From: Amycolatopsis acidiphila
GTDB taxonomy: Bacteria; Actinomycetota; Actinomycetes; Mycobacteriales; Pseudonocardiaceae
Direction: 5' to 3'
Assembly (NCBI RefSeq): GCF_021391495.1
Contig: NZ_CP090063.1
Coordinates: forward strand, 930,001-994,000
Length of the DNA stretch: 64,000 nt
The position numbers and the translations under genes were made by a program. How positions within the stretch are numbered: the first letter of the stretch is position 1; each line of letters starts with the position of its first letter. Below, one piece after another: positions 1-64,000 of the stretch. The notes below the pieces were generated by a model. That model was not told the DNA's origin, ran no database searches, and saw only the letters and a list, made by a program, of their open reading frames with translations.

Positions 1-255
1 GGGGTCAACGCCAACTCCGTCTCGGCCGACACCGCCGAGGGCGCCGTGGTGGCCAACATCGCCGACGGCGGCCCGGCCGCCCGGGCCGGCATCGCGGAGG
101 GCGACGTGATCACGAAGGTCGGCGACCGGCTGGTGCGCAACGCCCCCGAGCTGACGGTCGCGGTGCGGGCGCACAACGTCGGCGAGGTCGTGCCCGTGCA
201 GATCGTCCGGCAGGGGCGCCCTCTTGTCGTCGACGTAACCCTGGGTTCCGATTAG
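1..255 (+). CDS. C-terminal PDZ domain of an HtrA-like serine protease (partial, left edge)
   Basis: The reading frame is open from base 1 and ends at 255, so only the last 84 residues are present. They form a PDZ domain: the stretch with AARAGIAEGDVITKVGDR (about residues 26-43) is the carboxylate-binding and beta-strand core typical of HtrA/DegP-family proteases. These are membrane-anchored or secreted quality-control proteases with a trypsin-like domain followed by PDZ. The protease domain lies outside the window. tatB follows 42 bp downstream on the same strand, as with htrA-tatB in Mycobacterium (Rv1223-Rv1224). The HtrA family is a confident call for the domain; which paralogue it is cannot be seen. 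Confidence 0.85.
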   Translation, partial: GVNANSVSADTAEGAVVANIADGGPAARAGIAEGDVITKVGDRLVRNAPELTVAVRAHNVGEVVPVQIVRQGRPLVVDVTLGSD

Positions 256-297
256 CCGGGTACGCTGACCGGGCAAGGGTCACGAGGAGGTTCGCTG

Positions 298-699
298 GTG
301 TTCGATAGCGTGGGCTGGGGCGAGATTCTGGTTCTCATCGTCGCCGGTCTGTTCATCCTCGGCCCGGAGCGGCTGCCCGAGGCGGCGTCGTGGCTGGCGA
401 AGAGCGTGCGCAAGGTGCGGGAGTTCGCCTCCGGTGCGCGCCAGCAGCTGCGGGACGAGATGGGCCCGGAGTTCGAGGACTTCCGCAAGCCGCTGGAGGA
501 CCTGCGGCAGCTGCGCAACTTCGACCCGCGTCGCGCGATCACGAACCACCTCTTCGACGGCGACAGCGACCCGCTCGGCCTCAACGGCACCAGCGGCGGC
601 AGCACGAAGCCCAACGGCTACCCGGCCGTCCCGGTGAAGCCGGAGCAGGAGGCGCTCAAGCCGGGGGAGAGGCCGCCGGTCGACCCGGACGCGACCTGA
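298..699 (+). CDS. tatB: Sec-independent translocase subunit TatB
   Basis: This is a 133-residue TatB homologue of the twin-arginine translocase, which recognises folded precursors together with TatC. It starts with GTG after a GAGG ribosome site. Residues 1-20 form the single N-terminal membrane helix, which ends in the LGPERLP hinge (about 21-27). An amphipathic helix rich in K, R and E follows (about 30-65), then a disordered acidic and proline-rich tail. The position directly after an htrA-type gene supports tatB over tatA, and the length and the E residue in the first helix (GWGEIL) also fit TatB. Confidence 0.93.
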
Positions 700-757
700 C
701 TCTTGACAAGTTGACGGCCGGTGCCGGTCGTCGTGCGTGCCACCTGACCCAGAACAC

Positions 758-794
758 AAAAAGGCCCGCCACCCCTCGCGGGGCAGCGGGCCTT
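758..794 (-). terminator. Intrinsic terminator of the mrp operon
   Basis: The 7-bp arms GGCCCGC (763-769) and GCGGGCC (786-792) form a stem. On the minus strand the stem is followed by a run of five T (complement of 758-762). It lies 13 bp beyond the mrp stop codon and is oriented to end leftward transcription. It may also act on tatB read-through from the other side. Confidence 0.8.
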
Positions 795-806
795 CGTGCA
801 GGGCGC

Positions 807-1952
807 TTACCGGCCCTTCGGCGTCACGTTCAGCATCATGCCCGCCAGGCCGCGAGCCCGGACGGACAGCTTCTGCGCCACGTCCTTCAGCACTTCCGCC
901 GCGGGCGCGGCCGGCTCCGCCAGGACGATCGGCGTCCCGGAGTCGCCCTGTTCGCGCAGGCGCGGGTCCAGCGGCACCTGCCCCAGCAGCGGCACCTGCG
1001 AACCGGTCGACTTCGACAGCGAGTCGGCGACCGTCTGGCCACCGCCGGAGCCGAAGATCTCCATGCGTTCCCCGGACGGCGTCTCCAGCCACGACATGTT
1101 CTCGATGACGCCCGCGAGCCGCTGCCGGGTCTGCATCGCGATCGCGCCCGCGCGCTCGGCCACCTCGGCGGCGGCCTGCTGCGGCGTGGTGACCACCAGG
1201 ATCTCGGCGTTCGGGATCAGCTGCGCCACCGAGATCGCGATGTCACCGGTGCCCGGCGGGAGGTCGAGCAGCAGGATGTCCAGATCGCCCCAGAACACGT
1301 CCGCCAGGAACTGCTGCAACGCGCGGTGCAGCATCGGCCCGCGCCACACCACCGGGGTGTTCCCGGGGGTGAACATGCCGATCGAGATCACCTTCACGCC
1401 GTGCGCCTGTGGCGGCATGATCATCGTGTCGACCTTGGTGGGCTTCTCCGTCGTACCCAGCATCCGCGGCACCGAGTGGCCGTAGATGTCGGCGTCGACC
1501 ACGCCCACCGACAGCCCGCGCTCGGCCATCGCGACCGCCAGGTTGACCGTCACGCTGGACTTGCCGACCCCGCCCTTCCCGGACGCGACGCAGTACACCC
1601 GCGTCAGCGACCCCGGCTGCGCGAACGGGATCACCGGCTCGGCCGCGTCCCCGCGCAGGGACTTCCGCAGCTCGGTGCGCTGCTCGTCGCTCATCACGTC
1701 GAGCTCGACCTTCACCTCGCGCACGCCGTCGAGCTTGCCGACGGCCTTGGTGGTGTCGCGGGTGATGGTCTCCTTCAGCGGACAGCCCGCGACGGTCAGG
1801 TACACCGAGACGGTGACGACCCCGTCCGTGCCGACCGCCACGTCCTTGACCATGCCGAGATCGGTGATCGGTTTCTTGATCTCCGGGTCGTAGACGTCCG
1901 CGAGCGCCGCGCGGACATCCTCCACGCTGGGGATCTGCTGCGTGCTGGTCAT
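807..1952 (-). CDS. mrp: Mrp/ApbC family iron-sulfur carrier ATPase
   Basis: This 381-residue P-loop ATPase belongs to the Mrp/NBP35/ApbC family, which binds and transfers [4Fe-4S] clusters to apoproteins in the cytosol. An N-terminal MIP18/DUF59 domain spans about residues 8-90 and contains the CPLK cysteine at 57. The deviant Walker A motif GKGGVGKSS is at about 125-133. The C-terminal CxxC that bridges the cluster in many bacterial and archaeal homologues is not seen: the segment after ENMSW reads ETPSGERMEIFG with no cysteine. It is the last gene of a leftward operon and lies 9 bp after the DUF1003 gene. The order matches Rv1229c in M. tuberculosis. Confidence 0.92.
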   Translation of the reverse strand: MTSTQQIPSVEDVRAALADVYDPEIKKPITDLGMVKDVAVGTDGVVTVSVYLTVAGCPLKETITRDTTKAVGKLDGVREVKVELDVMSDEQRTELRKSLRGDAAEPVIPFAQPGSLTRVYCVASGKGGVGKSSVTVNLAVAMAERGLSVGVVDADIYGHSVPRMLGTTEKPTKVDTMIMPPQAHGVKVISIGMFTPGNTPVVWRGPMLHRALQQFLADVFWGDLDILLLDLPPGTGDIAISVAQLIPNAEILVVTTPQQAAAEVAERAGAIAMQTRQRLAGVIENMSWLETPSGERMEIFGSGGGQTVADSLSKSTGSQVPLLGQVPLDPRLREQGDSGTPIVLAEPAAPAAEVLKDVAQKLSVRARGLAGMMLNVTPKGR

Positions 1953-1961
1953 GCACCCATG

Positions 1962-2483
1962 CTACGTACCGGTAACGGGCTCCGGCGCCTGGCGGTTCGG
2001 TTTCGGCTTCCGGGGCCTGGTGTTGAGGTCCTCGCGCAGCTTGTCCAGCTCGCCACGCAGGTAGTCGCGCGTGGCGACCTCGCCGATCGCGAGCCGCAGC
2101 GCGGCCAGCTCACGGGCCAGGTACTCGGTGTCGGCCTTGGTCTGGGCGGCGCGGTTGCGGTCCTCCTCCAGCGAGACCCGGTCACGGTCGTCCTGCCGGT
2201 TCTGCGCGAGCAGGATCAGCGGCGCCGCATAGGCCGCCTGCGTGGAGAAGGCCAGGTTGAGCAGGATGAACGGGTACGGGTCCCAGCGCAGCGTGGCCGC
2301 CCCGAGGTTGAGCGCGATCCAGACCAGGACGATGAGGGTCTGCCAGAACAGGTACTTGCCGGTGCCGAGGAACCGGGCCAGCCGCTCGGAGAGCCTGCCG
2401 AAGGTGTCCGGATCGAACGCGATGAATCGGCGGCCCGACGCGCGGGGCTGGTCCAGCCGCCGCCTGGGGAGCAGTTCAGGCAC
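1962..2483 (-). CDS. DUF1003 family membrane protein
   Basis: This 173-residue protein has two predicted membrane segments (about residues 47-65, TLIVLVWIALNLGAA, and 70-92, YPFILLNLAFSTQAAYAAP). A charged, helical C-terminal tail follows (about 95-150) that may form a coiled coil. The YPFILLNL core is the hallmark of DUF1003, a widespread actinobacterial family with no settled biochemical function. Its start overlaps the end of the MgtE_N/CBS gene by 8 bp, so the two are probably translationally coupled and may act together at the membrane. The pair corresponds to Rv1231c-Rv1232c. Confidence 0.9.
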   Translation of the reverse strand: MPELLPRRRLDQPRASGRRFIAFDPDTFGRLSERLARFLGTGKYLFWQTLIVLVWIALNLGAATLRWDPYPFILLNLAFSTQAAYAAPLILLAQNRQDDRDRVSLEEDRNRAAQTKADTEYLARELAALRLAIGEVATRDYLRGELDKLREDLNTRPRKPKPNRQAPEPVTGT

Positions 2484-3768
2484 GCTCCACCTCCTCCTTG
2501 TTGGTCACGTCGTGCAGCCCGGTCTCACGCCAGTCCTCGGGCAGCAGGTGGTCGAGCACGTCGTCGACGGTGACGGCGCCGAGCAGGTGGTCCTGGGCGT
2601 CCACGACCGGCCCGCAGGCGAGGTTGTACGCCGCGAAGTAGCGTGTCACCTCCGACAGGGAGGCTCCGGGCCGCAGCGCGGGCAGGTCGGTGTCGACCGC
2701 TGCCGCGACCATCTCCGCGGGTGGTTCGCGCAGCAGGCGCTGGAAGTGCACGACGCCGACATAGCGCCCGGTGGGCGTCGCGGACGGCGGTCGGCACACG
2801 AACACCATCGTCGCGAGCGCGGCGGGCAGGTCGGCGTTGCGGATGTGCGCGAGCGCCTCGGCGACCGTCGCGTCCGGGGTGACCACCACCGGCTCGGGCG
2901 TCATGAGCCCGCCCGCGGTGTGCGACGAGTAGGCCAGCAGCCGCTTGACCGGCTCGGACTCCTCCGGCTCCATCAGCTCCAGCAGCCTGCTCTGGTCGGC
3001 CGGGTTCAGCTCGGCGAGCAGGTCGGCGGCGTCGTCGGGGTTCATCGCCTCGAGGATGTCGGCCGCGCGGTCCTCGGACAGGTGCTGCAGCAGCTCCTTC
3101 TGGTCGTCCTCGGGCAGCTCCTCGAGCACGTCCGCGAGGCGCTCGTCGTCCATCGAGTCCGCGACCTCGTGCTTGCGCTTGGTCGGCAGGTCCCGCACGG
3201 TCGCGGCGATGTCGACCGCGCGCATCGTGTCGAACAGCATCAGCAGCTGGCCCGCGCCCTGCGGCTGGCCGGTCAGGTCCGTCAGGCCGAGGCCGGAGAC
3301 CTCGTTCCAGGGCAGCACCTGCAGGGACGAGCGGCGGCGGCCGAGGCCGAGGCGGCCGGTGCGCTCGCGGACCGCGAGCCTGGCGAGCACCCAGTCACGG
3401 GTGCGCAGCGGCTCCATCGCGGCGTCCACGACGGTGATCCTGGCGCCGGTCTCCCGCAGCTGGGCGTGCGCGTCGATGAGCTGGCCGAGGACGAGGACCT
3501 CGTTGGGGCGCTGGTGGAACTGGCGCATGTTGACCGAGCCGGTCGCGAGCGTGACGGCGTTCGGCTCGATCGAGGTGACCCGCAGCATCGGCACGAACAC
3601 CCGCCGCCGGGTCGACAGCTCGACCACGAGCCCGAGCACCCGCGGCGGCTGCTGGTCCAGCCGCAGCCCGACGACGAGGTCGCGGACCTTGCCGATGGAC
3701 TCGCCGTCCGGCCCGAACACCGGCAACCCGGCCAGCTGGGCGGCGAAGACCCTGTTCACGGGTGGCAT
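2476..3768 (-). CDS. MgtE N-domain and CBS-domain protein without the transporter domain
   Basis: The 430-residue protein is soluble, with no membrane segment. A PRC-barrel-like N terminus (about residues 1-90, starting FAAQLAGLPVFGPDGESIGK) precedes an MgtE_N helical repeat region (about 185-290) rich in EELPEDD and MNPDDAADLL motifs. A CBS pair follows (about 290-405), including GGLMTPEP. In true MgtE channels these domains sense Mg2+ and nucleotides and gate the pore. Here the pore is missing, so the protein may regulate a partner, perhaps the overlapping DUF1003 membrane protein; that is inference. It corresponds to Rv1232c. Confidence 0.9.
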   Translation of the reverse strand: MPPVNRVFAAQLAGLPVFGPDGESIGKVRDLVVGLRLDQQPPRVLGLVVELSTRRRVFVPMLRVTSIEPNAVTLATGSVNMRQFHQRPNEVLVLGQLIDAHAQLRETGARITVVDAAMEPLRTRDWVLARLAVRERTGRLGLGRRRSSLQVLPWNEVSGLGLTDLTGQPQGAGQLLMLFDTMRAVDIAATVRDLPTKRKHEVADSMDDERLADVLEELPEDDQKELLQHLSEDRAADILEAMNPDDAADLLAELNPADQSRLLELMEPEESEPVKRLLAYSSHTAGGLMTPEPVVVTPDATVAEALAHIRNADLPAALATMVFVCRPPSATPTGRYVGVVHFQRLLREPPAEMVAAAVDTDLPALRPGASLSEVTRYFAAYNLACGPVVDAQDHLLGAVTVDDVLDHLLPEDWRETGLHDVTNKEEVERA

Positions 3769-3778
3769 GGGGCCCAGG

Positions 3779-4645
3779 TTATAGCGAGTTCGAACCCGCC
3801 GCCCAGCAGGTGATGGCGGCGAGGCGCGCCGGCCCGGGGAAACCGCCGTACTCCAGTGACCGCAGCCAGTTCTGCACCCCGCGCACGAGTGTCCACGCCC
3901 GGGCCCGGCCGGCGTCGAGTCCGGCCGCGGCGACGATCACGGCGAACTTCGCATCCACTGTGGACTCGGTCATTCTGTTCCACAACAGCGGAATCACGCC
4001 GAATTCGGGATCGCCCGCGACCGGCTTGGGGTCGATCACCAGCCAGGGCTCGCGGGTTCCGGCGAGCACGTTCTCGTAGTGCAGATCCTCGTTCACCAGC
4101 AGGGATCCCGGCCTCGAGTCCCGGCACACCTGGACGGCCGCGTCGAGCAGTCGCCGGGGGATCGGCTCGCCAAGGCGCCGCCACTTCGCGGGCAGCTCTT
4201 CCGCCAGCCGCGCAGCCGGGAGCCGGCGGATCGAGGCGGGCGCCGGCACGGCGAGCCGGCGCAGCAGCCGGGCCGCGATCTCGACCGCCGCGCCGATCGG
4301 CTCGACGGCGAGGGTCCGGGTGGGATCCAGCCGCTCCAGCAGCAGTACCCCCGGCGCACTTTCCAGCAGCAGTACGGATCCCGAACCGTGCCAAGTGGAC
4401 AGTGCGACGGGCTCGCCGCGGGTTTCCGCGTCCACCCGGGTGAGCTTGAGAGCCGCGGGGGAGCCGTCCGCGCGGGTCACCGGCAGGACCACGCCGAGAC
4501 AGCCGTGCATCGGCTCGCCGTCGGGGCTCAGCTGCCACTCACGGCAGTACCGCGCAGCCAGCGCGGGCAGCTCCGCCAGCCACGCCCGCCCGGCGTCGCC
4601 CTCGCGGCGGGCGATCTCCTCGGCGAACGCCGTCGGGATGCGCAT
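3779..4645 (-). CDS. Aminoglycoside/hydroxyurea phosphotransferase-like kinase, APH(6) family
   Basis: This 288-residue kinase-fold protein resembles the streptomycin 6-kinase/hydroxyurea kinase family. I chose the ATG at 4645 (MRIPTAFAEE); the open frame extends further upstream but into the divergent slipin leader. The catalytic loop reads NEDLHYENVL (about residues 184-193): the Asp and Asn are kept, but the His of the usual HGDLHxxN is Asn. The metal-binding segment VIDPKPVAGDPEF is present. The gene is 10 bp upstream of the MgtE_N gene on the same strand. Resistance is only a family-level guess; many chromosomal members have unknown substrates. Confidence 0.8.
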   Translation of the reverse strand: MRIPTAFAEEIARREGDAGRAWLAELPALAARYCREWQLSPDGEPMHGCLGVVLPVTRADGSPAALKLTRVDAETRGEPVALSTWHGSGSVLLLESAPGVLLLERLDPTRTLAVEPIGAAVEIAARLLRRLAVPAPASIRRLPAARLAEELPAKWRRLGEPIPRRLLDAAVQVCRDSRPGSLLVNEDLHYENVLAGTREPWLVIDPKPVAGDPEFGVIPLLWNRMTESTVDAKFAVIVAAAGLDAGRARAWTLVRGVQNWLRSLEYGGFPGPARLAAITCWAAGSNSL

Positions 4646-4731
4646 CCACCCAGGATGCCGCACGAGTTGGCCGCCGGAGCCGTGTGACGGGGGTAACATC
4701 GGGCAGAGGCACTAGCCCCCGGGGAGCGGCC

Positions 4732-5592
4732 ATGGTGGTGGAACTCGTCTCCATAATCGCCGTCGCAGGTGTGACCTGGCTCGGCGCGAGCGTGCGTGTG
4801 ATCAAGCAGTACGAGCGCGGCCTGGTGTTCCGGTTCGGCCGGGTGCGGGCGCAGGTCCGCGAGCCCGGGCTGGCGATGCTGCTGCCGGTCGCGGACCGGC
4901 TGCAGAAGGTCAACATGCAGATCGTGACCCTGCCGGTGCCCGCGCAGGAGGGCATCACGCGGGACAACGTCACCGTCCGCGTGGACGCCGTCGTGTACTT
5001 CAAGGTCATCGATCCGGTGGTGGCCGCGGTGAACGTGCAGGACTACCGGTTCGCCGTCGGGCAGGTGGCCCAGACCTCGCTGCGCTCGATCATCGGCAAG
5101 AGCGACCTCGACGACCTGCTGTCCAACCGCGAACGGCTCAACCAGGGCCTCGAGCTGATGATCGACAGCCCGGCGCTGGACTGGGGCGTGCACATCGACC
5201 GGGTGGAGATCAAGGACGTCGCGCTGCCCGAGACGATGAAGCGGTCCATGTCGCGGCAGGCCGAGGCCGAACGTGAGCGCCGCGCCAGGGTCATCTCGGC
5301 GGACGGCGAGTTCCAGGCCTCGACGAAGCTGGCCCAGGCGGCCGCCGTGATGGCCGACACCCCGGCCGCGCTGCAGCTGCGGCTGCTGGAGACGGTGGTG
5401 CAGGTGTCGGCGGAGAAGAACTCGACGCTCGTGCTGCCGTTCCCGGTGGAGCTGCTGCGCTTCGTCGACCAGTACACGAAGCCGGCCACGCCCTCGGACG
5501 AGCCGGCGCCCCCGAAGGAAGCGGCGCCCGCGAAGGAGGCGGCCAACGGGCAGGCGCCTCCGCTGCCGCGCGCCTCCGACGACCCCGCGTGA
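4732..5592 (+). CDS. Slipin/stomatin-like SPFH (band 7) membrane protein
   Basis: The 286-residue protein starts at the ATG at 4732, after GGGAG; an in-frame ATG at 4684 would add 16 unlikely residues. It has one N-terminal membrane helix (about 2-22), then the SPFH/band 7 domain (about 25-200) opening with VIKQYERGLVFRFGRV, the classic slipin signature. A coiled-coil-prone segment follows (REAEAERERRARV-like, about 170-190), then an Ala/Pro/Glu tail. Such proteins oligomerise on the inner face of the membrane and organise lipid microdomains. It is divergent from the kinase-like gene. No NfeD partner gene is next to it, which is unusual for prokaryotic slipins. Confidence 0.9.
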   Translation: MVVELVSIIAVAGVTWLGASVRVIKQYERGLVFRFGRVRAQVREPGLAMLLPVADRLQKVNMQIVTLPVPAQEGITRDNVTVRVDAVVYFKVIDPVVAAVNVQDYRFAVGQVAQTSLRSIIGKSDLDDLLSNRERLNQGLELMIDSPALDWGVHIDRVEIKDVALPETMKRSMSRQAEAERERRARVISADGEFQASTKLAQAAAVMADTPAALQLRLLETVVQVSAEKNSTLVLPFPVELLRFVDQYTKPATPSDEPAPPKEAAPAKEAANGQAPPLPRASDDPA

Positions 5593-5671
5593 GGGGATTC
5601 ATATGCGATGACGGGCACCGACGGTCATACTCGGCGGTAATAAACCGCGCGAAGACATAGGAGTCACAGCA

Positions 5672-6868
5672 ATGGCCCGTCTGGCCCAGACCGCCGGTCT
5701 TTCCGAGGTGCAGTCGGAGATCCTGTCGACGGTGCGCACGTTCGTCGACAAGGAGATCATTCCGCACGCGCAGGAGCTGGAGCATGCGGACGCGTACCCG
5801 GCGGACATCGTCGAGGGCATGAAGGAGATGGGCCTGTTCGGGATCACGATCCCGGAGGAGTACGGCGGGCTTGGCGAGTCGCTGCTGACCTACGCGCTGG
5901 TGGTCGAGGAGATCGCGCGCGGCTGGATGAGCGTGTCCGGTGTGATCAACACGCATTTCATCGTGGCGCACATGATTTCCCGGCACGGCACCGAGGAGCA
6001 GAAGCGGAAGTACCTGCCGAAGATGGCGGCGGGGGAGATCCGCGGTTCTTTTTCCATGTCGGAGCCGGACCTGGGCTCGGATGTGGCGGCGATCAAGACC
6101 CGCGCCCGGCGCGACGGCCACGACTACGTGGTCGACGGCGCGAAGATGTGGCTGACCAACGGTGGCAGCTCGAACCTGATCGCTTTGCTGGTCAAGACCG
6201 ACGAGGGCGCCGACAAAGCCCACCAGAACCTCACGACTTTCCTGGTGGAGAAGCCCGAGGGGTTCGGCGAGGTGGTGCCGGGGCTGACGATCCCCGGGAA
6301 GATCGACAAGATGGGCTACAAGGGTGTCGACACCACGGAGGCGGTGTTTGACGGCTTCCGCATCCCCGCCGCCCAGGTCCTCGGCGAGGCGCCGGGCAAG
6401 GGCTTCTCGTTCATGATGGACGGCATCGAGGTCGGCCGGGTGAACGTGGCGGCGCGCGCGTGCGGGATCGCGATCCGGTCGTTCGAGCTGGCGATCGAGT
6501 ACGCCCAGCAGCGCAAGACGTTCGGCAAGCCGATCGCCGAGCACCAGGCGATCGCGTTCAAGCTCGCGGAGATGGCCACGAAGGTCGAGGCGGCGCACCT
6601 GATGATGGTGAACGCGGCCAGGCTGAAGGACACCGGCGAGCGCAACGACGTCGCGGCGGGGATGGCGAAGCTGATCGCGTCGGAGTACTGCGCGGAGGTC
6701 ACGCAGGAGGCGTTCCGCATCCACGGCGGGTACGGGTACTCGAAGGAGTACGAGATCGAGCGCCTGATGCGGGAGGCGCCGTTCCTGCTGATCGGCGAGG
6801 GCACGAGCGAGATCCAGAAGACGATCATCAGCCGCGGCCTGCTGCGGGAGTACCGCTCGAAGGGCTGA
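5672..6868 (+). CDS. Acyl-CoA dehydrogenase
   Basis: This 398-residue flavoenzyme of the acyl-CoA dehydrogenase superfamily introduces an alpha,beta double bond into acyl-CoA thioesters and passes electrons to ETF. The N-terminal helical, middle beta (ending near FRIPAAQVLGEAPGKG) and C-terminal helical domains are complete. The substrate signature SMSEPDLGSDVA (about 129-140) is clear. The C-terminal motif GEGTSEIQ (about 377-384) carries the Glu expected as the catalytic base. It has a GGAG ribosome site and 79 bp of upstream intergenic sequence, so it is probably monocistronic. The exact chain length or branching of the substrate cannot be read. Confidence 0.93.
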   Translation: MARLAQTAGLSEVQSEILSTVRTFVDKEIIPHAQELEHADAYPADIVEGMKEMGLFGITIPEEYGGLGESLLTYALVVEEIARGWMSVSGVINTHFIVAHMISRHGTEEQKRKYLPKMAAGEIRGSFSMSEPDLGSDVAAIKTRARRDGHDYVVDGAKMWLTNGGSSNLIALLVKTDEGADKAHQNLTTFLVEKPEGFGEVVPGLTIPGKIDKMGYKGVDTTEAVFDGFRIPAAQVLGEAPGKGFSFMMDGIEVGRVNVAARACGIAIRSFELAIEYAQQRKTFGKPIAEHQAIAFKLAEMATKVEAAHLMMVNAARLKDTGERNDVAAGMAKLIASEYCAEVTQEAFRIHGGYGYSKEYEIERLMREAPFLLIGEGTSEIQKTIISRGLLREYRSKG

Positions 6869-6978
6869 ACGGGGGACGCGCCGGGTAAAAGGGTGGTCAC
6901 GGTCCACCCCGCGGCGGGGTCGCGTGGTTTCCTAGGCATTGGCAGGATGGAACCCCGCTCGAACTCCCAGTACAGGTG

Positions 6979-7515
6979 ATGACCGTGACCAGCCCGTTTT
7001 CCTCGTCAGGCCGTCCCGCGCAGGGGCTGCCCCGTACGCCGACGCCGCCCAGCGGCTGGCCGATCGGCTCGTACTCGACCTACGCGGAGGCACAACGCGC
7101 GGTCGAGCACCTCGCGGACAGCGACTTCGCGGTCGAGGACGTGACCATCGTCGGCGTGGACCTGATGCTCGTGGAACGTGTGATCGGCCGCCTGTCCTGG
7201 GGCAAGGTGCTCGGCACGGGTGCGATCTCCGGGGCGTGGTTCGGCCTGTTCGTCGGCATCCTGCTCGGCCTGTTCAGCGGCGGCGGTCCCGGCATCCACT
7301 ACCAGCCCGTCCTCGTCGGCCTGATCTCCGGCATGCTGTTCGGCGTCGTGTTCGCCGGCATCAGCTACGCCTCCACCCGTGGCCGCCGCGACTTCTCCTC
7401 CTCCAGCCAGCTCGTCGCGGGCCGGTACGACGTGCTCTGCCAGCCGCGCAACGCCGAGCAGGGGCGCACTCTGCTGGCGAAGCTCGCCATGCGTCCATCC
7501 GGGTCAACGAGCTGA
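6979..7515 (+). CDS. General stress protein 17M-like (YflT-type) membrane protein
   Basis: The 178-residue protein has an N-terminal domain beginning IGSYSTYAEAQRAVEHLAD (about 25-70), the fold of the general stress protein 17M/YflT family. Two glycine-rich hydrophobic segments follow (about 77-100 and 108-128), then an Arg/Ser-rich end that returns to a short alpha/beta element (RYDVLCQP). ATG 6979 and GTG 6976 are both possible starts. It lies just before the lpqY promoter, like Rv1234 in M. tuberculosis. Its role is unknown; an envelope stress function is inferred from the family name only. Confidence 0.8.
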   Translation: MTVTSPFSSSGRPAQGLPRTPTPPSGWPIGSYSTYAEAQRAVEHLADSDFAVEDVTIVGVDLMLVERVIGRLSWGKVLGTGAISGAWFGLFVGILLGLFSGGGPGIHYQPVLVGLISGMLFGVVFAGISYASTRGRRDFSSSSQLVAGRYDVLCQPRNAEQGRTLLAKLAMRPSGSTS

Positions 7516-7532
7516 ATCGTTGCCGAAGTGGC

Positions 7533-7561
7533 TTGCGGCTGATCATCCCCCGGCATAGGTT
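7533..7561 (+). promoter_or_regulatory. Candidate housekeeping promoter of lpqY-sugABC
   Basis: A -35-like TTGCGG (7533-7538) and a -10-like TAGGTT (7556-7561) are separated by 17 bp. They lie about 80 bp upstream of the lpqY start, which has a strong AAGGAGG ribosome site (7630-7636). The pattern matches primary sigma factor promoters of actinomycetes. No transcription start has been seen. Confidence 0.5.
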
Positions 7562-7640
7562 GATTTCCCACCGATCCACAGGCACGTCGTAGTGCGGGTG
7601 CGGTCTCCCGCCGGCGTGCGCGTCGGGTGAAGGAGGCCTG

Positions 7641-8939
7641 ATGGGGAAGGGCAAGAGGCGGGTCGCGGCCGTCCTCGGCGCAGGGATGCTGGCGTCGGGC
7701 GCGCTCGCCGCGTGCAGTTCCGACAAGGGCATCACGATCAACATCTACTACGCGCCCGAGGACACGTTCCAGAGCGTCGTGGACAACTGCAACGCCCAGG
7801 CCGGGGGCCGCTACCACATCGTCTACAACAAGCTGCAGCGCGGCGCCGACGACCAGCGGCAGGGGATGGTCCGCAGGCTCGCCGCGGGCGACAAGGGTCT
7901 GGACATCCTGGGGCTCGACGTGACCTGGGTGCCCGAGTTCGCCGAGGCCGGCTGGGCCGAGGAGTGGACGGGTGCCGACAAGGCCGCCGCCGAGCAGGGT
8001 GTCCTACCGGGACCGCTGAAAACGGCCACCTGGAACGGAAAGCTCTACGCCGCCACGAAGAACACCAACGTCCAGCTGCTCTGGTACGACGATCGGATCA
8101 CCCCGCAGCCGCCGCAGACCTGGGACCAGATGATGGCGCAGGCGCAGCAGCTCAAGGCCCAGGGCAAGCCGCACGCGGTGCTGTTCACCGGTGCCCAGTA
8201 CGAGGGCCTCGTGGTCGTCTACAACACGCTGGTCGAGTCCGCGGGCGGGCACATCCTCTCCGACGACGGCAAGTCCGTGGTGATGGACGCGGGCGCGGTG
8301 AAGGCGCTGGAGATCCTCAAGCAGGTCACCTCGACCGGCATCACCGACCCGTCGCTGACGAACCAGAAGGAGGACGAAACCCGCCAGGCCTTCCAGCGGG
8401 GCAACGGCGCCTTCGAGCTGAACTGGCCGTTTGTCTACGCCTCCTACGCCAAGGAACAGCCGGCGGACCTGCCGCACTTCAAGTGGACGACCTACCCCGA
8501 GGTCAACCCCGGCCAGCCGGCGAAGACCACGATCGGCGGCTACGACCTCGCGGTCAGCTCGTACTCCCAGCACAAGCCGGAGGCGTTCGAGGCCGCGTTG
8601 TGCTTGCGCGACAAGGACAACCAGAAGTTCTCCGCGCTCAAGGACGGGGTGCCGCCGAGCATCGAGTCGCTCTACACCGACAACACGCCGCTCGACGCGA
8701 GCAAACCGGTGAACCCGGACGACAACCCGAGCATGCAGACCGCGTACCCGATGCGTGACACCATTCTCGCCGCGCTGAAGAACGCGGCGGTGCGGCCGCT
8801 CACCCCGGCCTACCAGAGCCTGTCGACGGTCATCTCCAAGGTGCTCTCGCCGCCGTCGAAGATCGACCCGCAGAAGACCGCGGACGAGTTGCGCAGCCAG
8901 CTTTCCGACGCGCTCCAGTCGAAAGGTGTGATCCCGTGA
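7641..8939 (+). CDS. lpqY: Trehalose/sugar ABC transporter substrate-binding lipoprotein, LpqY-like
   Basis: The 432-residue protein is an extracellular solute-binding protein. It has a lysine/arginine-rich N terminus, a hydrophobic core and a lipobox LAAC with Cys25 as the lipidation site. The mature part has the two-lobe sugar-binding architecture of family 1 binding proteins. Gene order (binding protein, two permeases, MalK-type ATPase) and the neighbours tatB-mrp upstream and corA downstream match LpqY-SugABC of mycobacteria, which recycles trehalose released during envelope mycolylation. Organisms of the Amycolatopsis type lack mycolic acids, so here it may simply import trehalose or another disaccharide. 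Confidence 0.88.
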   Translation: MGKGKRRVAAVLGAGMLASGALAACSSDKGITINIYYAPEDTFQSVVDNCNAQAGGRYHIVYNKLQRGADDQRQGMVRRLAAGDKGLDILGLDVTWVPEFAEAGWAEEWTGADKAAAEQGVLPGPLKTATWNGKLYAATKNTNVQLLWYDDRITPQPPQTWDQMMAQAQQLKAQGKPHAVLFTGAQYEGLVVVYNTLVESAGGHILSDDGKSVVMDAGAVKALEILKQVTSTGITDPSLTNQKEDETRQAFQRGNGAFELNWPFVYASYAKEQPADLPHFKWTTYPEVNPGQPAKTTIGGYDLAVSSYSQHKPEAFEAALCLRDKDNQKFSALKDGVPPSIESLYTDNTPLDASKPVNPDDNPSMQTAYPMRDTILAALKNAAVRPLTPAYQSLSTVISKVLSPPSKIDPQKTADELRSQLSDALQSKGVIP

Positions 8940-9886
8940 GCTCCGCCGTTACCGAAACCCCGGTGGCACAGCCGAGACCGGGAAAGAAGGGCAAACCCGC
9001 GCTCAGCGAGGGCAAGAAGGCTGAGCGGCGGCTGGGGCTGCTGCTGTGCGCGCCCGCGGCCATCGTAATGCTGCTCGTCACTGCCTATCCGATCCTCTAC
9101 TCCGTCTGGCTCTCGCTGCAGCGCTACGACCTGAGGTTCCCGGCGCAGCAGAAGTTCATCGGCTTCGCCAACTACGCGGCCGTGCTGACCAATTCGTACT
9201 GGTGGACCGCCTTCGGCACCACGATGCTGATCACCGTCGTGTCCGTGGCGATCGAGCTGGTGCTGGGCATGCTGCTCGCGCTGATCATGCATCGCACGAT
9301 CGTCGGGCGCGGCCTGGTCCGCACGGTTTCCCTGATCCCGTACGGCATCGTGACGGTGGTGGCGGCGTTCTCGTGGTACTACGCGTGGACGCCGGGCACC
9401 GGCTACCTGGCGAACCTGCTGGGCCCGGACGCCGCGCCGCTGACGCAGTACATCCCGTCGCTGCTGATCATCGTGCTGGCCGAGGTGTGGAAGACGACCC
9501 CGTTCATGGCGCTGCTGCTGATGGCCGGGCTCGCGCTGGTGCCCGACGACCTGCTCAAGGCGGCGGCGATGGACGGGGCGAACGCGTGGCAGCGGTTCAC
9601 CAAGGTGATGGTGCCGGTGATGAAGCCGGCGATCCTGGTGGCGCTGCTGTTCCGCACGCTCGACGCGTTCCGCATCTTCGACAACATCTTCGTGCTCACG
9701 TCCGGCGCGAACGACACGTCGTCGGTGTCCATGCAGACCTACAACAACCTGCTGAAGGGTCTGAACCTCGGCATCGGCTCGACGATGGCCGTGCTGATCT
9801 TCATCACGGTCGCGATCCTCGCGTTCATCTTCATCAAACTGTTCGGCACCGCGGCGCCGGGCTCGGACACGGGAGGTAAGCGCTGA
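8936..9886 (+). CDS. sugA: Sugar ABC transporter permease, SugA-like
   Basis: The 316-residue MalF-type permease begins with a GTG that overlaps the lpqY stop by 4 bp, so the two are coupled. After about 40 polar residues come six membrane segments. The cytoplasmic EAA loop that contacts the ATPase reads [19 protein letters not shown] (about 200-218). It pairs with the following permease to form the membrane channel of the importer. Confidence 0.92.
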
Positions 9887-10728
9887 TGGCCATGCAGGGT
9901 GCGATCACGGCCGGACGCCGGACGCGGTGGACGCTGGTCGACATCGTCGTCGTGGTCTACGCGCTGGTGCCGGTGCTGTGGATCCTGTCGCTGTCGTTCA
10001 AGACGAAGGACACCCTCGACGACGGCAACTTCATCCCGCGCGCGTGGACGTTCCAGAACTACGCGGACATCTTCCAGACCAGCGACTTCATCCGGGCGCT
10101 GATCAACTCGATCGGCATCGCGATCATCGCGACGGCGATCGCGGTGGTGTTCGGCACGATGGCCGCGTACGCGATCGCCAGGCTCGACTTCCCCGGCAAG
10201 CAGTTCCTGGTGGGCATCTCGCTGCTGATCGCGATGTTCCCGCAGGTCTCGCTGGTGACGCCGCTGTTCAACATCGAGCGGACGCTGGGGCTGTTCGACA
10301 CCTGGCTCGGCCTGATCATCCCCTACATCACCTTCGCGCTGCCGCTGTCGATCTACACGCTCTCGGCGTTCTTCCGCGAGATCCCGTGGGAGCTGGAGAA
10401 GGCGGCGAAGATGGACGGGGCCACGCCGGGCCAGGCGTTCCGCCGGGTGATCGCGCCGCTGGCCGCGCCGGGCGTGTTCACCACGGCGATCCTGGTGTTC
10501 ATCTTCTGCTGGAACGACTTCCTGTTCGCCATCTCGCTGACGTCGACCAACGCGTCGCGCACCGTGCCGGCGGCGCTGTCGTTCTTCACCGGCGCCTCGC
10601 AGTTCGAGGACCCGACGGGGACGATCTCGGCCGCCGCCGTGGTGATCACCATTCCGATCATCGTGTTCGTGTTGTTCTTCCAGCGCCGTATCGTCGCGGG
10701 GCTGACCTCCGGTGCCGTGAAGGGGTAA
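9886..10728 (+). CDS. sugB: Sugar ABC transporter permease, SugB-like
   Basis: The 280-residue MalG-type permease overlaps sugA by one base (TGATG). It has six membrane segments and the EAA loop [21 protein letters not shown] (about 166-186). Together with SugA it forms the transmembrane pore; the C terminus ends in a short positively charged segment. The tight spacing shows that it belongs to the same operon. Confidence 0.92.
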
Positions 10729-10733
10729 GTGCC

Positions 10734-11918
10734 ATGGCTGAAATCGTTCTGGACAAGGTGAGCAAGCGCTATCCCGACGGCGCGCTCGCGGTGTCCGAAG
10801 TGGACCTGACGGTCGGGGACGGCGAGTTCATCATCCTGGTGGGGCCGTCGGGCTGCGGGAAGTCGACCACGCTGAACATGGTGGCGGGGCTGGAGGACAT
10901 CTCCTCCGGTGAGCTGCGCATCGACGGTAAGCGGATGAACGAGCGGGCGCCGAAGGACCGTGACATCGCGATGGTGTTCCAGTCCTACGCCCTGTACCCG
11001 CACATGAGCGTCCGCGAGAACATGGCCTTCCCGCTGCGGCTGGCCAAGGTGGACGACGCGACGGTGCGGGCGAAGGTCGAGGAGGCCGCGCGGATCCTGG
11101 ACCTCACCCAGCACCTGGACCGCAAGCCCGCGAACCTCTCCGGCGGGCAGCGGCAACGGGTGGCGATGGGCCGGGCGATCGTGCGCAACCCCAAGGCGTT
11201 CCTGATGGACGAGCCACTGTCCAACCTGGACGCCAAGCTGCGCGGCCAGATGCGCACGTCGGTGTCGAAGCTGCAGAAGCAACTGGGCACGACCACGCTC
11301 TACGTCACGCACGACCAGACCGAGGCGATGACGCTCGGTGACCGCGTCGTCGTGCTGCGGGCCGGCTACGTGCAGCAGATCGGCAGCCCGCAGTTCCTCT
11401 ACGACCACCCCGCGAACCTGTTCGTGGCCGGGTTCATCGGCTCGCCGTCGATGAACTTCCTGCCGGCGACGCTGGAGGACGGGCAGCTCAAGAGCCCGCT
11501 CGGGTCGTTCGCGCTGCCGGACAAGGTGCGGCGGCTGGCCGAGGCCGCGAAGGCGCCGCGCGAGGTGATCGTCGGCGTGCGCCCGGAGCACTTCGAGGAC
11601 GCCGCGCTGGTCGATGAGGCCGCCCGGAGCAGCGGTGTCACCTTCGCCGCGCACGTGGACGTGCTCGAGTCGATGGGGTCGGAGAAGTACGCCTACTTCA
11701 CGATCGAGGGGGAGCTGGCGAGCTCCTCCGAACTGGCCGAGCTGGCCGCGGACACGGGCGCGGACGACATCCCGGGCGGCGGTGCCCAGATCGTCGCCCG
11801 GCTGTCCGCGTCGTCGCCGGTGTCCGCCGGTGGCCAGGCCGAGGTCTGGTTCGACGCGACCAAGCTGCAGTTGTTCGACCCGTCCTCGGGCGCGAACCTC
11901 ACCTACGAGGAGGACTGA
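10734..11918 (+). CDS. sugC: MalK-type sugar ABC transporter ATPase, SugC-like
   Basis: This 394-residue ATPase starts at ATG 10734, 5 bp after sugB; the open frame continues upstream only as a shadow of sugB. Walker A is GPSGCGKST (about 37-45), the signature is LSGGQRQRVAMGRA (about 135-148), Walker B leads to MDEPLSNLD, and the switch His sits in VTHDQTEAM. The C-terminal third (about 240-394) is the MalK/TOBE regulatory domain. It energises the LpqY-SugAB importer from the cytoplasmic side. No regulator gene lies directly beside the operon. Confidence 0.93.
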   Translation: MAEIVLDKVSKRYPDGALAVSEVDLTVGDGEFIILVGPSGCGKSTTLNMVAGLEDISSGELRIDGKRMNERAPKDRDIAMVFQSYALYPHMSVRENMAFPLRLAKVDDATVRAKVEEAARILDLTQHLDRKPANLSGGQRQRVAMGRAIVRNPKAFLMDEPLSNLDAKLRGQMRTSVSKLQKQLGTTTLYVTHDQTEAMTLGDRVVVLRAGYVQQIGSPQFLYDHPANLFVAGFIGSPSMNFLPATLEDGQLKSPLGSFALPDKVRRLAEAAKAPREVIVGVRPEHFEDAALVDEAARSSGVTFAAHVDVLESMGSEKYAYFTIEGELASSSELAELAADTGADDIPGGGAQIVARLSASSPVSAGGQAEVWFDATKLQLFDPSSGANLTYEED

Positions 11919-12002
11919 GCCGCGGCACCCTTCCACGCTTAACCTGTTCTCAGGCCGGTGCGGGCATGCTGGAGGTGTGCAGGCGCTGAGCGGAGCGATC
12001 GC

Positions 12003-12872
12003 GTGATCGGGCTGGCGGTGGCCTGCGCGCTGTGTGCGGCGATCGCCAGTGGGCTGGGCGCCCGGCTGCAGCACGGCGGCGTCCGCGCGGAGACCCGCGA
12101 CGGCGAGCTGCACCTGCGCTCGCTGGCGCGGCTCGGCCGCAACCCGGGCTGGCTGCTCGGGTTCGCGGTGCTCGGCGTCGGGACGGTGCTGCAGATCGTC
12201 GCGCTGACGCTCGCGCCGGTGATCGTGGTGGCGCCGCTGGTGGTGCTCGCGCTGCCGGTCGTGGCAGTGCTCAGCGGACGGCGGGACCGCACCAGCATGC
12301 TCGCCATCGCGGCGGTGTCGATCGCGGTCGGGGTGTTCGTCGCCCTGTCCAGCGATGCCGCCGCGAGCCCGCGGCTGCCTCCGTCGGACGTCCTGGACGC
12401 CACGCAGATCGTGACCGTGATCGTGGCCGTGCTGGGCACGATCGCCCTGTTCGGTCGCGGCCTCGTTCGTTGTGTCGCGTTGTCCGCCGCCGCGGGTGCG
12501 GCTTACGGGCTGGTGTCGGTGCTCGTCCGGGACGTCGCGTCCACGGTGCAGACGCTCGGCCTGGCCGAACTGCCGTGGCTGGTGGCCTGCGGCGCGGTCG
12601 CGGCGTTCCTCCTCGGCGCGTGGTTCGTCCAGCTCGCCTACGCGAGCGGCCCGCCGGACGTGGTGGTCGGCTGCCAGACCATGGTGAACCCGCTGGTCGC
12701 GACGGTCCTCGGGATGACCGTCCTCGGCGAGGCACCGGCCATGCACCCGCTGACGCTCGCGCTGCTCGCGGTGTGTGGTGCGGCGGCGCTCGCGGGCATC
12801 TCGGTGCTGGTGCGTCACTATCAGGTGGTGAGCTCGCTCCGCCGTCGCAGCAGGTACTCCCGCTCGACCTGA
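12003..12872 (+). CDS. DMT-superfamily (EamA-like) membrane transporter
   Basis: The 289-residue protein has about nine or ten hydrophobic helices in two halves, as in drug/metabolite transporters of the EamA type. I chose GTG 12003, preceded by GGAG; an upstream ATG at 11958 would add a polar stretch that does not look membrane-related. The substrate is unknown. The last 17 codons overlap the 3' end of the convergent sigma factor gene by 52 bp, giving an Arg/Ser-rich tail (SSLRRRSRYSRST) after the final helix. Confidence 0.8.
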   Translation: MIGLAVACALCAAIASGLGARLQHGGVRAETRDGELHLRSLARLGRNPGWLLGFAVLGVGTVLQIVALTLAPVIVVAPLVVLALPVVAVLSGRRDRTSMLAIAAVSIAVGVFVALSSDAAASPRLPPSDVLDATQIVTVIVAVLGTIALFGRGLVRCVALSAAAGAAYGLVSVLVRDVASTVQTLGLAELPWLVACGAVAAFLLGAWFVQLAYASGPPDVVVGCQTMVNPLVATVLGMTVLGEAPAMHPLTLALLAVCGAAALAGISVLVRHYQVVSSLRRRSRYSRST

Positions 12873-13996
12873 TTTCCCACCAGGTCGAGCGCTTGTTCAT
12901 AGGCCGCGACGGCTTCGGCCTGCCTGCCCGCGCGGCGCAACAGGTCGGCACGAGCGGCGGGAAGCAGGTGCGAATCGAGGCGCACGTGCTCGAGCAGGCG
13001 CAGGCCCGCCTCCGGGCCGGACGCCATCGCCACCGCGATCGCCCGGTTGAGCTCCACCATCGGCGACGGCGCGAGCATCCCGTACAGCTCCACGATCTGC
13101 GGCCAGTCGGTCTCCTCCGGCGTCGGCGCGTCCGAGTGCACCGCCGCGATCGCCGCCTGGACGGCGTACGGTCCGGCGCTGCCGGACACGAGCTGCCGGC
13201 CCTCGTCGATCAGGGCCTGGTTCCACGATCCGCGGTCCTGTTCCTCCAGCGGCACCAGCCGTCCCACGGAATCCACCCGCGCTGCGCGACGGGCGTCGGT
13301 GAGCAACAGCAGGGCGAGCAGCCCGGACACCGCGGGCTCCGGCAGCAGTTCGTGCAGCACCCTGGAGAGCCGGATCGCCTCCTCGCACAGACCCACCTTG
13401 ATCAGCTCCGGACCCGAGGTCGCCGCGTAACCCTCGGTGAACAGCAGGTAGATCACGGCGAGGACGGCGGGCAACCGGTGTGCGAGCTCGTCCTGTCCGG
13501 GGACGCGGAACGGGATGCCGGCGCCGCGGATCTTCCGCTTCGCGCGCACGATTCGTTGCTGCACGGTGCTTTCGCTGACCAGGAACAGCCGCGCGACCTC
13601 TTCGGTGGACAGCCCGCCGAGGCAGCGCAGGATCAGCGCGACCTGGGCCTGTCGCCCGAGTGACGGGTGGCAGCAGGTGAAGAACAGCCGCAGCCGGTCG
13701 TCCAGCACCGGCCCCTCGGCCGGCGCCGGCGCGGGTTCCTCCGCGAGCGCGGCGAGCTTCGAGTCGAGTCTTCGCGCACTGCGGATCCGGTCGATCGCGC
13801 GATTGCGCGCCGTGATCACCAGCCACGCCGCCGGGTGCTCGGGCACGCCGTCGGCGCGCCACTTCGCGGCGGCGATCGCGTAGGCGTCGGCGAGGGCCTC
13901 CTCGGCGAGGTCGAAATCGCCGAGGAGACCGATCAGCCGGGCCAGCACGCGGCCGTGCTCCGCGTGGAACACGGCCACCAGCGGATCGGTGTGCAT
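12821..13996 (-). CDS. ECF RNA polymerase sigma factor of the DGPF/YCII-linked type (ECF42-like)
   Basis: The 391-residue protein is longer than ordinary ECF sigma factors. Sigma-70 region 2 (about residues 10-80, FHAEHGRVLARLIGLLGD and ITARNRAIDRIR) and region 4 (about 108-165, LGGLSTEEVARLFLVSESTVQQRI) are followed by a roughly 220-residue helical C-terminal domain (DUF6596/TPR-like). The sigma gene starts 1 bp after a YCII/DGPF gene on the same strand. This arrangement defines the ECF42 group, in which the C-terminal domain is needed for activity and no anti-sigma factor is found. Targets are probably the YCII gene itself and a few others. Confidence 0.9.
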   Translation of the reverse strand: MHTDPLVAVFHAEHGRVLARLIGLLGDFDLAEEALADAYAIAAAKWRADGVPEHPAAWLVITARNRAIDRIRSARRLDSKLAALAEEPAPAPAEGPVLDDRLRLFFTCCHPSLGRQAQVALILRCLGGLSTEEVARLFLVSESTVQQRIVRAKRKIRGAGIPFRVPGQDELAHRLPAVLAVIYLLFTEGYAATSGPELIKVGLCEEAIRLSRVLHELLPEPAVSGLLALLLLTDARRAARVDSVGRLVPLEEQDRGSWNQALIDEGRQLVSGSAGPYAVQAAIAAVHSDAPTPEETDWPQIVELYGMLAPSPMVELNRAIAVAMASGPEAGLRLLEHVRLDSHLLPAARADLLRRAGRQAEAVAAYEQALDLVGNQVEREYLLRRRSELTT

Positions 13997-13997
13997 G

Positions 13998-14327
13998 TCA
14001 GTGCGCGAGCGGCCGCACCTCGACGGCGCCCTCCCGCGCGCCGGGACACTGCGCGGCCCACTTCAGGGCCTCGTCCAGGTTCGCGCAGTCGAACACGTAG
14101 TAGCCGCCGAGTTGCTCGCGTGCTTCGGCGAACGGGCCGTCGGTGAACAGCTCCTCGTCGTCGCGCACCCGCACGGTGGTCGCGGTGGACGAGGCCAGCA
14201 GGCGGGCGCCGTCCTTGAGCACGCCGGCCTCGACCAGCTGCCGCGTGTAGTCCTCGTAGTCCGAGCTCATCCTGGTGTAGTCGGCGGGGACGCTCTCGTC
14301 GACGTAGATCATGGTCAGGTACTTCAT
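13998..14327 (-). CDS. YCII/DGPF domain protein paired with the ECF sigma factor
   Basis: This 109-residue dimeric ferredoxin-like-fold protein begins MKYLTMIYVDES and carries the DGPFAEAREQLGGYYVFD motif (about 55-72) of the YCII/DGPF family. It lies immediately upstream of the sigma gene in one operon. The biochemical role of DGPF proteins is not established; they are typical targets and partners of ECF42 sigma factors. Confidence 0.9.
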   Translation of the reverse strand: MKYLTMIYVDESVPADYTRMSSDYEDYTRQLVEAGVLKDGARLLASSTATTVRVRDDEELFTDGPFAEAREQLGGYYVFDCANLDEALKWAAQCPGAREGAVEVRPLAH

Positions 14328-14417
14328 GGCGGAATCCCTTCTCCTCGATCAGCTTGCCCGGTAAGGACGACCGGGCCGGGTGCGGATCGACAGGGGATTA
14401 CTGTGACCTGAGTCACA

Positions 14418-15083
14418 TCAGCGGCACCAGTGATCCATCGCGTCGCGGACCCGGTCCACGTCGAGCGCGGGCAACGGCAGCGGTGCCGGCCTCGCGCCGT
14501 CCGCGTGCAGGCTGTCGAACAGCAGTGCCGCGTAGCGCCGCCACTGCTCGGGGGCGACCTCGTGGGTGTACTCGGCGACCGCACCGATCATCTTGAACAG
14601 CATCGGCAGGTCCTCGGCCTCGAAGTCCGGCCGGAGCCGCCCGCCCTCCTTCGCGCGGCGGATCAGCTCCTCCGCGAGCGGGATCAGCCGGTCGCGGGCC
14701 TGGGCGACCTTGTCGTGCCCGAAGGCCGTGCTGAGCATGACGTCGTGCAGCCCGCGGTCCTCGGCGATGAGCGCGGTCGCCTCCCACAGGAAGTCCAGCA
14801 GGCCCTGCCACGGGTCTGGCCGGTCGAGCGCCTCGCTCATCAGCCTGCCGATGCCCTCGAGCCGGTCGGCGAACATCTCCTCGACCAGCTGTTCCTTGTT
14901 GCGGAAGCGGCGGTAGACGGTGCCGACGCCGAGCCCCGCGTGATGGGCGACGTCGTCGAGCGTCGTTTCCAGACCGCGTTCGCGGAAGACCTCGCGGGCG
15001 CTGGCGATGATGCGCTGCCGGTTGAGTTCGGCGTCGCGCCTGAGCGGCCGCTTCGGCGCGGTCCGCGGTGTGTCCCGCGTCAT
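14418..15083 (-). CDS. TetR-family repressor, divergent from the MFS exporter
   Basis: The 221-residue TetR/AcrR regulator has an N-terminal HTH (about residues 20-65) with TLDDVAHHAGLGVGTVYRRF as its recognition helix region, then a helical ligand-binding domain. I chose ATG 15083, preceded by AGGATGGG; an in-frame ATG at 15092 is also possible and the frame stays open well beyond it. It is divergent from an MFS exporter gene and very likely represses it in response to a toxic ligand. Confidence 0.88.
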   Translation of the reverse strand: MTRDTPRTAPKRPLRRDAELNRQRIIASAREVFRERGLETTLDDVAHHAGLGVGTVYRRFRNKEQLVEEMFADRLEGIGRLMSEALDRPDPWQGLLDFLWEATALIAEDRGLHDVMLSTAFGHDKVAQARDRLIPLAEELIRRAKEGGRLRPDFEAEDLPMLFKMIGAVAEYTHEVAPEQWRRYAALLFDSLHADGARPAPLPLPALDVDRVRDAMDHWCR

Positions 15084-15121
15084 GAATCCCATCCTAGCAA
15101 CAAGTCGAGGCCACTCCTCCA

Positions 15122-15139
15122 CTTCCTGTACGGTGGAAG
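15122..15139. promoter_or_regulatory. Candidate TetR operator (inverted repeat)
   Basis: The 100-bp space between the divergent TetR and MFS genes contains CTTCC (15122-15126 region) and GGAAG (15135-15139) as an inverted repeat with 8 bp between the arms. It sits about 40 bp upstream of both starts, a usual operator position. The arms are short, so this is a candidate only. Confidence 0.3.
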
Positions 15140-15183
15140 CAGAAGGGGAGGTCCCTACTCCACATATGTCTGCGAGGACCAGT

Positions 15184-16680
15184 ATGCCTGACTCGTCCAC
15201 GGCGGTCGTCGAACCCGGAACGGGTTCCGCGGCCGCCGAAGATCCACACCACGCGCGCCGCTGGCTGATCCTGGTGGTGATCGCGCTGGCGCAGCTGATG
15301 GTCGTGCTCGACGCGACCATCGTGAACATCGCGCTGCCCACCGCCCAGCACGACCTCGGCTTCTCCAGCGACGCGCGGCAATGGGTGGTCACCGCCTACG
15401 CGCTCGCCTTCGGCAGCCTGCTGCTGCTCGGCGGCCGGGTGGCCGACCTGTTCGGCCGCAAGTACGCCCTGCTGATCGGGCTCGGCGGGTTCGCCGTCGC
15501 GTCCGCGGTCGGCGGTGCGGCCAACGGGTTCGAGATGCTCGTCATCGCCCGCGCGGCACAGGGTGTCTTCGGCGCGCTGCTCGCGCCGGCCGCGCTTTCG
15601 CTGCTGACCACAACGTTCACCGACGTCAGGGAACGCGGCCGGGCGTTCGGCATCTTCGGGGCGATCGCCGGCGGGGGTGCCGCGGTCGGCCTGCTGCTCG
15701 GGGGCGTGCTCACCGAGTACCTCGACTGGCGCTGGTGCATGTTCGTGAACATCATCATCGCCGTGGTCGCGCTCGCCGGCGGGCTGTCGCTGCTGCGGCA
15801 CCGGCCGTCCGAGCACCGGCCGAGGCTCGACCTCCCAGGCACGGTCGCCGCGTCCGCCGGACTGTTCGCGGTGGTCTACGGCTTCTCCAACGCCGAGACC
15901 CACGACTGGTCCTCGGCACTGGTGTGGGGCTTCCTGGCCGCCGGCGTCGTGCTGCTGGGCGTGTTCGCGGTGCTGCAGAGCCGGGTCGAGCATCCGCTGC
16001 TGCCGCTGCGCGTCGTGCTCGACCGCAACCGCGGCGGCGCCAACCTGTCGGTGTTCCTGCTCGGCATCGGGATGTTCGGGATCTTCCTGTTCCTGACCTA
16101 CTACCTGCAGCAGAACCTCGGCTTCTCGCCGGTCACGTCGGGACTGGCGTTCCTGCCGATGGTCGGTGCGCTGATGCTCACTGCCACTACCGCGACGGCG
16201 GTGCTGCTGCCACGCTTCGGCCCCAGGTGGCTCGTCGCACTGGGCATGCTGATCGCGGCCGTGGGCATGTTCTGGCTCAGCGCACTGGACGTCAGCAGCA
16301 CCTACGCCGGCGGCGTGCTGTTCCCGCTGATCGTCGCCGGGCTGGGGATCGGCCTGTCGATGGCGCCGGCGATGAACGTCGCCACGGCGGGCGTCGGCGC
16401 GCACGACGCCGGGGTCGCGTCCGCGACGGTGAACACCGCGCAGCAGATCGGCGGCTCGATCGGGACCGCGCTGCTGAGCTCCATCGCGGCGAACGCCGTG
16501 TCGTCGTTCACCGCGGGCAGGGCGATGACCCCGCAGGTGGTGGCGGAGGCCGCGGTGCACAGCTACACCACGGCGTTCACCTGGGCCGCCTGGATCTTCG
16601 TGCTCGGCGCGGTGGCCTGCGGGCTGCTGCTCAAGCCGGGCGCGCCCGTGCAGAGCGAGACGCCGGCAGTCCACATGTGA
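15184..16680 (+). CDS. MFS multidrug exporter, DHA2 (14-helix, EmrB/QacA-like) family
   Basis: The 498-residue transporter starts at ATG 15184, with GAGG 8 bp upstream; an earlier in-frame ATG at 15166 lacks a good site. The family motif D1 region LDATIVNIALPTAQHDLGF follows the first helix, and motif A appears as GGRVADLFGRK (about residues 82-92). About 14 membrane helices fit the DHA2 drug:proton antiporters. Control by the divergent TetR gene is expected. The exported substrate cannot be read from sequence. Confidence 0.9.
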   Translation: MPDSSTAVVEPGTGSAAAEDPHHARRWLILVVIALAQLMVVLDATIVNIALPTAQHDLGFSSDARQWVVTAYALAFGSLLLLGGRVADLFGRKYALLIGLGGFAVASAVGGAANGFEMLVIARAAQGVFGALLAPAALSLLTTTFTDVRERGRAFGIFGAIAGGGAAVGLLLGGVLTEYLDWRWCMFVNIIIAVVALAGGLSLLRHRPSEHRPRLDLPGTVAASAGLFAVVYGFSNAETHDWSSALVWGFLAAGVVLLGVFAVLQSRVEHPLLPLRVVLDRNRGGANLSVFLLGIGMFGIFLFLTYYLQQNLGFSPVTSGLAFLPMVGALMLTATTATAVLLPRFGPRWLVALGMLIAAVGMFWLSALDVSSTYAGGVLFPLIVAGLGIGLSMAPAMNVATAGVGAHDAGVASATVNTAQQIGGSIGTALLSSIAANAVSSFTAGRAMTPQVVAEAAVHSYTTAFTWAAWIFVLGAVACGLLLKPGAPVQSETPAVHM

Positions 16681-16688
16681 CCGAGGGT

Positions 16689-16723
16689 GCGCTGCGTTCT
16701 CACTGCCGGTGGGAACGCAGCGC
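16689..16723. terminator. Bidirectional hairpin between convergent MFS and ParB-like genes
   Basis: Perfect 11-bp arms GCGCTGCGTTC (16689-16699) and GAACGCAGCGC (16713-16723) flank a 13-base loop that itself contains CAC/GTG. The structure lies 8 bp after the MFS stop and includes the last codons of the convergent ParB-like gene. No U-run follows, as is common for actinobacterial terminators. Confidence 0.6.
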
Positions 16724-17548
16724 CTCGATCACCTCGTCGTCCCAGCGGTGGGTGCGGATCAGCCGGTAGCGCTCGCCCGCCACCCACATGTAGGCCTCGG
16801 CCTCGGTGCGGTTGCCGATCAGGTCCGCCTGCCGCAGCATCTCGACCACCGGCTGGTACTCGTCGCGGTACCACCGGTTCGCCACCGTCGCGCGGTCGAG
16901 GAACGTGCCCTCGTCCTGCATCAGCCGAAAGCCCCAGGCCTCGACGTGCTCGCCGAGCATCGCGTAGTGCCACGGGTCGGACAACACCACCGACGCGCGG
17001 GCCTCGCCGGTCAGCGGCACCCGTTCCAGGAACAGCCGTCGGTAGTCCTTGACGATCAGGTCGCCGCGGTAGCGGATGCCGTCGGGCTTGAGCCTCGTCC
17101 GCACCTCGGTCACGTAGGCCTCTATTGTGGACAGTCCCATGGCGAACGCGACGGAGACCCGGTGGTGCCCGTCGATGATGAAGTGCAGGTCGCCCACCCG
17201 GTAGACCTCGATGGGCGGTATCGGCTCGCCCCGGCGCGCGGCCAGCGCCAGTCGCTCCCAGCGTTCCCGCACCCGCCCGGAGGTGGGGCGGAACCGGCGG
17301 TCGAAGTCGTGCCCGCGGTCGACGCTGCCGACGATCGAGTCGAGCCGGATCACCCGCAGGCCGATTCGCCGTTCGCCCTCGTAGCCGAGCGCCTCGACGA
17401 CCTCGTCGAACGGCAGCATGATGTTCACGTCGTCGGGTTCGCGGCGCAGCCAGTTGGCCAGGCGTGACAGCACCTGGCGGCGGCGGGCGCGCAGGAAGTC
17501 GTGCTCGGCGTCGGCCCGGGGGAAGCCGGTGTCCCTGGCCGGGCTCAT
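16700..17548 (-). CDS. ParB/sulfiredoxin-fold domain protein
   Basis: The 282-residue protein starts at ATG 17548 and overlaps the upstream phosphoesterase gene by 4 bp (ATGA). A ParB/Srx-like domain lies at about residues 70-160: VIRLDSIVGSVDRG, PIPPIEVYRVGDLHFIIDG and the HHRVSVAFAMG motif, where the D-G-H-H-R residues match the nucleotide-binding patch of ParB/Srx folds. There is no obvious ParB HTH after it, so this is not the chromosome-partition ParB. The C-terminal 100 residues are unfamiliar and rich in Arg and Tyr. Function is unknown; CTPase, kinase and nuclease activities all occur in this fold. Confidence 0.75.
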   Translation of the reverse strand: MSPARDTGFPRADAEHDFLRARRRQVLSRLANWLRREPDDVNIMLPFDEVVEALGYEGERRIGLRVIRLDSIVGSVDRGHDFDRRFRPTSGRVRERWERLALAARRGEPIPPIEVYRVGDLHFIIDGHHRVSVAFAMGLSTIEAYVTEVRTRLKPDGIRYRGDLIVKDYRRLFLERVPLTGEARASVVLSDPWHYAMLGEHVEAWGFRLMQDEGTFLDRATVANRWYRDEYQPVVEMLRQADLIGNRTEAEAYMWVAGERYRLIRTHRWDDEVIEALRSHRQ

Positions 17549-18204
17549 ACCCGCGCCTCGGTTGCGAGGTCGAGCACCTGCGCGCCGACCACGTTGCGGA
17601 CCCGGGTGGCGCCGAGCCGGTGCTCCGGAAGGTGCTCGCCGTAGGGGTGGATGTGCCCGTGCAGCAGCCATTTCGGCCGCAGCCGCTCGACTGTCTCGTG
17701 TAGACAGTCGAACCCGTGGTGGGGGAGGTCCTCGCGGTCGCCGACGCCGCGGGGCGGGGCGTGGGTGAGCAGGACGTCCACCCCGCGGCCGTCCGTGCGC
17801 CGGCGGCGCCCGGCGGCCCGCACGAGCCGCCGGGCGCGGCGGGCCTGCTGGGCCTGGGTCCACTGGTTCGGACCGTCGTTGTATCGGACCGAGCCGCCCA
17901 GCCCGGCGATGCGCAGCCCCGCGACGTCGACGACGCGGCCGTCGGCGTTGATCCCGCCGGGCGGCCCCGGCCAGGCGTGCGGGAACCCGGCGCGCACCCA
18001 CAGCCCGCCGGAGCGGGTGAAGCCGGTCAGGTCGGCGTCGTGGTTGCCGGGCACGAACACGCACGGCCGATCGACCGCGTCGGCGAGGAAGGCGAGGTAG
18101 TCGAAGGGCAGGTCGCCCGCCGCCAGGACGAGGTCGACCTCGGCGCGGACCCCGCAGGCCCGCAACCGCTCGTCGACCTCATCCGCGACGACCAGGACGC
18201 GCAT
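17545..18204 (-). CDS. Calcineurin-like metallophosphoesterase
   Basis: The 219-residue protein begins MRVLVVADEVDERLR, with the first metal-site segment (usually DxH) altered to ADEVDE. It keeps LAAGDLP (GD motif), VPGNHDAD (GNHD/E motif, about residues 54-59), LLTHAPP (GHTH-like) and LLHGHIHPYG (about 182-191). These are the metal-binding motifs of the calcineurin-like fold, so it probably hydrolyses a phosphoester or nucleotide. It overlaps the ParB-like gene downstream by 4 bp, so the two are co-translated. Confidence 0.85.
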   Translation of the reverse strand: MRVLVVADEVDERLRACGVRAEVDLVLAAGDLPFDYLAFLADAVDRPCVFVPGNHDADLTGFTRSGGLWVRAGFPHAWPGPPGGINADGRVVDVAGLRIAGLGGSVRYNDGPNQWTQAQQARRARRLVRAAGRRRRTDGRGVDVLLTHAPPRGVGDREDLPHHGFDCLHETVERLRPKWLLHGHIHPYGEHLPEHRLGATRVRNVVGAQVLDLATEARV

Positions 18205-18242
18205 CGGTCCAGGATAAGGCGGATGGGGGCTCGCGGCCGTTC

Positions 18243-18359
18243 CTAGTGCGCCGCCCGGGCGAGGTCCGGGTGGTCGGCGATGAAGAACACGACCGTGGCG
18301 ATCCAGGCCAGGCTGAAGGCCAGCGCCCAGAACTTGAGGTTCGTCAGGAAACGCGACAC
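18243..18359 (-). CDS. Small single-helix membrane protein (38 residues)
   Basis: A GTG at 18359 preceded by AAGGAG (7 bp away) opens a 38-codon frame ending in TAG at 18243. The protein has a short polar start (VSRFLTNLKF), one hydrophobic helix of about 20 residues (WALAFSLAWIATVVFFI), and a charged tail ending ADHPDLARAAH. The ribosome site, codon bias and topology all fit a real small membrane protein. It lies 38 bp after the end of corA on the same strand, so it may be co-transcribed with that magnesium channel. I do not recognise the family. Confidence 0.7.
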   Translation of the reverse strand: MSRFLTNLKFWALAFSLAWIATVVFFIADHPDLARAAH

Positions 18360-18397
18360 CGGAAGACTCCTTTCGCGAGTTCAGGAGGACAGGGACG

Positions 18398-19480
18398 TCA
18401 CAGCCACTTGTTCTTCCTGAATATTCGGTAGAGGAGGAGACAGGCGCCGAGGATCACCAGCAGCGCCAGCGGATAGCCGAACTGCCAGTGCAGCTCCGGC
18501 ATGTACTCGAAGTTCATGCCCTCGATCCCGGCGAGCATCGTCGGCACCGTGATGATCGCCGCCCAGGCGGTGATCTTGCGCATGTCGGTGTTCTGCTGCA
18601 GCGAGATCTTCGCGACCGTCGCGTCGACGAGGGTGTTGAGCAGCTCGTCGAAGTTCGCCACCCGCTCCGAGACGGTGATCAGGTGGTCGTCGACGTCGCG
18701 GAAGTACGAGCGCACCTCGTCGGGCACCAGCCGGGTGAAGCCCTCGGCCAGCCGCCGCACCGGCGCCGCCAGCGGCACCACCGCGCGCCGCAGTTCGAGC
18801 ACCTCGCGCTTCATCAGGTAGATCTGCTCGGCGCTGACCATCGTCCTGGGCGCGAAGACGCGGGTCTCCATCTCCTCGATGTCGTCCTCGACCGCGCTGG
18901 TCACCTCGAGGTAGTGGTCCACGATGTGGTCGGTGATGGCGTGCAGCACCGACGCGGGCCCGGCCTTCAGCCGCTCCGGGTCGTCGTCGAGGTCCTGGCG
19001 CAGGTGCGCGAGCCCGGAGTGGGCGCCGTGGCGCACGGTGATGATGAAGTCCAGGCCCAGGAAGGCCATCAGCTCGCCGGTCTCGACGATCTCGTTGGCG
19101 GTGGTGGGCGACTCGTGCTCGACGTAGCGCAAGGTCTTGAGCACCATGAACAACGTGTCGTCGTAACGCTCGAGCTTGGGCCGCTGGTGCGCCTGCACCG
19201 CGTCCTCGACGGCCAGCTCGTGCAGCCCGTACATCTCCGAGATGCCCTGGATCTGCTCCTCGTCCGGCTCGTGCAGCCCGATCCAGACGAAACCCTCGCG
19301 CCGCCGCCGCACTTCCTTGATGGCCTCGGCATGGGTCCACCGGCCGGGCAGCCGCTTGCCGTCGACGTAGACGGCACAGTCGACGACATAGGCCGAAAGT
19401 GGCACCGGGATGGGCGGCTGGATGCGGGCGCGGCCGTTACCGCGGCCCCGCAGGCCGCCGAGCGACGGAATCGCAGGCAT
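18398..19480 (-). CDS. corA: CorA magnesium/cobalt transport protein
   Basis: The 360-residue CorA-family channel has a large acidic cytoplasmic funnel domain, a long stalk helix (about residues 220-300), and two C-terminal membrane helices. The GMN selectivity motif (GMNFEYMPEL, about 321-330) is intact after the first helix, and the protein ends with the basic RIFRKNKWL. It moves Mg2+ into the cell down the membrane potential. It lies in the same neighbourhood as in M. tuberculosis (Rv1239c, after sugC). An upstream 21-codon ORF and hairpin suggest control in the mRNA leader. Confidence 0.95.
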   Translation of the reverse strand: MPAIPSLGGLRGRGNGRARIQPPIPVPLSAYVVDCAVYVDGKRLPGRWTHAEAIKEVRRRREGFVWIGLHEPDEEQIQGISEMYGLHELAVEDAVQAHQRPKLERYDDTLFMVLKTLRYVEHESPTTANEIVETGELMAFLGLDFIITVRHGAHSGLAHLRQDLDDDPERLKAGPASVLHAITDHIVDHYLEVTSAVEDDIEEMETRVFAPRTMVSAEQIYLMKREVLELRRAVVPLAAPVRRLAEGFTRLVPDEVRSYFRDVDDHLITVSERVANFDELLNTLVDATVAKISLQQNTDMRKITAWAAIITVPTMLAGIEGMNFEYMPELHWQFGYPLALLVILGACLLLYRIFRKNKWL

Positions 19481-19512
19481 GGGATCTCCTGGCTGACGTA
19501 GTGCGTGCTACG

Positions 19513-19543
19513 ACGGCCGTGCGGGGCTCGCCCGCCCGGCCGT
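19513..19543 (-). promoter_or_regulatory. Strong stem-loop in the corA mRNA leader
   Basis: ACGGCCG (19513-19519) pairs with CGGCCGT (19537-19543). Inside it GCGGG (19521-19525) pairs with CCCGC (19531-19535) around a 5-base loop, with one mismatch between the two stems. It lies between the upstream ORF stop (19568) and the corA start (19480) in the transcribed direction. It could be a translation-controlled attenuator or could occlude the corA ribosome site. Confidence 0.45.
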
Positions 19544-19567
19544 GACCAGCGTCTCCCGAAAGGCAGG

Positions 19568-19633
19568 CTAGTGAGCACCGGCCGAGAGGGGAACGCTGGT
19601 TTGACTAGGGAGCGGACTATCGCCACTACTCAT
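19568..19633 (-). CDS. Candidate corA leader peptide (21 residues)
   Basis: An ATG at 19633 opens 21 codons ending in TAG. Upstream are AAGGAGG (19647-19653 complement) and, closer, GAGG with 8-base spacing, so initiation should be strong. The peptide is rich in Ser and Pro (SPLPSQTSVPLSAG) with no hydrophobic helix. Translated leader ORFs that are proline-rich control Mg2+ transporter genes in enterobacteria (MgtL/MgtP). Here the position, 88 bp before corA and followed by a strong hairpin, suggests an analogous device. No homologue is recognised. Confidence 0.5.
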   Translation of the reverse strand: MSSGDSPLPSQTSVPLSAGAH

Positions 19634-19780
19634 CGTGCGTTCCTCACCTCCTTCGGCCGGGGGCAGTGTGTAAGACCGGTCGCGTTGACGCGGGGGCCTC
19701 CGTTGGTCGAGGGTACTCCTCAACATCAGTCACGTCGTTTTCGGTCGGTGTGGCGTTACCCGCTTTCCGAGGAGTGAGCA
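19634..19780. other. Intergenic remainder between corA leader and MaoC gene
   Basis: Together with the corA leader this makes up the 300-bp gap between divergent corA and MaoC genes. It must hold both promoters, but I see no convincing -35/-10 pair on either strand. The MaoC side ends with a GAGG ribosome site (19770-19773) before the GTG start at 19781. Confidence 0.5.
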
Positions 19781-20284
19781 GTGCAGTTCGGGCGTTATTT
19801 CGAGGAGTTCGAGGTGGGCGCGGTGTACAAGCACTGGCCGGGCAAGACGGTCACCGAGTACGACGACCACCTCTTCTGCCTGCTCACCATGAACCACCAC
19901 CCGCTGCACCTGGACGCGCACTACGCGGGCGAGACCACCGACTTCGGCAAGAACGTCGTGGTGGGCAACTACATCTACTCACTGCTGCTGGGCATGTCCG
20001 TGCCGGACGTCTCGGGCAAGGCGATCGCCAACCTGGAGGTCGAGTCCCTCAAGCACGTGAAGCCGACCTTCCACGGTGACACGATCTACGGTGAGACCGA
20101 GGTGCTCGACAAGACACCCTCGAAGTCGAAGGACGACCGGGGCGTGGTGTACGTCGAGACCCGGGGCTACAAGCAGGACGGGACGATCGTGTGCACCTTC
20201 CGCCGCAAGGTGATGGTGCCCAAGCGTTCCTACGGCGAAGCACGCGGTGGCGAGCAGCCGGCCCGCCCGGTTCCGCACGAATAG
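19781..20284 (+). CDS. MaoC-family (hot-dog fold) dehydratase
   Basis: The 167-residue single hot-dog-domain protein begins with GTG after GAGGAG. The segment LTMNHHPLHLDAHYAG (about residues 35-50) is the MaoC/R-hydratase 2 catalytic region, where the conserved Asp-His pair hydrates enoyl-CoA substrates. It probably acts on a CoA-linked intermediate in the cytosol. It lies at the head of a possible operon with a DUF2332 gene and an acyl-CoA synthetase gene, which supports a role in acyl-CoA metabolism. The substrate is unknown. Confidence 0.85.
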   Translation: MQFGRYFEEFEVGAVYKHWPGKTVTEYDDHLFCLLTMNHHPLHLDAHYAGETTDFGKNVVVGNYIYSLLLGMSVPDVSGKAIANLEVESLKHVKPTFHGDTIYGETEVLDKTPSKSKDDRGVVYVETRGYKQDGTIVCTFRRKVMVPKRSYGEARGGEQPARPVPHE

Positions 20285-20293
20285 GAGGCTCGG

Positions 20294-21403
20294 GTGACGG
20301 TCGGACTGGACGAGGTCAAGCAGCGGCTCCGCGCGTTCGCGGCGGGACAGGCGGCCGGGGTGTCCCCGCTCTACGAGCACCTCACCACGAACGCGGCCGA
20401 GGACGACGAGGTCGCCGGGCTGCTCACGGCGGCGCCGGACGACACCGCCGGCGCGCCCTTGCTGCTGGCGGCGGCACACCGTCTCGTGCAGGCCGACCCG
20501 ATCCATCCGCTGTCCCGGTACTACCCGTCGCTCGGCGGGTTCGACGGCGTCGACGGCGGAACGTGGCCGCTGTTCCGCGAGTTCCTGCTGGAGCGGGCCG
20601 ACAAGGTGCGTGCGATCGTCGCCGAGCGGCACACCGAGACCAACGAGGTCAGCCGTGCCGCGGGTCTGTTCCCCGCGGTCGCGCTCGCCGCGAAGCAGGC
20701 CGGCGGCAAGGTCGCGCTGCTGGAGGTCGGCTGCAGTGCGGGCCTGTTGCTCGGTCTGGACAAGTTCGGCTACCGCTACCAGTGCGACGGCGGCGAGCAG
20801 ATCCTCGCCGGGCCCGCGAAGGCAGCGGTGGGGCTGCACTGCGCGCTCGGCCTCGGCTCCGGCGCGGTGCTGCCGAAGGTGCCCAAGAAGGTCGCCGTCG
20901 CCGCCAAGGTCGGCCTCGACACCAGCCCGATCGACGTGTCCGACGAGGACGAGCTGGCCTGGATGGAGGCGTGCGTCTGGGCCGACCAGCTCGACCGCAT
21001 CCGCCTGCTGCGCGCGGCCGCCGCGGCCCAGCGCAAGGACACCCCCGAGCTGGTCGAGGGCGACGCCGTGGACGACCTCGCCGCCGCGGCAGCGCGCACC
21101 GGCGACCTGCCGCTGGTGGTCCTGACCAGCCGGGTGCTCAACCACGTGGCCGAGCAGCGGCGCGGGGAGTTCGTCGAAGGCCTGGCGAAACTCGCGGCGG
21201 ACCGTCCGGTGTGGTGGGTCAGCGACGAGCCGTACGAGGTGGCGCTGTCGTATGTGCTGCCCGGCCGGTCGGAGCTGAACTTCTTCGACGGCGCCGGCCT
21301 GTGCACGCTCGGCCTGGTGTCCTGGCGCGACGGCGTCCCGGAGGCGAAAGCGCTTGCGCACACCTCGCGGTACGGCAACCGGATGACCTGGCTCGCCGCC
21401 TGA
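20294..21403 (+). CDS. DUF2332 family protein
   Basis: The 369-residue protein matches DUF2332, an actinobacterial family with a Rossmann-like core. Its N-terminal part includes YEHLTTNAAEDDEVAGLL and DPIHPLSRYYPSLGG. The central LLEVGCSAGLLLGLDKF (about residues 140-156) resembles a glycine-rich methyltransferase motif I, and VLTSRVLNH could be the later strand. A methyltransferase-like activity is a reasonable inference but not established. It follows the MaoC gene by 9 bp and precedes the synthetase gene by 15 bp, so it is probably in the same transcript. Confidence 0.82.
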   Translation: MTVGLDEVKQRLRAFAAGQAAGVSPLYEHLTTNAAEDDEVAGLLTAAPDDTAGAPLLLAAAHRLVQADPIHPLSRYYPSLGGFDGVDGGTWPLFREFLLERADKVRAIVAERHTETNEVSRAAGLFPAVALAAKQAGGKVALLEVGCSAGLLLGLDKFGYRYQCDGGEQILAGPAKAAVGLHCALGLGSGAVLPKVPKKVAVAAKVGLDTSPIDVSDEDELAWMEACVWADQLDRIRLLRAAAAAQRKDTPELVEGDAVDDLAAAAARTGDLPLVVLTSRVLNHVAEQRRGEFVEGLAKLAADRPVWWVSDEPYEVALSYVLPGRSELNFFDGAGLCTLGLVSWRDGVPEAKALAHTSRYGNRMTWLAA

Positions 21404-21418
21404 CGTAGGTTTCCCAGC

Positions 21419-23029
21419 ATGGCCGTCACTGCTGACACCTGGTTCACGCCACTGACCCCGCTGGCCTTCCTCGAGCGCTCGGCGGAGGTCTTTCCCGACA
21501 AGGAAGCCATCGTCTACGGCGACCGCCGGGTCACCTACCGCGAGTTCGCGGCCGAGGCGACCCGCGTGGCACACGCCCTGCGCGCGTCCGGCGTCGAGCC
21601 GGGCGACCGGGTCGCCTATCTGTTGCCGAACATCCCGGAGATGCTGGTCGCGCACTTCGCGGTGCCGCTCGCCGGCGCGGTGCTGGTCGCGATCAACACC
21701 CGGCTCGCGCCCGCCGAGGTCCGCCACATCCTCCACCATTCCGGGGCGAAGGTGCTGGTAGTCGACGCCGGGCTGCACTCCTCGCTGGCCGCGGACCTGC
21801 CGGTCGCCGAGGTCGTCACCGTCACCGACCCGGCTTCCGGTGCCACGCCCGACCCCGCCGTCGGCGGCATCTCCTACCCGGACCTGCTCGCCCGCGGCGA
21901 CGACGCACCGTTGCCGTGGACGGTCGCGGACGAGCGCGGCACGATCTCGATCAATTACACCTCGGGCACGACCGGGCAACCCAAAGGTGTGATGTACCAC
22001 CACCGCGGCGCCTACCTGAACTCGCTGGCCGAGATCATCCACTCCCGGCACACGCCCGAGTCGCGGTACCTGTGGACCCTGCCGATGTTCCACTGCAACG
22101 GCTGGTGCACCGCCTGGGCGGTGACGGCGATCGGCGGCACGCACGTGTGCCTGCGCGCCGTGGACGCCACGGAGATCTGGCGGCTGCTGGAGACCGAGGG
22201 CATCACGCACCTCAACGGCGCCCCGACGGTGCTGGTGACCATCGCCAGCCACGAGGGCGCGCACCCGCTGCCGCACGAGGTGGTCGTGACCACCGCGGGC
22301 GCGCCGCCGTCGCCGACGGTCATCCGGCGGATGTCGGAGCTGGGCGCCCGCCTGACGCACGTCTACGGCCTGACCGAGACGTACGGCCCGTACAGCGTGT
22401 GCGAGCCGCAGGATGGCTGGCTCAAGCTGGACATCGCCGAGCGCAGCAAGGTCATGTCCCGCCAGGGCGTCGGGATGATCGTCACCGACGGTGTGCGCGT
22501 GGTCGACGAGGAGATGCGCGACGTGCCGCGGGACGGCGCCACCATGGGCGAGGTGGTGATGCGGGGCAACAACGTCATGGCGGGCTACTTCGACGACCCC
22601 GAGGCGACGGAGAAGGCCTTCCGCGGCGGCTGGTTCCACTCCGGCGACCTCGGCGTGTGGCATCCCGACGGCTACATCCAGCTGCGCGACCGCGCGAAGG
22701 ACATCATCGTCTCGGGTGGCGAGAACATCTCGACGATCGAGGTCGAGGCGGCGCTGGACTCGCATCCGGCGGTGCTCGAGGTCGCCGTCGTCGGGGTGCC
22801 GCACGAGAAGTGGGGCGAGCGGCCCAAGGCGTACGTGGTGCTGCGGGCGGGCGAGTCGCTGTCCGCCGAGGAGCTGCAGGAGCACGCGCGCGGGCAGATC
22901 GCCAGGTACAAGGTGCCGGAGGCGGTCGAGTTCGTCGCCGAGCTGCCCAAGACCTCGACGGGCAAGATCCAGAAGTTCCAGCTGCGGGAACGCGACTGGG
23001 CAGGCCACGAAGGCCGGATCCAGGGCTAG
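21419..23029 (+). CDS. Acyl-CoA synthetase (AMP-forming, fatty-acid type)
   Basis: The 536-residue enzyme of the ANL superfamily activates a carboxylate as acyl-AMP and then as acyl-CoA. The P-loop-like motif YTSGTTGQPKG (about residues 180-190), the Y-G-L-T-E-T motif, GWFHSGDLGVWHPDG and the C-terminal lysine motif KTSTGKIQKFQLRE are all intact. The sequence resembles medium/long-chain fatty-acid or cinnamate-type ligases. It is the third gene after MaoC and DUF2332. Its TAG stop (23027-23029) is part of the CTAG that flanks a small mobile element. Confidence 0.92.
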   Translation: MAVTADTWFTPLTPLAFLERSAEVFPDKEAIVYGDRRVTYREFAAEATRVAHALRASGVEPGDRVAYLLPNIPEMLVAHFAVPLAGAVLVAINTRLAPAEVRHILHHSGAKVLVVDAGLHSSLAADLPVAEVVTVTDPASGATPDPAVGGISYPDLLARGDDAPLPWTVADERGTISINYTSGTTGQPKGVMYHHRGAYLNSLAEIIHSRHTPESRYLWTLPMFHCNGWCTAWAVTAIGGTHVCLRAVDATEIWRLLETEGITHLNGAPTVLVTIASHEGAHPLPHEVVVTTAGAPPSPTVIRRMSELGARLTHVYGLTETYGPYSVCEPQDGWLKLDIAERSKVMSRQGVGMIVTDGVRVVDEEMRDVPRDGATMGEVVMRGNNVMAGYFDDPEATEKAFRGGWFHSGDLGVWHPDGYIQLRDRAKDIIVSGGENISTIEVEAALDSHPAVLEVAVVGVPHEKWGERPKAYVVLRAGESLSAEELQEHARGQIARYKVPEAVEFVAELPKTSTGKIQKFQLRERDWAGHEGRIQG

Positions 23030-23095
23030 GGAGCGTCCTCAAAGGCTCAATCGCGCTCTTCACGAAGCCCATCGACCAGCCTTCGAGGACGCTCC
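23030..23095. mobile_element. MITE-like element, short copy (66 bp)
   Basis: The terminal inverted repeats are GGAGCGTCCTCAAAGGCT on the left and its complement with one mismatch on the right. The left flank is CTAG (23026-23029) and the right flank CTGG (23096-23099), which reads as a 4-bp target duplication with one later change. The first 30 bp match the right end and the last 36 bp (33 of 36) match the left end of the element at 27118-27277. The copy is therefore an inverted, internally deleted relative of that one. It has no coding capacity and lies between convergent genes, where it can form a long hairpin and could act as a terminator. Confidence 0.75.
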
Positions 23096-23107
23096 CTGGG
23101 AGCCGTG

Positions 23108-23494
23108 TCAGCAGCGGGGCAGCCGGTCCCAGCCGCGGAGGGTGGCCGCGAGGCCGTCGGTGAGCTCGAGTGTGCCGAACGCCGCGGCGTCCACCCAGCG
23201 GGCGTCCGCGGCGTCGTCGCCCGCGCGCAGCCGGCCGCCGCGCACCTCGCACACGTAGTCGTAGATCTCGTACCGGCCGCGCACGACCATCCCCGCCAGC
23301 GGCCCCGGCCGTACGTCCAGGCCGGTCTCCTCGCGCATCTCGCGCACCACTGCCTGTGCGTCCGTCTCGTCGGGCTCGACCCGCCCGCCCGGCAGCGACC
23401 ACCGGCCCCGGCCCGGGTCGTGCCCCCGCTGGATCACCAGCAGTCGCCCCGCCGCGTCGTGGATGATGCCGCCTACGCAGCGCACCGAAGCCAT
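23108..23494 (-). CDS. Nudix hydrolase
   Basis: The 128-residue protein starts at ATG 23494 (MASVRCVGGI); the frame stays open upstream, but that part has no family similarity. The Nudix box GGRVEPDETDAQAVVREMREE (starting about residue 36) has every conserved Gly, Glu and Arg. Nudix enzymes hydrolyse nucleoside diphosphates linked to another group, and small MutT-like ones clean up oxidised nucleotides or other compounds. The substrate is unknown. It is convergent with the synthetase gene. Confidence 0.92.
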   Translation of the reverse strand: MASVRCVGGIIHDAAGRLLVIQRGHDPGRGRWSLPGGRVEPDETDAQAVVREMREETGLDVRPGPLAGMVVRGRYEIYDYVCEVRGGRLRAGDDAADARWVDAAAFGTLELTDGLAATLRGWDRLPRC

Positions 23495-23677
23495 AACGCC
23501 AGCGTAACGCGCGGACGTAGTGCGCAAGGTGTACACGGAGAGTAGCCATGCGGTAAGATCGCAGGCGGACACTGACCCAAGCGCGGGACTTTTCTCCCGT
23601 AACGGAGCGCAGTGCGGTACAACGTTACTGGTGAGCTTGCTAGACCGATGCCGGAGCAAGAGACGGGATTGATCGTT

Positions 23678-23842
23678 GTGAACGCGAAGAAACTAGCCGG
23701 ACTCGTGGGTATCGCGTTGGTCTTGTTCTTCGTGATCGCCCAACCAGGCCAGGCGGCGAACCTCGTGGGCAACATCATCAGCTTCCTGCGCACGTCGGCC
23801 GAAGCGGTGATCACCTTCGTCAGCAACGTGTTCAACTCGTAG
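23678..23842 (+). CDS. Small secreted or membrane protein (54 residues) paired with PH-domain protein
   Basis: The frame is open from GTG 23612, but GC at third positions is low until GTG 23678, so I take 23678 as the start (VNAKKLAGLVGI). ATG 23648 is another option. The product has a hydrophobic helix (about residues 7-22) ending in AQPGQAA, which could be a signal-peptide cleavage site, then an amphipathic helix NLVGNIISFLRTSAEAVITFVSNVF. It ends 5 bp before the PH-domain gene. A -10-like TAAGAT at 23552-23557 lies upstream. The function is unknown. Confidence 0.7.
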   Translation: MNAKKLAGLVGIALVLFFVIAQPGQAANLVGNIISFLRTSAEAVITFVSNVFNS

Positions 23843-23847
23843 GCGCC

Positions 23848-24408
23848 GTGTTCGCCCCCCGGGATCCCGACGAGTACCTGCTCGACACCGAGCGGCGCGT
23901 CGTCCGGATCCGACGGCACTGGGCGACGCTGGCGTGGGACACCTTCGAGGCGGTCGCGCTGCTGGCGATCTGCGTGATGGTGTCCTACCTCCTGCCGCCG
24001 TCGCTCTACGTCGTGCAGAACGTGTTGTGGTACGCGGCGTTGCTCGTGGTGCTGCACTACGCGTACAAGGTCATGGAGTGGTGGGTCGAGCGGCTGGTGG
24101 TCACGGACAAGCGGTTCGTGCTGACCAGCGGCGTCTTCACCACGAAGGTCGCGATGATGCCGATCAGCAAGGTCACCGACCTGACCTACGAGCGCACCGC
24201 GTGGGGCAGGCTGTTCGGGTACGGCACCGTCGTGGTCGAGTCCGCCGGGCAGATCCAGGCGCTCAACCGGATCGACTTCCTGCCCCATCCCGAGGACTTC
24301 TACGACGTCATCTCGGAACTGGTCTTCGGCGACAAGCAGAAGCAGAGCGAGCGCTTCTCCATGATCAAGGCCCAGCGCCTTGCCCGCGGCAAGAAGATGG
24401 TCGGCTGA
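23848..24408 (+). CDS. Bacterial PH-domain membrane protein (YdbS-like)
   Basis: The 186-residue protein has two membrane helices (about residues 30-48 and 55-73) after a short basic N terminus (DTERRVVRIRRHW). A bacterial PH-like domain (bPH2) follows, about 75-165, with VTDKRFVLTSGVFTTKVAMM, a typical YdbS/YdbT core. The C terminus is basic. It starts with GTG 5 bp after the small protein gene, so the two are likely co-translated and may form a complex. Its cellular role is unknown. Confidence 0.85.
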   Translation: MFAPRDPDEYLLDTERRVVRIRRHWATLAWDTFEAVALLAICVMVSYLLPPSLYVVQNVLWYAALLVVLHYAYKVMEWWVERLVVTDKRFVLTSGVFTTKVAMMPISKVTDLTYERTAWGRLFGYGTVVVESAGQIQALNRIDFLPHPEDFYDVISELVFGDKQKQSERFSMIKAQRLARGKKMVG

Positions 24409-24446
24409 CGGGGGCCTTTCCTGTCGCATGAGACAGAATGGGTCCG

Positions 24447-25307
24447 ATGCGCATCGACCTGCACACCCATTCGACCGTCTCCGATGGCACGGACAGCCCA
24501 GCCGAACTCGTCCAGGTGGCCGCACAGGCCGGCCTGGACGCCGTCGCGCTGACCGATCACGACACCACCGCCGGGTGGGACGCCGCGACCGCCGCGCTAC
24601 CCGCCGGGCTGACCCTGGTGCCCGGCGCCGAGCTGTCCTGCGTGAGCCACCACGACGGCCCCCGCGGGATCAGCGTGCACCTGCTGGCCTACCTGTTCGA
24701 CCCGACCTCGCCCGCGATCGTCACCGAGCAGCAGCGGCTGCGCATCGAGCGGCGGACCCGGCTGCGCTCGATGGCCGACCGGATGGCCGCCGACGGCCTG
24801 CCGGTGGACGCCGACGAGATCATGGGCCTGCTGCCCGCCGACTCCCCGGCCGGGCGCCCGCACCTGGCGCAGGCGCTGGTGCGCGCCGGGCTCGTGTCGA
24901 CCGTCGACGAGGCTTTCGCCGAGTATCTGGGCAACGGCCGTGGCTACTACCTGCCACGCCAGGACACCCCCGTCGAGGACGCGATCGACATGATCGCCGC
25001 CGCCGGCGGGGTCACCGTCTTCGCGCATCCCTTCGCCCGCAGCCGTGGCCGGATCGTCTCGGTCGACACCCTCGCGGCACTCGCCGAGCACGGCCTGACC
25101 GGCGTCGAGGTCGACCACCCCAACCACGACGAGGAGACCCGGGGCCAGCTGCGCGGGCTCGCCCGCGAGCTGAACCTCGTGCCGACCGGGTCCAGCGACT
25201 ACCACGGCACCAACAAGACGATTCCGATCGGCGCCGAGACGACACCGCCCGAGTCGCTCGAGGCGCTCGTCGAGAAGGCGTCCGGCGCGCAGGTCGCGGT
25301 GGGCTGA
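24447..25307 (+). CDS. PHP-domain phosphoesterase (YciV/RNase AM-like)
   Basis: The 286-residue metal-dependent phosphoesterase starts MRIDLHTHSTVSDGTDS (ATG 24447; another ATG at 24438 is in frame). PHP motifs are complete: DLHTHS, TDHDTT, GAELSC, VFAHPFARS and GSSDYHG supply the His and Asp ligands for the trinuclear metal site. Homologues of this length hydrolyse 3',5'-bisphosphonucleotides or degrade RNA from the 5' end. It ends directly before the MarC gene. Confidence 0.9.
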   Translation: MRIDLHTHSTVSDGTDSPAELVQVAAQAGLDAVALTDHDTTAGWDAATAALPAGLTLVPGAELSCVSHHDGPRGISVHLLAYLFDPTSPAIVTEQQRLRIERRTRLRSMADRMAADGLPVDADEIMGLLPADSPAGRPHLAQALVRAGLVSTVDEAFAEYLGNGRGYYLPRQDTPVEDAIDMIAAAGGVTVFAHPFARSRGRIVSVDTLAALAEHGLTGVEVDHPNHDEETRGQLRGLARELNLVPTGSSDYHGTNKTIPIGAETTPPESLEALVEKASGAQVAVG

Positions 25308-25925
25308 GTGGCGTTCTTCGATGCGGGCGTGTTCGTCGAGGCGACGATCACGCTGGTGGTGATCATGGACCCGCCGGGCACGGTCCCGGTGTTCCTCAGC
25401 CTGGTCGGGCGCAAGTCACCGGACGCCCGCGCCCGCGCCGCCCGCCAAGCCGTGCTGGTGTCGCTGCTGGTCATCGCCCTGTTCGCGGTCGCGGGCCAGG
25501 CGATCCTCGCCTACCTCGGCATCGGCATCCCCGCGCTGCAGGGCGCGGGCGGCCTGCTCCTGCTGCTCATCGCGCTGGATCTGCTGACCGGCAAGGGCGG
25601 TACCGAGCCCGAAGCGGTCGAGGACGTCAACGTCGCACTGGTCCCGCTGGGCACCCCGCTGCTCGCCGGTCCCGGCGCGATCGCCGCGACCATCGTGTTC
25701 GTGCGCGAGGCGCACGGGCACTTCGGCGCGTACCTCGCGCTCGCGCTGGCGATCGTCGTGGTGCACCTGTTCATCTACCTGTGCATGCGGTACTCCGGTC
25801 TGGTCATCCGGCTGATCAGGGAGTCCGGCATCCTGCTGCTCGCGAAGATCGCCGGTCTGCTGCTGGCCGCGATCGCGGTCGAGCTCATCGCGAACTCCGT
25901 GCGCGGGTTCGTCGCCGGCGGCTGA
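25308..25925 (+). CDS. MarC-family integral membrane protein
   Basis: The 205-residue protein begins with GTG immediately after the PHP stop codon. It has six hydrophobic segments, and MDPPGTVPVFLSLVG in the first loop is the family hallmark. MarC proteins are widespread and were once linked to multiple antibiotic resistance, but their function remains uncertain. It is co-transcribed with the PHP gene and probably with the nuclease gene downstream. Confidence 0.9.
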   Translation: MAFFDAGVFVEATITLVVIMDPPGTVPVFLSLVGRKSPDARARAARQAVLVSLLVIALFAVAGQAILAYLGIGIPALQGAGGLLLLLIALDLLTGKGGTEPEAVEDVNVALVPLGTPLLAGPGAIAATIVFVREAHGHFGAYLALALAIVVVHLFIYLCMRYSGLVIRLIRESGILLLAKIAGLLLAAIAVELIANSVRGFVAGG

Positions 25926-25939
25926 GTACGGTGGGGGCC

Positions 25940-26800
25940 GTGGTGGAACAACTGGGGTTCGAGTTCACGGTGGAGCCGCGGCGCCTGACCAAGGTCAGCC
26001 CGGCAAGGCTGGCCACGTTCGCGGACTGCCCGCGGCGGTACCGGCTCTCCTACCTGCAACGGCCCACGCCGACGCGCACCGGCCCGTGGGCGCACAGCAC
26101 GCTCGGCGCGGTGGTGCACAACGCCCTGCGCGCGCTGTTCGAGCTGCCGCCCGAGCGCCGCTCGCCGATCCGCGCCGCGCAGCTGCTGAGCGAGCACTGG
26201 CAGGACGCGGGCTTCGCGGACGCCGAGCAGGCGGCGACGTACCGGGACCGGGCGAAGACCTGGATCATGGAGTACGTCGAGCACAACGACGTCTCCACGA
26301 CGCCGATCGGGCTCGAGCGCTGGGTTTCCGCGCCGGTGAACCCCGAGCCGGGGAAGCCGCCGTCGATGATCATCGAAGGCCGCGCGGACCGGATCGACGA
26401 GCGCGGCGCCGAACTGGTCATCGTCGACTACAAGACCGGGCGGCGGCAGCCCGACGAGTACGAGGCGCGCAGCTCGCAAGCGCTTGCCATGTATGCCGTC
26501 GCGGCCACCCGGACGCTGCGCCGCCCGTGCCACCGCGTCGAGCTGCACCACCTGCCCACCGGCACGGTCGCGGCCGCCGAGCACACCGACGAAAGCCTGC
26601 GGCGGCACCTCGCCCGCGCGGAGGAGACGGCCGAGGATCTGCGCGTCGCCACGGATACGCTGACCGCAGGCGGAGACGGGCAGGTCCTGTTTCCGGTCAA
26701 CGTCGGCACGCGCTGCTCGTGGTGCGACTTCCGGCCGAGCTGCCCGGAGGGGCAGGCGGCCGCGCCGGCGGCGAAGCCCTGGGAGCTGCTGGCGCCGTGA
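25940..26800 (+). CDS. RecB-like PD-(D/E)XK nuclease with iron-sulfur cysteines
   Basis: The 286-residue protein is a Cas4/RecB-type single-strand nuclease. I take GTG 25940; nearby GTGs at 25931 and 25943 are alternatives. The first cluster cysteine is in FADCPRRYRLSYL (about residue 32). The nuclease core reads IEGRADRID...LVIVDYKTGRR (about 137-170). Three further cysteines lie in TRCSWCDFRPSCPEG (about 256-270), so a [4Fe-4S] cluster is likely. It is not next to CRISPR genes, so a role in general DNA repair is more likely. Confidence 0.88.
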   Translation: MVEQLGFEFTVEPRRLTKVSPARLATFADCPRRYRLSYLQRPTPTRTGPWAHSTLGAVVHNALRALFELPPERRSPIRAAQLLSEHWQDAGFADAEQAATYRDRAKTWIMEYVEHNDVSTTPIGLERWVSAPVNPEPGKPPSMIIEGRADRIDERGAELVIVDYKTGRRQPDEYEARSSQALAMYAVAATRTLRRPCHRVELHHLPTGTVAAAEHTDESLRRHLARAEETAEDLRVATDTLTAGGDGQVLFPVNVGTRCSWCDFRPSCPEGQAAAPAAKPWELLAP

Positions 26801-27117
26801 GCACGGAAGAACTTCGGGTTCCTCCCGTCGAGGAGGACCGGTCCCGCCGGGGCCGGTGGTGGCGTGGGCTGACGGGCTCGCTCGCCGCGGGTCTGGCGGG
26901 GCTGGCCGTGATCGTGCTGGGCGCGGGCCTGCTGTGCCTGCTGCTCGGCGCGCCGGGGCCCGGGGTGGCGATGCTGGTCGGGCACCCGTTGGCGGCGGCG
27001 ATCGCGCTGGTGGCCCAGCGGTTCGCCGACCGGCGCGAAGGCCCGGTCGCGGGGCTCGCCGGACTCGTGGTGGTCGTGGTGCTGCTCGCCGCGTTGTGGC
27101 TGTTCTGGTGGGGCTAG
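26797..27117 (+). CDS. Small multi-helix membrane protein
   Basis: The 106-residue protein starts with GTG overlapping the nuclease stop (GTGA). After a polar, Arg-rich N terminus (about 1-25) there are three hydrophobic segments (about 27-50, 54-70 and 84-104). The codon use fits the region. I do not recognise the family. Its TAG stop (27115-27117) is formed by the CTAG that flanks the mobile element. Confidence 0.75.
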   Translation: MSTEELRVPPVEEDRSRRGRWWRGLTGSLAAGLAGLAVIVLGAGLLCLLLGAPGPGVAMLVGHPLAAAIALVAQRFADRREGPVAGLAGLVVVVVLLAALWLFWWG

Positions 27118-27277
27118 GGGGTGTCCTCAAAGGCTGGTCGATGGGCTTCGTGATCCAGGTGGTTCCTGGTGGTGCCAGGGATTCGCCCTCGTACCGGGTT
27201 GTACTCGGGTGAATTCCCGGTGCCGTCCAGGGGCCGCCTGGGCGCGGAGAGCGCGATTGAGCCTTTGAGGACGCTCC
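27118..27277. mobile_element. MITE-like element, long copy (160 bp)
   Basis: The element is flanked on both sides by CTAG (27114-27117 and 27278-27281), a perfect 4-bp direct repeat. Its ends are imperfect inverted repeats: the left one is GGGGTGTCCTCAAAGGCT and the right one is the complement of GGAGCGTCCTCAAAGGCT (16 of 18). The inside contains smaller hairpins (CCTGG...CCAGG and ACCGGG...CCCGGT) but no plausible gene. A shortened, inverted copy lies at 23030-23095. Four-base CTAG/YTAR duplications are typical of IS5-type transposition, so the element was probably moved by such a transposase in trans; none is in this window. Confidence 0.78.
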
Positions 27278-28126
27278 CTAGAGCCAGGAGCGCCAGGCGG
27301 GCAGCAGGACGCCCAGCAGGCCCTTCGGGTTCTCGATGTTGGGGGAGTGCGCCGCGTGCGGCACGAGCGCGAACGGCGCGTTCAGCCGTGCGGCCATGTC
27401 CTGCTGTGCAGCCACGCTCCACGCGTCGTCGCCCTCGCCCGCGACGACCAGGGACGGCACGTTCCGCGCGCGCAGCGCCTCGACGAGGTCCGGTTCGTAG
27501 CGCAGGCCGTCGGCCATGCCGAGCAGCCCGGCTGGGCTGGACGAGACGAACCGGTGCCGGTAGAACGCCTTGAGCTCGGCCGGAAGGGCCGTCCACGACG
27601 GGAACCGCTCGTTCATCTGCTCACGCACGCCGTACGCGGCTTCGATGCCTTGCTTGCGCAGCAACGGTTCCCCGAGACTGAGCGCGGTGCGCCGCGGCCC
27701 CTCGGGGAGCGCGGACGGGCCGGTGTCCATCAGGGTGAGCCCGGCGACGCCCGCTCCCGCCAGCACGGCGGCGCGGGCGACCAGACCGCCGTAGGAGTGC
27801 CCGAGCAGTAGTACCGGCTTTCCTTCTGTCGCGAGGTGTTCGACCGTCGCGGCGACGACCTGGCCGAGCGCGGCGGGCAGGTAGGCGGACTCGTCGTCCG
27901 GGCCGGGGGACTCGAACTGTCCCGGCAGGTCGATCGCGACCGCGCGGAACCCGTCGGCGGCGATGTCGTCCAGCAGCGGGGCGAAGTCCTCTTTGGAACC
28001 CGTGTACCCCGGAACCAGCAGCGCGGTGGCCTTTCCGGCTCCCCTGGTGCTCAGTGCGGCGATCGGACCGTACGGCCCGGGCAGCTCGGCGCGCTCCGCG
28101 TCGTGCACCGTGAGCGGGCCGGTCAT
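27278..28126 (-). CDS. Alpha/beta hydrolase
   Basis: The 282-residue alpha/beta-hydrolase-fold enzyme starts at ATG 28126, overlapping the upstream propeller gene by 4 bp (ATGA). The nucleophile elbow is GHSYGG (about residues 97-102), the oxyanion region LVPGYTGSKEDF is near 40, the acid is probably in VAGEGDDAWS, and the catalytic His is in VPHAAHSPNIEN. The substrate is unknown. The gene's TAG stop is supplied by the right CTAG flank of the mobile element. Confidence 0.88.
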   Translation of the reverse strand: MTGPLTVHDAERAELPGPYGPIAALSTRGAGKATALLVPGYTGSKEDFAPLLDDIAADGFRAVAIDLPGQFESPGPDDESAYLPAALGQVVAATVEHLATEGKPVLLLGHSYGGLVARAAVLAGAGVAGLTLMDTGPSALPEGPRRTALSLGEPLLRKQGIEAAYGVREQMNERFPSWTALPAELKAFYRHRFVSSSPAGLLGMADGLRYEPDLVEALRARNVPSLVVAGEGDDAWSVAAQQDMAARLNAPFALVPHAAHSPNIENPKGLLGVLLPAWRSWL

Positions 28127-30303
28127 CTGAGCGCGGCCAGCGTCGCGCCGCGCTGCTCCAGCAACACGGGGCCGAGCGCGGCAAGGCGGACCGGACCGGT
28201 GTAGCCGTGGCGGTCGACGCCGATCGTGCGGATCGTCGAGCCGTCCTCTTCGTTCAGCACGGCCAGGCCGCCCTGGATGGGCACCACGAGCTGGTGGTCG
28301 AACAGGACGCCCGGCCCCAGCGCCGAGCTGAGCGTCCACTTCGGAGTGAGCGTGTCCCGCGCGAAGGCCATCAGCTTGGAGCCGGTGAACCAGTAGACGT
28401 TGGCCGCGGTCGACGACGTCGCCGGGACGCCGCCCGCCGGGTCGTGGTCGAGGTCGCTCGCCGGCAGGTCGAGCGGGTACGCCGACAGCTCGGCGCCGTC
28501 CGGGCCGTAGAGCACGAGCTGCTTCTGGTCGGGCATCGCGACCGCGACGTAGTCGCCGGACATCGCGACCATGCGGGCGTGGTAGCCGGGAAGGATCTCG
28601 CTGAACGACACCTGGGGGCTGTCGGATTCCTTGGGCGCGGCGCGGAAGACGGTGATCCGGTCGCCGGGGTCGTTCGGGCAGCGCTCGACGACGCCGACGC
28701 GGCTGGACGCCATCGCGATGGAGCCGTAGGTGCAGCCGACGCGGGGCTGCTTGTCGGGGTTGACGAGTGCGGGCACCTTGCCGTACTCGGCGGTCTCGAC
28801 CAGGTCGTCGCGCCAGGTGTTGAGCAGCGTGGTGCCGAACGCGGTGACGTAGGCGCCGTCGCTGACCAGGCCGGTGCCGAGCGGGGCACTGCCGGTGCGC
28901 TGCGCCATGCGGTGCCCGGTGCCCGGGTCGAGGGCGACGACCTCGCTGCAGCCGGTCTCGCCGTTGACGCCGTCATTGCGGTACAGGGCGACCGCGCGGG
29001 CCCAGCCCTCGGCGGCGGTGCACAGCGGGAGGTCGCGGGAGTAGCGCCAGCGCACCTGGCCGGTGAGCGGGTCGCGGCCGTCCAGCTCGCCCCCGTTGGC
29101 GGTGACAGCGGCGTTGCCCTCGGCGATCGGCACCGGGGCGGCCGCGCTGGGGGCCTGCCAGAGTTCGCTGAGCTGCGCGGGGACGGCGGTCGCGGCCTCG
29201 GGCAGGGCCGGCCCGGGGTCGGCGGTCTGCGAGACCGTGGCGCGGCTTTCGCTGTTCGCCCAGACGGTGACCCCGGCGGCGACGGCGATCACCGCGATGA
29301 CCGCCGCGATCACCCGGTCGCGGGGCCGGTTCCACGGCGACCGGCGGTCCCGCTTGACGACGGTGTGCCGGCGAGGCGGCCCCAGCGGAGGCTTCCCGGC
29401 GCCCGCGAGCACGTCCTCGACGCCGATGATCACGGTGGTCTCGGAGTCGTCGGCCGGCCGGCGATGCCGCCCGCCCCGGACAGGCGGCCGTGCGGGGCCG
29501 CCGTTCTCGGGGTCGCGTTCGTACGTGTATCGCCCCGAGTCCGCCCGGAAGGTCCAGCTCCCGGTGCTCTCGGCCCGGCTCTCGGGCGGGACCGCGGAGG
29601 CGGTGAGTGGCGGGGTGGTTTGTGCCGGGGCTGCGGGTGGCGGGGTGGTGACCGCCGGCTCGGTGGTGGCCGAGGTGGCCGCCGAGTCGGAGGTGGCCGC
29701 CGGTGGTGATGCGGGGCTGCCCGCTGGCGGGGTGGCTTGGGCCGGGGCTGCGGGTGGCGGCGTGGTGCCCGCCGATGGTGGCGTGGGGCTGTCCGGTGGT
29801 TCGGGAGTGGCCGGAGTGGCGCACGCGGGTGGCGGCGGGGTGGCCGAGGTACCCGGGACCGCCTCCTCGGCGGGTGCGGGACTGCCCTCTTCGGCAGGTG
29901 CAGAGGCTTGAGCTGGGCCTTCGCCCGCGGTGGTGCCGCCAGTGCCCTCGGGGGCGCGCTGCGCTTGAGCCGCGTCAGCAGCCGCCGGGCCGTCAGCAGC
30001 AACCGCGCCGCTTTCATCGGCCGCCGGGCCATGACCCACCGCGGGGGGATCGCCATCCGCCGGGCCATCGGCCGCCGGGCCATGACCCGCCGCCGCGTCG
30101 TCGGGCACGGCCGGGGCATCGACCGAAGCCTCGCCGCCAGCGGGCGTCGAAGCGTCACCCTCCGAAGCGCCACCCGTGTTGGCGTCACCCGACCGGGCGG
30201 CGCCCGACACGGCGGAGCCGGAGGCACTCGCCTCCGGCTGCCGGCCTTGCTGCTGCTCCGGGCCCTCGTCGTGCTCCGACGTCCCCTCGACGGGCTCGCT
30301 CAC
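28123..30303 (-). CDS. Membrane-anchored PQQ-like beta-propeller protein with a long disordered N terminus
   Basis: The 726-residue protein has three parts. Residues 1-250 are low-complexity Ala, Pro, Thr, Gly and Asp sequence with repeated units such as PPPAAPAQATPP and GHGPAADG. A basic segment leads to one membrane helix (about 331-349, VIAAVIAVIAVAAGVTVWA). Residues 360-726 are extracytoplasmic and contain propeller-like repeats (DPLTGQVRWRYSRDLP, ALDPGTGHRMAQRTG). It lies immediately downstream of rhlE, like Rv3212. It has a GTG start and the gap to rhlE is 34 bp. Its function is unknown; the propeller may bind envelope material. Confidence 0.82.
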   Translation of the reverse strand: MSEPVEGTSEHDEGPEQQQGRQPEASASGSAVSGAARSGDANTGGASEGDASTPAGGEASVDAPAVPDDAAAGHGPAADGPADGDPPAVGHGPAADESGAVAADGPAAADAAQAQRAPEGTGGTTAGEGPAQASAPAEEGSPAPAEEAVPGTSATPPPPACATPATPEPPDSPTPPSAGTTPPPAAPAQATPPAGSPASPPAATSDSAATSATTEPAVTTPPPAAPAQTTPPLTASAVPPESRAESTGSWTFRADSGRYTYERDPENGGPARPPVRGGRHRRPADDSETTVIIGVEDVLAGAGKPPLGPPRRHTVVKRDRRSPWNRPRDRVIAAVIAVIAVAAGVTVWANSESRATVSQTADPGPALPEAATAVPAQLSELWQAPSAAAPVPIAEGNAAVTANGGELDGRDPLTGQVRWRYSRDLPLCTAAEGWARAVALYRNDGVNGETGCSEVVALDPGTGHRMAQRTGSAPLGTGLVSDGAYVTAFGTTLLNTWRDDLVETAEYGKVPALVNPDKQPRVGCTYGSIAMASSRVGVVERCPNDPGDRITVFRAAPKESDSPQVSFSEILPGYHARMVAMSGDYVAVAMPDQKQLVLYGPDGAELSAYPLDLPASDLDHDPAGGVPATSSTAANVYWFTGSKLMAFARDTLTPKWTLSSALGPGVLFDHQLVVPIQGGLAVLNEEDGSTIRTIGVDRHGYTGPVRLAALGPVLLEQRGATLAALR

Positions 30304-30337
30304 CTGCTACTTCTCCCGTTGTTCGGCGCGCTTGTGC

Positions 30338-32023
30338 TCAGTCTGCCGAAGCGGGTGTGTCGGTTGCGTTTGCCGCGCCGGAACGACGGCGGCGACGTCG
30401 CCGGGCGGGGCGCTCGGCGCTCTCGACGTTCTCACGCTCGGCCGACGGCGCGGTCTCGCCGCTACGGGTGCGTGAACGACGGCGCGGACGCTCCTCGTCG
30501 GACGACGGCTCCGCAGCCTTCGCGGCATCCGCCTTCTCGATGGCCTCCGCCGCACCGGCACCACCACGGGTGCGCCGACGACTGCGGTTCCGCGGCGCCG
30601 GGGAGTCCGAACGACGCTTGTTGCGCCCGCCGCCCATCTTCTCCTCGGGCTCGGCGCCCAGCCCGGCGCGGGTCCGCTTGCCCAGCGGCAGCCGACCGGT
30701 CGCGTCCTCCGGGATGTCGAGCTCGCTGAACAGGTGCTTCGACGTCGAGTACGTCTCGGCCGGCTCCGGGATGTCCAGGTTGAGCGTGTCGGAGATCAGC
30801 TTCCAGCGCGCCATATCGTCCCAGTCGACGAGGGTGATCGCCACACCGGTCTTGCCCGCGCGACCGGTGCGGCCGATGCGGTGGATGTAGGTCTTCTCGT
30901 CCTCGGGTGTCTGGTAGTTGACCACGTGCGTGACGTCGTCCACGTCGATGCCGCGGGCGGCGACGTCGGTGGCCACCAGCACATCGATCTTGCCGGAACG
31001 GAACGCGCGCAGCGCCTGCTCACGGGCACCCTGGCCGAGGTCGCCGTGCACGGCGGCGGCGGCGAAACCGCGCTCCGCCAGGTCGTCGGCCACCTTCTGC
31101 GCGGTGCGCTTGGTGCGGGTGAAGACCATCGTCAGGCCGCGGTCACGGGCCTGCAGCACGCGGGCGACCAGCTCGGGCTTGTCCAGCGAGTGCGCCCGGT
31201 AGACGAACTGCGTGGTGCGCTCGTGGATCGCGCCGGCGTCGTTCTCCTCGGCGCGGATGTGCGTCGGCCGGTTCAGGAACGTGCGGGCCAGCGTGATGAT
31301 CGGGCCCGGCATGGTCGCCGAGAACAGCATGGTCTGCCGCTCGTCGGGCACCATCGTCAGGATGCGCTCGATGTCGGGCAGGAAGCCCAGGTCGAGCATC
31401 TCGTCGGCCTCGTCCAGCACCAGCGCCTGGACCTTGCCCAGCACCAGGTGGCGCTGTTCGGCGAGGTCCAGCAGCCGGCCTGGCGTGCCGATCACCAGGT
31501 CGACGCCCTTGCGCAGCGCGTCGATCTGCTGCTCGTACGGGCGGCCGCCGTAGATGGCGAGCGTCCGCACGCCCAGGTGCTTGCCGGCGTCGGTGAGGTC
31601 GTGGGTGACCTGGAGGCAGAGCTCGCGGGTCGGCACGACGACCAGCGCCTGCGGGGTGCCGTCACCGGGGGTGGTGATCCGCTGCAGCAGCGGGACGCCG
31701 AAGCCCAGCGTCTTGCCCATGCCGGTGCGGGCCTGGCCGATGAGGTCCTCGCCCGCCATCGCGAGCGGCAGGGTCAGCGCCTGGATGGCGAAGGTCCGCT
31801 CGATGCCGGCCTCGGCCAGCGCGCGGACGATCTCCGGGCGTACCTCGAACTCGGCGAAGGTCGGGTTCTCCGGCTCGACCTCGATGCCCGCCTGCAGCGG
31901 GTGGGACGGGTCGGTTGCCGGAAGGCCGCTCTCGCTGTGCTCGAGAGCAACCGGGTCGGTCTCTGTTCGGTTGTCGGAAGTGCTTGCGGTCAGTGTGATC
32001 GCCTCTCTCGTACCAGCGCGCAC
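30338..32023 (-). CDS. rhlE: DEAD-box RNA helicase, RhlE/DeaD-like
   Basis: The protein of about 561 residues has motif Q upstream of ARTGMGKT (motif I), PTREL (Ia), DEAD (II), SAT (III) and HRIGRTGRAG (VI), all intact. The C-terminal 120 residues are Arg/Lys-rich with disordered RRRSRTRSGE-like repeats, as in actinobacterial RNA helicases that bind rRNA or mRNA. The start is uncertain: I use GTG 32023; the frame is open to 32098, and a CTG at about 31999 has a better-placed AGAGAGG. The gene has a leader of more than 200 bases and corresponds to Rv3211. Confidence 0.9.
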   Translation of the reverse strand: MRAGTREAITLTASTSDNRTETDPVALEHSESGLPATDPSHPLQAGIEVEPENPTFAEFEVRPEIVRALAEAGIERTFAIQALTLPLAMAGEDLIGQARTGMGKTLGFGVPLLQRITTPGDGTPQALVVVPTRELCLQVTHDLTDAGKHLGVRTLAIYGGRPYEQQIDALRKGVDLVIGTPGRLLDLAEQRHLVLGKVQALVLDEADEMLDLGFLPDIERILTMVPDERQTMLFSATMPGPIITLARTFLNRPTHIRAEENDAGAIHERTTQFVYRAHSLDKPELVARVLQARDRGLTMVFTRTKRTAQKVADDLAERGFAAAAVHGDLGQGAREQALRAFRSGKIDVLVATDVAARGIDVDDVTHVVNYQTPEDEKTYIHRIGRTGRAGKTGVAITLVDWDDMARWKLISDTLNLDIPEPAETYSTSKHLFSELDIPEDATGRLPLGKRTRAGLGAEPEEKMGGGRNKRRSDSPAPRNRSRRRTRGGAGAAEAIEKADAAKAAEPSSDEERPRRRSRTRSGETAPSAERENVESAERPARRRRRRRSGAANATDTPASAD

Positions 32024-32372
32024 AGCCTGGTCGGAACTCGGCACTCGACCGCGGGATCTTGGTCGCGGGAATGCCGCAAAAAAGGCGTGCACGCACACTG
32101 TTGTTCACGAGCCGCAGCGAACGCGGCTCGATATCCGCCCCACAGCGGCGTCGTCCCAGCTCAGAGGTACTGTGCCTCGAGGACGGGCGCACTGTCACGG
32201 AGCGGAAGCTCCGTCAATACACCACCCATTGTACCGGTACACCCCCCGGCCCTGGCATTTCGGCCCGGCGTGTCCAGTGGGATTGGTCTCCACCAGCAAC
32301 CCGACAGGGGCCGGCCGCTTCCCCGCCACCACCCTCAACGGAGACGCTTCGCACCGCGGCTAGATTCAGGCT
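32024..32372. promoter_or_regulatory. 349-bp divergent region: structured rhlE leader and promoters
   Basis: This gap separates rhlE (-) from the ferritin-like gene (+). It holds three features. A hairpin of CGAGCCGC/GCGGCTCG lies at 32108-32130, and on the minus strand it is followed after about 25 bases by six T (complement of 32078-32083). A 7-bp hairpin ACGGAGC/GCTCCGT with a 4-base loop lies at 32197-32214. A perfect 12-bp palindrome TGTACCGGTACA lies at 32230-32241, and on the minus strand it overlaps a -10-like TACAAT. The layout suggests a long structured rhlE 5' leader. Confidence 0.5.
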
Positions 32373-33020
32373 GTGACTTCCGAGATCAGCGAGGGCGTCG
32401 TCGACCTGCTCGGCGTCATCGCGTACGGCGAACTGTCCGCGTTCGACCGGCTGGCCGAGGACGCCCGTACGGCGCCGACCCTGTCCGGCCGGGCCGCGCT
32501 GGCGTCCATGGCGGCGGCCGAGATCGGGCACTACGACCTGTTGTCGCGGTACCTGGCGGAGCACGGGCTCACCGTCGAGGACGCGATGACGCCGTTCGTC
32601 GACCACATCGACGCGTGGCACGCCTCGACCGCGCCGAGGTCGTGGCTCGAATCGCTGGTCAAGGCGTACGTCGGCGACGGGCTGGCGGCTGACCTGTACC
32701 GCGAGGTCGGCAGCTGGCTGGACGAGGAGACGAAGGACCTGGTGACCACCGTGCTCGCGGACACCGGGCATTCGGAGTTCGCCGAGCGCGAGGTGGCCGC
32801 GGGGATCGAGGCGGACCCGAAGACGCGCGACCGGCTGGCGTTGTGGGGGCGGCGGCTGCTGGGGGAGGCGCTCACGCAGGCGCAGTACGTGGTGGCCGAG
32901 CGGGACGGGCTGGCCGAGCTGATCGTGTCCGGTTCGGGTGATCTCTCGGGAATCGCGGCGCTGTTCCGGCGGTTGCAACAGGGGCACACCAAGCGGATGC
33001 AGAAGCTGGGGCTCAGCTAG
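32373..33020 (+). CDS. Ferritin-like (MiaE-like) diiron-fold protein
   Basis: The 215-residue all-helical protein resembles the ferritin-like/MiaE fold. Candidate metal ligands are in [12 protein letters not shown] (Glu near residue 20), [11 protein letters not shown] (about 48-58, ExxH), and [11 protein letters not shown] (about 131-141). It starts with GTG 32373. It corresponds to Rv3210c and is divergent from rhlE. MiaE hydroxylates modified tRNA adenosine, but whether this protein has that activity is not known. Confidence 0.8.
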
Positions 33021-33109
33021 GCCCGCCGCCACCCTCGACGGACGCGCTGCGCGCGGCGGGATTAGCCTTGAGCACCGGTACGTGACGAACAGACAGGCGG
33101 AGGTCACAA

Positions 33110-33340
33110 GTGGAGGTCAAGATCGGCATCAAGGACACGCCGCGCGAGCTGGTGGTGTCCAGTGGCCAGTCTGCCGAAGAGGTCGAGTCGCTGGTCGCCG
33201 ACGCGCTGAAGGCCGCCGACGGGGTGTTCCGCCTCACCGACGAGAAGGGGCGCAAGTTCCTCATCCCGTCCGACCGCATCGCCTATGTCGAGATCGCCCC
33301 GACCGACGTGCGCAAGGTCGGGTTCGCCGTCGGCGCGTAG
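33110..33340 (+). CDS. DUF3107 family protein
   Basis: This 76-residue protein begins MEVKIGIKDTPRELVV and ends with the conserved RIAYVEIAPTDVRKVGFAVGA-type terminus, which identifies DUF3107 (Rv3208A/TB9.4). The family is conserved across actinobacteria with no known function. It starts with GTG and is followed by a very strong hairpin terminator. Confidence 0.93.
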   Translation: MEVKIGIKDTPRELVVSSGQSAEEVESLVADALKAADGVFRLTDEKGRKFLIPSDRIAYVEIAPTDVRKVGFAVGA

Positions 33341-33353
33341 TTTTCGGTCCTGC

Positions 33354-33390
33354 CACGAGGGACGCCCGCCACCGGCGGGCGTCCCTCGTG
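33354..33390. terminator. Bidirectional terminator between DUF3107 and DUF4873 genes
   Basis: A perfect 17-bp stem joins 33354-33370 (CACGAGGGACGCCCGCC) and 33374-33390 around a 3-base loop. It begins 13 bp after the DUF3107 stop and directly abuts the stop codon of the convergent DUF4873 gene. It serves both convergent genes. Confidence 0.85.
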
Positions 33391-33705
33391 CTATTCCGCG
33401 GCGGTGAGCGTCGCAGGCACCGCGAACGGCGGCGTGCTGGTGCCCAGCACCCGGTACCGGCCCCACGGGTCCGGGTCCGACAGCTCGCCGCGGGCGGTGC
33501 CGTCCGGGGTGCGGATCTCGGCCTGCTTCCTGCGGCCGTCGAGCAGGTCGTGCAGGGCCTCGTGCCGGGCGATGCGCCCGTACCAGCGGTAGTAGCCGTC
33601 GATGGGCTGGAAGTGCCCCCGCAGCTCGAGCTGGACCTCGAACTCCGACCCGTCGACGACGAGCGTCGCGGGGCCGGTGTAGCCGTCTTCGTCGTCAGCC
33701 GACAT
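33391..33705 (-). CDS. DUF4873 family protein
   Basis: The 104-residue protein contains DGYTGPATLVVDG, VQLELRGHFQPIDGYYRWYGR and PWGRYRVLGTSTPPF, the pattern of DUF4873. The domain sometimes occurs fused to flavin monooxygenases but here stands alone. It overlaps the end of the TetR gene by 11 bp, so both are on one transcript. Its function is unknown. Confidence 0.88.
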   Translation of the reverse strand: MSADDEDGYTGPATLVVDGSEFEVQLELRGHFQPIDGYYRWYGRIARHEALHDLLDGRRKQAEIRTPDGTARGELSDPDPWGRYRVLGTSTPPFAVPATLTAAE

Positions 33706-34462
33706 CCGAGTCCTCCTTGTTGGTAACCGCCGCGAGCTGCACGACCTTGTTCTCCTCCAGGGGCAGGTCGGGGTCGATCGTGACGCCGTTCTGCCGCGCC
33801 AGGCCGTCGATCGCCGCCCAGATGATCTGCGTCAGGTACTCCACGACGCTGTCCCGGCTCATCGACCGCCGGTCGAGCCACCATTCCCCGGTGTTCTGGA
33901 CCATGCCGACGATCCCGTACGCCCACGGCTCGGCCGCGCCGGAGTCCATGCCGAACATCCGCATGTAGTCGCCCAGCAACGCGGTCAAAGCCGTCGCGAT
34001 GAGCTCCTTGTCCTCGGCGACGACGTCCGAGTCCGCCGCCTTCTCGGTGAACGAGCCGCGGGCCAGCAGGCGGTACAGGTTCGGGTGTTCCTCGATGACG
34101 CCGAAGAACGCGTCCAGCGCCATCCGGATCCGCGGCACCGGCGCCAGCTCGGCGTTGATCGCCGGGACCAGCCGGGAGAACAACAGCTCCGTGCCGCGCT
34201 GCCCGAGCGCCACGTACAGGTCCGCCTTGTCCTCGAAATGCCGGTACAGCACCGGTTTTGTGACCCCGGCGGCCACCGCGACGTCCTCCATCGCGAGCTC
34301 GGGCCCGTGCTCGTCGAGCGCCTTCAGTGCGGCTTCGACGAACTCCGCCCGCCGGGCCACCCTGTGCTTGCGCCACCGGTCCCGCCGGGCGTCCCCCGTC
34401 GCCGGTTCGCCTGCCTTGGGTGCCTTGCCGCCGCGCTTGACATGCTCCGTCACAGGACCCAT
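33695..34462 (-). CDS. TetR-family regulator divergent from the AurF-type oxygenase gene
   Basis: The 255-residue TetR/AcrR protein has about 35 basic residues before the HTH. Its recognition region AMEDVAVAAGVTKPVLYRHF (about residues 57-76) is typical, and a helical sensor domain follows. It is divergent from the diiron oxygenase gene, with a perfect palindrome between them. It probably represses that operon and itself. It corresponds in position to Rv3208. Confidence 0.9.
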   Translation of the reverse strand: MGPVTEHVKRGGKAPKAGEPATGDARRDRWRKHRVARRAEFVEAALKALDEHGPELAMEDVAVAAGVTKPVLYRHFEDKADLYVALGQRGTELLFSRLVPAINAELAPVPRIRMALDAFFGVIEEHPNLYRLLARGSFTEKAADSDVVAEDKELIATALTALLGDYMRMFGMDSGAAEPWAYGIVGMVQNTGEWWLDRRSMSRDSVVEYLTQIIWAAIDGLARQNGVTIDPDLPLEENKVVQLAAVTNKEDSDVG

Positions 34463-34471
34463 GCTACCAAA

Positions 34472-34484
34472 GGTAACTGTTACC
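34472..34484. promoter_or_regulatory. TetR operator candidate: perfect palindrome GGTAACTGTTACC
   Basis: GGTAAC and GTTACC flank a central T to make a 13-bp perfect palindrome. It lies 9 bp upstream of the TetR start and 28 bp upstream of the oxygenase start. A further GTTAC half site follows 4 bp downstream. Its position over both start regions fits autorepression and repression of the divergent operon. Confidence 0.7.
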
Positions 34485-34512
34485 TCAAGTTACATGAACC
34501 TGGGAGGGCGCG

Positions 34513-35415
34513 ATGACGCGGACGCTCAAGGAGTCGGGGCGCGAGAAAACCGCGGAGCGGCTGCTGAAATCTTCGGCCAACAAGTTCTACGACCCCGAGG
34601 TCGACATCGACTGGGACGCGCCGCTCGCCGAGGGCGCGCCGTACCAGCTCGAGCACCGGTGCTCGCTCTACGGCACGCACCTGTGGGACCGGCTGACCCC
34701 CGAGCAGCGGCTCGAGCTGGGCAAGCACGAGCTCGCGAGCGTCGCCAGCAACGGCATCTTCTTCGAGGTGCTGCTGATGCAGATGCTGCTCAAGGAGGTC
34801 TACAGCGCCGACCCGACGACCCGGCACGTGCAGTACGCGCTGACCGAGATCGCCGAGGAATGCCGTCACTCGACGATGTTCGCGCGCTCGGTCGAACGCA
34901 TCGGCGCGCCGCCGTACGGGCCGGTCAAGCTCGTGCACCGGCTGGGCAAGCTGCTGCCGTTCATCGGCTACGGCCCGGCGCTCTACGGCTCGATCCTGGT
35001 CGCCGAGGAGATCCTCGACCGCATCCAGCGCGAGAGCATGGCCGACGAGCGCGTCCAGCCGCTGGTGCGCATGGTCAACCGGATCCACGTGCTGGAGGAG
35101 GCGCGGCACGTCACGTTCGCGCGTGAAGAGGTCACCCGCGGGATGGCGAAGCTGTCCAAGGCGGAGCTGCCGTACCAGCGGTGGCTGATCGCGAGCGTGA
35201 GCTTCGCGATCAGCCGCAGCCTGATCAACCCGCGCGTCTACAAGGCCGTCGGTCTGCGGCCGAAAGAGGCCTGGGAGACCGCGATGGGCAACCCGCACTA
35301 CCAGGAGACGATCCGCTGGTCGGGCGAGCGCATCATGGCCTTCCTGGGCGAGGCCGGGCTGGTCGGCGCCCCGGGTATGCACCTGTGGCGCAAGTCGTTC
35401 CTGGTCGCGAAATGA
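34513..35415 (+). CDS. AurF-type diiron oxygenase
   Basis: The 300-residue all-helical enzyme carries two diiron motifs, EECRH (about residues 115-119) and EEARH (about 195-199), with further acidic ligands near residue 165 (LVAEEILDR). This is the pattern of AurF, which oxidises an aromatic amine to a nitro group, and of related N-oxygenases and hydroxylases. The real substrate here is unknown. It overlaps an alpha/beta hydrolase gene by 4 bp and has a divergent TetR regulator, which suggests an inducible oxidation and hydrolysis pair. Confidence 0.88.
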   Translation: MTRTLKESGREKTAERLLKSSANKFYDPEVDIDWDAPLAEGAPYQLEHRCSLYGTHLWDRLTPEQRLELGKHELASVASNGIFFEVLLMQMLLKEVYSADPTTRHVQYALTEIAEECRHSTMFARSVERIGAPPYGPVKLVHRLGKLLPFIGYGPALYGSILVAEEILDRIQRESMADERVQPLVRMVNRIHVLEEARHVTFAREEVTRGMAKLSKAELPYQRWLIASVSFAISRSLINPRVYKAVGLRPKEAWETAMGNPHYQETIRWSGERIMAFLGEAGLVGAPGMHLWRKSFLVAK

Positions 35416-36326
35416 CCGCGACGATCGGTCGCAGGGGGACCGGGCGCCGCTTCGTGACCAGCGACGGCACCGGGCTGTTCGTGGACACCCGCGGGCCCGA
35501 GGACGCTCCGCTCACGCTGGTCCTGGTGCACGCGTGGACCCAGGACCACACCGAGTGGGACCCGATCCTGCCGTTGCTGCCGCCGGACGTGCGGGTGGTC
35601 CGCCACGACCACCGGGGGCACGGCGTGTCGGACCCGGCCAAGCCGGGCACGGCCACCATCGCGCAGCTCGCCGACGACCTCGCCGAGGTCATCGCCGACC
35701 GCGTGCCGCAGGGGCGGATCGTGCTCGCCGGGCACTCGCTGGGCGGGATGACGCTCATGGAGCTGGCCGACCGGCATCCGGACCTGGTGCGGGAGCGGGT
35801 CGCGGGGGTCGCGTTCATCGCGACGTCGTGTTCGAACATGGACCGGCTGACGCTCGGGCTGCGGGGCGCCGCGGGCCGGGCCGCGATCCGGGCCGACAAC
35901 CGCCTCGCGCGAATGCTTTCCCGCTACGGCAAGGAATCCGTGCCGGTCCCGGCCGTGCTGGCGCGGCCGGCGACGAAGTGGCTGGCGTTCGGGAAGAAGG
36001 TCCGCCGGGCGGACGTGCGGGCCATGACGGAGCAGTTCCTGCGAGCGCATCCGCGCAGCGTCGGCGGCTTCCGGGACTCGATCTCACAGCACGACCGGCG
36101 GGTGGCGCTCGCGACGCTGGCGGGTAAGCCGGGTGTGATCCTCGTCGGCGACCGGGACCGCATCACGCCCGTGCACCACGCCCGGGTGATCGCGCAGGAG
36201 CTGCCGGGGGCGGAGTTCGTGCTGTTCCCGGGCGCGGGGCACGAGCTGACCTACGAGCGGCGCCAGGGCGTGGCGGCGCGGCTGCGGGCGTTGCTGGCGG
36301 CGGCCGGAGCGCCAGGCAGGGTTTGA
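35412..36326 (+). CDS. Alpha/beta hydrolase coupled to the AurF-type oxygenase
   Basis: The 304-residue hydrolase starts at ATG 35412, overlapping the oxygenase stop (ATGA). It has LVLVHAWTQDHTEW (oxyanion region), the nucleophile elbow GHSLGGM (about residues 111-117), VGDRDRITP (acid) and GAGHELTYE (catalytic His). The coupling means it is made in step with the oxygenase. Whether it is an esterase, epoxide hydrolase or other member cannot be read. Confidence 0.88.
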   Translation: MTATIGRRGTGRRFVTSDGTGLFVDTRGPEDAPLTLVLVHAWTQDHTEWDPILPLLPPDVRVVRHDHRGHGVSDPAKPGTATIAQLADDLAEVIADRVPQGRIVLAGHSLGGMTLMELADRHPDLVRERVAGVAFIATSCSNMDRLTLGLRGAAGRAAIRADNRLARMLSRYGKESVPVPAVLARPATKWLAFGKKVRRADVRAMTEQFLRAHPRSVGGFRDSISQHDRRVALATLAGKPGVILVGDRDRITPVHHARVIAQELPGAEFVLFPGAGHELTYERRQGVAARLRALLAAAGAPGRV

Positions 36327-36403
36327 CCGGATGACGCGGAGCTGCCGGGTGTGCGGCTGTTCCCCGGCGCGGGCTACGAACGGCGCTGCTGGCGGCCGGC
36401 CGG

Positions 36404-37036
36404 CTACTTCCCCGGCTGCTGCAGGGGGAAGCCGGCACCGATGCCGCGCCAGGCGAGCGTCGCGGTGAGGGCGACGGCCTCCTCCTGGCTCATCGTGCTG
36501 TGGTGGGTCAGCCAGAACCGTGCGCTCACCTGGCTCAACCCGACGAGCCCGACCGCGAGCAGCCGTGCCTTGGCCTCGTCCAGGCCGGCGTCCGCGGTGA
36601 TCGTCTCCGTGATCGCGTCGACGCTGGCCGAGGTGGCCCTGTCCACCGCCTCCTGCACCGCGGGCTCGCCACGCAGGTCCGACTCGAACACCATCCGGAA
36701 CGCCCCGGCGTCGTTGCTCACGAAGCCGAAGAACGCGCCGACCGCGGCCTGCACGCGCAGCTTGTTGTCCGTGGTCGAACCCAGCGCCTGCTCGACCCGC
36801 CCGACGAGCTCGTCGACGTGGCTCTCCAGCAGCGCGATGTACAGGTCGAGCTTGCCCGGGAAGTGCTGGTACAGCACGGGCTTGGACACCCCGGCCTGCT
36901 CGGCGATCTCGTCCATAGCCGCCGCGTGGTAGCCGTTCGCGGAGAAGACGCGCTGCGCGGCGGCGAGCAGCTGCGCCCGCCGCTCGGTGCGCGGCAGCCG
37001 CACTCCCCGCTGCTGTGCGGGCGCCATTTCCGTCAT
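36404..37036 (-). CDS. TetR-family regulator
   Basis: The 210-residue protein starts at ATG 37036 with GGGAGGG 4 bp upstream; an earlier ATG at 37093 is less likely. The HTH is AAMDEIAEQAGVSKPVLYQHF (about residues 33-53), and the C-terminal domain resembles mycobacterial regulators of lipid or stress genes. It is divergent from an alpha/beta hydrolase. The 86-bp gap contains short inverted repeats (ACTCG at 37068 with CGAGT at 37083) that could be an operator. Confidence 0.88.
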   Translation of the reverse strand: MTEMAPAQQRGVRLPRTERRAQLLAAAQRVFSANGYHAAAMDEIAEQAGVSKPVLYQHFPGKLDLYIALLESHVDELVGRVEQALGSTTDNKLRVQAAVGAFFGFVSNDAGAFRMVFESDLRGEPAVQEAVDRATSASVDAITETITADAGLDEAKARLLAVGLVGLSQVSARFWLTHHSTMSQEEAVALTATLAWRGIGAGFPLQQPGK

Positions 37037-37122
37037 GCTTCCCTCCCGGTTCAACCCGTTCGAGATTACTCGCCGGTACCCACGAGTCGCCAAGGCCGGG
37101 CCTCCAGTTGCATGCTGGATCG

Positions 37123-38127
37123 ATGACCGACACAGTTCCCCGCACCGCGGACGCCCCGTCCGGCAGACGTCCGCCGGTCACCCACGTGCCGCTCTCGAAC
37201 ACCCCGCTGCCCGACCTCGACCCGCACCAGCCGCCGTGGCCCGGCGCCGTCGAGACCTCGGGCGGCGTGACGCTGCACGTGCGCCGTACGCCCGGCTCCG
37301 ACGAGGCGACCGCCGTGTACGTGCACGGCCTCGGCGGCTCCTCGACCAACTGGACGGACCTCGGCGCACTGCTGTCGCCGTTCGCCGCCGGGATCTCGGT
37401 CGACCTGCCCGGGTTCGGCTTCTCCGAACCGGTGCGCGGGTTCAGGTTCAGCCTCGACGAGCACGCCGAGGAGCTGGTGAAGTTCGTCGAGGGGCTGGGC
37501 GCCGGGCCGGTGCACCTGCTGGGCAACTCGATGGGCGGTGCGGTCGCGCTGCTGGTCGCGGCCCGCCGGCCGGACCTGGTGCGCACCCTCACCCTGATCT
37601 CACCCGCGATGCCCGACCGCCGGCCCGATCCGCGCCGCCTGTCGGACCCGTTGATGGCGCTGGCCTACCTCCCGCTGATCGGGCGCGGGGTGCGCCGCCG
37701 GCTGGCCGGGCTGAGCCCGCGGGAGCGGGCGGCACAGGTGATCAAGCTGTGCTTCGCCGACCCGGCCGCGTTTCCCGAGCACCGGCTCGACGAGCTGGCC
37801 GAGGAGCACACCGCGCGGGCAGGGCTCAAATGGGCCAACGCGGCGATGTCGGCGAGCACCCTGGGCATCTTCCGGACCTGGTTCGCCCGCGGGCCCGCGT
37901 CGCTGTGGTCGGTCGCGCCGCTGGTGTCGGTGCCCGCGCTCGTGGTGTGGGGCACGCAGGACAAGGTGATCTCGGTGCGCCGCGCGGCCCGCACGGCGAA
38001 CGCGCTGCAGCGGGCCCGGCTGCTCGTGCTGCCGCGCACCGGGCACGTCGCGCAGATGGAGCGCCCGGTCGCCGTCGCGAAGGCCGTATTGGGCATGTGG
38101 GAGCGTCAGGAAGGGAACGCCTGGTAG
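37123..38127 (+). CDS. Alpha/beta hydrolase
   Basis: The 334-residue enzyme starts at ATG 37123 (MTDTVPRTA); the frame is open further upstream. Motifs are YVHGLGGSSTNW (oxyanion hole, about residues 66-77), LLGNSMGGAV (nucleophile Ser, about 128-137), VWGTQDKVI (acid) and LPRTGHVAQME (His). It resembles hydrolases beside Rv3208-type regulators. The substrate is unknown. The divergent TetR gene is the likely regulator. Confidence 0.88.
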   Translation: MTDTVPRTADAPSGRRPPVTHVPLSNTPLPDLDPHQPPWPGAVETSGGVTLHVRRTPGSDEATAVYVHGLGGSSTNWTDLGALLSPFAAGISVDLPGFGFSEPVRGFRFSLDEHAEELVKFVEGLGAGPVHLLGNSMGGAVALLVAARRPDLVRTLTLISPAMPDRRPDPRRLSDPLMALAYLPLIGRGVRRRLAGLSPRERAAQVIKLCFADPAAFPEHRLDELAEEHTARAGLKWANAAMSASTLGIFRTWFARGPASLWSVAPLVSVPALVVWGTQDKVISVRRAARTANALQRARLLVLPRTGHVAQMERPVAVAKAVLGMWERQEGNAW

Positions 38128-38207
38128 GCCATCCGGGTGACAAAAATCCGGCCCGTACCAGGGCGGTCGCTGTGCGCAGCAGCGGGGAGGTGTGGCACGC
38201 TGAGCGC

Positions 38208-39320
38208 GTGAACCGGGTGACGAACGGCGCGCAGAGCGAGGGGCAGCGCTCTCCGGAGCCCCCTTCTCCCCGCCGCTCGCGTGACGATCTCGGCGACCGC
38301 TACCAGCCGGGCCGCCGGCGCACCGCCGGTGAACCGCTCAGTGCGTCGTGGCGCCCGGCGCCCGGACAGCTGGAGCAGACCGCGGCGCAGGCCCGCCAGG
38401 CCCGCCGGGAGCGCAATCCGGTCCGGCGGATCACCAAGGCCTACGGCTGGCGCGTGTACGCGCTGCCGATCCTGGTGGTCATCACGGCGCTCGTGGTGTT
38501 CAACACCGCTCGCGGGCCCGCGGAGCCCGCCGGGGGCTCGGCGTCGATCGGCACCGACAGCAGTTCCGGCACGGGCAGCGACCTCAGCGAGAAGCCCGCG
38601 CTCCCGGCGAACCTGAACGTCCCGACGGCCCCGCTGCCCGACGGCGGCGCGTTCACCCAGAGCGGCCGGATGAGCTGGCACGTGGTGCCGCTGGCCGCCG
38701 ACGGCACCAGCGGCAAGCGCGCCGGGACGACCGGACGGCTGTACCACTACACCGTCGAGGTCGAGGACGGGATCGACCCGTCGAGCTACGCCGGCGACGA
38801 CTCGTTCGCCAGGACGGTCGAGGCGACCCTGTCGGACACCCGCAGCTGGGTCGGCACCGGCAAGGTGAGCCTGCAGCGGGTGGACGCGAGCTTCCCGAAC
38901 CCCGACTTCCGGGTCCGGCTGACCACCCCGGACACCGCGACGCGGGCGGACCTGTGCGGGTTCGGCATCCCGTACCCGACGTCCTGCTACATCCGCGGGT
39001 TCCAGCGCAGCGTGATCATCAACCTGTCGCGCTGGGTGCGCGGGGCGCTGGCGTTCGGCGCGGACATGGGCACCTACCGGCAGTACGCGGTCAACCATGA
39101 GGTCGGTCACGCCCTCGGCAAGAGCCACGTCGGCTGCCAGGCGAACGGCGCGCTGGCGCCGGTGATGATGCAGCAGACCTTCGGCGTGAGCAACGACTAC
39201 GTCGCCCAGCTCAACCAGGTGGACATCTACAACTCCAAGGCCGTGCCCTCGGACGGCAAGGTCTGCAGGCCCAATGCGTGGCCGGTGCTCGACCTCGGCG
39301 ACTCCGCGCCCACGGGCTGA
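38208..39320 (+). CDS. DUF3152 zinc-metalloprotease-like membrane protein
   Basis: The 370-residue protein starts around GTG 38208. About 80 cytoplasmic basic and proline-rich residues precede one membrane helix (about 84-102, ALPILVVITALVVFNTA). The extracytoplasmic DUF3152 domain follows. It contains NHEVGHALGKSHVGC (about 297-311), a metzincin-like HExxHxxxxxH zinc site. Two cysteine pairs could form disulfides. It is the Rv3207c counterpart. Protease activity is inferred from the motif. Confidence 0.88.
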   Translation: MNRVTNGAQSEGQRSPEPPSPRRSRDDLGDRYQPGRRRTAGEPLSASWRPAPGQLEQTAAQARQARRERNPVRRITKAYGWRVYALPILVVITALVVFNTARGPAEPAGGSASIGTDSSSGTGSDLSEKPALPANLNVPTAPLPDGGAFTQSGRMSWHVVPLAADGTSGKRAGTTGRLYHYTVEVEDGIDPSSYAGDDSFARTVEATLSDTRSWVGTGKVSLQRVDASFPNPDFRVRLTTPDTATRADLCGFGIPYPTSCYIRGFQRSVIINLSRWVRGALAFGADMGTYRQYAVNHEVGHALGKSHVGCQANGALAPVMMQQTFGVSNDYVAQLNQVDIYNSKAVPSDGKVCRPNAWPVLDLGDSAPTG

Positions 39321-39403
39321 CCACCTGCTGGGAAGACCTTGCGTCTCGTCCGCGTTGTGGATACTGGGACAGGACACGCGATTTCGCGCGAGATGGAGGA
39401 CCG

Positions 39404-40582
39404 ATGTCAGGCACGCTGCCGCCGCTCGTCGAGCCGGCCGCCGAGCTCACCAAGGAAGAGGTGGCCCGGTACAGCCGGCACCTGATCATCCCGGATGTCG
39501 GGATGGACGGGCAGAAGCGGCTCAAGAACGCCAAGGTGCTGGTCATCGGCGCCGGCGGACTCGGCAGCCCGGCGTTGCTGTACCTGGCCGCGGCCGGGGT
39601 CGGCACGCTCGGCGTGATCGACTTCGACGTCGTGGACGAGTCGAACCTGCAGCGCCAGGTCATCCACGGCCAGTCCGACGTCGGCAAGCCGAAGGCGGTC
39701 TCGGCCAAGGAGTCGATCGCGGAGATCAACCCGTTCGTCGACGTCATCCTGCACACCGAGCAGCTGACCAACGAGAACGCGCTGGACGTCTTCTCCGGCT
39801 ACGACCTGATCCTGGACGGCACGGACAACTTCGCCACCCGGTACCTGGTCAACGACGCCGCGGTGCTGCTGGACAAGCCCTACGTCTGGGGCTCGATCTT
39901 CCGGTTCGAGGGCCAGGTGAGCGTGTTCTGGGAGAACGCGCCCGACGGCAGGGGCCTCAACTACCGCGACCTCTACCCGGAGGCGCCGCCGCCGGGCATG
40001 GTGCCCTCCTGCGCCGAGGGCGGTGTGCTGGGCGTGCTGTGCGCGTCCATCGGCTCGATCATGGTGACCGAGGCGATCAAGCTCATCACCGGGATCGGCG
40101 AGCCGCTGCTCGGCCGGCTGATCAGCTACGACGCGCTGGAGATGAAGTACCGCGAGGTCAAGATCCGCAAGGACCCGGAGACCCCGAAGATCACCGAGCT
40201 GATCGACTACGACGCGTTCTGCGGGGTCGTCAGCCAGGACGCCGCTGAGGCCGCCGCCGACCACACGATCACCCCGGCGGAGCTGAAGGCCAAGTTCGAC
40301 GCGGGCGAGAACTTCGCGCTGATCGACGTCCGCGAGCCGCACGAGTACGAGATCGTGAACATCAAGGGCGCGAAGCTGATCCCGAAGGACCGGATCCTCT
40401 CGGGCGAGGCGCTGGCGGAGCTGCCGCAGGACAAGCCGATCGTGCTGCACTGCAAGTCCGGCGCGCGCTCGGCGGAGGCGCTGGCGGCACTGCACCGCGC
40501 GGGCTTCAAGGACGCCACGCACCTCGGTGGCGGCGTGCTGGCCTGGGCCAAGCAGATCGACCAGAGCCTGCCGACCTACTGA
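39404..40582 (+). CDS. moeZ: MoeZ-type sulfur-carrier adenylyltransferase/sulfurtransferase
   Basis: The 392-residue protein has an N-terminal ThiF/MoeB domain with VIGAGGLGSPAL (about residues 47-58) and DLILDGTDNFATR, which adenylates the C-terminal glycine of sulfur carriers. A rhodanese domain (about 290-390) follows, with active Cys350 in VLHCKSGARSAEA. The zinc CxxC pairs of E. coli MoeB are absent, as expected for MoeZ. It supplies sulfur for molybdopterin and possibly other pathways. It fits the nearby nitrate reductase, which needs molybdenum cofactor. It corresponds to Rv3206c. Confidence 0.94.
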   Translation: MSGTLPPLVEPAAELTKEEVARYSRHLIIPDVGMDGQKRLKNAKVLVIGAGGLGSPALLYLAAAGVGTLGVIDFDVVDESNLQRQVIHGQSDVGKPKAVSAKESIAEINPFVDVILHTEQLTNENALDVFSGYDLILDGTDNFATRYLVNDAAVLLDKPYVWGSIFRFEGQVSVFWENAPDGRGLNYRDLYPEAPPPGMVPSCAEGGVLGVLCASIGSIMVTEAIKLITGIGEPLLGRLISYDALEMKYREVKIRKDPETPKITELIDYDAFCGVVSQDAAEAAADHTITPAELKAKFDAGENFALIDVREPHEYEIVNIKGAKLIPKDRILSGEALAELPQDKPIVLHCKSGARSAEALAALHRAGFKDATHLGGGVLAWAKQIDQSLPTY

Positions 40583-40592
40583 TCGTTTCCGC

Positions 40593-40627
40593 GAAAGGGG
40601 CTTCGGTGCGTTCCGGAGCCCCTTTTC
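40593..40627 (+). terminator. Intrinsic terminator after moeZ
   Basis: AAAGGGGCT (starting 40594) and AGCCCCTTT (ending 40626) form a stem whose loop ends with TCGG/CCGG pairing. It ends in TTTT at 40623-40626 and is placed 11 bp after the moeZ stop. Confidence 0.75.
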
Positions 40628-40645
40628 GTGGGTAGCCTCGGGCTG

Positions 40646-41434
40646 GTGTCCGGTTCCCCTGTGCCTCAGCGCGTGCTGAACGCGTTCGGCGCGCAGGGCG
40701 AGCCGGAGAAGCTCCCCGGCAGCTCGGCCTGGCGCTGCGCCGAGCTGGTGCTGAAACCGGTGACGGACAAGGCACGCGCCGTGTGGCTGGCGAACGTCCT
40801 GGGCCGGCTCGTGGTGCCGGACCTGCGGATCGCGCGGCCCGTGCGGGCCACCGACGGCCGCTGGATCATCGGCGGCTGGGCCGCGGGCCGGTTCCTGCCC
40901 GGTCGGCCCGAGCACCGGCACGACGAGACCATGCTGGCCGCGCTGAAGCTCGCCCAGGCCACCGCGCGGTTTCCGCGGCCGGACTTCCTCGGCCGCCGCC
41001 AGGGCCCCGACGCGCTCGCCGACCGGATCGCCTGGGGCGAGGTCGACGTGCCGGTCGAGGAGCGCAAGGGCGGGCGCTGGTTCGAGGTGCTCGCCGTGGC
41101 GCGAAGACCCGTGCGGCTGCCGGACCAGGTCGTCCCCGGCGACCTCTTCGGAGCCGTGTTGTTCGACGGCTCGTCCCCGCCCGGGATCTTGGACTTCGAG
41201 CCCTACTACCGCCCCGCCGAATGGGGCGCCGCCGTAGCCGCGGTGGACGCCGTCGCCTGGGGCGGCGCCGACCTGGAGTTCCTGAGACGGTGGTCGCACC
41301 TGCCCGAGTGGTCGCAGCTGCTCCTGCGGGCCGTGTTGTTCCGGCTCGCGGGCAACTCCCTCAACCCGCGTGCCACCGTTTCCGCACTCGACGGCCTGCG
41401 CGCCGCCGCCGCGTCGGTCAGCGAACTGCTCTGA
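40646..41434 (+). CDS. TIGR02569 family protein (kinase-like fold)
   Basis: The 262-residue protein starts with GTG 40646 (VSGSPVPQRVLNAFG). The family TIGR02569 (Rv3205c) is actinobacterial. The segments ELVLKPVTDK, IGGWAAGRFLPGR and GILDFEPYYRP resemble a degenerate aminoglycoside-phosphotransferase/kinase fold, with D in LDFEP in place of the metal-binding Asp. Function is unknown. It is the last member of the conserved Rv3211-Rv3205c-like block before the nitrogen genes. Confidence 0.87.
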   Translation: MSGSPVPQRVLNAFGAQGEPEKLPGSSAWRCAELVLKPVTDKARAVWLANVLGRLVVPDLRIARPVRATDGRWIIGGWAAGRFLPGRPEHRHDETMLAALKLAQATARFPRPDFLGRRQGPDALADRIAWGEVDVPVEERKGGRWFEVLAVARRPVRLPDQVVPGDLFGAVLFDGSSPPGILDFEPYYRPAEWGAAVAAVDAVAWGGADLEFLRRWSHLPEWSQLLLRAVLFRLAGNSLNPRATVSALDGLRAAAASVSELL

Positions 41435-41477
41435 GCAGCGGCTTCTCACCGCCTGCCACGCCCGGTTCCCGAGCAAT

Positions 41478-41505
41478 GTCAAATGCCCGAAACATTCGGG
41501 CATTT
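41478..41505 (+). promoter_or_regulatory. Nitrogen-operon operator region: perfect palindrome and GlnR-like box
   Basis: AAATGCCCGAA and TTCGGGCATTT flank ACA to form a perfect 25-bp palindrome at 41481-41505. Overlapping it, GTCAA (41478-41482), 6 bp, and GAAAC (41489-41493) fit the gTnAC-n6-GaAAC pattern bound by the nitrogen regulator GlnR, with one mismatch. It is 53 bp upstream of the nitrate reductase start. It could be an operator, or a hairpin ending the TIGR02569 transcript. Confidence 0.5.
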
Positions 41506-41557
41506 CCAGGTAACACGCCCTCCTTACCGTCGGAAGTCGTCGACGGAGGAGGTGCGA

Positions 41558-43636
41558 GTGACGCTGACGGTGGACCAGGAGGTCGGAACGGCCACCCATT
41601 GCCCGTACTGCGCGCTGCAGTGCGGGATGACCGTGTCCGGCACCACGGTCGCGCCGCGCGAGTTCCCCGCCAACGGCGGTGGCCTGTGCCAGAAGGGCTG
41701 GACGGCAGGCTCGCTGCTGACCTCGCCCGCCAGGCTGACCTCGCCGCTCGTCCGCGTCGACGGCGAGCTGGTGCCGTCCAGCTGGGACGACGCGCTCGAC
41801 CTGATCGCCTGGCGGCTCACCGAAACCCAGGCACAGCACGGAAAGGACGCCGTCGCGCTGTTCGGCGGCGGCGGGCTGACCAACGAGAAGTCCTACCTGC
41901 TCGGCAAGTTCGCCCGGGTGGCGCTCGGCACCTCGCAGATCGACTACAACGGCCGGTTCTGCATGTCCTCGGCGGCGGCCGCCGGGAACAAGGCGTTCGG
42001 GCTCGACCGCGGCCTGCCGTTCCCGCTCACCGACCTCGCCGGGGCCGACGCGGTGCTGCTCGTCGGCGCCAACCCGGCCGAGACGATGCCGCCGTTCATG
42101 CAGCACCTGCGACCGGTCGCGGACCAGGGCGGCCTCGTCGTGGTGGACCCGCGCCGGACGCCGACCGCCGAGCAGGCGAACCTGCACCTGGCTCCGGCGC
42201 CGGGCACCGATCTCGCCCTGGCATCGGGCATCCTGCACGCGGTCGTCGCCGACGGTCTCGTCAAATGGTCCTATGTGGACGAGCGAACCCACGGTTTCGA
42301 CGCGGTGTGGCGGATCGTCGCCCGCTGGTGGCCCGAACGGGTCGAGCGGGTGACGGGGGTCGCGGCCGCCGACCAGCGCCGTACCGCCGAACGCCTCGCG
42401 AAGGCGCGCAACGCCTACATCCTCACCGCCCGCGGCACCGAACAGCACGCGAGCGGCTCCGACACCGTCAGCGGGTGGATCAACCTCGCGCTGGCGCTGG
42501 GACTTCCGGGCCGCGCGGGCTCCGGCTACGGCTGCCTGACCGGGCAGGGCAACGGCCAGGGCGGGCGTGAGCACGGCCAGAAGGCCGACCAGCTGCCGGG
42601 CTACCGCAAGATCGACGACCCCGCCGCGCGCGAGCACGTCGCGGGCGTGTGGGGTGTGCCGGCGGAGTCGCTGCCCGGTCCTGGCCGGTCGGCGTACGAG
42701 CTGCTCGACGCGCTCGGCACCGAAGCCGGCCCCAAGGCGCTGATGGTGTTCGGCAGCAACGTGGTCGTCTCCGCGCCGAGGTCGGCGCACGTGGCGGATC
42801 GGCTGTCCGCGCTGGACTTCCTGGTGGTCGCCGACCTCGTGCTGTCCGAGACCGCCGCGCTCGCCGACGTCGTGCTGCCGGTGACGCAGTGGGCGGAGGA
42901 GAGCGGCACGATGACGAACCTCGAAGGCCGCGTCCTGCTCCGGCAGCGTGCGTTGACCCCGCCGCCGGGAGTGCGCACCGACCTGCAGGTCCTCAATGGA
43001 CTCGCGAGTCGCCTCGGCCAGCCCGTGGGCCGGTTCCCGGTCGACGCCGAGGCCGTGTTCACCGAGCTGCGCGAGGCTTCGAGGGGCGGCCTCGCCGACT
43101 ACTCCGGCATCACCTACGACCGTCTGCGCGCGGGGGAGGCGTTGTACTGGCCCGTGCCGGAGCCCGGGCACGAGGGCACGCCGCGGATGTTCCTCGACCG
43201 GTTCGCGCACGCGGACGGCCGCGCGCGGTTCGCTCCCGTCGAGCACCGCGGCCCCGCGGAGCCGACCGACGAGGAGTTCCCCCTGCAGCTGACCACCGGC
43301 CGGGTGCTGCAGCACTACCAGTCCGGCGCGCAGACCCGGCTGGTCGCCGAACTGAACGACGTCGTGCCGGAGGCCTACGTCGAGGTGCATCCCGACACCG
43401 CCGCCCGGTGCGGTGTCAGCGGGGGCGAGTGGGCGCGGGTCGCGTCGCGCCGCGGGGAGATGACCGCGCGGGTGCGGTGTGTGTCGTCGATGCGGCCGGA
43501 CCTGATCTTCCTGCCCTTCCACTTCGCGGGCGCACAGCGCGCGAACCTGCTGACCAATCCCGCACTGGACCCGTCGAGCCGGATGCCCGAGTTCAAGGTC
43601 TGCGCCGTCGCGCTCGGCAAGGCGGCCGGATCATGA
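41558..43636 (+). CDS. nasC: Assimilatory nitrate reductase, molybdopterin catalytic subunit
   Basis: The 692-residue molybdopterin oxidoreductase reduces nitrate to nitrite in the cytoplasm. The GTG at 41558 follows GGAGGAGG. The [4Fe-4S] site is C15-x2-C18-x3-C22 with a fourth Cys near 44 (GLCQKGW). The Mo-bis-MGD binding parts follow (DYNGRFCMSSAAAAGNKAFG, LVGANPAETMPP, GCLTGQGNGQGGREHGQKAD) and the C-terminal dinucleotide-binding domain is complete. At this length it lacks the extra [2Fe-2S] BFD domain found in some NasA enzymes. The next gene supplies that domain. It is the first gene of the operon. Confidence 0.93.
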   Translation: MTLTVDQEVGTATHCPYCALQCGMTVSGTTVAPREFPANGGGLCQKGWTAGSLLTSPARLTSPLVRVDGELVPSSWDDALDLIAWRLTETQAQHGKDAVALFGGGGLTNEKSYLLGKFARVALGTSQIDYNGRFCMSSAAAAGNKAFGLDRGLPFPLTDLAGADAVLLVGANPAETMPPFMQHLRPVADQGGLVVVDPRRTPTAEQANLHLAPAPGTDLALASGILHAVVADGLVKWSYVDERTHGFDAVWRIVARWWPERVERVTGVAAADQRRTAERLAKARNAYILTARGTEQHASGSDTVSGWINLALALGLPGRAGSGYGCLTGQGNGQGGREHGQKADQLPGYRKIDDPAAREHVAGVWGVPAESLPGPGRSAYELLDALGTEAGPKALMVFGSNVVVSAPRSAHVADRLSALDFLVVADLVLSETAALADVVLPVTQWAEESGTMTNLEGRVLLRQRALTPPPGVRTDLQVLNGLASRLGQPVGRFPVDAEAVFTELREASRGGLADYSGITYDRLRAGEALYWPVPEPGHEGTPRMFLDRFAHADGRARFAPVEHRGPAEPTDEEFPLQLTTGRVLQHYQSGAQTRLVAELNDVVPEAYVEVHPDTAARCGVSGGEWARVASRRGEMTARVRCVSSMRPDLIFLPFHFAGAQRANLLTNPALDPSSRMPEFKVCAVALGKAAGS

Positions 43637-45078
43637 GCGCGCGCAAGGTGGTCGTGCTCGGGTACGGCATGGCGGGCGCGCGGCTGGCGGACGAGATACG
43701 CCGTCGCGACCCCGAGGGCAGCGACGTCGCACTGACGGTCATCGGCGAGGAGCCGCAGCACGCCTACAACCGGGTGCTGCTGTCCGCCGTGGTCGCCGGA
43801 ACGATGCGGCCGGAGCTGGTGCGGCTGCACGAACCCGGCTGGGCCGCGGCGCACCAGGTCGACCTGCGCACGGGTGTCGGCGCGACCGGCATCGACCGGG
43901 AACGCCGTGTCGTCACCCTCGACGACGGGTCCACTGTGGACTATGACGCGCTCGTGCTCGCCACCGGCAGCAAGCCGTGGCTGCCGCCGGTCGAGGGCCT
44001 GACCCGCGACGACGGCACCCTGGCACCCGGCGTGGTCACCTTCCGCACGCTCGAGGACTGCGAGCGCATCCTCGGCACGGCGCGCGCCGGAGCGCCGGTC
44101 GCGGTGCTCGGCGGTGGCCTGCTCGGTCTGGAGGCCGCGCGCGGGCTGGCCGGGCGCGGAAACCTCGTGACGGTCGTGCATCCGGCCGGGCACGTGATGG
44201 AACGCCAGCTCGACGCCGGCGGCGGCCAGGTGCTGGCCCGCCTGCTCGGCACACACGGCATCGACTTCCGGCTGAACGCGAGCGCGGCTCGCTACCTGCC
44301 CGGAAGCGGCCTCAAGCTCGACGACGGCAGCAAGGTCGCCGCCGATCTCGTCGTGGTGTCCGCGGGAGTCCGCGCGGAGACCGAACTGGCCCGGCGCGCC
44401 GGGCTGACCGTCGACCGCGGTGTCGTCGTGGACGACACGCTGCGCACCAGCGACGGGCGGATCTGCGCGATCGGGGACTGCGCCCAGCATCCCGGCACCG
44501 TGTCCGGGCTGGTCGAACCCGCGTGGCAGCAGGCGGCCGTCCTCGCCGACCTGCTCACCGGCACCCGGGTGTCCGCGCGTTACCGCGGCACCCGGGTCGT
44601 CACCAAGCTCAAGGCGCGCGGCATCGACCTCACCGCGCTCGGCGAGGCGCACACCGACGTGCACGACCCGGACGCCGAGGTCCTGTCCCTGACCGATCCG
44701 ACCGGCGGCCGCTACACGAAACTCGTGATCCGCGAAGACCGCGTCACCGGAGCGATCCTCCTCGGCGCACCCGACGCGGCCGCCACCATCACCCAGCTCT
44801 ACGACCGCGGCGTGCCGGTCCCCGACGACCGCCTCGCCGTCCTGCTCGGCCGCGCACTGCCCTCCGGCGCATCCGCCGCCGCGGGGCCTGCCGACCTGCC
44901 CGCGTCCGCCGTCGTCTGCCGCTGCAACTCGGTCACCAAGGGCCGGCTCGTCGAGGCCTTCCGGGCGGGTGCGACCGGGGTGGCCGAGCTCGCGTCGGCG
45001 ACCAGGGCGACCACCGGCTGCGGCAGCTGCCGGGACGCGGTGTGCGGCATCACCGACTGGCTGGCGACCACTTCCTGA
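43633..45078 (+). CDS. FAD/NAD(P)H oxidoreductase with BFD-like [2Fe-2S] domain, probable nitrate reductase electron partner
   Basis: The 481-residue protein starts at ATG 43633, overlapping the nitrate reductase stop (ATGA). It has a Rossmann FAD site (VVLGYGMAGARLADE), an NAD(P)H site (VAVLGGGLLGLEAARGL, about residues 155-171) and AIGDCAQHP. The C-terminal BFD-like [2Fe-2S] domain has four cysteines, CRC near 429-431 and CGSC near 462-465. It resembles the N-terminal half of NirB and the electron-donating subunit NasB of B. subtilis. The likely role is to pass electrons from NAD(P)H to the nitrate reductase. Confidence 0.88.
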   Translation: MSARKVVVLGYGMAGARLADEIRRRDPEGSDVALTVIGEEPQHAYNRVLLSAVVAGTMRPELVRLHEPGWAAAHQVDLRTGVGATGIDRERRVVTLDDGSTVDYDALVLATGSKPWLPPVEGLTRDDGTLAPGVVTFRTLEDCERILGTARAGAPVAVLGGGLLGLEAARGLAGRGNLVTVVHPAGHVMERQLDAGGGQVLARLLGTHGIDFRLNASAARYLPGSGLKLDDGSKVAADLVVVSAGVRAETELARRAGLTVDRGVVVDDTLRTSDGRICAIGDCAQHPGTVSGLVEPAWQQAAVLADLLTGTRVSARYRGTRVVTKLKARGIDLTALGEAHTDVHDPDAEVLSLTDPTGGRYTKLVIREDRVTGAILLGAPDAAATITQLYDRGVPVPDDRLAVLLGRALPSGASAAAGPADLPASAVVCRCNSVTKGRLVEAFRAGATGVAELASATRATTGCGSCRDAVCGITDWLATTS

Positions 45079-45090
45079 CAGGAGCAGCGA

Positions 45091-46452
45091 ATGACGACGA
45101 TGACCTCCCACCGGGGCCGCCGGTGGATCGAGCACTGGACTCCCGAGGACGACACCTTCTGGGCGGCCACCGGCCGGAAGGTCGCCAACCGCAACCTGTG
45201 GTTCTCCATCTTCTCCGAGCACGTCGGGTTCTCCATCTGGTCCCTGTGGTCGGTGATGGTGCTGTTCATGGGCCCGAAGTACGGCCTGTCCGCGGGGGAC
45301 AAGTTCCTGCTGACCTCGACCCCGACGCTCCTCGGCGCGATCGCCCGGCTGCCCTACACCTTCGCCGTGGCGAAGTTCGGCGGTCGCAACTGGACGATCA
45401 TCTCGGCCCTGCTGCTGCTCGTGCCCACGATCGCCGCGGCGATCGTGATGGAGCCGGGCACGCCGCTCTGGGCCTTCCTGCTGTGTGCCGCGCTCGGCGG
45501 TTTCGGCGGCGGGAACTTCGCGTCCTCGATGACCAACATCAACGCGTTCTTCCCGGAGAAGGCCAAGGGGATGGCACTCGGGCTGAACGCGGGCGGCGGC
45601 AACCTGGGTGTCGCGGTGATCCAGCTGGTCGGGCTCCTCGTGATCGCCACGGCCGGCAGCAGCGCACCGCGGATCGTGTTGTTCGTCTACCTGCCGCTGA
45701 TCATCATCGCGGCGCTGTGCGCGTACCTGTTCATGGACAACATCGCGTCCGTGCGCAACGACGGCAAGGGCATGCGCGAGGTCGTCAAGGACCGGCACGC
45801 CTGGGTGATGTCGTTCCTCTACATCGGCACGTTCGGCTCGTTCATCGGCTACAGCTTCGCCTTCGGCCTCGTGCTGCAGAACCAGTTCGGCCGCACGCCG
45901 CTGCAGGCCGCGGCGGTGACGTTCCTCGGCCCGCTGCTCGGTTCGCTCGCGCGCCCGGTGGGCGGCTGGCTGTCCGACCGGATCGGCGGCGGCCGGATCA
46001 CGTTCTGGAACTTCGTCGGCATGGCGGTGATGACCGTCCTGCTGATCATCGCGTCGAACGCGAACTCGCTCGCGTTGTTCACCACCGCGTTCATCGTGTT
46101 GTTCGTGGTCACCGGGATCGGCAACGGCTCGACGTACAAGATGATCCCGGCGATCTACCGGGCCAAGGCGAAGGCGGCGATCGCGGCCGGCGCCGACGAG
46201 ACGCTCGAACTGCTGAAGGCGCGCAAGTTCTCGGGCGCGCTGATCGGGTTGGCCGGCGCGATCGGCGCGCTGGGCGGGCTGTTCATCAACCTGGCCTTCC
46301 GGCAGTCGTTCATGACCGCGGGCAGCGGGGTGCCCGCCTTCGTCGGGTTCCTCGTGTTCTACGGCCTGTGCTTCGTGGTGACCTGGGCGGTCTACCTGCG
46401 TGGATCCGAGGTCGGCGAGAAGAAGCTCGCGCTGGCCGGCTCCGGAGTCTGA
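45091..46452 (+). CDS. Nitrate/nitrite transporter (NarK/NasA type, MFS)
   Basis: The 453-residue MFS protein has 12 predicted helices. The glycine-rich nitrate signature occurs twice, as GFGGGNFASSMTNINAFFP (about residues 138-156) with NAGGGNLGVAVIQ nearby, and as VTGIGNGSTYKMIPAIY near 345. Both belong to the NNP family. It imports nitrate for the reductase encoded upstream. The 12-bp gap to the preceding gene and the good GGAG site place it in the operon. Confidence 0.93.
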   Translation: MTTMTSHRGRRWIEHWTPEDDTFWAATGRKVANRNLWFSIFSEHVGFSIWSLWSVMVLFMGPKYGLSAGDKFLLTSTPTLLGAIARLPYTFAVAKFGGRNWTIISALLLLVPTIAAAIVMEPGTPLWAFLLCAALGGFGGGNFASSMTNINAFFPEKAKGMALGLNAGGGNLGVAVIQLVGLLVIATAGSSAPRIVLFVYLPLIIIAALCAYLFMDNIASVRNDGKGMREVVKDRHAWVMSFLYIGTFGSFIGYSFAFGLVLQNQFGRTPLQAAAVTFLGPLLGSLARPVGGWLSDRIGGGRITFWNFVGMAVMTVLLIIASNANSLALFTTAFIVLFVVTGIGNGSTYKMIPAIYRAKAKAAIAAGADETLELLKARKFSGALIGLAGAIGALGGLFINLAFRQSFMTAGSGVPAFVGFLVFYGLCFVVTWAVYLRGSEVGEKKLALAGSGV

Positions 46453-46476
46453 GAAACCGCTAGGAGGAACGAAGAG

Positions 46477-48999
46477 ATGACGCGAACGCTGGTCGTCGCC
46501 GGGCACGGCATGGTGGGGCACCGGCTGGTGGAGGCCGTCCGCGCCGGGGACACCGAGGGTGCCTGGCGGGTGGTCGTGCTCGCCGAGGAGCCGCGCCCGG
46601 CGTACGACCGGGTCGCGCTCACGTCCTATGTGGACGGCTGGGATGCGCAGGCGCTCGACCTCGGCGAGCACACCGAGGTCGAGCTGCGCCTGGGCGACCC
46701 CGTGGTGAAGCTCGACCGCGCCGCGCGCACGGTGGTCACCGCGAGCGGGTCGGCGCAGTCCTACGACGCGCTCGTCCTGGCGACCGGTTCGCGGCCGTTC
46801 GTGCCGCCGGTGCCCGGTCGCGAGCTGCCCGGTTGCTTCGTCTACCGGACGATCGACGACCTCGACGCGATCCGTGCCGCGGTCGAGAGCGCGAAGGAGC
46901 GCAAGCGGGGCCGCGCGGCGGCGATGGTCGTCGGCGGCGGTCTGCTCGGGCTGGAGGCGGCGAAGGCGTTGCGGGACATGGGCCTTTCGCCGCACGTGGT
47001 GGAGATGGCGCCGCGGCTGATGCCCCTGCAGGTCGACGACGGTGGCGGCAGCCTGCTGCGCAGGCTGGTCACCGAGCTGGACCTGACCGTCCACACGGGA
47101 ACCTCGGCGGAGCGGATCGAGCGGGACGGCGACCGGCTGTGCGCCAAGCTCACCAACGGCACCGAGCTGGACCTGGACCTCATCGTGTTCTCCGCAGGCG
47201 TGCGCCCGCGCGACGAGCTGGCCCGCGAGGCCGGGCTCGACGTGGGCGAGCGCGGCGGCGTGCTCGTCGACCTCTCCTGCCGGACCAGTGATCCCGCGGT
47301 GTGGGCGATCGGGGAGTGCGCGGCGGTCGAGGGCCGGTGCTACGGGCTCGTCGCGCCCGGCTACACGATGGCCGAGATCGTCGCAGCGCAGCTGCTGGGC
47401 GGCGAGGGCGAGTTCCCCGGCGCCGACCTGTCGACGAAGCTGAAGCTGATGGGCGTGGACGTGGCGAGCTTCGGCGACGCCCACGCCGCCACCGAAGGTG
47501 CGCTGGAGGTCGTGCTCGCCGACTCGGTTTCGGGCTACTACAAGAAGCTCGTGGTCTCCGGCGACGAGCCGCGCACGCTGCTGGGCGGCATCCTCGTCGG
47601 GGACGCGAGCGCCTACAACCTGCTCCGGCCGCTCGTCGGCAGCCCGTTGCCCGCCGACCCGGCGGCGATGCTCGCGCCGGAGGGCGCCTCGGGCACGGTG
47701 GGCGTGGAAGCGCTTCCCGACGAGGCGCAGATCTGCTCGTGCAACGCGGTCACCAAGGGCATGATCACCGGCGCGATCCGGTCGGACGGCTGCGACAGCG
47801 TCGCGTCGATCAAGGGCTGCACCAGGGCGGGCACCACGTGCGGTTCGTGCGTGCCGATGCTGTCGAAGCTGCTCGGCTCCTGTGGCGTGGAACAGTCGAA
47901 GGCCGTGTGCGAGCACTTCACGCACTCGCGCCGGGAGCTGTTCGAGATCATCAAGGCCACCCGGATCACCACGTTCGGCGAGCTGATCGCCAAGCACGGC
48001 ACCGGGGCCGGCTGCGCCCTGTGCAAACCCGCGGTCGCCTCGATCCTCGCGACCATCGGCACCACCGAGGGCGGCGGCGGGCACGTCCTCGACGGCGAGC
48101 AGGCGAGCCTGCAGGACACCAACGACCACTTCCTCGCCAACATGCAGCGCAACGGCACCTACTCGGTGGTGCCGCGGGTGCCGGGCGGCGAGATCACCCC
48201 GGCGAAGCTGAAGGTGATCGCGGAGGTGGCCGCCGAGTTCGGGTTGTACACGAAGATCACCGGCGCACAGCGGCTCGACATGTTCGGCGCCACGGTTGAC
48301 CAGCTGCCGCACATCTGGAAGCGGCTGGTGGACGCGGGCTTCGAGTCCGGGCACGCGTACGGCAAGGCGCTGCGGACGGTGAAGTCCTGCGTCGGCTCGA
48401 CCTGGTGCCGCTACGGCGTGCAGGACAGCGTCGCGATGGCGGTCGAGCTGGAGCTGCGCTACCGCGGCCTGCGCTCGCCGCACAAGCTCAAGTCCGGGGT
48501 GTCCGGTTGTGCCCGCGAATGCGCGGAGGCGCGGAGCAAGGACTTCGGCGTCATCGCGACCGAGAAGGGCTGGAACCTCTACGTCGGCGGCAACGGCGGC
48601 ACCCTCCCGAGGCACGCGGAGCTGCTCGTGTCCGATGTGGACTCCGAATCGCTCATCCGGTACATCGACCGGTTCCTGATGTTCTACGTGCGCACCGCGG
48701 ACCGGCTGCAGCGCACCGCGCCCTGGATCGAGGAGCTCGACGGCGGCCTGGATCACCTGCGCGAGGTGATCGTGGAGGACAAGCTGGGCATCTGCGACGA
48801 GCTCGACGCGGCGATGGCCAAGCACGTGCAGAACTACGCCGACGAGTGGCGCGGCGTGCTGGAGGACCCGGAGAAGCTGGCCCGGTTCACCTCCTTCGTG
48901 AACGCGCCCGGCACGCCGGACCCGACGATCTCGTTCAGCACCGAGCGGGAGCAGAAAGTGCCTGTCCTGCTGGGTGTTCCGGAGGTGGTGTCCCGATGA
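46477..48999 (+). CDS. nirB: Assimilatory NAD(P)H nitrite reductase, large subunit
   Basis: The 840-residue NirB reduces nitrite to ammonium. FAD site VAGHGMVGHRL (about 6-16) and NAD site VVGGGLLGLEAAK (about 151-163) form the reductase part. The central region has two BFD-like [2Fe-2S] cysteine clusters (CSCNAVTKG to CGSC near 420-455; CEHFTHSR and CALCKP near 475-525). The catalytic half has the siroheme/[4Fe-4S] cysteines CVGSTWC (about 638-644) and CARECAEA (about 678-682). A strong AGGAGG site precedes the ATG. It is fully intact. Confidence 0.95.
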   Translation: MTRTLVVAGHGMVGHRLVEAVRAGDTEGAWRVVVLAEEPRPAYDRVALTSYVDGWDAQALDLGEHTEVELRLGDPVVKLDRAARTVVTASGSAQSYDALVLATGSRPFVPPVPGRELPGCFVYRTIDDLDAIRAAVESAKERKRGRAAAMVVGGGLLGLEAAKALRDMGLSPHVVEMAPRLMPLQVDDGGGSLLRRLVTELDLTVHTGTSAERIERDGDRLCAKLTNGTELDLDLIVFSAGVRPRDELAREAGLDVGERGGVLVDLSCRTSDPAVWAIGECAAVEGRCYGLVAPGYTMAEIVAAQLLGGEGEFPGADLSTKLKLMGVDVASFGDAHAATEGALEVVLADSVSGYYKKLVVSGDEPRTLLGGILVGDASAYNLLRPLVGSPLPADPAAMLAPEGASGTVGVEALPDEAQICSCNAVTKGMITGAIRSDGCDSVASIKGCTRAGTTCGSCVPMLSKLLGSCGVEQSKAVCEHFTHSRRELFEIIKATRITTFGELIAKHGTGAGCALCKPAVASILATIGTTEGGGGHVLDGEQASLQDTNDHFLANMQRNGTYSVVPRVPGGEITPAKLKVIAEVAAEFGLYTKITGAQRLDMFGATVDQLPHIWKRLVDAGFESGHAYGKALRTVKSCVGSTWCRYGVQDSVAMAVELELRYRGLRSPHKLKSGVSGCARECAEARSKDFGVIATEKGWNLYVGGNGGTLPRHAELLVSDVDSESLIRYIDRFLMFYVRTADRLQRTAPWIEELDGGLDHLREVIVEDKLGICDELDAAMAKHVQNYADEWRGVLEDPEKLARFTSFVNAPGTPDPTISFSTEREQKVPVLLGVPEVVSR

Positions 49000-49334
49000 C
49001 CGCGGTGGACACGCGAACCGTCGCCGTGTGCGAGGCCGGGCTGCTGCTCCCGGGGCGCGGGGTCGCCGCGCTGCTGCCCGACGGCAGGCAGGTGGCGATC
49101 TTCCGGACCGAAGGCGGCGAGCTGTACGGACTGTCCAACATAGACCCCTTCGCGCGGGCGGCGGTGCTCTCGCGGGGTCTGGTCGGGGAGACGGGCGGGG
49201 TGCCGTTCGTCGCCTCGCCGTTGCTCAAGCAGCGGTTCGACCTGCGCACCGGGGTGTGTCTCGACGACGAGTCCGTCGTGATCCGCAGCTACCCGGTGCA
49301 CGTCGTGGACGGCATGGTGCACGTCACGCCATGA
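48996..49334 (+). CDS. nirD: Nitrite reductase small subunit NirD
   Basis: The 112-residue NirD overlaps nirB by 4 bp (ATGA). It has a Rieske-like beta fold without Rieske cysteines and histidines. The conserved segment YGLSNIDPFARAAVLSRGLVG (about 47-67) and the end VRSYPVHV-like strand are typical. It binds NirB and supports its activity. Confidence 0.93.
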   Translation: MTAVDTRTVAVCEAGLLLPGRGVAALLPDGRQVAIFRTEGGELYGLSNIDPFARAAVLSRGLVGETGGVPFVASPLLKQRFDLRTGVCLDDESVVIRSYPVHVVDGMVHVTP

Positions 49335-50443
49335 CCACTTCGCCGCCCGTCCCGACCCTCGCCGGGTACGCGATCGGCATCACCGCCGCCCGGCGCGCCG
49401 ACGAGCTCGGCGCGCTGCTGGTGCGCAAGGGCGCCACGGTCCGGTACGGGCCCGCGATCCGGATCGTCCCGCTGGCCGACGACACCGAGCTGCACGCCGC
49501 CACCACGGGTCTGCTCGACGAGCCGGTCGACGTGGTCGTGGCGACCACCGGCATCGGCTTCCGGGGCTGGATCGAGGCGGCGGAGGGCTGGGGACTGGGC
49601 GAGGAGCTGCTCGACCGGCTCGGCAAGGCGACGCTGCTGGCCCGCGGTCCCAAGGCCCGCGGCGCGATCCGGGCGGCCGGGCTGCAGGAGCAGTACTCGC
49701 CGGTGTCGGAGAGCAACGCGGAGCTGTTGCAGCACCTGCTGGACTCCGGGGTGGCCGGGCAGCGGGTCGCGGTGCAGCTGCACGGCGAGCCGCTGCCGTA
49801 CTTCGTCGACTCGCTGCGCGCGGCGGGCGCGGAGGTGATCGAGGTGCCGGTGTACCGGTGGGTCGGCCCCGCCGATCCCGGGCCGCTCGACCGGCTGCTG
49901 GACGCCGTGCTCGACGGGGCGATCGACGCGATGCCGTTCACCAGCGCGCCCGCGGCGGCGAGCATGCTCGCGATGGCCAAGCGCACGAGCAGGCACGCGC
50001 CGCTGGTCAACGCGCTGACCCACCGGGTACTGGTGGCGTGCGTCGGCCCGATCACCGCGGCCCCGCTGGCCGCGCTCGGCGTTCCCACGGTGCAGCCTGA
50101 GCGGGCGCGGATCGGGGCGCTGGCCCGGACGGTCGCGCAGTCGCTGATGGAGCGTTCCCCGCGGTTGTGCGCGGCGGGGCGGCAGATCGAGCTGCGCGGA
50201 CAGGCGGCCATTGTGGACGGTCAGCTGTGCGAGGTCGCGCCCGCGCCGATGGCGGTGCTGCGGGCGCTGGCGCGCGAACCCGGGCGGGTGGTGTCCCGCC
50301 GGGAGCTGACGGCCGCGTTGCCGAGCGGGGGCGAGGAGCACGCGGTGGAGACGGCGATCGGACGGCTGCGGACGTCGCTCGGCGAGGGGAAGCTGGTGCA
50401 GACGGTGGTCAAGCGCGGGTACCGGCTGGCGGTGGACCGATGA
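49331..50443 (+). CDS. HemD-like uroporphyrinogen-III synthase fused to a winged-helix DNA-binding domain
   Basis: The 370-residue protein starts at ATG 49331, overlapping nirD by 4 bp. Residues 1-265 form the HemD fold (AIGITAARRADELGALL, VVATTGIGFRGWIEAAEGWG, MPFTSAPAAASMLAMA). Residues about 280-370 form an OmpR-type winged helix (VLRALAREPGRVVSRREL, EHAVETAIGRLRTSLG, VVKRGYRLAV). This fusion is common in actinobacteria next to nirBD and is thought to act as a regulator or enzyme for siroheme supply. Both roles are possible. Confidence 0.88.
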   Translation: MTTSPPVPTLAGYAIGITAARRADELGALLVRKGATVRYGPAIRIVPLADDTELHAATTGLLDEPVDVVVATTGIGFRGWIEAAEGWGLGEELLDRLGKATLLARGPKARGAIRAAGLQEQYSPVSESNAELLQHLLDSGVAGQRVAVQLHGEPLPYFVDSLRAAGAEVIEVPVYRWVGPADPGPLDRLLDAVLDGAIDAMPFTSAPAAASMLAMAKRTSRHAPLVNALTHRVLVACVGPITAAPLAALGVPTVQPERARIGALARTVAQSLMERSPRLCAAGRQIELRGQAAIVDGQLCEVAPAPMAVLRALAREPGRVVSRRELTAALPSGGEEHAVETAIGRLRTSLGEGKLVQTVVKRGYRLAVDR

Positions 50444-51111
50444 TCGTGCTCGTCGCGCACGGCACCCGCGATCCCGCCGGCCCGAAGGTGAGCGCTGAAC
50501 TGGCCGCGCGCGTGCAGGCCGCGGCCGGGGTGCCGGTCCGCGTTGCCTACGCCGACGTGCGCCGGCCCGACGTGACCTCCGTGCTGCGTTCGGTGCGTGG
50601 CCCGGCCGTGGTGGTCCCGGCCTTCCTCGCGGCGGGTTACCACGTGCGCACCGACGTCCCGGCGCAGATCGAGGCGAGCGGGCACCAGGACGCCGTGCTC
50701 ACCGACGCATTCGGCCCGGCGCCGGAACTGATCGACGCGATGTGCGACCGGCTCGGCGCGGCCGGTTACCGCCGTGGGGACGCGGTCGTCCTCGCGGCAG
50801 CGGGCTCGAGCGACCCGCGTGCGCTCGCCGAAGTTCGCGCGGCGGCCGACGCACTGGCCACGGCGCTGGACCTCCCGGTCCGGGTGGGCTACGCCGCCAC
50901 CGCGACGCCTTCCGTGGCCGAGGCGGTTCAGTCCGTGCGGGGCCGCCGGGTCGCGATCGCGTCGTGGCTGCTCGCGCCGGGCCTGTTCCAGCGCCGCCTG
51001 GTCGCCGCCGGCGCCGAGGTGGTCGCCGAACCGCTGGGCGCGCATCCCGGCGTGGTGGACCTGGTGCTGCGCCGCTACCGGCAAGCGGCCCGGCGACTCG
51101 TCGCCGCCTGA
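50440..51111 (+). CDS. Sirohydrochlorin chelatase (CbiX/SirB type)
   Basis: The 223-residue protein overlaps the preceding gene by 4 bp (ATGA). Two CbiX-like halves are visible. The first has VLVAHGTRDPAGP (metal-site His at residue 7) and FLAAGYHVRTDVP (second His near 67). The second repeat has lost these His residues (VVLAAAGSSDP, ASWLLAPGLF). It inserts iron into sirohydrochlorin to make siroheme for NirB. It ends the nitrogen operon. Confidence 0.9.
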   Translation: MIVLVAHGTRDPAGPKVSAELAARVQAAAGVPVRVAYADVRRPDVTSVLRSVRGPAVVVPAFLAAGYHVRTDVPAQIEASGHQDAVLTDAFGPAPELIDAMCDRLGAAGYRRGDAVVLAAAGSSDPRALAEVRAAADALATALDLPVRVGYAATATPSVAEAVQSVRGRRVAIASWLLAPGLFQRRLVAAGAEVVAEPLGAHPGVVDLVLRRYRQAARRLVAA

Positions 51112-51176
51112 GGTTCACAGCTTTCTCGCAGGTTCTCCACACCGGCTTCCCAGCCTTTGCGACGAAGGTCGAACCC

Positions 51177-51560
51177 ATGACGTTCGATCCCGCCCAGCAC
51201 GACCCGCGTGCGGCCCAGGCCCCGACGGACAGCTTCGTGACCCCCGGCAGGTCCGCCGAGTCCGGCGCGACCGGGCAGGGTGGGGCGGCCACGGCGACCG
51301 CACCCCCCACGGCGCGGCCCGCCCCACCTGCCACCCCGGCGAAGTCCCGTCAGCTGAGCGTCGGGCTCGCGAGCCTGCTCGCGGTCGTCGCGCTCGTCGT
51401 CGGCGGAAGTGTCGGGTTCATCGTCGGGCACTCGACCGGTTCGAGCTCGCAGACCGGCCCGGGTACCGGCCAGTTCACGCCCGGTTCGGGCGGTTACGGC
51501 GGGTTTCGGGGGTTACGGGGGTTACGGCCCCGGCGGCGGCAGAGGCGGCTTCCCGCGTGA
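51177..51560 (+). CDS. Membrane protein with glycine-rich tail, apparently frameshifted
   Basis: The frame from ATG 51177 encodes 127 residues: an Ala/Pro/Thr-rich start, one membrane helix (about 63-85, VGLASLLAVVALVVGGSVGFIVG) and a Gly-rich tail. At about 51500-51510 the tail switches from SGGYGGF to an Arg-rich, low-quality end (RGLRGLRPRRRQRR). The +1 frame continues the Gly pattern (GGYGGYGPGGGRGGF) to a stop at 51600. Removing one G in the run at 51500-51502 gives a clean 140-residue protein. Either the gene is broken or the sequence has an error. Function unknown; it resembles small envelope proteins. Confidence 0.6.
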   Translation: MTFDPAQHDPRAAQAPTDSFVTPGRSAESGATGQGGAATATAPPTARPAPPATPAKSRQLSVGLASLLAVVALVVGGSVGFIVGHSTGSSSQTGPGTGQFTPGSGGYGGFRGLRGLRPRRRQRRLPA

Positions 51561-51658
51561 GGGCGGCAGCGGGCAGAGCCAATCCGGCTCCAGCACCTGA
51601 TCCGTTCCCTGCGACTTCGGTGGGCCCGGAGGCCCTTTCTGAGCCCATCCATCGGAGG

Positions 51659-51693
51659 CTGACCGCTCGAGCCGCTCGGGCCCGGGCGGTCAG
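51659..51693. terminator. Hairpin between the glycine-rich and racemase genes
   Basis: CTGACCGC (51659-51666) pairs with GCGGTCAG (51686-51693), with a further GC-rich inner loop. The right arm overlaps the stop codon of the racemase gene. It probably terminates both convergent transcripts. Confidence 0.5.
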
Positions 51694-52406
51694 TCCGTTG
51701 TGGACGGACCCCACCGGCGCGACTTCGGCAGCGGTCTGGGGTAGGCCACCCGGCTCGTCCGCAGTCCCAGCGAGACCAGCGACTCCGCCAGCCGCACCGC
51801 GGCGGCCACCCCGTCGATGACCGGGATGCCCAGCTCGGCGCTGATCCGCCGGTCCAGGCCCGTCATCCCCGCGCAGCCGAGCACCAGCACCTCCGCGCCG
51901 CGGTCCCGCACCCGTCGGGCCGCGGTCACCAGCGCCGAGGCCGTCCGCAGCTCGTCGGCAAGATCCAGGACGCCGAGCCCTGAGCCGACCACGTCCACGC
52001 AGTGCTCGCCGACGCCCGCCGCGTGCAGGCTGTCCTCGATGAGCCCGCAGGTTCTGTCCAATGTGGTCACGACGCCGTAGCGCCTGCCCAGCAGGCAGGC
52101 CAGGTGCGCGGCCGCCTCGGTGATGTCGACGACGGGGACATCGAGCAGCTCACGGGCGCCTTCGCGACCGTGCTCACCGAACCCGGCGAGCACGACCGCG
52201 TCGAACTCCTCCTCCGTGGTGCGCAACAGGTCCAGCACCGCGGCGGCGGAGAGGAAGCTGTCCAGCCAGCCCTCGGCGGACTCCGGTCCCCACGACGGGG
52301 TCCGGGCGAGGATCTCGGTGCCGGGGCCGGCCGCCGCGCGGGCCCCGGCCTCGATCTCCTTCGTCATGGCCTCGGTGGTGTTGCAGTTCGTGACCAGGAT
52401 CTTCAC
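51690..52406 (-). CDS. Aspartate/glutamate/hydantoin racemase family protein
   Basis: The 238-residue protein starts with GTG 52406, overlapping the permease stop (GTGA). It opens VKILVTNCNTTEAMT, typical of the family. The second catalytic Cys is present (LGCAGM, Cys178). The first, expected in a CFGxxG-like turn, is Gly75 (VLAGFGEHGREG), so a two-base cysteine mechanism is not complete as read. It is coupled to an NCS1 permease, which suggests handling of a hydantoin, allantoin or similar N-rich compound; the exact reaction is not known. Confidence 0.85.
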   Translation of the reverse strand: MKILVTNCNTTEAMTKEIEAGARAAAGPGTEILARTPSWGPESAEGWLDSFLSAAAVLDLLRTTEEEFDAVVLAGFGEHGREGARELLDVPVVDITEAAAHLACLLGRRYGVVTTLDRTCGLIEDSLHAAGVGEHCVDVVGSGLGVLDLADELRTASALVTAARRVRDRGAEVLVLGCAGMTGLDRRISAELGIPVIDGVAAAVRLAESLVSLGLRTSRVAYPRPLPKSRRWGPSTTD

Positions 52407-53833
52407 GCGAGCTGCCTCTTGCCGACGGCGTAGTACGCGCACGCGGACACCGCGGTGCCGATGAACCACGAGTAGGGCGCGGCCGGCCCGAACACCGGGA
52501 CCAGCGCGATCACCGCGGTCAGCACGGCGGTCGGCACGAACACCCCGATCGCCCGCGGGTTGACGCCGCGGCGGTAGTGGTAGGGCGAGCCCGGCGCGGG
52601 GTCGAAGAGGGCGGCGAGGGCCACCTTGCCGCGTTTGAGCAGGTAGTAGTCGACGATCATGATCCCGAACAGCGGCCCGAGGAACGCGCCCAGCCCGCCG
52701 AGGAAGTAGTTCACGACCGCGGGCGAGGAGTAGAGCTTCCACGGCATCACGCACAGTGCGAACACCGCGCTGATCAGGCCGCCGGTCTTGAAGTTGATCC
52801 GCTTCGGCCAGATGTTGGCAAGGTCGTAGGCGGGGGAGACGAAGTTCGCGACGATGTTCACGCCCATCGTCGCGACCGCGAAGGTCAGCGCGCCGACGAT
52901 CAGCACCGGTGTGTTGTGCACCTTCGCCAGCAGGTCCGCCGGGTCCGTGATCGCCTCGCCGAACACCTTCAGGCTGCCCGCGGTGACGATCACCGACAGC
53001 AGCGCGAAGGCGGTCGAGTTGATCGGCAGGCCCCAGAAGTTGCCGCGCCGCACCGTCTTCTGGTCGGGGGTGAACCGGGAGAAGTCGCAGAAGTTGAGCA
53101 TCAGCGTGCCGTAGGTGGCGAGGATCAGGCCCGCGGCGCCGAACCACTGGCGGAACTGCTCGTCGCTGGAAAGCGCTTTCGGGCTTTCGGTGAACGAGAT
53201 GCTCCAGTGCCCGGCCGCGAGGATCCACACCGCGAGCGCGATCATCACGAGCCAGATCGCGGGCCCGCACCAGTCCTGGAACTTCCGCACCGACTCCATC
53301 CCGCGGGTGAGGATGAGGGCCTGGACCGCCCACAGCGCCACGAAGCAGATCCAGCCCAGCGCGTGCAGGCCGAGGAAACCGTGCTCGGTCCAGGACTTCA
53401 TCCCGGGGTCGATGGCGAGCACGAGGACGGTGATCGCGACCGACGCGAGGTAGGTCTGGATGCCGTACCAGAAGATCGCGATGACGGCCCGGATGAGTGC
53501 GGGCAGGTTGGCGCCCGCGGTGCCGAAGCTGAGCCGCGCGACCACCGGGAACGGCACCCCGGTCCGCTGGCCGATCCGGCCCATCAGGTTCATCCCGACG
53601 TAGATGATCACGAACCCGAACAGCAGCGCGCTGAACACCTGCCACGCGGAGAGCCCGAGCACGAACAGGCCGGCCGCGAAGGTGTAGTTGCCGAGGTTGT
53701 GCACGTCCGACATCCAGAGCGCGAAGATGTCGTACACCTTCCACTTGCGTTCTTTCGCGGGTGCCAGATCTTCGTTGTACAGGCGGGAACCGGTGCTGGG
53801 CTCGGTTCCGGCCGTGGTCTCGACGGCGGTCAC
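52403..53833 (-). CDS. NCS1-family nucleobase/hydantoin/allantoin permease
   Basis: The 476-residue transporter has 12 predicted helices. Family landmarks are IFALWMSDVHNLGNYTFAAG (about residues 33-52), GIQTYLA, and NFVSPAYDLANIWPKRINFKTGG. I chose GTG 53833, with GGGAGG 7 bp upstream. NCS1 proteins take up cytosine, uracil, allantoin, hydantoins or thiamine with a cation. The coupled racemase-like gene favours an allantoin or hydantoin substrate. Expression is very probably controlled by the divergent GntR protein through the adjacent palindrome. Confidence 0.9.
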   Translation of the reverse strand: MTAVETTAGTEPSTGSRLYNEDLAPAKERKWKVYDIFALWMSDVHNLGNYTFAAGLFVLGLSAWQVFSALLFGFVIIYVGMNLMGRIGQRTGVPFPVVARLSFGTAGANLPALIRAVIAIFWYGIQTYLASVAITVLVLAIDPGMKSWTEHGFLGLHALGWICFVALWAVQALILTRGMESVRKFQDWCGPAIWLVMIALAVWILAAGHWSISFTESPKALSSDEQFRQWFGAAGLILATYGTLMLNFCDFSRFTPDQKTVRRGNFWGLPINSTAFALLSVIVTAGSLKVFGEAITDPADLLAKVHNTPVLIVGALTFAVATMGVNIVANFVSPAYDLANIWPKRINFKTGGLISAVFALCVMPWKLYSSPAVVNYFLGGLGAFLGPLFGIMIVDYYLLKRGKVALAALFDPAPGSPYHYRRGVNPRAIGVFVPTAVLTAVIALVPVFGPAAPYSWFIGTAVSACAYYAVGKRQLA

Positions 53834-53851
53834 GATGACGCCTCCCGGAGG

Positions 53852-53880
53852 TTTGGGATACCAAACTTTGGTATCCCAAA
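53852..53880. promoter_or_regulatory. GntR operator: perfect 29-bp palindrome
   Basis: TTTGGGATACCAAA, one central C, and its exact complement TTTGGTATCCCAAA fill 53852-53880. This lies 18 bp upstream of the permease start and 47 bp upstream of the GntR start. A second inverted repeat TGACGT/ACGTCA with a 4-bp gap is at 53891-53906. GntR (FadR/VanR subgroup) proteins bind TGGTATACCA-like palindromes, so the assignment is strong for position and symmetry. Confidence 0.82.
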
Positions 53881-53927
53881 GGTCGTACACTGACGTCCGT
53901 ACGTCAAGAGAGAGGCGGGTTGCGTTC

Positions 53928-54572
53928 GTGTTAAGCCAGAAGCCCTTGGCTGCGGTACGGCAGCGGGTGGTGGACGAACTGCGCGAGCGGATCGTCACCG
54001 GCAGGCTGAAGCCGGGGGAGCGACTCGTCGAGCGTGACCTGGCCGAGGACCTGGGGGTGTCGAGGCTGCCGGTGCGCGAGGCGATCCGCGCGCTGGAGTC
54101 GGAGGGGTTCCTGGAAACCCCGTCGCCGCGCCGGGTCGTGGTGCGCCAACTGTCCAGGGCGGACGTCGAGGAGCTGTTCGACGTGCGGGAGGCGCTGGAG
54201 GTGCTGGCGTGCGGGCTGGCCGCCGAGCGCGCCGGGGAGGCGGGGCTGGCCCGGCTGGCGGAGTGCCTGCGGGACGCCGGGCGGGCGACCGAGAGCGGCC
54301 AGGGCCCGCGCATCGCGGCGGCGAACAACCGGTTCCACAACGAGATCCTGGCGGTGGCCGGGCATCGCCTGGTGTCGACCCTGATGCAGCCACTCGGGGG
54401 CCGGTTGGCCTGGCTGACCGGGCAGAACGAGCACTGGGAAGACCTGCTGGCCGAACACCGCCGTCTCTACGAGGCCATCGCCACGGGTGACCCGGACCAG
54501 GCGAAGGCGTGCGCGCTCGAGCACGTGCGGGTCAACCGGGCGGTGACGCTCGCACTGCTGTTTCCGGAGTGA
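53928..54572 (+). CDS. GntR-family regulator (FCD type)
   Basis: The 214-residue protein starts at GTG 53928, which follows GAGAGGCGGG. The winged helix (about residues 8-70) contains RIVTGRLKPGERLVERDLAEDLGVSRLPVREAI. The C-terminal FCD sensor domain (about 80-200) has DVREALEVLACGLAA, NNRFHNEILAVAGH and EHRRLYEAI, where Asp and His residues bind a metal and an acidic ligand. It probably represses the divergent permease-racemase genes until the substrate is present. Confidence 0.92.
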   Translation: MLSQKPLAAVRQRVVDELRERIVTGRLKPGERLVERDLAEDLGVSRLPVREAIRALESEGFLETPSPRRVVVRQLSRADVEELFDVREALEVLACGLAAERAGEAGLARLAECLRDAGRATESGQGPRIAAANNRFHNEILAVAGHRLVSTLMQPLGGRLAWLTGQNEHWEDLLAEHRRLYEAIATGDPDQAKACALEHVRVNRAVTLALLFPE

Positions 54573-54615
54573 CCGGGGGTGTTGCCCAGCCCCCGGCCCC
54601 GCGGCGAAATGACCC

Positions 54616-55737
54616 CTACCCCCACACCACCCGCAGATCCCCGAATCCCCTCACTTTCGCCACTCGCTCCGCTTCGGCCTCCGCCGCCTTGCGGGCGGCG
54701 GCGGGCAGCGGGTCCAGCAGCGTGAACGTGAAGTCCAGCCGCTTGCGGCCGGTGCCCTTCGTGCGCCAGGTCCCGGCCACCTCGCCCCCGGCGAGCACCA
54801 CGCCCGGGTTGCCGAGGATCTTCCAGACCTCCTTCTGCCGCGCCTTCTCCGGCACGAGCGTCGCCCGGTCGCGTGCCTGCAGGTACGGGTCCCATGGTGG
54901 CAACAACCGCACCAGGTCCGGCTCCGGCGGGTTCGACAGCAGGTCCACATCGGCCGCCGGGATGAAGCGCTTGCGGCCCTCGAACCGGACCTCCGCCGGC
55001 TCCGACGGCCACATCTCCTGCACCGCCTTCGCCGTGGTGCCGACGAAGCCCGCCGCCTCGGTCGGCGTCGCCGGGCCGTGCAGGTGCAGGTAGTTCGCGA
55101 CCACCGCCGTGGCGGCCTTGGCGTCGGGCGTCGTCCGCAGGCGCGGGCGCCCGGCGACGGGAGCCAGCGTCGCGGGGAACGCGCCGGCCTCCAGACGTGC
55201 GCCGCCGTGGATCGCGGCCAGGCGCATGACCTGCTCCAGGACGTGCGTGGCCTGGCAGCCGCGGCACCAGTAGGACAACCCCGGCGGCACGATCTTCGTG
55301 ATCTCCGTGCTCACCGCGCCCTTGGTCATCGGCCGGTCGACCACCTGCCGGATCGCGCGGGCCGCCGCGAACAACGCGTCCGTCGCGGTCATCCCCGCCG
55401 CCTCGACCTGCCGCCGCTGCCAGCCCATCCTGGCCATCGCGTCCGGCTCGCCGAGCGGGACGAGCGCCCGCGTGACCGCGGGCAGCTCGCCGGCCCGGTG
55501 GAAGTGCGGCGCCCCGCGGTGCGTCCAGGCCGGCACGAACCGGTCGTCGTCCACAAAGGACTCTTCGGTGACCTCGCCGTCCAGCCGGGCCGCCAGCGCG
55601 ATCGCCGCGGTGTCCCGCTGCGTGCTCTGCAGCCCCAGGTCGAACACGGCGAGCTTCGCCGCGTCGCGCTCGCTCCGGTGCAGCCCCTGCGCCGCGATCC
55701 GGTAGGCGACGACCTGTTCGCGATCCACTTCCAGCAT
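54616..55737 (-). CDS. Winged-helix DNA-binding protein of the AlkZ/YcaQ-like (HTH_42) family
   Basis: The 373-residue protein opens LEVDREQVVAYRIAAQGLHR, a winged-helix pattern seen in the HTH_42 family that includes the DNA glycosylases AlkZ and YcaQ. The catalytic QxQ or QxD motif of those enzymes is not exact here: the matching loop reads LGLQSTQRD (about residues 34-42), with two Gln separated by two residues. C-terminal parts (PPWDPYLQARDRATLVP, GEVAGTWRTKG) match the family's beta-barrel. A repair role is possible but not certain. Its start overlaps the DUF3224 stop (TGATG). Confidence 0.82.
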   Translation of the reverse strand: MLEVDREQVVAYRIAAQGLHRSERDAAKLAVFDLGLQSTQRDTAAIALAARLDGEVTEESFVDDDRFVPAWTHRGAPHFHRAGELPAVTRALVPLGEPDAMARMGWQRRQVEAAGMTATDALFAAARAIRQVVDRPMTKGAVSTEITKIVPPGLSYWCRGCQATHVLEQVMRLAAIHGGARLEAGAFPATLAPVAGRPRLRTTPDAKAATAVVANYLHLHGPATPTEAAGFVGTTAKAVQEMWPSEPAEVRFEGRKRFIPAADVDLLSNPPEPDLVRLLPPWDPYLQARDRATLVPEKARQKEVWKILGNPGVVLAGGEVAGTWRTKGTGRKRLDFTFTLLDPLPAAARKAAEAEAERVAKVRGFGDLRVVWG

Positions 55738-56111
55738 CAGAACGAGGGGTCGAAGGTGTAGTTCATCGTCTCGCTCGCTCCCTCGATCGTCCCGTGACCG
55801 CCGAGTCCGGCCAGCTCGCCGGTGCCGGAGCCCGCCACGACGGTGAACGTGCCGCGGACGCCGTCAGCCGAATAACCTACCTCGTGCCGGACGACGAAAC
55901 TGCCCTTCCGGCCCTCGACGCTGCCGGTGATCCGCTCGAACCCCGGCGCCGGCCCCTCGCCCGGGTAGTACAGCAGGTAGTCGCACACCGAGCTGCCCTC
56001 GATCAGCCCCTGGTACTCGAACGTGCAGTGCGCGTGGGCGAAGCGCGGACCGTGCTCGGGGCCGTCGACGATCGCTTCGTCCCAGGTCTTCATGGTGAAC
56101 GTGTTGGTCAT
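55737..56111 (-). CDS. DUF3224 family protein
   Basis: The 124-residue protein starts at ATG 56111 (MTNTFTMKTWDEAIVDG). It has the beta-barrel pattern of DUF3224, a family related to allene oxide cyclase-like folds, with GSFVVRHEVGYSADGVRGTFTVVAGSGTGEL. Function is unknown. It is divergent from a YafY-type regulator, a common arrangement in actinobacteria, and is probably its target. Confidence 0.88.
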   Translation of the reverse strand: MTNTFTMKTWDEAIVDGPEHGPRFAHAHCTFEYQGLIEGSSVCDYLLYYPGEGPAPGFERITGSVEGRKGSFVVRHEVGYSADGVRGTFTVVAGSGTGELAGLGGHGTIEGASETMNYTFDPSF

Positions 56112-56132
56112 GCGCACAGCCTTCCGCCCATA

Positions 56133-56149
56133 CCTGTCATCTCCTGTCA
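56133..56149. promoter_or_regulatory. Candidate YafY operator: CCTGTCA direct repeats
   Basis: CCTGTCA occurs at 56133-56139 and 56143-56149 with a 3-bp gap, and the second copy extends to CCTGTCAGG, a near palindrome. It lies between the divergent DUF3224 and YafY genes, 22-38 bp from each start. Confidence 0.45.
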
Positions 56150-56172
56150 GGTTTTCGAGGGACAATTGCCGT

Positions 56173-57138
56173 ATGCGCGCGAGCAGGTTGCTGTCGGTGC
56201 TGCTGCTGTTGCAGAACCGCGGCCGGATGACCGCCGACGAGCTGGCGGCCGAGCTCGAGGTCTCGGTACGGACGGTGTACCGGGACATCGAGGCACTCTC
56301 GGCCGCCGGTGTCCCGGTGTACGCCGACCGCGGCCGGGCGGGTGGATACCAGCTGGTCGACGGCTATCGCACGAGGCTCACCGGGCTGACCGAGGAGGAG
56401 GCGCGGTCGCTGTCGCTCGCCGGGCTGCCGGTCGCCGCCGCGGAGCTGGGGCTCGGCACGGTGCTCGCCGCGGCGCAGCTGAAGCTGTACGCGGCCTTGC
56501 CCGCGGAGCTGCGGGACCGCGCGGGGCAGGTCGCGCAGCGGTTCTTCCTCGATGTGCCCGGCTGGTTCCGCGGCATCGAAAGCCTGCCGCACCTGGCGGA
56601 CATCGCGCGCGCGGTGTGGGAGAGCCGCCGGATCACCACCCGCTACCGCCGCTGGGACCGCAGCGAGGTCGACCGGGTGCTGGAGCCGCTGGGCCTGATC
56701 CTCAAGGCGGGCAACTGGTACCTCGCCGCCCGCGCGGACGGCGGCGACCGGACCTACCGGGTGTCCCGCATCGGCACGCCGGAGCTGGGGGAGCGGTTCG
56801 AACGGCCCGCCGACTTCGACCTCGCCGCGTACTGGCGCGAATGGTCCGAGAGTTTCGAGCGAAGGCTGTACCCGCGGGTCGCGGTGGTGCGCCTGTCGCG
56901 GCTGGGTCGCGACCTCGTACCGTTCTACCTGGGCGCGGTCGGTGCCCGGGCGCTGCGGGAGTGCCGCGACGAGCCGGACGAGGACGGGTGGTTGCGAGTG
57001 GAGTTGCCGGTGGAGCCGGGGGCTCCGGCGCTCGGCGAGCTGCTGCGGTTCGGGCCGGAGCTGCAGGTGCTCGAACCCGCCGACCTGCGGGCCGACGTCG
57101 CCGCCGCGGTCGCGAGGATGGGGGCGAGCTATGGGTGA
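56173..57138 (+). CDS. YafY-type WYL-domain transcriptional regulator
   Basis: The 321-residue protein has an N-terminal HTH_11 (about residues 5-57, LLQNRGRMTADELAAELEVSVRTVYRDIEAL). A WYL domain follows (about 140-220) with YRVSRIGTPEL and RITTRYRRWDRSE; the WYL residues themselves read WYL in GNWYLAARADG. A C-terminal WCX-like region completes it. WYL domains sense ligands, including nucleic acids or nucleotides, and these proteins often control stress genes. It overlaps the downstream HemD gene by 8 bp. Confidence 0.9.
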   Translation: MRASRLLSVLLLLQNRGRMTADELAAELEVSVRTVYRDIEALSAAGVPVYADRGRAGGYQLVDGYRTRLTGLTEEEARSLSLAGLPVAAAELGLGTVLAAAQLKLYAALPAELRDRAGQVAQRFFLDVPGWFRGIESLPHLADIARAVWESRRITTRYRRWDRSEVDRVLEPLGLILKAGNWYLAARADGGDRTYRVSRIGTPELGERFERPADFDLAAYWREWSESFERRLYPRVAVVRLSRLGRDLVPFYLGAVGARALRECRDEPDEDGWLRVELPVEPGAPALGELLRFGPELQVLEPADLRADVAAAVARMGASYG

Positions 57139-57934
57139 TCTGCGCGGGGTCACCATCGGCGTCACCGCCGAGCGGCGCGCCGACGAGTTCATCGGCGCCC
57201 TGGAACGCAACGGCGCGACCGTGCGGCACGCGCCGACGATCCACATCGTGCCGCTGCCCGACGACCTGCGGCTGCGCGCCGCGACGGACGACGTGCTCGC
57301 CCAGGACGTCGACCTGCTCGCCGTGACCACCGGGGCCGGCTTCCGGGGCTGGCTGGAGGCGGCGGACGGCTGGGGTCTGTCCGACCGGCTGCTCGCGACG
57401 CTCGGGCGTGCGCGCATCTTCACCCGCGGCCCGAAGGGCAAGGGTGCCGTGCGCGGCCGGGGCCTGTCGGAGGCGTGGTCGGCGCCGGAGGAGAGCAACC
57501 GTGAGCTGTTCGCGCACCTGCTCGCCACCGGGGTCGAGGGCAAGCGGGTCGCGGTGCAGCTGCACGGCTCGCCGCTGCCCGAGACGCAGGCGCTCGCCGA
57601 CGCGGGCGCGCGGCTGATCGAGGTGCAGCCGTACCGGTGGGAGTGGCCGGCCGACCTCGCCCCGGCGTACCGCCTGCTCGACGGCGTGCTGGACCGGCAG
57701 GTGCAGGCGCTGGCGTTCACCAGTGCCCCGGCGACGTCGAACCTGCTGAGCCTCGCGCGCCGGCGCGGCAGCTACGACGAGCTGGTGCGAGCCCTCAAGA
57801 GTGACGTGGTGTGCGCCTGCGTCGGGCCGGTGACGGCGGCGCCGCTCACGGCCGTCGGCGTGCCGACGCTGCAACCGGAACGGCAACGGCTGGGCGCGCT
57901 GGTCAAGCTCCTGGTGGCCGAGCTGGGCGGCTGA
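57131..57934 (+). CDS. Uroporphyrinogen-III synthase (HemD-like), second copy
   Basis: The 267-residue protein starts at ATG 57131, inside the end of the YafY gene. It aligns by eye with the N-terminal part of the HemD fusion at 49331: VTIGVTAERRADEFIGALERNGATV, TTGAGFRGWLEAADGWGL and FTSAPATSNLLSLARRRG all have close counterparts. It has no winged-helix domain. It cyclises hydroxymethylbilane to uroporphyrinogen III or is a variant of this fold. It probably helps supply siroheme or haem. Confidence 0.85.
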   Translation: MGDLRGVTIGVTAERRADEFIGALERNGATVRHAPTIHIVPLPDDLRLRAATDDVLAQDVDLLAVTTGAGFRGWLEAADGWGLSDRLLATLGRARIFTRGPKGKGAVRGRGLSEAWSAPEESNRELFAHLLATGVEGKRVAVQLHGSPLPETQALADAGARLIEVQPYRWEWPADLAPAYRLLDGVLDRQVQALAFTSAPATSNLLSLARRRGSYDELVRALKSDVVCACVGPVTAAPLTAVGVPTLQPERQRLGALVKLLVAELGG

Positions 57935-57935
57935 C

Positions 57936-58703
57936 TCAGCTCAGCTGGTCGTGCGTGGCGCCGAGGCGCCAGTAGCCGGTGAAGGTGATCGCGCTCTTCG
58001 GGAAGCCGCGGTCGCGCACCAGGTGCCGGCGGGCGGACTTGACCATGCCCGCCTCACCCGAGACCCAACTGTACGGGGTGCCCTCGGGCAGCCGTGCCAT
58101 CCGGACGGCGTTGAGCACGGACTCGCCGTGCGGGGCGGAGCCGCGGTGGACCCAGTGCACCCGGATGTCGCCGAGGGTGGGAAACCGCTGCTCCTCCGCG
58201 GGCCCGTCGACCTCGATGAACGCGTGGGCCTTCGCGCCGGGCGAGAGCCGTTCGAGGATCGAGCCGATCGCGGGCAGCGCGGTCTCGTCGCCGATCAGCA
58301 GCTGCCAGTCGGTGCCCGGCGGCACGATGTGCAGCCCGCCCGGCCCCAGCACCGCCACGGTGTCGCCCGGCTGCGCGCCGAGCACCCAGCGGCTGGCGGG
58401 CCCGGCGTCGCCGTGCAGGACGAAGTCGATGTCCACCTCCGCACCGCGGTGCGCGCGAACGGTGTAGGTGCGCATGGGCGGCCGGATTTCGTCCGGCAGT
58501 GCGAGATAAGTGCGGTACCAGGAGCCGGCGGTCAGCTCGGGCAGCCGCGGACGGTCCTGGCCGGGCAGCGGGAAGAACAGCTTGACGTAGGCGTCGGGGC
58601 AGGTCGCGGTCATCCGCCGCAGGTCGTCGCCGACGAGGCAGACCCGCGCCATGTTCGGGCTGAGCCGGCGTACCTGCCGCACCTGAGCCACCGAGATCTC
58701 CAC
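57936..58703 (-). CDS. Siderophore-interacting protein (FAD-dependent ferric-siderophore reductase)
   Basis: The 255-residue protein has an FAD-binding beta-barrel with the motif RTYTVR (about residues 79-84), the GDTVAVLGPGG loop (about 113-123), and an NAD(P)H-binding C-terminal half (LIGDETALPAIGSI, YSWVSGEAGMVKSARRHLV). Such enzymes reduce iron in imported ferric siderophores. It starts with GTG 58703. A partial DtxR/IdeR iron box overlaps the promoter, so iron repression is likely. It lies beside genes for the iron-demanding siroheme pathway. Confidence 0.9.
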   Translation of the reverse strand: MEISVAQVRQVRRLSPNMARVCLVGDDLRRMTATCPDAYVKLFFPLPGQDRPRLPELTAGSWYRTYLALPDEIRPPMRTYTVRAHRGAEVDIDFVLHGDAGPASRWVLGAQPGDTVAVLGPGGLHIVPPGTDWQLLIGDETALPAIGSILERLSPGAKAHAFIEVDGPAEEQRFPTLGDIRVHWVHRGSAPHGESVLNAVRMARLPEGTPYSWVSGEAGMVKSARRHLVRDRGFPKSAITFTGYWRLGATHDQLS

Positions 58704-58719
58704 GAAGGCTAACCTAAAC
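58701..58719 (-). promoter_or_regulatory. Partial IdeR/DtxR iron box at the siderophore-interacting gene
   Basis: On the minus strand TTAGGTTAGCCTTCGTGGA resembles the 19-bp iron box TTAGGTTAGSCTAACCTAA in its first half, with a poor second half. It contains a -10-like TAGGTT and ends in the GTG start codon. This spacing suggests a leaderless transcript repressed by iron. Confidence 0.4.
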
Positions 58720-58746
58720 TCTGGGGCGCGGCCAGGGTAGCCCGGA

Positions 58747-59034
58747 TCACACCCGCCAGCGGTACCTGCGCAGATCGACCTTCTGCCCGTCGGCCGGCAC
58801 GCCCTCCGCGCGCAGGAGCTCCAGCTGCCGGTGCGCCAGATGCGGGGCCGGAGTGCCGTTGGCCCGCAGGATCCGGTGCCACGGCAGATCGTGGCCGTCC
58901 TCCGACAGGATCCGGCCGATCATCCGGGGGGACGGGGCGCCGGCGACGCCCGCGATGTCCCCGTAGGTGGCGACTTTGCCGGCAGGTACCGATGCGATCA
59001 CGTCGCGCACCCGCTCGTGCAGCTCCTCGTCCAC
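58747..59034 (-). CDS. MGMT-family alkyltransferase-like protein (ATL)
   Basis: The 95-residue protein has the DNA-binding helix-turn-helix of O6-alkylguanine alkyltransferases (VATYGDIAGVAGAPSPRMIGRIL, about residues 21-43). The acceptor motif PCHR is PWHR (51-54) with Trp instead of Cys, so it cannot accept an alkyl group. ATL proteins bind alkylated DNA and flag it for nucleotide excision repair. It starts with GTG and is divergent from adnA. It resembles Rv3204. Confidence 0.9.
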   Translation of the reverse strand: MDEELHERVRDVIASVPAGKVATYGDIAGVAGAPSPRMIGRILSEDGHDLPWHRILRANGTPAPHLAHRQLELLRAEGVPADGQKVDLRRYRWRV

Positions 59035-59101
59035 GAGGCCAAACTACGCCTCCCGCGTGCCGGTTCACCGTTCTGTCGGACCGGCATGATTCCATCGGCG
59101 C

Positions 59102-62100
59102 ATGAACGCGCGGGGCACGGCCACCCGGCGGGCGCGGCTGGTCCGCCGGCCCGTCGAACCGCTGCGCCCGCAGCACTGGGAGCCGGCCGCCCGCGCGGTG
59201 ATCGAGCGGCCGGGCGGCTTCGTGCGCGTCCTGGGCGGGCCGGGGACCGGCAAGACGTCGCTGCTCGCGACGGCCGTGGCGAGCCGGATCGACGCCGGCG
59301 TGGATCCCGAGCGCCTGCTGGTGCTCACGACGTCGCGCCGTGCGGCGGACGCTCTGCGCGCCGACATCACCCGCCGCGTCACCTCCGGCCTGGACGGCCG
59401 CACGATCCGCGAGCCGATCGTCCGCACGGTGCACTCCTACGCGTTCGCGTTGCTGCGGCTGCAGGCAAATGCCCAGGGCCTCCCGCCGCCGCGGCTGCTG
59501 TCGAGCCCGGAACAGGACGTCGTGGTCCGCGAGCTGCTGGCCGGTGACCTCGAGCTGGGCGCGCAGGACTGGCCCGAGCAGCTGCGGCCCGCGCTGCCGG
59601 TGCCGGGGTTCGCCGAGGAGCTGCGTGACCTGATCCTGCGTGCGGCCGAGCGCGGGCTCGGCCCGGAGGACCTGGTCAAGCTCGGCAAGCGCACCGACCG
59701 GCCGCAGTGGGTCGCGGCCGGGGTGTTCTGGCGCCAGTACGAGGAGGTCACGATCCTGCAGGGCGCGGGCGGGGCGCCCGCGCTCGACGCGGCGGAGCTG
59801 GTCGCCAGCGCGCTCGTCGAGATGGAGGGCGACGCCGAGCTGCTCACGCGTGAGCAGGCGCGGATCCGGCACGTGTTCGTCGACGACGCCCAGCACCTGG
59901 ACCACCTGCAGTTCCGGCTGATCCGGCTGCTCGGCTCGGCGGCGGCGGACTTCGTCGTCGCCGGTGACCCGGACCAGGCCGTGTTCTCCTTCCGTGGCGC
60001 GGATCCGACGCTGCTGGCCGACGCCGACCCCAGTGGCGACCACACGATCACGCTGACCCGCGCGCACCGGATGAGCACCGAGGTGCACTCCGCGGTCACC
60101 CGCCTCGCGGGCACGCTCGCGGGCGCGAACCGGCATCGGGCGTTCTCCCCGGCGCCGGACGCCGAGTACGGCGCGGTCCGGGTCCGGCTGCTGCCCACGC
60201 CGTCGGCCGAGGCGAGCTGGGTCGCCGACCAGCTGCGCCGCGCCCACCTCACCGACGGCGTGCCGTGGTCGGAGATGGCGGTGCTGGTGCGTTCGCCGGG
60301 CCGGTCGTTTCCCGTGCTGCAGCGGGCGTTGCGTGCCGCCGGGGTGCCGATCGCCTCGGCCGCGGAGGAGCTGCCGTTGGCGAAGCAGCCCGCGGTGCGC
60401 CCATTGCTGGCGATCCTGCGGGTGGCCACCGACCCCGAGGTGCTCGACGTCGACCTGGCCGAGATGCTGCTGTCGTCCTCGCTCGGCGGGGCCGATCCGC
60501 TGGGCCTGCGGCGGATGCGCCGCGGCCTGCGCAGGCTGGAGCTCGCCGGTGGTGGGCAGCGCTCGAGCGACGAGCTGCTGTTGGAAGTGTTGCGGGACAA
60601 CGACAAGCTCGCCGGGTTGGCGGCGGCCGAGGCGGCCCCGATCCGCCGCGTCGGCGGGCTGATCGCGGTCACGGCGGCGGCGATCCGCCGCGGCGCGCCC
60701 GTCGAGCAGGTGTTGTGGGAGCTGTGGAAGGCGACCGAACTGCAGCCGCGGCTGGTGCGGCAGTCGGCCCGTGGTGGCACGCTCGGTTCCCAGGCGGACC
60801 GGGACCTCGACGCGATCGTCGCCCTGTTCCACGCCGCCGGACGGTATGCCGACAGGCTGCCCAAGGCGAGTGTCGCCGCCTTCGCGGACTACCTGTCGTC
60901 CCAGCACATCGCCGGGGACAGCCTGGCGCCCGTCGCGGCCCGCGGCGAGGGCGTGTCGCTGCTGACCGCACACGGCGCGGCCGGTCGCGAGTGGACGGTC
61001 GTCGCCGTCGCGGGGGTCCAGGAGGGCAGCTGGCCGGACCTGCGGCTGCGCGGATCCCTGCTGGGCGTGGAACGGCTGGTCGACCTGCTGTCCGGAGTGG
61101 ACAATGACGTGGTCTCGGCGACGGCACCGATCCTCGCCGAGGAGCGGCGGCTGTTCTACGTCGCGGCCAGCCGTGCCCGGCACACGCTGCTGGTCAGCGC
61201 GGTGGCGGGAGAGGACGAGCAGCCCTCGCGGTTCGTCGACGACATCGAGCCCAACAGCGCCGACGAGTCGGGCATCGACTCGCGGATGAAGCCGCCGGGA
61301 CGTTCGCTCGTACTCGCCGAGCTGGTCGGCGAGCTGCGCAAGGCCGTGTGCGACGCCCGCACGGACCCCGAGCGGCGGCAGCTCGCCGCACGCCAGCTCG
61401 CGAGGCTCGCGGAGGACGGCGTCCCCGGCGCGCATCCGGACTCCTGGTACGGCGTCGTCGACGTGTCGTCGGACCAGCCGCTGTACGGCAGCGGCGACGT
61501 CGTGCGCATCTCACCGTCCACAGTGGAAACGCTGCACAAGTGCCCGCTGCGCTGGCTGATCGAGCGGCACGGTGGCAGCGACCCGGCGCAGCTGGCCGCC
61601 ATCACCGGCACCCTCGTGCACGGCCTCGCACAGGCGGCCGCGAGCGGGATGGACGACCAGCAGCTGCGGGAAGCGCTCGACGAGGCGTGGGCGAAGGTCG
61701 ACGCGGGCGCGCCGTGGTTCTCCCGGCGCGAGCGCAACCGGGTCGAGCAGATGGTGCGCAACTTCCTGTCCTGGCTGGAGACCAGCCGCGGCGAGCTGAT
61801 GCAGCTGGGCGTGGAGCAGGACATCGAGGTCGAGCTGCCGGTGGGCGAGGACGGGATGCTCGTGCGGCTGCGCGGCCGGGTCGACCGGCTGGAGTCGGAC
61901 AAGGAGGGCCGCCCGGTCGTGGTGGACCTCAAGACCGGCAAGACGCCGGTCAGCTCCGCCGACGCCGAGCTGCACCCGCAGCTGGCCGCGTACCAGCTTT
62001 CCGTGCTGCTGGGCGCGTTCGGCGATGGCAAGCAGCCAGGCGGCGCGAAGCTGGTGTACCTGGCCAAGTCGAACACCAGGACCGGCGCCACGCAGCGGGC

Positions 62101-62275
62101 GCAGCAGCCGCTGGACGAGGAGAGCGGCAAGCGCTGGCTCGACCTCGTCCGCGAGGTCGCCGCGGCCGCGTCAGGGCCGGGGTACCAGGCGAGCGAGAAC
62201 ACCGACTGCGACCGCTGTCCCGCCAGGGGCTCCTGCCCGCTGCGGCCCGAAGGGCGGCAGGTGACCGGGGGATGA
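59102..62275 (+). CDS. adnA: AdnA subunit of the AdnAB helicase-nuclease
   Basis: The 1057-residue protein is an UvrD-type helicase with a C-terminal RecB-type nuclease. Walker A is GGPGTGKTS (about 45-53), motif II FVDDAQHLD (about 260), motif VI includes FYVAASRARHTLL (about 684-696). The nuclease core has VVDLKTGKTPV (about 940-950). One cluster cysteine lies near 813 (HKCPLRWLIE) and three lie in CDRCPARGSC near 1037-1046, fitting a [4Fe-4S] site. AdnAB resects double-strand breaks and prepares ends for recombination. It overlaps adnB by 4 bp. Confidence 0.93.
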   Translation: MNARGTATRRARLVRRPVEPLRPQHWEPAARAVIERPGGFVRVLGGPGTGKTSLLATAVASRIDAGVDPERLLVLTTSRRAADALRADITRRVTSGLDGRTIREPIVRTVHSYAFALLRLQANAQGLPPPRLLSSPEQDVVVRELLAGDLELGAQDWPEQLRPALPVPGFAEELRDLILRAAERGLGPEDLVKLGKRTDRPQWVAAGVFWRQYEEVTILQGAGGAPALDAAELVASALVEMEGDAELLTREQARIRHVFVDDAQHLDHLQFRLIRLLGSAAADFVVAGDPDQAVFSFRGADPTLLADADPSGDHTITLTRAHRMSTEVHSAVTRLAGTLAGANRHRAFSPAPDAEYGAVRVRLLPTPSAEASWVADQLRRAHLTDGVPWSEMAVLVRSPGRSFPVLQRALRAAGVPIASAAEELPLAKQPAVRPLLAILRVATDPEVLDVDLAEMLLSSSLGGADPLGLRRMRRGLRRLELAGGGQRSSDELLLEVLRDNDKLAGLAAAEAAPIRRVGGLIAVTAAAIRRGAPVEQVLWELWKATELQPRLVRQSARGGTLGSQADRDLDAIVALFHAAGRYADRLPKASVAAFADYLSSQHIAGDSLAPVAARGEGVSLLTAHGAAGREWTVVAVAGVQEGSWPDLRLRGSLLGVERLVDLLSGVDNDVVSATAPILAEERRLFYVAASRARHTLLVSAVAGEDEQPSRFVDDIEPNSADESGIDSRMKPPGRSLVLAELVGELRKAVCDARTDPERRQLAARQLARLAEDGVPGAHPDSWYGVVDVSSDQPLYGSGDVVRISPSTVETLHKCPLRWLIERHGGSDPAQLAAITGTLVHGLAQAAASGMDDQQLREALDEAWAKVDAGAPWFSRRERNRVEQMVRNFLSWLETSRGELMQLGVEQDIEVELPVGEDGMLVRLRGRVDRLESDKEGRPVVVDLKTGKTPVSSADAELHPQLAAYQLSVLLGAFGDGKQPGGAKLVYLAKSNTRTGATQRAQQPLDEESGKRWLDLVREVAAAASGPGYQASENTDCDRCPARGSCPLRPEGRQVTGG

Positions 62276-64000
62276 GCTACGTCAGTCCCGCCGAGGTGGC
62301 CGCCGCGCTCGGGCTGCACCCGCCCACGCCCGAGCAGGCGGCGGTCATCGCGGCGCCGATCGAGCCCGCGCTCGTCGTCGCCGGTGCCGGGGCGGGGAAG
62401 ACCGAGACGATGGCCGCGCGGGTCGTGTGGCTCGTGGCCAACGGGGTGGTGACCCCGGAACGGGTCCTCGGGCTCACCTTCACCCGCAAGGCCGCCCGCC
62501 AGCTCGCCGAGCGGGTGCGGGCGCGGTTGCGCCGGCTGGCCGGCTCCGGCCTGCTCGACCGTGTCGACCCGGGCGGCGCCCGTCGCGCCGCCGTGGCCGC
62601 AGGCGAGCCCACGGTGCTGACGTATCACGCGTATGCCGGGCGGCTGCTGTCCGAGCACGGGCTGCGGCTGCCGGTGCAGCCCGGTGTGCGGCTGCTGTCG
62701 GAGACGTCGTCCTGGCAGCTCGCACACCGGGTGGTGTCCACCTGGGACGGTGACCTGGACACCGACCGGGTGCCGGCCTCCGTCACGGCCCAGGTGCTGG
62801 CGCTCGCGGGCGAGCTGGGCGAGCACCTGGTCACCGAGCAGCAGCTCGCCGAGTACAGCACCTGGCTGTGCGAGCTCGTCGAGACCGCGCCCCGGGCCAA
62901 GGGGCAGCGTGCGGCACTGCCGAAGGCGCTCGCGGAGATCGCCGCGGCACAACGGTTCCGGCTCGCGCTCATCCCGCTCATCGAGGGCTACCACCGGCGC
63001 AAGCGGGCGGAGGGCGCGCTCGACTTCGCCGACCAGATGTCACTGGCCGCGCAGCTCGCGACCAGCCATCCCGAGGTGGCGAGCGGTGAGCGCGACCGGT
63101 ACGGGGCGGTGCTGCTCGACGAGTACCAGGACACCGGGCACGCCCAGCGCGTCCTGCTGCGTGCGCTGTTCGGCGGCGTCGAGAACGCACCGCTGCCGGT
63201 GACCGCGGTCGGCGACCCGGCGCAGGCCATCTACGGCTGGCGCGGCGCGAGCGCGGCCAACCTGCCGCGCTTCACCACCGACTTTCCGCGCCGTGACGGG
63301 GAAAGGCTCGCCCCGGCCCGCGAGTACGGCCTGCTCACCAGCTTCCGCAACCCGCCGCAGGTGCTCACCCTCGCCAACGGGATCGCCGAGCCGCTGCGTG
63401 CGCGGGGCCTTGGCGTGGCGCGCCTGCGGGCGCGGGAGGGCGCCGGTCCCGCGGACATCGAGTACGCGCTGCTGCCGGACATCCGGGCCGAACGGGAGTG
63501 GGTCGCCGACGCGCTCGCCCGCCGCTGGTACGAGCACCTGGACGCGACCGGCTCCCCGCCGACGGCGGCGGTGCTGGTGCGGCGGCGCGCGGACATGGCG
63601 CCGATCGCCGCCGAGCTGCGGGCGCGTGGGCTGCCGGTCGAGGTCGTCGGCCTCGGCGGCCTGCTCGACGAGCCCGAGGTCGCCGACCTCGTCGCGACCC
63701 TGCGGGTGCTGGCGGACCCGCTCGCCGGAACGGCGGCGGCCCGGCTGCTGACCGGCGCCCGCTGGCGGATCGCCGCCGCCGACCTCGCCGCACTGTGGCG
63801 GCGCGCCAACGAGATCGCCGCCCCGCCGCCGACCGGTGAGTCCACAGTGGACGAGTTGTTCGTCGAACGCGCCGAGCAGACCGGGCTCGTGGACGCGCTC
63901 GACGACCCGGGCGACCCCGCGCGCTACTCCGCGGAGGGGTACCGGCGGATCCGCCGGGTGGCAAGCGAGCTGACCGCACTGCGTCGCAGGCTCGACCAGT
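62272..64000 (+). CDS. adnB: AdnB subunit of the AdnAB helicase-nuclease (partial, right edge)
   Basis: The frame starts at ATG 62272, overlapping the adnA stop, and stays open to the window edge, giving the first 576 residues. Walker A is VAGAGAGKTET (about 38-48), motif Ia LGLTFTRKAARQLAERV, motif II VLLDEYQDTGHAQ (about 279-291), motif III GDPAQAIYGWRGA. The canonical motor residues make this the stronger ATPase of the pair, as known for mycobacterial AdnB. The C-terminal nuclease domain is outside the window. Confidence 0.93.
   Translation, partial: MSYVSPAEVAAALGLHPPTPEQAAVIAAPIEPALVVAGAGAGKTETMAARVVWLVANGVVTPERVLGLTFTRKAARQLAERVRARLRRLAGSGLLDRVDPGGARRAAVAAGEPTVLTYHAYAGRLLSEHGLRLPVQPGVRLLSETSSWQLAHRVVSTWDGDLDTDRVPASVTAQVLALAGELGEHLVTEQQLAEYSTWLCELVETAPRAKGQRAALPKALAEIAAAQRFRLALIPLIEGYHRRKRAEGALDFADQMSLAAQLATSHPEVASGERDRYGAVLLDEYQDTGHAQRVLLRALFGGVENAPLPVTAVGDPAQAIYGWRGASAANLPRFTTDFPRRDGERLAPAREYGLLTSFRNPPQVLTLANGIAEPLRARGLGVARLRAREGAGPADIEYALLPDIRAEREWVADALARRWYEHLDATGSPPTAAVLVRRRADMAPIAAELRARGLPVEVVGLGGLLDEPEVADLVATLRVLADPLAGTAAARLLTGARWRIAAADLAALWRRANEIAAPPPTGESTVDELFVERAEQTGLVDALDDPGDPARYSAEGYRRIRRVASELTALRRRLDQ

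Follow-up and report, generated by a model that had tools for sequence, protein, structure and literature searches.

The window analyzed here, a stretch of 64,000 nucleotides from Amycolatopsis acidiphila, contains two related short sequences, which raises the question of what kind of element they represent, how it is moved, and which of its parts are kept as it evolves. The longer copy is a full-length hairpin MITE of 160 bp (27118..27277, plus strand, which is the strand of the RNA hairpin). Its left terminal inverted repeat (27118..27135, plus strand), GGGGTGTCCTCAAAGGCT, is identical at 16 of 18 positions to the right repeat (27260..27277, minus strand), which reads GGAGCGTCCTCAAAGGCT on the minus strand. 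The repeats enclose a conserved core (27136..27259, plus strand), which occurs with other ends in other genera and contains an apical stem-loop, GTAC-CGGGTT-GTAC (27191..27204, plus strand). Three of the 4 pairs in this stem-loop were invariant and the fourth was G-C or A-U in an alignment of 59 elements, made from the first 2 elements of each genome. The long element is not a product of chance, as judged from its folding energy (-118.5 kcal/mol, compared with a mean of -68.5 for shuffled sequences, z = -12) and from 4 further copies of 98% to 99% identity elsewhere on the chromosome.

The long copy is flanked by CTAG on both sides. The left CTAG (27114..27117) supplies, with its TAG, the stop codon for a plus-strand ORF lying upstream, and the right CTAG (27278..27281) holds the stop codon of the convergent minus-strand ORF at 27278-28339. 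It was also noted that the long copy sits between two convergent stop codons. The short copy is a 66-bp internal-deletion derivative (23030..23095, minus strand) in the opposite orientation, with the junction between 23059 and 23060. CTAG is found to its left (23026..23029), holding the stop codon of the ORF at 21419-23029, but its right flank is CTGG (23096-23099), so that an exact CTAG is present on both sides for the long copy only. When reverse-complemented, bases 131-160 of the long copy are identical to the first 30 bp of the short copy (30/30), and the last part of the short copy is 97% identical to bases 6-36 of the long one, or 33/36 over the entire 36 bp. These matches agree with the previous interpretation of the short copy as a deletion form. 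The far end, however, is of the GGAGCG type rather than GGGGTG, and the short copy is therefore no plain deletion of the long copy in the window. Deletion forms recur elsewhere, with 9 end pairs located 54 to 102 bp apart, 2 forms of 54 and 78 bp, and one form in genome G009.

The element had been described from the window as having 2 copies, whereas the genome contains 6 full-length copies and the short one. Five of the full-length copies are 98% to 100% identical and the sixth is 85% identical (143 bp). Being short, multicopy, bounded by inverted ends and too short for a transposase gene, the element belongs to the MITE class, as proposed. The CTAG target duplication is supported by congeners: in genome G007 the site is empty, with one CTAG and zero element bases, and in G018 the alignment has a gap at the long site without any element base. 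The insertion at the long site was not common to the congeners with a readable junction (4 of the 9 aligned loci). The short-site element was absent from congeners G004 and G016 (0 of 66 bases aligned), while the other alignments were unresolved or did not span the site.

A covariance model of the element, R1, matched 99 of the 249 Pseudonocardiaceae genomes, in 29 of the 46 genera, so that the copies in the window belong to a superfamily that extends across the family. Weak matches in G676 and G677 were mixed, some with family-like cores and quite different ends and others apparently unrelated, and the number of 99 genomes may thus include some unrelated hairpins. In Actinophytocola xanthii (G682, with the same matches as G149), 49 model matches were located at 48 places. 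A strict core pattern searched in 394 genomes of the class was found outside the A. acidiphila genome in G307 only; as it missed G102, a carrier according to the model, the spread outside the family is a lower bound. One of its 6 hits in the A. acidiphila genome (at 4654145) was not an element. No match was found to the window element in plasmids or to one Actinophytocola element in phages. Searches in Rfam gave no match at E ≤ 1 for window positions 22500-28000, and all 5 matches for 8 relatives were below the gathering score. The matches to mir-2012, MIR8670 and other families below threshold were rejected as homologs since they pair with any long perfect stem. Among the matches listed from the open-licence literature, no published element of this kind was found in Pseudonocardiaceae.

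For the detailed comparison we selected 137 elements from 37 genomes. Repeats of the same place were removed by hand and by flank identity, and minus-strand matches at the same place were dropped. One step also left out any element whose core score was low or whose ends matched at less than 14 of 18 positions, plus 7 named loci, some of which returned to the set with boundaries given by the model. The 137 elements are related and hence not independent. The left flank was CTA or TTA in 94 elements, the right flank was TAG or TAA in 87, and TA was present on both sides in 80, with the remainder deviating. These flanks agree with YTAR, the target of a subgroup of IS5 elements.

The earlier note suggested that an IS5-type transposase acts on the element from elsewhere, with none encoded nearby. 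In a search with PF01609 (DDE_Tnp_1), no match was indeed found in the window, and the nearest was located about 150 kb beyond its end. None of the 18 PF01609 loci in the genome had an end pair within three mismatches of the ends of the element, and among the matches listed for 19 genomes of the genus, including that of A. acidiphila, no inverted pair of its ends was seen at IS distance. In other genera of Pseudonocardiales, complete elements of 938 bp and 1008 bp with CTA followed directly by GGGAGCGTCCTCAAAG at both ends were identified in Actinokineospora auranticolor and Pseudonocardia lacus. The ORFs of both encode an IS5-family transposase (NF033580 above the cut-off, with PF13340 and PF01609), in agreement with the proposed IS5-type reading. 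Two further IS elements, in Umezawaea tangerina and Nocardia xishanensis, had a less perfect second end (15/17 and 14/17, respectively). Ends of the same kind are present in Actinophytocola xanthii, where at least 5 of the 10 compared MITEs end in GGGCGCGTCCTCAAAG. Because complete IS5-family elements bear the same ends, the MITE is probably moved in trans by a transposase of this type.

Within the superfamily, conservation was lowest at the ends, a feature that had been overlooked. Positions 9-16 of the inner end occurred in 65 versions among the 137 elements, matched on both ends, with a conserved interior. Also within single genomes, the inner end segment was more divergent than the stem in all of the 15 genomes compared, with means of 0.204 and 0.050, respectively. 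For end type CCTGTAAGTC, an IS element was identified in 2 of 10 genomes (G034, and a diverged one in G033) and none was seen in the other 8. The IS in G034 is present in 11 copies with ends GAGCCTGTCCTGTAAGTC, and the MITEs read in that genome have ends other than CCTGTAAGTC. For end type TATCGAAGTC, no pair at IS distance was found in 6 genomes. With few IS elements for these 2 end types and none listed in the 19 genomes of the genus, most copies are now without a visible partner. In U. tangerina, the IS ends GGGAGTGTCCTCAAAGC disagree with the inner ends of the MITEs, and 2 of the 7 genomes that carry the IS ends (Saccharopolyspora aridisoli and N. xishanensis) had no model match.

The second feature missed by the earlier note is a strand-specific hairpin signal. 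In all 137 elements, the RNA of one defined strand pairs better than that of the other; for the copy in the window, the R1 score was 150.8 bits on the plus strand and 52.9 on the minus strand. Differences between the 2 arms consisted of 1361 G·U and 189 A·C combinations, with the same direction in 137/137 elements. Of the cells in the alignment, 97.4% were paired, and both sides had changed in 42 of 55 pairs. In the end helix the corresponding values were 99.0% and 18 of the 18 pairs with changes on both sides. That one strand is kept foldable suggests a role for the RNA hairpin.

An ordinary deletion MITE of the IS5 type could in principle produce such a pattern with no role for RNA, if conversion from arm to arm preserves the symmetry and a strand-specific mutation bias generates the G·U pairs. 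The evidence for mobility requires no RNA, pair-breaking transversions were not rare among the private changes (53 cells), and direct flips within genomes, such as G-C to C-G, were seen for 33 pair types in the ends and 21 in the core, which fits conversion better than stepwise drift. Conversion, however, cannot explain why G·U outnumbers A·C. A mutation bias should also be visible at unpaired sites, where the private changes, a small sample, were 8 C>T vs. 6 G>A and 7 A>G vs. 5 T>C. At Watson-Crick pairs in the same comparison of 15 genomes, C>T outnumbered G>A by 42 to 4 and A>G outnumbered T>C by 24 to 7 (Fisher's test of paired vs. unpaired sites, p = 0.005). Moreover, C>T and A>G are each favored, and 38 of the 44 changes at G·U pairs restore a Watson-Crick pair. 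Strand-specific mutation bias was accordingly rejected, with the reservation that the unpaired sample is small, and we regard the explanation without RNA as quite improbable. Even less probable, in our opinion, is that the strand asymmetry stems from passage through single-stranded DNA, in the manner of IS200/IS605 or REP/RAYT elements, with G·T pairs tolerated on the active strand. The bias does not depend on the direction of host genes, and 148-nt pieces folded as DNA gave -34.8 kcal/mol for the plus strand and -27.3 for the minus strand, although the pieces do not represent the same stretch. But IS200/IS605 and REP/RAYT systems, the REPIN/RAYT system having a Y1 transposase, are not known to produce a target duplication, whereas the element has YTA/TAR flanks, an empty site with one CTAG, and ends that agree with IS5 elements of the DDE type.

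The hairpin might instead be a bidirectional terminator or 3'-end structure that is useful to the host and, in the manner of a domesticated repeat, happens to be carried around by transposition. According to a home-made gene finder based on GC by position, which does not replace annotation, 79 of the 137 elements directly adjoin a stop codon, with no bases in between, and 54 of 130 are located between convergent genes, as is the copy in the window. However, YTAR targets themselves contain the stop codons TAG or TAA, so that a location at stop codons follows from the choice of target, and the insertion at the long site is not shared by the congeners with a readable junction. Neighboring genes in tandem read the hairpin strand 25 times and the opposite strand 38 times (p = 0.13); a sense orientation relative to host genes was looked for and not seen, and orientation looks random. 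The wobble bias was likewise independent of the direction of the neighboring genes, which together with the tandem counts argues against a simple 3'-UTR role. We consider this explanation by a use for the host unlikely.

The most likely interpretation is a non-autonomous, IS5-mobilized hairpin MITE that keeps an RNA hairpin and has repeatedly exchanged its transposase-specific ends. IS5-family transposases acting in trans would insert it at YTAR targets (CTAG for the long copy), frequently right at a stop codon. Its fixed part would be the conserved core, predicted to fold with the ends into one RNA hairpin of about 160 nt on a defined strand. The changeable part would be the inner end segment (about positions 9-16), which varies between lineages and between copies in the same genome with both ends matched. 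The exchange of ends presumably serves as a transposase switch, which may let different IS5-type transposases move the element. As to the function of the hairpin, our best guess, which is tentative, is a transcript-level insulator, either a terminator or a substrate for RNase III, that makes insertions at gene ends harmless. A more doubtful idea is that the element is a mobile RNA, in which a selected, strand-specific hairpin RNA is essential to its own life cycle through its own transcript or RNA stage, independently of host transcription, and in which the ends act as swappable adapters recruiting any IS5-type transposase.

In two publications (PMC2229807, PMC2267715), ERIC/RU-1, Correia/NEMIS, RUP and YPAL are described as elements of about 100 to 200 bp, most of them with TA-containing ends or duplications, whose transcripts are predicted to form a single long stem-loop. 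The element resembles these, as there described, in size, TA ends and predicted stem-loop transcript, a similarity of architecture. It differs in its hosts, in the exchange of the inner end segment while the core is kept, and in that IS5-family partners were found; the preference for G·U on one strand in 137/137 elements is stated for this element only. As a short palindromic, non-autonomous repeat it is also similar to REPIN/BIME repeats moved by RAYT. Unlike these, it has a CTAG target duplication, and the partner that shares its ends is of the DDE type, and membership in the REPIN/RAYT group was rejected on these grounds. With the IS5 family (NF033580 type, PF13340 and PF01609) it shares end sequences and CTA/TAG flanks, but it is too small to encode a transposase, and its core recurs across genera with other ends.

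Bacterial MITEs are usually viewed as passive leftovers that are recognized by their ends. Here, the ends vary while the interior is kept, and substitutions at the level of individual copies point to selection on RNA pairing of one strand. The superfamily, present at 48 places in A. xanthii, provides a marker family for Pseudonocardiaceae genomes, and it makes 2 questions testable: whether hairpin MITEs such as ERIC and Correia have an RNA function, and whether a MITE can change its transposase.

The earlier note had described a 160-bp element at 27118-27277 and a 66-bp internal-deletion form at 23030-23095, and both were confirmed. The contig bearing the window (930001-994000) is 8.18 Mb, and a genome-wide search identified 5 copies at 98% to 100% identity, 1 copy at 85% identity (143 bp) and the short form. 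The 160-bp element is flanked by convergent reading frames, the stop codon of each falling within a CTAG copy. Of 9 loci aligned at this site, 4 left the junction unresolved; among the remaining 5, all from congeners, G007 contained the empty site ...GGTGGGG CTAG CGCC... with zero element bases, the element was absent from G018 as well, and 5, 13, and 34 of the 160 bases were aligned inside the element in G016, G014, and G015, respectively. Lone ends located at TAG/CTAG, with no second end, were observed in the same genome at G000:C1:6531484-6531501 (L134) and 5942017-5942034 (L133), and are probably remnants or one-ended deletions. Short internal-deletion forms resembling the 66-bp copy, with about 54 to 102 bp between the outer ends, were seen in genomes G025, G268, G177, G232, G282, G162, and G009.

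With the 160-bp sequence as query, matches were obtained in 12 of 100 relatives, and the more distant of these have positions 19 to 139, approximately, in common with the element, but not the ends. A covariance model built from 22 elements matched 99 of 249 genomes of the family (Pseudonocardiaceae) and 29 of 46 genera (E <= 0.001, 11 candidates scored per genome). When 150 candidates were scored, the model gave 49 matches at 48 places in Actinophytocola xanthii and 61 matches in Umezawaea tangerina, where many hits are merely the opposite strand of a site already matched. The strict core pattern, which misses at least one carrier, was found only in G000 and in G307, a genome from another order, among 394 genomes of the class, a sample that contained few family members. 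The elements in G307 (loci L221, L223, and L225) are diverged, with the same GGTGGTTCCTGG / CCAGGGGCCGCC arms. Of 137 distinct elements compared from 37 genomes, 94 have CTA or TTA as the left flank, and 87 have TAG or TAA as the right flank. Paired adjacent elements were observed in genome G200 (L314:1589-1915 and L317:1361-1688), with a single TA common to both in L317, as if the target-site copy beside one element had served as the insertion site for its neighbor.

No inverted pair of the element's ends at IS distance was present among the matches listed for 19 genomes of the genus Amycolatopsis (at most 2 mismatches). A scan of the genome contigs of 84,980 species placed TAGGGRGYGTCCTCAAAG at 28 loci, including inverted pairs at IS distance in Actinokineospora auranticolor (938 bp) and Pseudonocardia lacus (1008 bp). 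In both, 16 of 16 terminal bases are identical, CTA lies beyond both ends, and 2 overlapping frames encode an IS5-family transposase (NF033580; PF13340 and PF01609). Elements of the same size were identified in U. tangerina and Nocardia xishanensis, in which the second end fits 15/17 and 14/17 bases, respectively. The copies in Saccharopolyspora aridisoli, Pseudonocardia humida, and A. xanthii are truncated or lie at the end of a contig or locus. Model matches of any kind were obtained in 5 of the 7 genomes holding the IS ends (150 candidates scored). Nine of the 28 loci, one of which was inspected (L153), are in non-Actinobacteria and were taken for chance. A TAGGGAGTGTCCTCAAAG end in Streptomyces noursei (L147, 5642-5659) is followed by a masked N run and a TTGCGGACACGACCTAG stretch, possibly a different small element. 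We conclude that ends of the CCTCAAAG type belong to IS5-type elements, and the same is nearly demonstrated for the CCTGTAAGTC type, given an IS in genome G034 and a diverged IS in G033. No IS with TATCGAAGTC-type ends was found in the 6 genomes examined. The inner ends of the U. tangerina IS are unlike those of the MITEs in the same genome.

Conservation in an alignment of 59 elements was 84% at the left-end tip (positions 1 to 8), 62% at positions 9 to 18, and 77% to 83% in the interior, and the octamer at positions 9 to 16 occurred in 65 different versions in the 137 elements. Within genomes, the inner end segment diverged more than the stem in all 15 genomes with at least 5 elements, with mean differences per site of 0.204 for the inner segment, 0.050 for the stem, 0.101 for the tips, and 0.073 for the apex; the values in genome G026 were 0.557 for the inner segment vs. 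0.074 for the stem. All 18 end pairs had changed on both sides in the 59-element alignment, with 99.0% of cells remaining paired. The two ends change together, and we read these sequence patterns as repeated exchange of a transposase-specific segment on an element whose remainder is conserved.

The folding energy of the window copy was -118.5 kcal/mol for the + strand and -81.0 kcal/mol for the minus strand. On the + strand as defined by the core, the arm differences in the 137 elements were of the G·U kind in 1361 cases, of the A·C kind in 189, and transversions in 672, and the G·U kind outnumbered the A·C kind in 137/137 elements. Since the elements are mutually related, private changes were polarised within the 15 genomes with at least 5 elements. 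At Watson-Crick pairs, C>T changes numbered 42 vs. 4 for G>A, and A>G 24 vs. 7 for T>C, whereas the small sample of unpaired sites gave 8 vs. 6 and 7 vs. 5. The ratio of wobble-type to breaking transitions was 66:11 at paired vs. 15:11 at the few unpaired sites (Fisher p = 0.005). Watson-Crick pairing was restored by 38 of 44 changes at G·U pairs, and pairing was retained in 189 of 195 cells with double changes within genomes. The 59-element alignment has 57 distinct rows, and 97.4% of its cells were paired; shuffling lowered this value to 80.5%, and sliding lowered it to 45.9% or less. In the same alignment, 42 of 55 pairs were altered on both sides. Counting against RNA pairing, pair-breaking transversions were not rare (53 private cells), and direct pair flips suggest that arm-to-arm conversion acts too.

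According to a home-made gene finder, both neighbors were present for 130 of the 137 elements, and 79 of the 137 elements exactly abutted a stop codon. Of the 130, 54 lay between convergent genes, 63 between genes in tandem (38 in one order and 25 in the other), and 13 between divergent genes. The hairpin strand was the one read by the neighboring genes in 25 of the 63 tandem cases (p = 0.13), and the wobble bias was not weaker where the neighbor reads the other strand (27:2 vs. 23:6). The strand preference therefore seems to be a property of the element rather than of the adjacent host gene, which is the most puzzling result and suggests a transcript of its own, selection in source copies, or some strand-specific stage.

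Hairpin MITEs with folding transcripts are a known kind, as described for ERIC, Correia, and RUP in PMC2229807 and PMC2267715, and the Pseudonocardiaceae element resembles these in being of the hairpin MITE type. Among the papers listed by literature searches, none dealt with such an element in Pseudonocardiaceae. What is new here is the family itself, the copy-level evidence that RNA pairing is specific to one strand, and a constant core on which the specificity of the ends is exchanged.
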